Part shown: one piece after another, positions 1 to 20,207 of the stretch
How positions within the stretch are numbered: the first letter of the stretch is position 1
Layout: every line of letters begins with the position of its first letter
Assembly: GCA_938036315.1 (NCBI GenBank)
Contig: CALHPK010000026.1
Span: 1 to 20,207, forward strand
DNA: 20,207 bases
DNA from: an uncultured bacterium
GTDB taxonomy: Bacteria; Calescibacteriota; Calescibacteriia; Calescibacteriales; Calescibacteriaceae
Direction: 5' to 3'
Notes under the pieces: generated by a model
The model's database searches: none
What the model saw: only the letters and a program-made list of their open reading frames with translations
Told to the model about the DNA's origin: nothing
Translations under genes and position numbers: made by a program

Positions 1-1
1 C

Positions 2-2572
2 AAACTTCCATTTTCTCTAAGAGTTCTACTTGAGAATTTACTAAGACACAAATATGAAGAAGAGGAAGGCACCGTAGAAGATAAACACATAGAAAATATT
101 ATACTGAGGAAAAAAGGAGAGGAGATTCCATTTTTTCCAGAAAGAGTAATACTACAAGATTTCACCGGAGTTCCGCTCATAACAGATCTGGCAGTTATGC
201 GAGATGTTGTAAAGAAATTTGGTAAAAACCCAAAATTAATAAATCCAGTAAAGCAATGTGACCTTGTAATCGATCACTCAATCCAAGTTGATTTTTACGG
301 GACCTCCAACGCGCTCGAGCTCAACATTAAAAAAGAGTTTGAAAGAAACAGAGAAAGATACGAATTCCTCAAATGGGCTCAAAACGCATTCAAAAATATG
401 AGAATTATACCTCCAGGAACAGGCATAATCCATCAGGTAAATCTTGAATTTCTGGCCAGCGTAGTTTTAGTTGGGAAAAGTCAAAAAACAAAAAGTAAAA
501 TACTATTTCCAGACACTGTCTTCGGAACAGATTCACACACAACAATGATAAATTCGCTAGGAGTTTTAGGATGGGGTGTGGGAGGAATCGAAGCAGAAGT
601 CGTTATGCTCGGAGAACCTAACTACATAACGGTTCCAGAAGTTATAGGAGTAAAACTTACTGGCAAACCAAATCCCACAGTAACAGCAACTGACATAGTT
701 CTAACCATAACTGAAATCCTAAGAAAATATAAAGTAGTGGATAAATTTGTTGAATTCTTCGGTGATGTTAAAGACCTATCTATACCTGATAGAGCTACAA
801 TATCAAATATGTGTCCAGAGTATGGAGCAAGATGCGCATTCTTTCCAGTAGACGATAAAGTTCTGAGATATCTTGAACTCACGGGAAGACCTAAAAAACA
901 TATCAGATTAGTTGAGGAATATCTCAGAAGAAACTTTATGTTCCAAGATTACTCTTACGAACCTGAATATGATAAGGTAGTAGAGATAAGACTTGATGAG
1001 ATAGAGCCATCCGCTGCAGGACCTTCCCGCCCACATGATAGGGTACCCCTGAAAAGTCTAAAAAGCAAATTCTATGAATACATAGGTAGAGAACCCATAT
1101 CGACCGAAGTAGAACTTGACCATATAAGAACCAAAATCGGAGATGGAGCCATAGTCTTAGCGGCAATAACAAGCTGTACAAATACATCAAACCCTGAACT
1201 TATGATACAAGCTGGGATTTTAGCTAAAAAAGCTGTTGATAGAGGACTGAATATCAAACCATATGTTAAAACATCGAACGCGCCAGGCTCTCGTGTAGTT
1301 AGCGGATATCTTGAGAAAGCCGGACTTATGCCATATCTACAGGCTCTGGGATTCCACATCACAGGATACGGCTGTACTGTATGCATCGGCAACAGCGGAT
1401 CTCTAAACCCATCAATTGAGAACACTATAAAAGAAAAAAAGATAACAGCTGTTTCTGTTCTGAGTGGGAATAGAAACTTCGAAGCGAGGATTCATCCGGC
1501 TGTAAGGGCAAATTATCTTATGTCCCCTGCTATGGTGGTCGCATTTGCAATAGCTGGTAAAATAGATATAGATATCGAAAAAGAACCGATAGGCTTTGAT
1601 CCAAATGGAATCCCAGTGTACCTTAAAGATATATATCCAACCAAAGATGAGGTAGAGAAATATCTCAGCATTGTCGAACGAGAACTTTATGTTGAAAAGT
1701 ACAAAAACGTCTTTGAGGGGGTAGAGGAATGGCAAAAGCTCCAAGCACCCTCAGGGGAACTTTATAGCTGGGATGAGAAATCAACCTATATAAAACCTCC
1801 TCCATTTTTTGAAAACTTTGAAATTGAAGTTCCCGAACTTCAGGATATCTACGGCGCAAGAGCTCTTATTTTGCTTGGTGACTCAATAACCACTGACCAC
1901 ATATCACCCGCAGGAAATATCTCTGAAAAATCTCCAGCTGGGCAGTACTTAATTGAAAAAGGAGTTTCCCCAGCGGAATTCAACAATTACGGAAGCCGTC
2001 GCGGGAATTGGGAAGTTATGGTGAGAGGAACATTCTCCAACCCGAGAATAAAAAACCTTATGTTTGAAGATGGAAGAGAAGGAGGATATACCATACACTA
2101 TCCATCTGGGAAAATAGCGAGTGTTTTTGAAGTTGCTTATCAGCTATACAAAGACGAAGGGATTCCCTTGATAATAATTGCAGGAAAAGAATACGGAAGT
2201 GGAAGCTCACGGGATTGGGCAGCGAAAGGAACAGCTCTGCTTGGGGTAAAAGTAGTGATAGCAGAAAGCTTTGAAACAATCCATCGGAGCAACCTTGTAG
2301 GCATGGGAGTTGTCCCCCTGAAATTCAAAGATGGAAATATCAAAAAGTTAGAAATTAAAGGAAATGAAACTTTCAACATCCCCCTGAGAGAGTTGGGTCC
2401 GAACAAGGAAATCGAAGTTGAGATGGTAAGAGAGACCGGTGAAGTTACTAAATTTCTAACCATAGCACAGCTCAACACTGAAAAAGAAGTAGAGTATATA
2501 AGACATGGGGGAATTTTACACTATGTCCTGAGAAAGCTTCTAAAAACAAAAAAGGGAAGAAAAAGAAGTTAG
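2..2572 (+). CDS. acnA: Aconitate hydratase, AcnA/IRP type (5' end outside window)
   Basis: Interconverts citrate and isocitrate in the TCA cycle through a [4Fe-4S] cluster; cytoplasmic. The frame is open from base 2 without a start, so the first tens of residues lie outside the window. The visible N-terminus (LPFSLRVLLENLLR, then LQDFTGVPLITDLAVMRD) is typical of the AcnA/IRP branch. The three cluster cysteines are recognisable in TSCTNTSNPE (Cys codon at 1175) and YGCTVCIGNSG (Cys codons at 1373 and 1382). GTDSHTTMINSLGVLGWGVGGIE fits the family. The C-terminal swivel domain carries LGDSITTDHISPAGNI and AGKEYGSGSSRDWAAKG, the latter with the active-site Ser-Arg. The end is basic (KTKKGRKRS). 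The visible 856 residues fit a full-length enzyme of roughly 880-900. It converges on atpC with a 55-bp gap that shows no hairpin terminator. Confidence 0.97.
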   Translation, partial: KLPFSLRVLLENLLRHKYEEEEGTVEDKHIENIILRKKGEEIPFFPERVILQDFTGVPLITDLAVMRDVVKKFGKNPKLINPVKQCDLVIDHSIQVDFYGTSNALELNIKKEFERNRERYEFLKWAQNAFKNMRIIPPGTGIIHQVNLEFLASVVLVGKSQKTKSKILFPDTVFGTDSHTTMINSLGVLGWGVGGIEAEVVMLGEPNYITVPEVIGVKLTGKPNPTVTATDIVLTITEILRKYKVVDKFVEFFGDVKDLSIPDRATISNMCPEYGARCAFFPVDDKVLRYLELTGRPKKHIRLVEEYLRRNFMFQDYSYEPEYDKVVEIRLDEIEPSAAGPSRPHDRVPLKSLKSKFYEYIGREPISTEVELDHIRTKIGDGAIVLAAITSCTNTSNPELMIQAGILAKKAVDRGLNIKPYVKTSNAPGSRVVSGYLEKAGLMPYLQALGFHITGYGCTVCIGNSGSLNPSIENTIKEKKITAVSVLSGNRNFEARIHPAVRANYLMSPAMVVAFAIAGKIDIDIEKEPIGFDPNGIPVYLKDIYPTKDEVEKYLSIVERELYVEKYKNVFEGVEEWQKLQAPSGELYSWDEKSTYIKPPPFFENFEIEVPELQDIYGARALILLGDSITTDHISPAGNISEKSPAGQYLIEKGVSPAEFNNYGSRRGNWEVMVRGTFSNPRIKNLMFEDGREGGYTIHYPSGKIASVFEVAYQLYKDEGIPLIIIAGKEYGSGSSRDWAAKGTALLGVKVVIAESFETIHRSNLVGMGVVPLKFKDGNIKKLEIKGNETFNIPLRELGPNKEIEVEMVRETGEVTKFLTIAQLNTEKEVEYIRHGGILHYVLRKLLKTKKGRKRS

Positions 2573-2627
2573 CTATATTTCAATTGATTGAAAATCTAGT
2601 CTCTACAGTTCACAAACCAGAATCACA

Positions 2628-2870
2628 TCACAGAACAAATATTTTCACTATCTTGCCATTCGTATAAAAAATAGCTTTTTTTGTTCCAAGATCTATTTTC
2701 TTTTCTTCTCCGCCCTGAGCTTTTATCCTTACTTCCCCAACTATTATGGATATAAAATCAGCATGCTTTTGGAAAATCTCAGCGTCTCCAGAGAGAGTTT
2801 TAATGTAAACCGAAGTTCCTTCTCCCTCAAATATATTCTGGGACGGCGATAGTATACTTATCCTTAGCAT
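2628..2870 (-). CDS. atpC: F1 ATP synthase epsilon subunit, short form
   Basis: Epsilon subunit of the F1 rotor stalk. The 80 residues correspond to the N-terminal beta-sandwich only (start MLRISILSPSQNIFEGEG; internal GDAEIFQKHADFISIIVGEVRI resembles the usual GxxGVLPgHaP...G.v.i stretch). The usual full length is about 130-140, so the C-terminal two-helix domain, which latches and inhibits rotation in many bacteria, is absent. The frame closes normally, with no sign of a frameshift. Similar short epsilons are known from Chlorobi/Bacteroidetes-like lineages, so this is probably a natural short form. It follows atpD by 38 bp on the same strand. The SD is weak (only an AGGTAA-like match upstream), so coupling to atpD translation is likely. 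Confidence 0.85.
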   Translation of the reverse strand: MLRISILSPSQNIFEGEGTSVYIKTLSGDAEIFQKHADFISIIVGEVRIKAQGGEEKKIDLGTKKAIFYTNGKIVKIFVL

Positions 2871-2908
2871 AATAGCACGCTTACCTATTAACTACTTACT
2901 GATGATAA

Positions 2909-4357
<1,449 letters not shown>

Positions 4358-4439
4358 TCAAATTTCTTCCTAATTTACATCAGATACGAGCCAAAATTGA
4401 ATTTACTACAACTTTTTCCTCTGTATACTGTGGCCCACC

Positions 4440-6041
4440 TTATGGTTTAAGAACTTTTCTGAATTTTTCGTTGGTTCTAAACTCTTCAAACAGCTTGTAT
4501 AAAGCCGAAGCCTTTGGAAGTAATCCTTTTTTGAATATGAGCTGTTGTGCCACAGCAAAAAGGTCATATTTTTCTTTTGAATATGGATAAGCCCATGGTT
4601 TCTTCCTCAATGGTATTTGTTCAATGTTTATGTGATGCGGGAAAAGGAATTCTTTGAAACCTTCATCAGAATGCGAGCGCCCAAGCCCACTTTCTTTCAT
4701 TCCTTGCCATGGTGTATCTGTAATTCCATAGCTTGTTGCATGATCGTTTATCATAACAGTTCCGGCTTCTATCTTCTTTGCGATTCTCTCTGCACGCTTG
4801 AGATCTCTGCTCCAAACTGAGGCAGTAAGGCCAAACTTTGTGTCATTTGCAAGCCTTATAGCTTCATCTTCATTCTCAAACACCATAATAGGTAAAGTCG
4901 GCCCGAATGTCTCCTCTCTCATGCAGGTCATTGAATGATTCACATCAACAAGAACTGTAGGCTCATAAAAATATCCCTTAAGATCTTCCCTTCTTGTTCC
5001 CCCCGCTAGAACTCTAGCTCCATTTTGAACTGCTTCAAGGACATGATCAGAAACAGTTTTCAGTTGCGATTCACTTATAAGTGGTCCCATATCTGTATTT
5101 GGATCTTCACCGTTTCCAAGTCTTATTCCTTTGGCTCTTTCAACAACTGCATCAATGAATTCTTTTGCTATCTTCTTATGCACGTAGAGCCTTTCTACTG
5201 AGGCACAAACTTGACCGGCATTTGTAAAAGCTCCCCACACAGCAGCATCGACAGCAGATTCAAAATCTGCGTCATCAAGAACAACCATCGGGTCTTTCCC
5301 ACCAAGTTCAACAACCGCTGGAATCACATTCTCCGCACATTTTTTGAGAATTCTCTTTCCTATCTCGGTAGATCCAGTAAAAACAACCTTTCTTATGGGA
5401 GGAACACATAGATACTTCTCAGCTAAAGCTCCCCTAGTTACTACAGTCTCCAAAACTCCAGAGGGCAACCCTGCTTTGTCAAATATATCTTTTATCTTTA
5501 ATCCGATCAGAGGTGTCTCCGAAGCTGGCTTAAAGACTACCGTATTGCCTGCAAGTAAAGCAAAAACAATTCCAGACATAGGAATAGCAAAAGGATAATT
5601 CCAGGGAGAAATAACCGCCACAACTCCTAAAGGTCTTGGAACTATTTTTGATTTCTTTACAAACTTAAACAGATGCAAAGGAATCTCATATTCCTTCATA
5701 AGTTCTTTTCCCCTTTTTGAATAAAAGGATATAATATCAACCGCAACCATTATATCAGCAGTAACTGCCTCAATCATAGGTTTTCCCTGCTCCCGAGTTA
5801 TAAGTCTAGCAATCTCATCAAGTTCATTCAGGATTATCTGTCCAGCTCGTGATATAATCTCCGCCCTATCTTCAAAATCAAGAGATGACCAATTGTAAAA
5901 AGCCCTCTGGACTCTCTCGACTTTTTTCTGGATAGTATCCTCATCATCAAGGGGAACTTTGTCTATAACCTCAAGTGTTGCCGGATTTATATCAATTATA
6001 AAGCTTTTACCATTTTCCTGCTCAACTCTCAGCATTCCCAT
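4440..6041 (-). CDS. NAD(P)-dependent aldehyde dehydrogenase family protein
   Basis: Oxidises an aldehyde to a carboxylate with NAD(P)+; the substrate cannot be read from sequence, though a succinate-semialdehyde or medium/long-chain aldehyde role would fit. ALDH core seen: ISPWNYP with Asn148, KPASE with Lys171, FTGSTEIGK nucleotide loop (221-229), general base Glu245 in VELGGKDP, nucleophile Cys279 in NAGQVCAS, and Glu377 in REETFGP. The core ends near residue 468. About 65 further residues follow, starting KKPWAYPYSKEKYD, a type of tail found in some bacterial ALDHs that may contact membrane or partner subunits (inference). Start: GGAGGTG lies 7 nt before this ATG; a second Met two codons later is a weaker choice. 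pdxJ ends 69 bp upstream on the same strand and atpD begins 100 bp downstream. Confidence 0.92.
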   Translation of the reverse strand: MGMLRVEQENGKSFIIDINPATLEVIDKVPLDDEDTIQKKVERVQRAFYNWSSLDFEDRAEIISRAGQIILNELDEIARLITREQGKPMIEAVTADIMVAVDIISFYSKRGKELMKEYEIPLHLFKFVKKSKIVPRPLGVVAVISPWNYPFAIPMSGIVFALLAGNTVVFKPASETPLIGLKIKDIFDKAGLPSGVLETVVTRGALAEKYLCVPPIRKVVFTGSTEIGKRILKKCAENVIPAVVELGGKDPMVVLDDADFESAVDAAVWGAFTNAGQVCASVERLYVHKKIAKEFIDAVVERAKGIRLGNGEDPNTDMGPLISESQLKTVSDHVLEAVQNGARVLAGGTRREDLKGYFYEPTVLVDVNHSMTCMREETFGPTLPIMVFENEDEAIRLANDTKFGLTASVWSRDLKRAERIAKKIEAGTVMINDHATSYGITDTPWQGMKESGLGRSHSDEGFKEFLFPHHINIEQIPLRKKPWAYPYSKEKYDLFAVAQQLIFKKGLLPKASALYKLFEEFRTNEKFRKVLKP

Positions 6042-6110
6042 TTTTTTTCACCTCCGCAGTAAAAATTAGCACCGATGAAAAATTTTTCAATTTTCAGAAG
6101 AAAAAAATCT

Positions 6111-6845
6111 TCAATCAGAAAGCAGTCTTGAAACTCTAATTGCCTCTTTGATCTCTTCAATCGCCTTTTGGAGTCCTAAAAATATAGATCTTGAAATTAT
6201 TGAGTGCCCTATTGAAAATTCACTTATGTAATGGATCTTTGCAACCATCTGGATGTTATGCACTGACAAAGCATGCCCAGCCATAACATATAGCTTATTT
6301 TCCACTGCGTACTTTGATGCCTGAGCAATTTTATGCAGGATATCTAAATTCATTTTCATAGCATACTCAGTAGTGTTCAGCTCTACAAAATCTGCTCCTA
6401 CATCTAACACCTTATCTATAACTTCTTTCTCTGGTTCTACAAAAAGCCCCGAGAAAATACCATGTTCCCTCAATTTCCCAACGAATCTTTTGACCTGCTC
6501 AAACTCAGACTTATCTTTAAGATCGAATCCCCTTTCTGTAGTAACCTCCCTTACCCTCTCAGGAACAAGCGTCACTTTGTCAGGTTTGACATCAATAGCA
6601 AATTCCAGAATATCATCAAAAAGTCCCATCTCAAGAGTTAAAGGGATATTTACTACCTCCTTTATGAGCTTGACATCTTTTTCTTTTATATGACGTCTGT
6701 CTTTTCTCAGGTGAACCGTCACACCATCCGCCCCGGCGATTTTCACGACAACCGCAGCATGAACAGGATCAGGCTCTCTACCCCCTCTTGCCTCCCTCAA
6801 TGTGGCAACATGATCTACATTAACTGATAATTTGGCAGTAGGCAT
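6111..6845 (-). CDS. pdxJ: Pyridoxine 5'-phosphate synthase
   Basis: Condenses 1-deoxyxylulose 5-phosphate with 3-amino-2-oxopropyl phosphate to pyridoxine 5'-phosphate, the last ring-forming step of the DXP-dependent vitamin B6 route. Seen: VNVDHVATLREARGG near the N-terminus, HLRKDRRHI, LEMG, and the phosphate-binding SIGHSIISR near the C-terminus. The frame extends to a TTG at 6863, but I chose ATG 6845: from there Asn9, Asp11, His12, His45 and Glu72 fall at the same positions as in the E. coli enzyme. Neither start has a Shine-Dalgarno sequence. Length 244. It is first in the leftward unit with the aldehyde dehydrogenase and atpDC, and divergent from the secreted-protein gene across about 120 bp. 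A PLP-requiring enzyme (gcvPA) lies elsewhere in the window. Confidence 0.96.
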   Translation of the reverse strand: MPTAKLSVNVDHVATLREARGGREPDPVHAAVVVKIAGADGVTVHLRKDRRHIKEKDVKLIKEVVNIPLTLEMGLFDDILEFAIDVKPDKVTLVPERVREVTTERGFDLKDKSEFEQVKRFVGKLREHGIFSGLFVEPEKEVIDKVLDVGADFVELNTTEYAMKMNLDILHKIAQASKYAVENKLYVMAGHALSVHNIQMVAKIHYISEFSIGHSIISRSIFLGLQKAIEEIKEAIRVSRLLSD

Positions 6846-6965
6846 ATTAGTAAAGTTTTTCAAAAGATATTCAATTTTGTGGAAAAGCTAAAAAAAAGTG
6901 ATTATATTGTACCTGGTAATAATTTATTGATTTTAAGATAAAGAAAAACGGGGGTGATAATAGCT

Positions 6966-8864
6966 ATGACGGGGATAGCAAGAGCAAAGAGCTACTTTTT
7001 TTTAGGGATAGTTTTATTATTTTCACTATCCTGCGCAGGTAGCGAACGGCAGAGTAAAATAAAACTTCCAGAAAAAAATCTTATAGCGGTCTCTGTTTAT
7101 GGTGAAAGAGAATTTGCGGATTATAGGGTATACTTTAGGGGATGGGAGGCAGACACACCTCAAGCAATATTTCTTACTGATCAAGAAAAGAAAATCACAT
7201 ACGGATATGCTTATGTTCTTCCCAAGGAACTTGTAGATGACATATGGGGAAAAGACGCCGCAGTACTTTATCATTTCACACCACAGCTGGATGGCTACAT
7301 AAATATTGATGAGAAAACTACCGCCCTCTTTTTAGTTATTATGTCCCCTCCATACTTTTGGATGTTCACTCCCAAAGCTTTAGTTCTGACAGCCGGACAT
7401 ATAATTCAACACCCAGATTTTCCTAAATTGTACGGAGAAATAGCCAAGGTTGAACCTGGAGAACTTCTAAGCGAAAAAAGTCTCAAGATTTTTGCACTTG
7501 CATCAAAAATAGCTGAAGATGTAAGAGAAAGTCTTCTTCCAGCAAGGGCTACTCCGCGATTACATCAATCAGATGAAAATCAATGTGGGAATGCACAGAT
7601 AGCCAGAGTCGAAGATCTCCCAGGTCTTGCTTTTAATTTTGTTGCAAAAAATATGGTCTTCTATGGCGGAGCGGTTTTCAATAGCGATGACCCAGGAAAG
7701 TACCAGGATATAAATAAATTTTTCACATTAAAGGCTCAAAACGGAAAGGTGGATCTATCCCTAAGCGGTATACTGAGCTTTAATATAATAGATCCGGCCG
7801 TAAAAACCACGGTATCAGTACCGACAGATGGAAGACATGCAGTAAGACTTGAAAAAGGTGTAGAACTTAATTTATCTATATTTACTGATCCAGTAAAAAG
7901 AATAGGACTTGTAGCCAATTTTGGCAGAACTGTCAAATATGTAATAGAAATAGCAGTCCCAAATATTGCAGTCTGCATTCCAGATGGAGATACATGGGGG
8001 GCTGTCGTAGCAACAGCTCAAAATCTTCTCACTACAGGAGAACTGAGCAGTATAAAGGATATTTTTGTGTCCGGATGGGATGAAATCCTCAGAATAGTAG
8101 TTACCCAATTTATGGATCAGAACTCATGGATATACAGGGTTATGAACAAGATTGGTTTTGCAAGTTGCTCATACGATGGGAACTTTATAGTAAATCAAAT
8201 CGCGTCAATGATAAGATGGTTCCCGCTTGCAAAACTTTATGATGCTTTCACAAAATACATCCCGTTCGGTATAGAACTCTTCAAAAAACCAAGAACTGGA
8301 CTTTACCTTGTCTGGAACGGGGCACCACTTTTTGCTGATGAAGTTATGATATACAGCGTATACCCTGACAAAGCTTCATCACCCGGGCAGATTTCGGTCG
8401 TAACTCTGGGAGGAGCTGGATGTACATCTTCTGATAGCATCTGCTTCCTAAGATTATATTGCCCATCTTACGGTACAACAGAATTTTACGATACCTTCAA
8501 CTGCGGGGACAGAAAAGTAATCCAAATCCCTCCAAACTTTTATGGGGATTGTACCCTTATGTCCATCGCTAAAAAGAAAAAACAGCAGGGCTTTGGGATA
8601 AATCTGGGATTTTTCAAAATAGGGAATACATACTCGGAGTGGGTCGAATATATAGTATCTAACGTTTCAATTCCTATTCAGAAATGTACTTCCTCCTGCG
8701 GAGAATTTTATGACCTGCTACAAGGAGGAGGTAAGCCTCCCCAGCAAGAAGGTGGAGGATGTTCTACAGCCCAACCTCACAGTGTATATCATATCTTCGC
8801 TATCTTTATCATATTCTTGCTACGTAAAGTAAGAATAAGAAACGAAAGACTGCAAACTGACTGA
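6966..8864 (+). CDS. Secreted or lipoprotein-like protein with Cys-containing C-terminal anchor, function unknown
   Basis: I recognise no catalytic family. The 632-residue product begins with a signal peptide: basic ARAK, a hydrophobic core FFLGIVLLFSLS, then Cys23-Ala-Gly. SLSC is a loose lipobox (Ser at -3), so either lipid attachment at Cys23 or ordinary signal-peptidase cleavage is possible. A stretch near 121-134 is hydrophobic and aromatic. Residues 486-578 hold seven cysteines, suggesting a disulfide-bonded extracytoplasmic domain. The C-terminus is tripartite: GGGKPPQQEGGGCS (Cys599), about 15 hydrophobic residues (VYHIFAIFIIFLL), then basic RKVRIRNER. That layout resembles sorting tails such as MYXO-CTERM and JDVT-CTERM. 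Start: GGGGGTG lies 9 nt before ATG 6966; a GTG at 6954 is in frame but falls inside that SD. No neighbour suggests a role. Confidence 0.75.
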   Translation: MTGIARAKSYFFLGIVLLFSLSCAGSERQSKIKLPEKNLIAVSVYGEREFADYRVYFRGWEADTPQAIFLTDQEKKITYGYAYVLPKELVDDIWGKDAAVLYHFTPQLDGYINIDEKTTALFLVIMSPPYFWMFTPKALVLTAGHIIQHPDFPKLYGEIAKVEPGELLSEKSLKIFALASKIAEDVRESLLPARATPRLHQSDENQCGNAQIARVEDLPGLAFNFVAKNMVFYGGAVFNSDDPGKYQDINKFFTLKAQNGKVDLSLSGILSFNIIDPAVKTTVSVPTDGRHAVRLEKGVELNLSIFTDPVKRIGLVANFGRTVKYVIEIAVPNIAVCIPDGDTWGAVVATAQNLLTTGELSSIKDIFVSGWDEILRIVVTQFMDQNSWIYRVMNKIGFASCSYDGNFIVNQIASMIRWFPLAKLYDAFTKYIPFGIELFKKPRTGLYLVWNGAPLFADEVMIYSVYPDKASSPGQISVVTLGGAGCTSSDSICFLRLYCPSYGTTEFYDTFNCGDRKVIQIPPNFYGDCTLMSIAKKKKQQGFGINLGFFKIGNTYSEWVEYIVSNVSIPIQKCTSSCGEFYDLLQGGGKPPQQEGGGCSTAQPHSVYHIFAIFIIFLLRKVRIRNERLQTD

Positions 8865-8937
8865 TCACATACATACACAGCACCGATCAATTGCAGCAAT
8901 GATTAATCTGACAATCACAACTGAGAAATCTAGAAAT

Positions 8938-8943
8938 TATATT
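8938..8943 (+). promoter_or_regulatory. Probable -10 box of the membrane-protein/helicase unit
   Basis: TATATT ends 7 nt before ATG 8951, with no SD between. CTGACA (8908-8913) is a five-of-six -35 match, but it lies 24 bp upstream of this box. It would pair better with TAGAAA at 8931-8936 (17-bp spacer), which has a poorer -10. Either reading gives an untranslated leader of about 0-8 nt. Confidence 0.35.
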
Positions 8944-8950
8944 ATTATTT

Positions 8951-9373
8951 ATGAACCTAATTTCTATGATAATCTCTTTCATCGTTTATCCTTTCTATTC
9001 TCTGATAAAATCTGTAAGGGATATATTTAAAGTTCCAAAACCATTTGTAAATTTCAATGCAATGGATGACCATTTTTATGTGGTATCATATTTTCTTGAT
9101 TTTTCGAGAATTTTACCATCTTTCCTTGGAATACTCAGCGGAATTGCTATCTATCTACTGGTAAACAAATACTTTCAGGGGCTTCAAGAACCATATAAAA
9201 TTGCTATCTCTTTTGCAACCTTCATAGCTATATTCTGGATCATCTCAATTATATCATATCTAATACAATCTTTAATATATATATCAAACACTGTCAAGAG
9301 AATATCCGCAAAATTAGGAGAAATATCTTCGAGAAAATTTTCAGATGAAGATTCAACAAAATTAATTCACTGA
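8951..9373 (+). CDS. Small integral membrane protein, function unknown
   Basis: A 140-residue protein that I cannot assign to a family. Hydrophobic segments lie at about 3-19, 55-72 and 83-111; the last is long enough for one helix plus an interfacial part. The loop 20-52 is mixed basic and aromatic. The tail 112-140 is charged (KRISAKLGEISSRKFSDEDS) and probably cytoplasmic. There is no SD before ATG. Instead TATATT (8938-8943) ends 7 nt before the start, as at dUTPase, suggesting a leaderless or nearly leaderless mRNA. Its stop TGA (9371-9373) overlaps the ATG of the downstream helicase (9373-9375), so the two are almost certainly translated from one message and may act together. Confidence 0.75.
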   Translation: MNLISMIISFIVYPFYSLIKSVRDIFKVPKPFVNFNAMDDHFYVVSYFLDFSRILPSFLGILSGIAIYLLVNKYFQGLQEPYKIAISFATFIAIFWIISIISYLIQSLIYISNTVKRISAKLGEISSRKFSDEDSTKLIH

Positions 9374-10695
9374 TGATAATATACAAAAGAGGATTTATTT
9401 GGTTTGATGCAAAAGATGTGGAGAAAATTCCTTACGGGAAAGTAAAAAAGTACAAGGATCACCTCCTGATGTATCCCTATGAATTTATCAATTTATTTCC
9501 ATACAAAGATATAGAAGGAATTGAATTTTTGGGTGCTCCGATAGTGAAGAAAAACGTTGAACTGAGACCGTATCAATATGAAGCTTTCGAAAGATGGCTT
9601 GAGATTGGCAATGGGAAAGGCATAATAATTATGCCAACGGGAGCAGGCAAAACCCACATAGCTATATATGCAATACAGAATATAAAAAAATCAGCACTGT
9701 GTGTAGTCCCAACGATTGCGCTTTTAGAACAGTGGGTATCAAAGTTAAATGAATACTTTGAGGATATCGGAGTATGGTATGGAGAAAGAAAAGAGTTAAG
9801 ACCTATAACTGTCTCAACGTATCAATCAGCTTCAATTTCAGCTGAGTATCTTGGCAACAAATTCGAATTTCTAATTTTTGATGAAGTTCATCATCTACCA
9901 GCTGAAAGCTATAGAAAGATTGCTGAATTCTCTCTGGCACGATTCAGATTAGGACTTACATCAACCTTAGAAAGAGAAGATAATTTACATATCGATGTAG
10001 ATAAGCTTATAGGCAAGTTCAAGTTTACCGCAAAATACGAAGATATAAAAGATTTCTTAGCTGATTGGGAAATAAAGACAATAAGAGTAAACATGAAGCC
10101 AGACAAAGTAAGAAGATATAAAGAGCTGATGGCTCAGTATAGGAATTTCTGTCTAAAATGTGGATTACAGCCTGGTAACAAAAATTCTTTCCTACAGGTT
10201 ATAAGGATGTCCTACAAAGACCCTACAGCAAGGCAAGCCCTTCTTGCTCACAATGAAGCCAGAAGGATAGCAACAAACGCAGATGAAAAAGTAGACATAA
10301 TAAGGGATATCCTGAAAAAACACCCGAATGACAAAATTCTCATATTCACAGATACCCAGGAATTTGCATACAGGATCTCGAAAGAATTCTTTGTACCTGT
10401 GATAACTTCTGAAATATCACCCACGGAAAGATCAAAATATCTTTCTGGATTCTCAGAAGGTAGATACCGCGTAATAGTCTCCGCGCATGTTCTTGACGAA
10501 GGGATAGATGTTCCTGAGGCTTCTGTTGCTATTATTGCTTCTGGTTCCTCCAGCCCCCGTGAGTTCATACAAAGACTCGGAAGAATTCTAAGACCCTCAA
10601 AACCCAATGCGATCCTATATGAAATTGTATCACACTTTACATCAGAGGTTTTTTCTTCCAGAATGAGAAAAAGGACACTGATTAACTCAAATTAA
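9373..10695 (+). CDS. XPB/Rad25-type superfamily 2 DNA helicase
   Basis: ATP-dependent DNA translocase/helicase of the XPB branch. A short N-terminal domain (1-63, possibly the damage-recognition-like part) precedes the Q-motif region LRPYQYEAFERWL. Motif I is MPTGAGKT (Lys93), motif Ia VVPTIALLEQW, motif II DEVHH (170-174), and motif III LTSTLERED holds the Arg-Glu-Asp element typical of XPB (201-203). A helical insert follows at about 225-300, where the thumb domain of archaeal XPB lies. The C-terminal RecA lobe has ILIFTDT, VSAHVLDEGIDVPEA and motif VI QRLGRILRP (400-408). The 440 residues fit archaeal and bacterial XPB. Translation is coupled to the membrane-protein gene upstream by TGATG. 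The usual archaeal partner nuclease Bax1 is not adjacent. A role in repair is possible, and so is one in a defence system; neither is shown. Confidence 0.9.
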   Translation: MIIYKRGFIWFDAKDVEKIPYGKVKKYKDHLLMYPYEFINLFPYKDIEGIEFLGAPIVKKNVELRPYQYEAFERWLEIGNGKGIIIMPTGAGKTHIAIYAIQNIKKSALCVVPTIALLEQWVSKLNEYFEDIGVWYGERKELRPITVSTYQSASISAEYLGNKFEFLIFDEVHHLPAESYRKIAEFSLARFRLGLTSTLEREDNLHIDVDKLIGKFKFTAKYEDIKDFLADWEIKTIRVNMKPDKVRRYKELMAQYRNFCLKCGLQPGNKNSFLQVIRMSYKDPTARQALLAHNEARRIATNADEKVDIIRDILKKHPNDKILIFTDTQEFAYRISKEFFVPVITSEISPTERSKYLSGFSEGRYRVIVSAHVLDEGIDVPEASVAIIASGSSSPREFIQRLGRILRPSKPNAILYEIVSHFTSEVFSSRMRKRTLINSN

Positions 10696-10701
10696 ACAGC
10701 A

Positions 10702-11385
10702 CTACTCCTGACTACCTTTTCTTCTTGCTTCATTCACTACTATATGGGCAAGGCGAGTAGGCTCTGGGATCCTAAAATGCACCGCAAGTTCATTAACAAG
10801 ATTTATAGATTCTTCCAAAGTTACTTTATGTCCAACAGATACAACAACAGGAGCAGAACCAGTCTGGGTACACAGGAGGGCACCTACGATTTTGCCATTA
10901 AATCTTAAGAATGCAAATTCTCCTTTATTTTTAGGTATGAAATCTGGCTTGCCAACTAAAATTGATTTAGCAACTCCCACTGTTGGTTTATCGTAAAGTA
11001 CTCCTATGTGAGAAGCAATCCCAAAAGCTCTCGGATGTGCAATACCTTGTCCATCAACCAAAATAATATCAGGCTCAGTTTTAAGCTTTGAGAACGCCTC
11101 AATCAACGCTGGAGTTTCTCTAAATGATAAAAGACCAGGAATATATGGGAATTTCACCTCTTTCACCGCTACAGCTTTTTCAACCAACTTCAGATTCCTT
11201 CTCGAAATAACTACAACACCAGCAAAAAGTATATTTTCTCCTACATTATACGAGACATCAACTCCTGCTATAAGTTCTGGATCTGCTGGAAGCTTTTCCT
11301 CAGCTACTAACTTTGCCAACTTAGCCTGAAGATTTCTTGCTTCTTCTTCTGTCAGAGACCATTTGTGATTCAACTTCAAAAGCAT
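10702..11385 (-). CDS. nfi: Endonuclease V (deoxyinosine 3' endonuclease)
   Basis: Cuts DNA at the second phosphodiester 3' of deaminated bases, chiefly hypoxanthine, starting alternative excision repair. The catalytic set is visible: GVDVSY with Asp43, PYIPG with Tyr81, SFRE with Glu90, VDGQGIAHPR with Asp111 and His117, and VAKS with Lys140. These match the metal and wedge residues of the Thermotoga enzyme to within one position. Length 227 is normal. There is no SD before ATG 11385; TATAAG on this strand (11396-11401) ends 10 nt before the start, inside the palindrome ATCTTATAAGAT. It is divergent from dUTPase across 81 bp and convergent with the helicase (6 bp between stops). The neighbourhood suits protection against heat-driven deamination (inference). 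Confidence 0.95.
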   Translation of the reverse strand: MLLKLNHKWSLTEEEARNLQAKLAKLVAEEKLPADPELIAGVDVSYNVGENILFAGVVVISRRNLKLVEKAVAVKEVKFPYIPGLLSFRETPALIEAFSKLKTEPDIILVDGQGIAHPRAFGIASHIGVLYDKPTVGVAKSILVGKPDFIPKNKGEFAFLRFNGKIVGALLCTQTGSAPVVVSVGHKVTLEESINLVNELAVHFRIPEPTRLAHIVVNEARRKGSQE

Positions 11386-11393
11386 ACCGAAGC

Positions 11394-11405
11394 ATCTTAT
11401 AAGAT
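11394..11405. promoter_or_regulatory. Perfect 12-bp palindrome over the probable endonuclease V -10 box
   Basis: ATCTTATAAGAT is a perfect palindrome in the divergent spacer between endonuclease V and dUTPase. On the minus strand it contains TATAAG, a plausible -10 element, 10 nt before the endonuclease V ATG. It could be an operator overlapping the promoter or simply a self-complementary AT-rich -10. I see no second copy in the window. Confidence 0.35.
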
Positions 11406-11453
11406 TATCACCTGAGCATTTTATCAGATTATTATTAGTTAATTTACTTTACT

Positions 11454-11459
11454 TATATT
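11454..11459 (+). promoter_or_regulatory. Probable -10 box of dUTPase, leaderless arrangement
   Basis: TATATT ends 7 nt before the dUTPase ATG, and no Shine-Dalgarno sequence lies in between. Transcription would start at or within a few bases of the A of ATG. The same TATATT-7-ATG arrangement precedes the membrane-protein gene at 8951. No convincing -35 is visible. Confidence 0.4.
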
Positions 11460-11466
11460 TTTATCA

Positions 11467-11895
11467 ATGAAATTAAAAGTAAAAAAGCTTGTTAGGTGGG
11501 CAAAGCTCCCAGAGTATTCAACAAGCGGATCAGCCGGTCTTGATCTATTTTCCGCAGAGGAAGTGGAAATTCCACCGGGAGAATGGAGGCTCATTGGCAC
11601 AGGAATATCAATCGAACTACCACAAGGATATGAAGCCCAGGTACGTCCTAGATCCGGACTCGCTCTCAAAGGTATAACTATTATGAACGCCCCCGGGACA
11701 ATAGATCCAGATTACAGAGGAGAAGTTAAAGTTATTCTTGTAAACTTTTCTAAGGAAGTGTTTTCGGTTCCAAAAGGCATGAAAATCGCACAACTTGTAG
11801 TATCAAAGTATGAAAAAGTTGAATGTGAGGAAGTTGAGATACTTTCTGAGACTGAGAGAGGAGAGAAAGGCTTCGGTAGCACAGGTATATTCTGA
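11467..11895 (+). CDS. dut: Deoxyuridine 5'-triphosphate nucleotidohydrolase (dUTPase)
   Basis: Hydrolyses dUTP to dUMP and pyrophosphate, keeping uracil out of DNA and supplying dUMP for thymidylate synthesis; a cytoplasmic trimer. All five motifs are present: I SGSAGLDLFSA (20-30), II RPRSGLALK (60-68), III GTIDPDYRGEVKVILVN with catalytic Asp82, IV GMKIAQLVV (104-112), V RGEKGFGSTGIF at the C-terminus. Motif V usually reads RGxGGFGSTG; Lys replaces the first Gly of the pair here. Length 142 is normal. The start is preceded by a TATATT box rather than an SD. It is divergent from endonuclease V, so the promoters of two genes dealing with deaminated or uracil-type bases share one 81-bp spacer. 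Confidence 0.97.
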   Translation: MKLKVKKLVRWAKLPEYSTSGSAGLDLFSAEEVEIPPGEWRLIGTGISIELPQGYEAQVRPRSGLALKGITIMNAPGTIDPDYRGEVKVILVNFSKEVFSVPKGMKIAQLVVSKYEKVECEEVEILSETERGEKGFGSTGIF

Positions 11896-11919
11896 GCTCC
11901 AAAAACATATCTCTACTGA

Positions 11920-11945
11920 GGTAGATTACTCTGGTAGGTTACTCT
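11920..11945 (+). repeat. Tandem 13-bp direct repeat between dut and gcvPA
   Basis: GGTAGATTACTCT followed directly by GGTAGGTTACTCT: two copies with one mismatch in the 64-bp spacer of a convergent gene pair. No hairpin or U-run accompanies it. Confidence 0.7.
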
Positions 11946-11959
11946 TTTGCATAAGAAAA

Positions 11960-13258
11960 TTACAGTAATGACAAAACCTTTTTCATATCTTGTTCGGAGA
12001 ATATCTCAGTGGTACAGAATATATAAGCTGAACTTTCAAGCTGAGTCAGCTTCTCGAATTCCTTTTCATCTAAGAACTTCGGTATGATCCTACTAACACG
12101 AACAGGGGGAAGGATTCCCTCTTCTGCAAAACTTCTTTCATCAATGTCTACATAAGCTGGGAACTCTTTGAAATATTCTGAGTCAAATACGGGCTTTACT
12201 TTTTCCCTCAGTTTTAAGGAATTAATGAATGATAGCTCGCTTATCTTTTGTAGTCCATCTCCACCGTAGTATTTTATAAATGTAACCGCCCTTATTGCGA
12301 GCAAAGTTGTTGCAGTACATATATTCGATACTGCCTTCTCTCTTCTTATATGTTGCTCTCTGGTCTGAAGTATCATAGCATAACAAGTTTTACCTTCTTT
12401 GTCTACGGTCTCACCTATGAGTCTGCCTGGCATACTTCTTATAAAATCTTTTTTCGTGAGGAATATTCCTAAAGTGGAACCACCAAAGAACGGATAATTC
12501 CCAAGGGGTTGCCCTTCGGAAACCACAATATCTGCATTAAATTTTCCAGGAGGTACAAGGTATGCAATATCAATGGGATCTGGGACTGCCACAATCAAGA
12601 AAGAAGAGTTTTGTCTTGCAAGTTCAAGGTCTTCAACTACCCCGAGGAAATTTGGGTACTGTATAACTAAGATGTCGAGACGATTTGGGATGGTAGTTCT
12701 TCCATTTTTCAGTGGTATGAGTTCTATATCTATATCAGCATAATCTATATACGATCTTATAGTTTCAAGCCACATAGGATTTACCCCAGCAGAAACATAA
12801 ATTTTGTTTTTCCTTGTTATTCTTGAAGCCATAAGACAGGCTTCAGCAAGAGCAGAAGCTCCACCGTACATCCCTGCATTTGATACATCCATGTCAAAAA
12901 GCTCAGCAACAGCATTTTGATACTCAAAGAGAAATCTCAACACCCCTTGGCTCATTTCAGCCTGATACGGAGTGTATGACGTGAAAAATCCTGGCAAAGA
13001 TGATACAAAATCACAAACTGCAGGAACATAATGAAAGTAAACTCCACATCCAGCCAGAGACAATAGAAAATACTTATTCTTATGGGCAATGGAAAGGGCT
13101 TCTCTAAATACTTCAAGCTCAGATTTACCCTCACCTACCCCGACCGAGGAGATCTTAAATTTATCCGGAATATCATCAAATAGCTCGTCAATGGATTTTA
13201 TCCCAAGAAAATCCATCATCGCCTTTATATCTTGATCTGTGTGAGGTACAAAATCCAC
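11960..13258 (-). CDS. gcvPA: Glycine dehydrogenase (decarboxylating) subunit 1 (P-protein alpha)
   Basis: N-terminal half of the split P-protein of the glycine cleavage system. With subunit 2, which holds the PLP lysine, it decarboxylates glycine and passes aminomethyl to the H-protein. The start DFVPHTDQDIKAMMDFLGI is a family hallmark. Also seen: YFLLSLAGCGVYFHYVPAV, SSLPGFFTSYTPYQAEMSQGVL, LFDMDVSNAGMYGGASALAEA, SEGQPLGNYPFFGGSTLGIF, LQTREQHIRREKAVSNICT. Length 432 is normal. The start is GTG 13258, set by AGGAGGT 8 nt upstream. It follows fumC by 21 bp on the same strand, so the two are cotranscribed. gcvPB, gcvH and gcvT are not in the window; the downstream neighbour dut is on the other strand, so gcvPB is not in the usual adjacent place. 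Confidence 0.95.
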   Translation of the reverse strand: MDFVPHTDQDIKAMMDFLGIKSIDELFDDIPDKFKISSVGVGEGKSELEVFREALSIAHKNKYFLLSLAGCGVYFHYVPAVCDFVSSLPGFFTSYTPYQAEMSQGVLRFLFEYQNAVAELFDMDVSNAGMYGGASALAEACLMASRITRKNKIYVSAGVNPMWLETIRSYIDYADIDIELIPLKNGRTTIPNRLDILVIQYPNFLGVVEDLELARQNSSFLIVAVPDPIDIAYLVPPGKFNADIVVSEGQPLGNYPFFGGSTLGIFLTKKDFIRSMPGRLIGETVDKEGKTCYAMILQTREQHIRREKAVSNICTATTLLAIRAVTFIKYYGGDGLQKISELSFINSLKLREKVKPVFDSEYFKEFPAYVDIDERSFAEEGILPPVRVSRIIPKFLDEKEFEKLTQLESSAYIFCTTEIFSEQDMKKVLSLL

Positions 13259-13279
13259 AGAATTTTACCTCCTATAACT

Positions 13280-14689
13280 TCATCCCCCACCACCTATTAT
13301 GTCAGCATTTGGAGAAACCATAATTTTGGGGTCGAGAATTTTATCTATCTGATCTTCTGGCAGAATCCCATCTTCCTTCACAATCTCTCTTATAGTTTTT
13401 CCTTGAGCTATGGCTTTTTTGGCTATTTCTGCGGCTTTGTCATATCCTATTTTTAACGCGAGCGGAGTCACAAGAGCTGGGGACTTTTCAAGGAAGTCTT
13501 TTATTCTGTCAATGCGTGGTCTTATACCTTCAATGCACTTTTCCGCAAGGTTCAGCGCAGTATTAGCTAAAATCTTTATTGAGCTTACAACGTGATATCC
13601 GATAAGAGGAAGGAAAGTGTTTAGTTCAAAGTTACCATTCATTCCTCCCAAAGTCACCGCAACATCAGAGGAGATTATATGAACACAAGCCATCATAGCA
13701 GATTCTGGAATAACAGGATTAACTTTACCGGGCATTATTGACGATCCCGGCTGGAGAGAAGGAAGTTCTATTTCTCCTATACCGGTTTGAGGTCCAGAGG
13801 ACAGCCACCTTATATCGTTTGATATTTTGAATATCGCAACTGCACAGGTTTTGAGAACTCCTGAGAAGGCTACAATAGTATCCTGGGTTGCCTGAGCAAA
13901 GAAATGATTTTCAGCCTCTTTAAACTCATGATTGAGGAACTCCGAAATATACTTTATTGCTCTTCTGGAAAATTCAGGATGTGCATTTATCCCTGTACCG
14001 ACTGCAGTTCCTCCTAAAGCCAGATATGATAACTTTGGTATTAACATCTCGATCAATGCGACACAATGGTTAATCTGGTAGGCGTAACCTGAAAATTCCT
14101 GACCAAGTGTTACTGGGGTAGCATCCATAAGGTGTGTCCTTCCTATTTTCACAATCTCAGAAAATTCTCGTGATTTCTTACTCAGTGTTTCAAGGAGCTT
14201 TCTCAGAGCTGGGATGAGCTTTTGTTTTGCGAGCATAACGGAGGCAATGCTGATAGCAGTTGGTATGACATCGTTTGATGATTGACATTTATTAACATGA
14301 TCGTTTGGATGGACCGGGTATTTTTGTCCCTTTTTATATCCTAGGATCTCATTTGCTCTGTTTGAGATAACTTCGTTCACATTCATATTAGTTGATGTTC
14401 CGGAACCTGTCTGGAACACATCGAGTGGGAAGTTGTCTTGGAGTTTTCCGTTGTATATCTCCTCGGCAGCTTTACATATTGCATCTTTTACATTGTGGGG
14501 TATGAGGTTGAGTTCACAATTTGCTTTTGCTGCAGCCCACTTCACAACTGCGATAGCTTTTACTATCTCTTCTGGGACTACCCAACCACTTATTGGGAAA
14601 TTCTCGATGGCTCTCTGTGTCTGAGCTCCCCAGTACTTATCTTCTGGTACTTTGACTTCTCCAAGTGTGTCTTTTTCTATCCTATACAT
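13280..14689 (-). CDS. fumC: Fumarate hydratase, class II
   Basis: Adds water to fumarate to give L-malate in the TCA cycle; a cofactor-free homotetramer. Seen: QTGSGTSTNMNVNEVISNRA (94-113), HPNDHVNKCQSSNDVIPTA, catalytic-base region GRTHLMDATP (His186), LGGTAVGTG, and the mobile signature loop GSSIMPGKVNP (315-325) with the catalytic Ser at about 317. The late motif is LVTPLALKIGYDKAAEIAKKA; most class II fumarases read LVTALNPHIGYDKAAKIAK here. The IGYDKAA part still favours fumarase over aspartase. The C-terminus ends IIGGGG. The frame runs on to 14833 across the opposite-strand tRNA-Leu. I chose ATG 14689 because AAAGGAGG lies about 9 nt before it and MYRIEKDTLGEVKVP is the usual N-terminus; this gives 469 residues. 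Cotranscribed with gcvPA. Confidence 0.95.
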   Translation of the reverse strand: MYRIEKDTLGEVKVPEDKYWGAQTQRAIENFPISGWVVPEEIVKAIAVVKWAAAKANCELNLIPHNVKDAICKAAEEIYNGKLQDNFPLDVFQTGSGTSTNMNVNEVISNRANEILGYKKGQKYPVHPNDHVNKCQSSNDVIPTAISIASVMLAKQKLIPALRKLLETLSKKSREFSEIVKIGRTHLMDATPVTLGQEFSGYAYQINHCVALIEMLIPKLSYLALGGTAVGTGINAHPEFSRRAIKYISEFLNHEFKEAENHFFAQATQDTIVAFSGVLKTCAVAIFKISNDIRWLSSGPQTGIGEIELPSLQPGSSIMPGKVNPVIPESAMMACVHIISSDVAVTLGGMNGNFELNTFLPLIGYHVVSSIKILANTALNLAEKCIEGIRPRIDRIKDFLEKSPALVTPLALKIGYDKAAEIAKKAIAQGKTIREIVKEDGILPEDQIDKILDPKIMVSPNADIIGGGG

Positions 14690-14755
14690 AGAGTTTGCCC
14701 TCCTTTCAGTCAGTAAGTTATACATTTGAGTTACGATTAGAATTTTTTCACATAA

Positions 14756-14785
14756 TTGGCATAATGATAGGTGATTGCTTATACT
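14756..14785 (+). promoter_or_regulatory. Sigma-70-type promoter of tRNA-Leu
   Basis: TTGGCA (14756-14761), an 18-bp spacer, then TATACT (14780-14785). The expected transcription start is near 14792, about 5 nt before the mature tRNA. This is the clearest promoter in the window and shows that ordinary -35/-10 elements are used here. Confidence 0.7.
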
Positions 14786-14796
14786 AATTTTTGACA

Positions 14797-14882
14797 GCCG
14801 AGGTGGCGGAATTGGTAGACGCGGGAGACTCAAAATCTCCTGGGGTTTCAGCCCCTTGCGGGTTCGAGTCCCGCCCTCGGCA
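14797..14882 (+). tRNA. tRNA-Leu (anticodon CAA)
   Basis: An 86-nt class II tRNA. The acceptor GCCGAGG pairs with CCTCGGC, followed by discriminator A. The D-arm reads GGCGGAATTGGTAGACGC. The anticodon stem GGAGA/TCTCC holds loop CTCAAAA, giving anticodon CAA (reads UUG). A long variable arm TGGGGTTTCAGCCCC follows. T-arm: GCGGGTTCGAGTCCCGC. CCA is not encoded (the gene is followed by CAT). Divergent from fumC. Confidence 0.97.
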
Positions 14883-14981
14883 CATTGACCATCTGTTCAA
14901 ATATTCCTGATTATTTCCAAAATCATTTTATGAATAAAGAAAATAGAAATTGATAAAAAATCAAAAAGGAGGTCGAATAAT

Positions 14982-15410
14982 ATGGCAACAGGTCTTAGTC
15001 CAGACGAACTCAAAAAACAAATAGCTGAGGCAGCTAAAGCTAATGATAGGAAGAAAATCTTTGAGATATCAAAAAATGCTGATCCCGAAGAAGCATACAC
15101 CATAATCCTACCAACTTCAGCAAATGAATCTCCTGAGGCTCAACAAAAATTGCAAGGTATAAACGCAACTATAAAGTTTGTCATAGAGGGAGAAGGCGGT
15201 GGAGTATTCTGGTTTAAGGTAGCAGATGGCAAAGCAGAAGGTGGTAAAGGAGAACCCCCATCTGCAAACGCAACTATAACGCAAAGTATCGATACATTCA
15301 GAAAGATTCAGTCAAGACAACTTGACCCTCAAATGGCATTTATGCAAGGACTCCTTAAAATCTCAGGAGATATGGGGATAATTATGAGATTGGCACAGCT
15401 GATCAGATAA
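14982..15410 (+). CDS. SCP2 sterol-binding domain protein
   Basis: Small soluble protein of the SCP2 (sterol carrier protein 2-like) fold, which binds lipids or other hydrophobic ligands in a tunnel; the bacterial ligand is generally unknown. After a charged helical N-terminus (about 1-50) come the sheet strands ATIKFVIEGEGGGVFWFKVADGK (62-84) and ANATITQSIDTFRKI. The diagnostic end is LDPQMAFMQGLLKISGDMGIIMRLAQLI (114-141), matching the family pattern of LxPxxAFMxGKLKIxGDM. No signal peptide. Start: AAGGAGGT lies 8 nt before ATG, the strongest SD in this part. It lies 99 bp after tRNA-Leu on the same strand and could share its transcript. It is a stand-alone gene, not fused to a thiolase or dehydrogenase as some SCP2 domains are. 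Confidence 0.85.
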   Translation: MATGLSPDELKKQIAEAAKANDRKKIFEISKNADPEEAYTIILPTSANESPEAQQKLQGINATIKFVIEGEGGGVFWFKVADGKAEGGKGEPPSANATITQSIDTFRKIQSRQLDPQMAFMQGLLKISGDMGIIMRLAQLIR

Positions 15411-15421
15411 AAAGTTATGTC

Positions 15422-15500
15422 GGAGGGGGCAGTAAAGAATTAAAGAATTAAAGAATTAAAAGAAGCAAACAGTAGCTGTTCCCTCTGACAAACCCCTCCC
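15422..15500 (+). other. Nested inverted repeats downstream of the SCP2-like gene
   Basis: GGAGGGG (15422-15428) is complementary to CCCCTCC (15493-15499). Between them lies the small hairpin AACAG-TAG-CTGTT (15468-15480). The transcript could fold as an outer GC-rich 7-bp stem closing an inner hairpin. No U-run follows, so it is not a standard intrinsic terminator. It may be a 3'-end stabiliser or chance. Confidence 0.35.
15433..15456 (+). repeat. Three tandem copies of TAAAGAAT
   Basis: Perfect 8-bp unit repeated three times (15433-15440, 15441-15448, 15449-15456), followed by the partial copy TAAAAG, inside the loop of the inverted repeat around it. This is a likely slippage tract in the non-coding 15411-15677 region. 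Confidence 0.8.
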
Positions 15501-15644
15501 ATCAAAGTACTCGAATAATTCCTCAAATATCCGTCAGAAATTACCTTCCAGATTTATAATAATTTTCTATATATGATATCAATATGTGCATAATAATATA
15601 TATACTCTTTTTATTCGTAGTTTTATTTATTTATAACTTATAAC

Positions 15645-15678
15645 TTTAGAAATTTTTCATATTTAGAAATTTTTCATA
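15645..15678 (+). repeat. Perfect 17-bp tandem repeat abutting the platform-protein start codon
   Basis: TTTAGAAATTTTTCATA occurs twice head to tail (15645-15661 and 15662-15678); the last base of copy 2 is the A of the downstream ATG. Each copy carries TAGAAAT, a weak -10-like element. TATAAC also occurs twice just upstream (15632 and 15639). The rest of 15411-15677 is AT-rich with no ORF. Confidence 0.85.
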
Positions 15679-16937
15679 TGCCAATTTATATATATACAGG
15701 AGTAGATAGTGAAGGGAAAAGGGTAAGAGGGATTGTAGAATCATCATCAAAGGCTACAGCAATACAGAAGCTCAAAAAAGAAAGGATAATAATAACAAAA
15801 ATACAAGAGAAGGGACACTCAACTTCACAGCCTGCTAAGTCAGCGGATACTTCCATTTTGGCATCGCTACGAACACTGGTGAAAAAAAATATATCATTCT
15901 CAAGAATAACCAAAAATGATCTAGCAATATTCTCAAAACAGCTATCATCACTCCTCAAATCAGGACTCTCTTTGACAGAATCGCTCGACACCATAGCTAA
16001 ACAGACAAGAAAATTGTCTATGAAATTTCTTATTCTATCCTTATCCCAGAGCATAAAGGAAGGAAAATCTTTCTCTCAAGCTTTGTCAGAAAACTCACGC
16101 GTCTTCCCAGAAATATACATAGGGATGATAAGGACTGGCGAAGCTTCCGGAGAGTTAGATAGAGTCGTCGATGATCTGGGAAACTACTTAGATAAACAAA
16201 TAGCTCTTCAATCTAAGATAACTTCTGCCTTAGTTTATCCTATATTCGTTGTCGTGGTTATGGGAATAGTTCTATGGGTTCTACTTTCATTTGTCGTTCC
16301 TAAAATCGGGGAACTTCTCAAGGATGTTGGGAAAGCTCTACCAGTATACACAAAACTTCTTATTTCATCATCAGAGGTATTTTCAAATACTCTGCCCTAC
16401 TTTATAGCTATAGGGGTTGGAATTTTTGCGTTCAGGAAAAAATTTCTCTCCGTTCCAAAAATAAGATTTTATTTTGATCTATTCAGACTCAAAGTACCAA
16501 TTTATTCAAGGGTACATCTTCTAGGGGAACTTCAGAGGATTTTTTCAACACTTGCCACTCTAACTCGGGCTGGTGTTCCTTTAGTCAAAGCAATAGAGAC
16601 AGCTGAATCCATATCGATAAATATCCATATAAAAAAAGCATTAAAGGAAGCACGAGAATATGTTGTGGAAGGAAGGAGCATGTCAGAAAAGCTTGCAGAA
16701 TACGAATTCTTCCCTCCAATGATCTACAATATGGTTGCGGTAGGGGAAAGATCTGGGGAAATTGAAAAGATGTTTTCAAATATAGCAGAAACGCTAACGT
16801 CGGAGCTTGAAACTTTCATAGCAGGGGTTACCTCCCTTATAGAACCAATACTCATTGTTTTTATAGGAGGATTAATCTTTTTTATTATGGTCTCTATCAT
16901 TGTTCCAATACTGGAGATAAACAGGTCAATTATGTAG
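15678..16937 (+). CDS. Type II secretion / type IV pilus inner-membrane platform protein (GspF/PilC family)
   Basis: Polytopic inner-membrane protein on which the assembly ATPase acts to polymerise pilins or pseudopilins. The N-terminal cytoplasmic domain opens MPIYIYTGVDSEGKRVRGIVES, typical of GspF. Two T2SSF repeats follow. The first (about 82-205) has FSKQLSSLLKSGLSL and MIRTGEASGELDRVV, then a membrane segment at about 187-207; the second (about 285-408) has LATLTRAGVPLVKAI and MVAVGERSGEIEKMF, then a membrane segment at about 387-409. Another hydrophobic stretch lies at 239-252. The C-terminal ILEIN is usual for GspF. Length 419 is normal. No SD precedes ATG. No other secretion or pilus gene (ATPase, secretin, pseudopilin) is nearby; purN follows 5 bp downstream. 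GspF versus PilC cannot be settled from this gene alone. Confidence 0.93.
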   Translation: MPIYIYTGVDSEGKRVRGIVESSSKATAIQKLKKERIIITKIQEKGHSTSQPAKSADTSILASLRTLVKKNISFSRITKNDLAIFSKQLSSLLKSGLSLTESLDTIAKQTRKLSMKFLILSLSQSIKEGKSFSQALSENSRVFPEIYIGMIRTGEASGELDRVVDDLGNYLDKQIALQSKITSALVYPIFVVVVMGIVLWVLLSFVVPKIGELLKDVGKALPVYTKLLISSSEVFSNTLPYFIAIGVGIFAFRKKFLSVPKIRFYFDLFRLKVPIYSRVHLLGELQRIFSTLATLTRAGVPLVKAIETAESISINIHIKKALKEAREYVVEGRSMSEKLAEYEFFPPMIYNMVAVGERSGEIEKMFSNIAETLTSELETFIAGVTSLIEPILIVFIGGLIFFIMVSIIVPILEINRSIM

Positions 16938-16942
16938 GATCG

Positions 16943-17599
16943 ATGGAGACAAAAAAAAAGATAGTCGTCTTTGCTTCAGGGAGAGGTTCAAATTTTCTGG
17001 CGATAGCCGAAAAGATAAATGATGGATACTTAAAAGCGGAAATTTCCCTTTTGGTATCAGATAACCCCTCCGCCGGGGCTATACATAAAGCCGAGAAATT
17101 AGGAATAAAATCAGTAGTTATAAATTGGAAAAACAGAACTCATGCTGAAGAGACCGCGTCAAAGATTCTGGATGCAGTAGAACCAGATCTGATAGTCCTT
17201 GCTGGCTTTATGAAGGTTCTTTCTCCTTCATTTGTCGCAAAATGGAGGAACAAGATACTCAATATTCACCCTTCTATACTTCCGGCCTTTGCTGGGACAA
17301 CAAAAGCAATCGAACTTTCCTGGAGCTACGGAGTGAAGATAGCCGGATGCACAGTTCACATCGTAGATGAAACTGTTGATCTTGGACCAGTTCTCGTGCA
17401 AGCAGCAATACCGGTAACCGATACCATAGAATCCTATGAGGAAAAAATACATAAGGTAGAACATATAATATATCCGCTCGCTATAAAGATACTCCTTGAG
17501 GGGAAGGTGATCATCAATGGTAGAAGTGTAAAAGTGGTTCATCCCGAGGCTGGGAGATTTATAATCATTCCTGAAATTCCAGCTCTTGTATCTACATGA
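16943..17599 (+). CDS. purN: Phosphoribosylglycinamide formyltransferase (10-formyl-THF dependent)
   Basis: Transfers formyl from 10-formyltetrahydrofolate to GAR in the third step of de novo purine synthesis. Seen: phosphate-binding loop FASGRGSNF (10-18), LAGFMKVLSPSFV (86-98), and the Asn-His-Asp catalytic set: ILNIHPSILPAF (Asn107, His109) and GCTVHIVDETVDLGPV (Asp146). Most GARTs read AFPGLHAQRQALE after the LLPAF stretch; this one reads AFAGTTKAIELSWSYG, a mild divergence near the folate site. The trailing EHIIYPLAIKILLEGK is typical. Length 218 is slightly above the usual 190-215. Start: AGGAT is only 3 nt before ATG, so the SD is poor; coupling to the platform gene, whose stop is 5 bp upstream, is likely. 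It converges on prs, stops 6 bp apart. Confidence 0.94.
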   Translation: METKKKIVVFASGRGSNFLAIAEKINDGYLKAEISLLVSDNPSAGAIHKAEKLGIKSVVINWKNRTHAEETASKILDAVEPDLIVLAGFMKVLSPSFVAKWRNKILNIHPSILPAFAGTTKAIELSWSYGVKIAGCTVHIVDETVDLGPVLVQAAIPVTDTIESYEEKIHKVEHIIYPLAIKILLEGKVIINGRSVKVVHPEAGRFIIIPEIPALVST

Positions 17600-17605
17600 T
17601 ATTGC

Positions 17606-18571
17606 TCAGAGGAAAAGTTCTGAGACGCTTCTACCTTGATATATTCTCAGAATTGCTTCTCCGAGCAACTTAGCAACGCTTACGACCTTTATTTTTCCTC
17701 CGCTTTCTTTATCTTTGCCATTTAGTGGAATGGTATCGGTGACCACTGATTCTTCGATAACAGAGTCTCTGATTTTCTGAGGCGCATCTTTTGACAGAAC
17801 TGGATGTGTACACACTGCTGAGACTCCCACTGCTCCGTGTTCCAAAACAGCTTGGGCTGCCTTGATTACAGTTCCAGCAGTATCAATTATATCATCGACT
17901 ATTATTGCATATTTATTTTTTACATCTCCGACAACAAAGACGACTTCGGATTCATTTGGAGCTGGTCTTCTTTTATCTATTATGGCAAAGCTTGCGCCAA
18001 GATGCTTTGCATAGGCACGAGCCCGAGCTGCGCCCCCGGTATCCGGGGAAACTATAACTATATCCTTCCCACTACCCCATCTTTTCTTTATGTATTCAAT
18101 ATGTATAGGCATAGCGTAGAGGTTATCAACAGGTATATCAAAAAATCCCTGAATTTGCCCCGCGTGGAGATCAACTGTGACGACCCTACTTGAACCTGTG
18201 GTCTCGATAAGGTTTGCAACAAGCTTTGCGGAAATCGGAGTCCGCGGCTCAACTTTTCTATCTTGCCTTGCATATCCATAATACGGTATAACTGTCGTGA
18301 TTTTTTCCGCTGATGCACGGCGTAGAGCGTCCATTATGATCAAAAGCTCCATAAGGTTATCGTTCACTGGAGGACAAGTCGGCTGAATCACAAATACCTC
18401 CGCGCCACGCACATTCTCCTTTATTTCAACCCAAATTTCTCCATCGGCAAAACTTCTTATTTCACAGCTACCAAGAGGTATTTCTGTATACTCGGAGATT
18501 TTTTTTGCCAGCTCAGGATTTGCAGTCCCCGAAAATATCTTAATCTCTCCTTTCTGACCTTTTGAGGACAA
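17606..18571 (-). CDS. prs: Ribose-phosphate pyrophosphokinase (PRPP synthetase)
   Basis: Makes PRPP from ribose 5-phosphate and ATP, feeding purine, pyrimidine, histidine, tryptophan and NAD synthesis. Seen: KIFSGTANPELAKKI at the N-terminus, YYGYARQDRK, divalent-metal/R5P site VDLHAGQIQGFFDIP, flexible loop IDKRRPAPN, and PRPP signature VDDIIDTAGT (225-234 from this start). The start is uncertain. The frame continues to 18649 through the same-strand tRNA-Gln, and there is no ATG between tRNA and domain. TTG 18571 gives 321 residues with ten residues before KIF, the same N-terminal spacing as B. subtilis Prs, but it has no SD and lies only 10 nt after the tRNA 3' end. An SD-like AAAGGAG at 18553-18547 precedes in-frame ATT 18544 and ATA 18538 instead. 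Probably transcribed together with tRNA-Gln. Confidence 0.95.
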   Translation of the reverse strand: MSSKGQKGEIKIFSGTANPELAKKISEYTEIPLGSCEIRSFADGEIWVEIKENVRGAEVFVIQPTCPPVNDNLMELLIIMDALRRASAEKITTVIPYYGYARQDRKVEPRTPISAKLVANLIETTGSSRVVTVDLHAGQIQGFFDIPVDNLYAMPIHIEYIKKRWGSGKDIVIVSPDTGGAARARAYAKHLGASFAIIDKRRPAPNESEVVFVVGDVKNKYAIIVDDIIDTAGTVIKAAQAVLEHGAVGVSAVCTHPVLSKDAPQKIRDSVIEESVVTDTIPLNGKDKESGGKIKVVSVAKLLGEAILRIYQGRSVSELFL

Positions 18572-18581
18572 ACTTTTTAAG

Positions 18582-18653
18582 TTGGGGTGGGAGGACTCGA
18601 ACCTCCACGCCGGGATCCAAAGTCCCGTGTCCTGCCAGTTAGACGACACCCCA
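18582..18653 (-). tRNA. tRNA-Gln (anticodon UUG)
   Basis: 72 nt. Acceptor TGGGGTG pairs with CACCCCA, discriminator A. D-arm GTCTAACTGGCAGGAC. The anticodon stem CGGGA/TCCCG holds loop CTTTGGA, giving TTG. Variable loop GCGT. T-arm GGAGGTTCGAGTCCTCC. CCA is not encoded. It sits directly upstream of prs on the same strand. The 132 bp between it and the DsrE-like gene are AT-rich; I see only a TATATT-like element just upstream and no convincing -35. Confidence 0.96.
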
Positions 18654-18785
18654 ACTACCTAAAAATATATTAAGTCAGCGCAAGAAACAGAAATATCAAA
18701 ACTATGTATCACAAAATATGATAAGGCAAAAATCTAAACAAAATGTAAAAGCAACAAAGGTGAGCTCAAAATAGGGTAAAATTTT

Positions 18786-19058
18786 TCAGATGAAGGGTAT
18801 TATTACGTCTGCTTCTTCTATCAGTCTTGAAAGCTCATACTGGCTAGAGAACCTGGCCGTTGTATCCTTGGGAATATGAAATTCTTCTGCATTTCTCGAG
18901 CAAAGAGATATCTCAATGGCACTGTCAAAGTCAAAATTGCTAATAATTTTCACTCCCCTGCTCATAAAGAAGAAGGAAACTTTTCCGCCTTTTTTCAGAA
19001 GTTTTTCTGCCAGAAGCTTTGCAAAAAGTATATCCTCGTCTGAGCTTGTGTGAATTAT
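18786..19058 (-). CDS. DsrE/TusD-like small protein with no ordinary start codon
   Basis: An open frame of 90 codons from the ATA at 19058 to TGA at 18786. It reads IIHTSSDEDILFAKLLAEKL, then GGKVSFFFMSRGVKII, a single Cys in EISLCSRNAEEFHIP, and SSQYELSRLIEEADVIIPFI. The order fits the DsrE fold: first strand plus helix, FFxxxGV strand, Cys loop, final xELxxLIEEADxxI helix and strand. Related proteins relay sulfur in tRNA thiolation or sulfur oxidation, or are simply uncharacterised. No ATG, GTG or TTG precedes the first strand; the frame stays open back through the tandem repeat (NQL-NRL-DQL-DR) towards tRNA-Ala. The only in-frame ATG (18965) would delete the first strand and helix. It may use ATA or ATT, or be a 5'-damaged gene; the rest of the frame is intact. 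Confidence 0.5.
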   Translation of the reverse strand: MIHTSSDEDILFAKLLAEKLLKKGGKVSFFFMSRGVKIISNFDFDSAIEISLCSRNAEEFHIPKDTTARFSSQYELSRLIEEADVIIPFI

Positions 19059-19078
19059 GAAAAGGAAAGAAGGAGGTC

Positions 19079-19114
19079 GATCAAGTTGATCAAGTCGATT
19101 AAGTTGATTAATAA
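19079..19114. repeat. Imperfect 9-bp tandem repeat, four units
   Basis: GATCAAGTT, GATCAAGTC, GATTAAGTT, GATTAATAA in succession between tRNA-Ala and the DsrE-like frame. Read on the minus strand in that frame it would encode the tripeptide series NQL, NRL, DQL, DR(P). It lies where the start codon of the DsrE-like gene should be. Confidence 0.75.
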
Positions 19115-19126
19115 TAGTAATATATG

Positions 19127-19198
19127 TGGAGCCGAGGGGATTTGAACCCCTGACCTCCGGAGTGCGATTCCGGCGCTCTCCCCCTGAGCTACAGCCCC
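19127..19198 (-). tRNA. tRNA-Ala (anticodon CGC)
   Basis: 72 nt. Acceptor GGGGCTG pairs with CGGCTCC, including the G3-U70 wobble pair that identifies alanine tRNAs; discriminator A. D-arm GCTCAGGGGGAGAGC. The anticodon stem CCGGA/TCCGG holds loop ATCGCAC, giving CGC (reads GCG). Variable AGGTC. T-arm AGGGGTTCAAATCCCCT. Loop position 32 is A rather than the usual pyrimidine. CCA is not encoded. Confidence 0.95.
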
Positions 19199-19281
19199 AC
19201 AGCTAACCCTACAAACAAAATTTAACAATGAACTTCAAAAATCTGTTTTTACTCAAAAACCTTTTCATATAACCCAAAACT

Positions 19282-19578
19282 TTATGCCAATATCTTCTTT
19301 GCTAATTCTTTCTTCTCTTCCGGGGTTTCTGCAAGTATAAGTAATGCAAGCAAATTCATACTCTCTTTCTGTGCTCTCAAAATCCTCTCTGAATTCTCAC
19401 TCGAAACCTTCACAGAATACTCTATCGCTTTAAGTATTCTCTCTGAACTTTGCTCCATAGCTTTAAGTATCTTCTCTGTATTTTCCCTTGTAATCTTACC
19501 ATTCCTCCATGCAAGATATGTTATAACTCCCGCAAGTATTGTCACCGCTACTCCCATTATCCCCACTGCTATCTCCAT
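19282..19578 (-). CDS. Small membrane-anchored coiled-coil protein, function unknown
   Basis: 98 residues and no family I can name. The N-terminus (about 3-24, VGIMGVAVTILAGVITYLAW) is one membrane helix without a cleavage site. A charged helical part follows in which [ST]E[KR]IL[KR]A recurs three times (34-40, 45-51, 63-69), spaced 11 and 18 residues, compatible with a coiled coil mixing hendecads and heptads. The end is SMNLLALLILAE then PEEKKELAKKILA. Start: GGGGGTG lies 6 nt before ATG, the same SD variant as the secreted-protein gene. It begins within the last bases of the transposase remnant (10-bp overlap), so it may have been captured by or transcribed from that element. tRNA-Ala lies 83 bp downstream on the same strand. 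Confidence 0.7.
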   Translation of the reverse strand: MEIAVGIMGVAVTILAGVITYLAWRNGKITRENTEKILKAMEQSSERILKAIEYSVKVSSENSERILRAQKESMNLLALLILAETPEEKKELAKKILA

Positions 19579-19868
19579 CTTCTACACCCCCTTATAAATT
19601 TTAATTTGGTTAAATATAAAAACAGAAATTCCTTAAGGTATAACAATAAATTCTTTCTAAATGTTCTGTGGAATTTTACCTTCTTTTCCTTCACCCAATT
19701 CCAAAAATTTTCTATCCCATTTATGTGAACCACCCCTCTTTTATATTCTCCTTTGTTATGCTCAACTACCCTGTGGATATATCCATTATATATCAATCTT
19801 TTGTATGATTTGAACTCATCCGTTATTACTATACTTCCCCTCTCCACCAGCAGATTTACCTTAATCAT
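19569..19868 (-). pseudogene. IS1595 (ISXO2-like) transposase, C-terminal remnant
   Basis: Resembles the end of the DDE domain of IS1595-family transposases. VITDEFKSYKRL carries the second catalytic Asp, YIHRVVEHNKGEY and VHINGIENFWNWVKEK carry the last His/Glu part, and FHRTFRKNLLLYLKEFLF matches the usual W..v..KHL..Y..EF.FR tail. Only about 99 residues remain of an expected 200-300. An in-frame TAA directly precedes the ATG, and the zinc-ribbon N-terminus and first catalytic Asp are missing. I found no terminal inverted repeats or target duplication nearby. The 180 bp between it and ligA are AT-rich and hold no gene I can support. Non-functional for transposition as it stands. Confidence 0.8.
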
Positions 19869-20024
19869 TTAGAATCTTCCAACCTCAATCAACCCAAGCT
19901 ATGATCTCCTCTTTAGTACATAATTAATTAAAATTAAATTTATTAAATATCTCAGTAAAGGGACTTCAATGAACTAAAGCTAAGAAAAATTCTATTTAAT
20001 CGAAGCACTTGAAACCAGAATTAA

Positions 20025-20207
<183 letters not shown>

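Follow-up and report, generated by a model that had tools for sequence, protein, structure and literature searches.

A recurring Cys-containing tail and a matching membrane protease in Calescibacterota point to a relative of the myxobacterial surface-sorting system

What becomes of an exported protein that carries a lipobox-like Cys at its N-terminus and, at its C-terminus, a Gly-rich linker, a second Cys, a short hydrophobic span and a basic cluster? The question was raised by a gene in a 20,207-nucleotide stretch of DNA from an uncultured bacterium of the family Calescibacteriaceae (assembly GCA_938036315.1, contig CALHPK010000026.1), referred to here as the window. A first-pass annotation had proposed a Cys-type sorting tail similar to MYXO-CTERM and JDVT-CTERM. 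This proposal is supported by two observations: exported proteins of unrelated families share the tail, which is lineage-specific at the threshold used, and it coexists with a Mrt-type CPBP protease in five genomes. A recurring tail together with a matching membrane protease suggests that this phylum of hot-spring bacteria has a so far unrecorded system related to myxobacterial surface sorting.

The window protein and its family

Features of the gene and its product are listed in Table 1. The start at 6966 was favored over a GTG at 6954 because an opening MTG is common to most homologs, ORF 6966-8864 included. Pfam and NCBIfam searches assigned no family to the window protein, and a laccase match of 15 bits was discarded as noise. 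The AlphaFold model was weak overall (pLDDT 52.6, mostly low confidence); its better parts were a fair beta-rich C-terminal region and a C-terminal helix (residues 607-631). A PDB fold search returned generic beta-sandwich matches (Ig/Fn3/PKD/C2-like), none of them at E<=0.001.

Family members were collected by full-length search, blind to the tail. A paralog with 53% identity was found in the same genome and homologs in four others, giving seven members in five genomes of one taxonomic family. The N-terminal signal sequence of the window protein ends in LLFSLSC23-A-G, and the Cys-Ala-Gly described earlier is confirmed, with Cys23 at a lipobox-like site and invariant in all seven members. The seven-Cys region (Cys 486, 493, 499, 513, 529, 574 and 578) is also present, with every Cys except C578 invariant in the family. 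The tail opens with GGGKPPQQE, continues with GGGC599-STAQPHSVYHIFAIFIIFLLRKVRIRNERLQTD and ends in LQTD; its linker, Cys599, span and basic cluster are as first described, and the GGC-TM-basic arrangement is kept in 7/7 members. Thus, the invariant Cys, TM and basic end of Cys-type tails are all found. Homologs lacking the Cys or the basic tail, which would have spoken for a plain membrane helix, did not appear among the seven members, since C23, G597, G598 and C599 are invariant in all of them; other tail-bearing proteins exist as well.

Table 1. Features of the window (positions on its forward strand) and related loci in the five genomes
Feature	Location	Strand	Basis
Gene for exported protein, 632 aa, ATG start	6966..8864	+	ORF translation; start backed by MTG kept in homologs
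N-terminal signal sequence, residues 1-22	6966..7031	+	hydrophobic stretch in all homologs; by eye
Cys23, putative lipobox Cys	7032..7034	+	alignment; kept by all seven members
Protein body, no Pfam family, structure without confident prediction	7035..8294	+	Pfam search, AlphaFold
C-terminal beta-rich stalk, residues 444-578, housing seven-Cys region 486-578	8295..8699	+	alignment, AlphaFold, fold search
Gly-rich linker preceding tail Cys	8724..8759	+	sequence
Cys599, invariant tail Cys, presumed lipidation and cleavage point	8760..8762	+	alignment
Short hydrophobic span of sorting tail, residues 607-619	8784..8822	+	sequence; AlphaFold helix 607-631
Basic cytoplasmic end RKVRIRNER, residues 620-628	8823..8849	+	sequence
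Lipoprotein-like gene copies	L060:7910-9589, L061:7952-9670, L062:7913-9631, L063:7916-9736		
RCC1/MopE tail carriers	window's genome, C1, C6, C25		
Big_13 tail carrier	window's genome, C9:40 kb		
Contig-truncated tail carrier	window's genome, C31		
HYDIN-Ig carrier, internal tail, then second signal sequence and OmpA domain	window's genome, C3:51 kb		
2134-aa tail carrier	window's genome, C1		generic-rule scan
Subtilase tail carrier with GGCGC	window's genome, C9:194 kb		generic-rule scan
Internal-tail loci	G000:C3:49.0-52.7 kb (L098:2990-6667; OmpA domain follows); L125; L128; L136		

Several neighboring features were observed. In the window (6111-6863) and in three relatives (L061-L063), the upstream neighbor of the gene is a divergently oriented pdxJ. 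Downstream of the homolog in four genomes is a lipoprotein-like gene (DFSTGLANRD...), which is absent from this place in the window; a Pfam search of the L061 copy found no match, and the gene is a possible partner. In addition, a short ORF at 19569-19868 of the window looks, by eye, like a C-terminal fragment of a transposase.

Recurrence of the tail on unrelated proteins

A profile of the tail was built from seven tails and then from 16. It matched all five genomes of the family and, at E<=1e-3, none of 93 genomes outside it, which are related to the window's genome at the domain level only. The profile and the generic-rule scan described below recovered about ten carriers in the window's genome, the window protein and its paralog counted, and these belong to several unrelated families. 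Overall, the tail is borne by exported proteins as different as RCC1/MopE, FG-GAP/PPC, PKD, subtilase, Ig-like and HYDIN-Ig+OmpA proteins, and its recurrence on otherwise unrelated exported proteins holds within a single genome.

Some of the profile E-values are circular because the matches concerned were training data; carriers on C1, C6 and C9, the subtilases and several proteins in the relatives were outside the training set, some of them being paralogs or orthologs of trained ones. We also applied a generic rule independent of the profile (signal sequence, single C-terminal TM and basic end) to a sample of 400-420 kb. All four proteins of more than 300 aa that fit this rule in the scan (about 420 kb) have GGC before the span, and two small exported proteins have C-terminal spans without Cys. 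The motif upstream of the tail Cys varies (GGGC, FGC, YGC, VGC and GCGC, with one carrier lacking Gly), and therefore some weak carriers may be false.

Several weak profile matches were rejected as short frames or multi-pass membrane proteins. A two-sequence profile recovered the two paralogs only, plus noise. Three matches to the pattern GGC[S..]xA, in wrong frames or inside ORFs, were put down to chance; one of these (G000:C1:69.6k) sits within a true tail protein whose tail is elsewhere.

In four families (C3:51 kb; G001:C29 and G003:C2; G001:C56; G001:C35), the tail is internal, lying in mid-protein with a second signal sequence shortly after it.

A candidate protease and relation to known sorting systems

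Of the two enzyme types proposed for the search, a glutamic-type protease was found in the window's genome and a rhombosortase was not. The window's genome encodes one Rce1-like CPBP protein over the Pfam cut-off (209 aa, G000:C6:54.9 kb). Myxosortase models account for all of its best NCBIfam matches, Mrt_core (NF040914) leading at 87 bits; the four other genomes encode orthologs with scores of 93-99 bits, for which MrtP is the best model. One strong Mrt_core match was found in each of the five genomes, at 88-99 bits (87-97 bits in the NCBIfam comparisons), and the window's genome encodes a Mrt-type CPBP glutamic protease, though under the curated cut-off of 100. Mrt_core scores over 98 genomes fall into two groups (at least 68 bits or at most 45 bits), Calescibacterota being in the upper one. 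Residues E118/E119, H160, H196 and N200 are invariant in the five Mrt-like proteases; E, H, H and N are what we take to be the catalytic set of CPBP proteases, after MmRce1. The protease gene does not adjoin any tail substrate gene. One clear rhomboid was present in each of the five genomes; that of the window's genome is GlpG-like, scoring 18.1 bits with the rhombosortase model (TIGR03902) against a cut-off of 84. A GspD secretin over cut-off was also found in the window's genome, in line with the model for M. xanthus, which includes a T2SS step (PMC11980579).

Nine outside genomes (G018, G024, G032, G039, G044, G048, G053, G094 and G095) had Mrt_core matches over cut-off and no match to the tail profile; tails of other families may be present in them.

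None of the curated NCBIfam CTERM models recognized the tails. MYXO-CTERM (TIGR03901) did not match the window tail or the other tails at E<=10 (E<=1 in one later run). Synerg-CTERM (TIGR04564) and Heimdall-CTERM (NF045529) did not match the window tail, whereas RCC1-type tails gave sub-threshold matches (best 21.2 bits, cut-off 24). The tails are not members of these three families as curated.

The action of a myxosortase was first shown experimentally in 2025, in myxobacteria (PMC11980579). Similar to the MYXO-CTERM/MrtX system of Myxococcota, that of Calescibacterota combines a Cys-TM-basic tail, many unrelated carriers, a Mrt-type CPBP protease and T2SS. Both systems include a GCGC variant, and both have an internal tail in a protein that ends with an OmpA domain: MXAN_5598 of M. 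xanthus, which has an OM barrel and OmpA after an internal MYXO-CTERM (PMC11980579), resembles the C3:51 kb protein. However, the Calescibacterota tails tested lack a MYXO-CTERM match, the phylum is different, the protease is under the MrtX cut-off, and about half of the carriers have a putative N-terminal lipobox. The 35 MYXO-CTERM proteins of M. xanthus have signal peptides, and the MYXO-CTERM tail is without a lipobox (PMC11980579); we found no statement on N-terminal lipidation of carriers in that paper. Synerg-CTERM and Heimdall-CTERM share the sub-threshold similarity to RCC1-type tails but occur in other taxa, and the scores are below their cut-offs. JDVT-CTERM/MrtJ has the invariant Cys and a related protease in common with our system; however, JDVT-CTERM consists of two paired genes and has a single substrate (PMC11980579), whereas the Calescibacterota substrates are many and dispersed, and the MrtJ score is below cut-off. 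GlyGly-CTERM has a Gly-rich tripartite tail and T2SS, yet it lacks a conserved Cys, and the window's genome has no rhombosortase. By architecture, recurrence and protease branch, the Calescibacterota system is of the general Cys-type CTERM kind and would work like the myxosortase system. The best reading is that it represents a phylum-specific variant of this kind.

Proposed processing and alternatives

The window protein is likely displayed on the surface of a diderm bacterium of the Calescibacterota, as one of the substrates of a sorting system of the myxosortase type; we infer its cleavage, lipidation and surface location. After Sec export, Cys23 would be lipidated by Lgt and the protein cut by LspA, as the lipobox suggests, and the C-terminal span would serve as an inner-membrane anchor. 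By analogy with MYXO-CTERM, Cys599 would be modified, probably by lipidation, and the Mrt-like protease encoded on C6 would then cut distal to it.

An alternative explanation is that the tail is a plain, uncut transmembrane anchor, with Gly-Cys a by-product of disulfide-rich or lineage-shared sequence. A hydrophobic span and a basic end would be enough to hold the protein in a membrane, and the two small exported proteins of the generic scan end in such spans without Cys. However, in proteins of unrelated families Gly-Cys precedes the span at one and the same position; it is kept in every member of the window family and missing from 93 other genomes, and a protease of the expected type accompanies it in 5/5 genomes, making a plain anchor improbable. 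Processing of the tail by another enzyme, such as a rhomboid protease as in GlyGly-CTERM, would agree with the rhomboid found in each genome and with the Gly-rich linker; we consider it very improbable, as the rhomboid of the window's genome is closer to GlpG models and it is Mrt substrates that are distinguished by an invariant Cys (PMC11980579).

A further alternative concerns only the Cys23 step and is compatible with the rest: the window protein could be a Mrt substrate with an ordinary signal peptide or no N-terminal lipid, and hence one anchor. Its lipobox is not ideal, with Ser at -3, and carriers of other families (C9, HYDIN-OmpA and G001:C56) have ordinary signal peptides. On the other hand, Cys23 is invariant, with G/A/S at -1 in 7/7 members; a PS51257-like pattern fits six of the seven, and clear lipoboxes are seen in homologs (LASC, ITAC and IVGC) as well as in unrelated tail carriers. 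A single anchor appears rather unlikely, although less so than the two alternatives above.

The first-pass annotation had regarded a lipobox and a sorting tail on one protein as unusual, a view contradicted by their recurrence on several unrelated families in Calescibacterota. The N-terminus is intact in 25 carriers from the five genomes; by eye, 13 of these have a Cys with G/A/S at -1 directly after the hydrophobic stretch, and therefore lipid signals at both ends recur across families (the window family, RCC1 proteins, an FG-GAP protein, a PKD protein and G001:C35). Most of the remaining carriers have ordinary signal peptides, and two are ambiguous. In the window's own genome, a lipobox was seen by eye in 4/8 carriers versus about 4/26 of the background, a sample too small and too related for a claim of enrichment. 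It is conceivable, and we suggest it tentatively, that the myxosortase system of Calescibacterota is a distinct one. Many of its substrates would then bear lipid at either end, on a diacylglyceryl Cys at the N-terminus and on a modified Cys at the C-terminus, and form loops or bridges at the surface, and some of its tails would be parts of polyproteins, immediately ahead of a second signal peptide.

Proteins with two lipid signals raise the question of how a single substrate is shared between Lgt, LspA and Mrt. With a lone Mrt-type protease and some ten substrates in 1.9 Mb of sequence, this small genome of a thermophile allows a narrower search for the lipidating enzyme of the myxosortase system, and its proteins, likely thermostable, are suited to structural work. 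Finally, we observed a broken RCC1-type tail protein in one relative (G004:C20:32.2 kb; L031/L090), a remnant in which stop codons lie ahead of a hydrophobic span that has survived.
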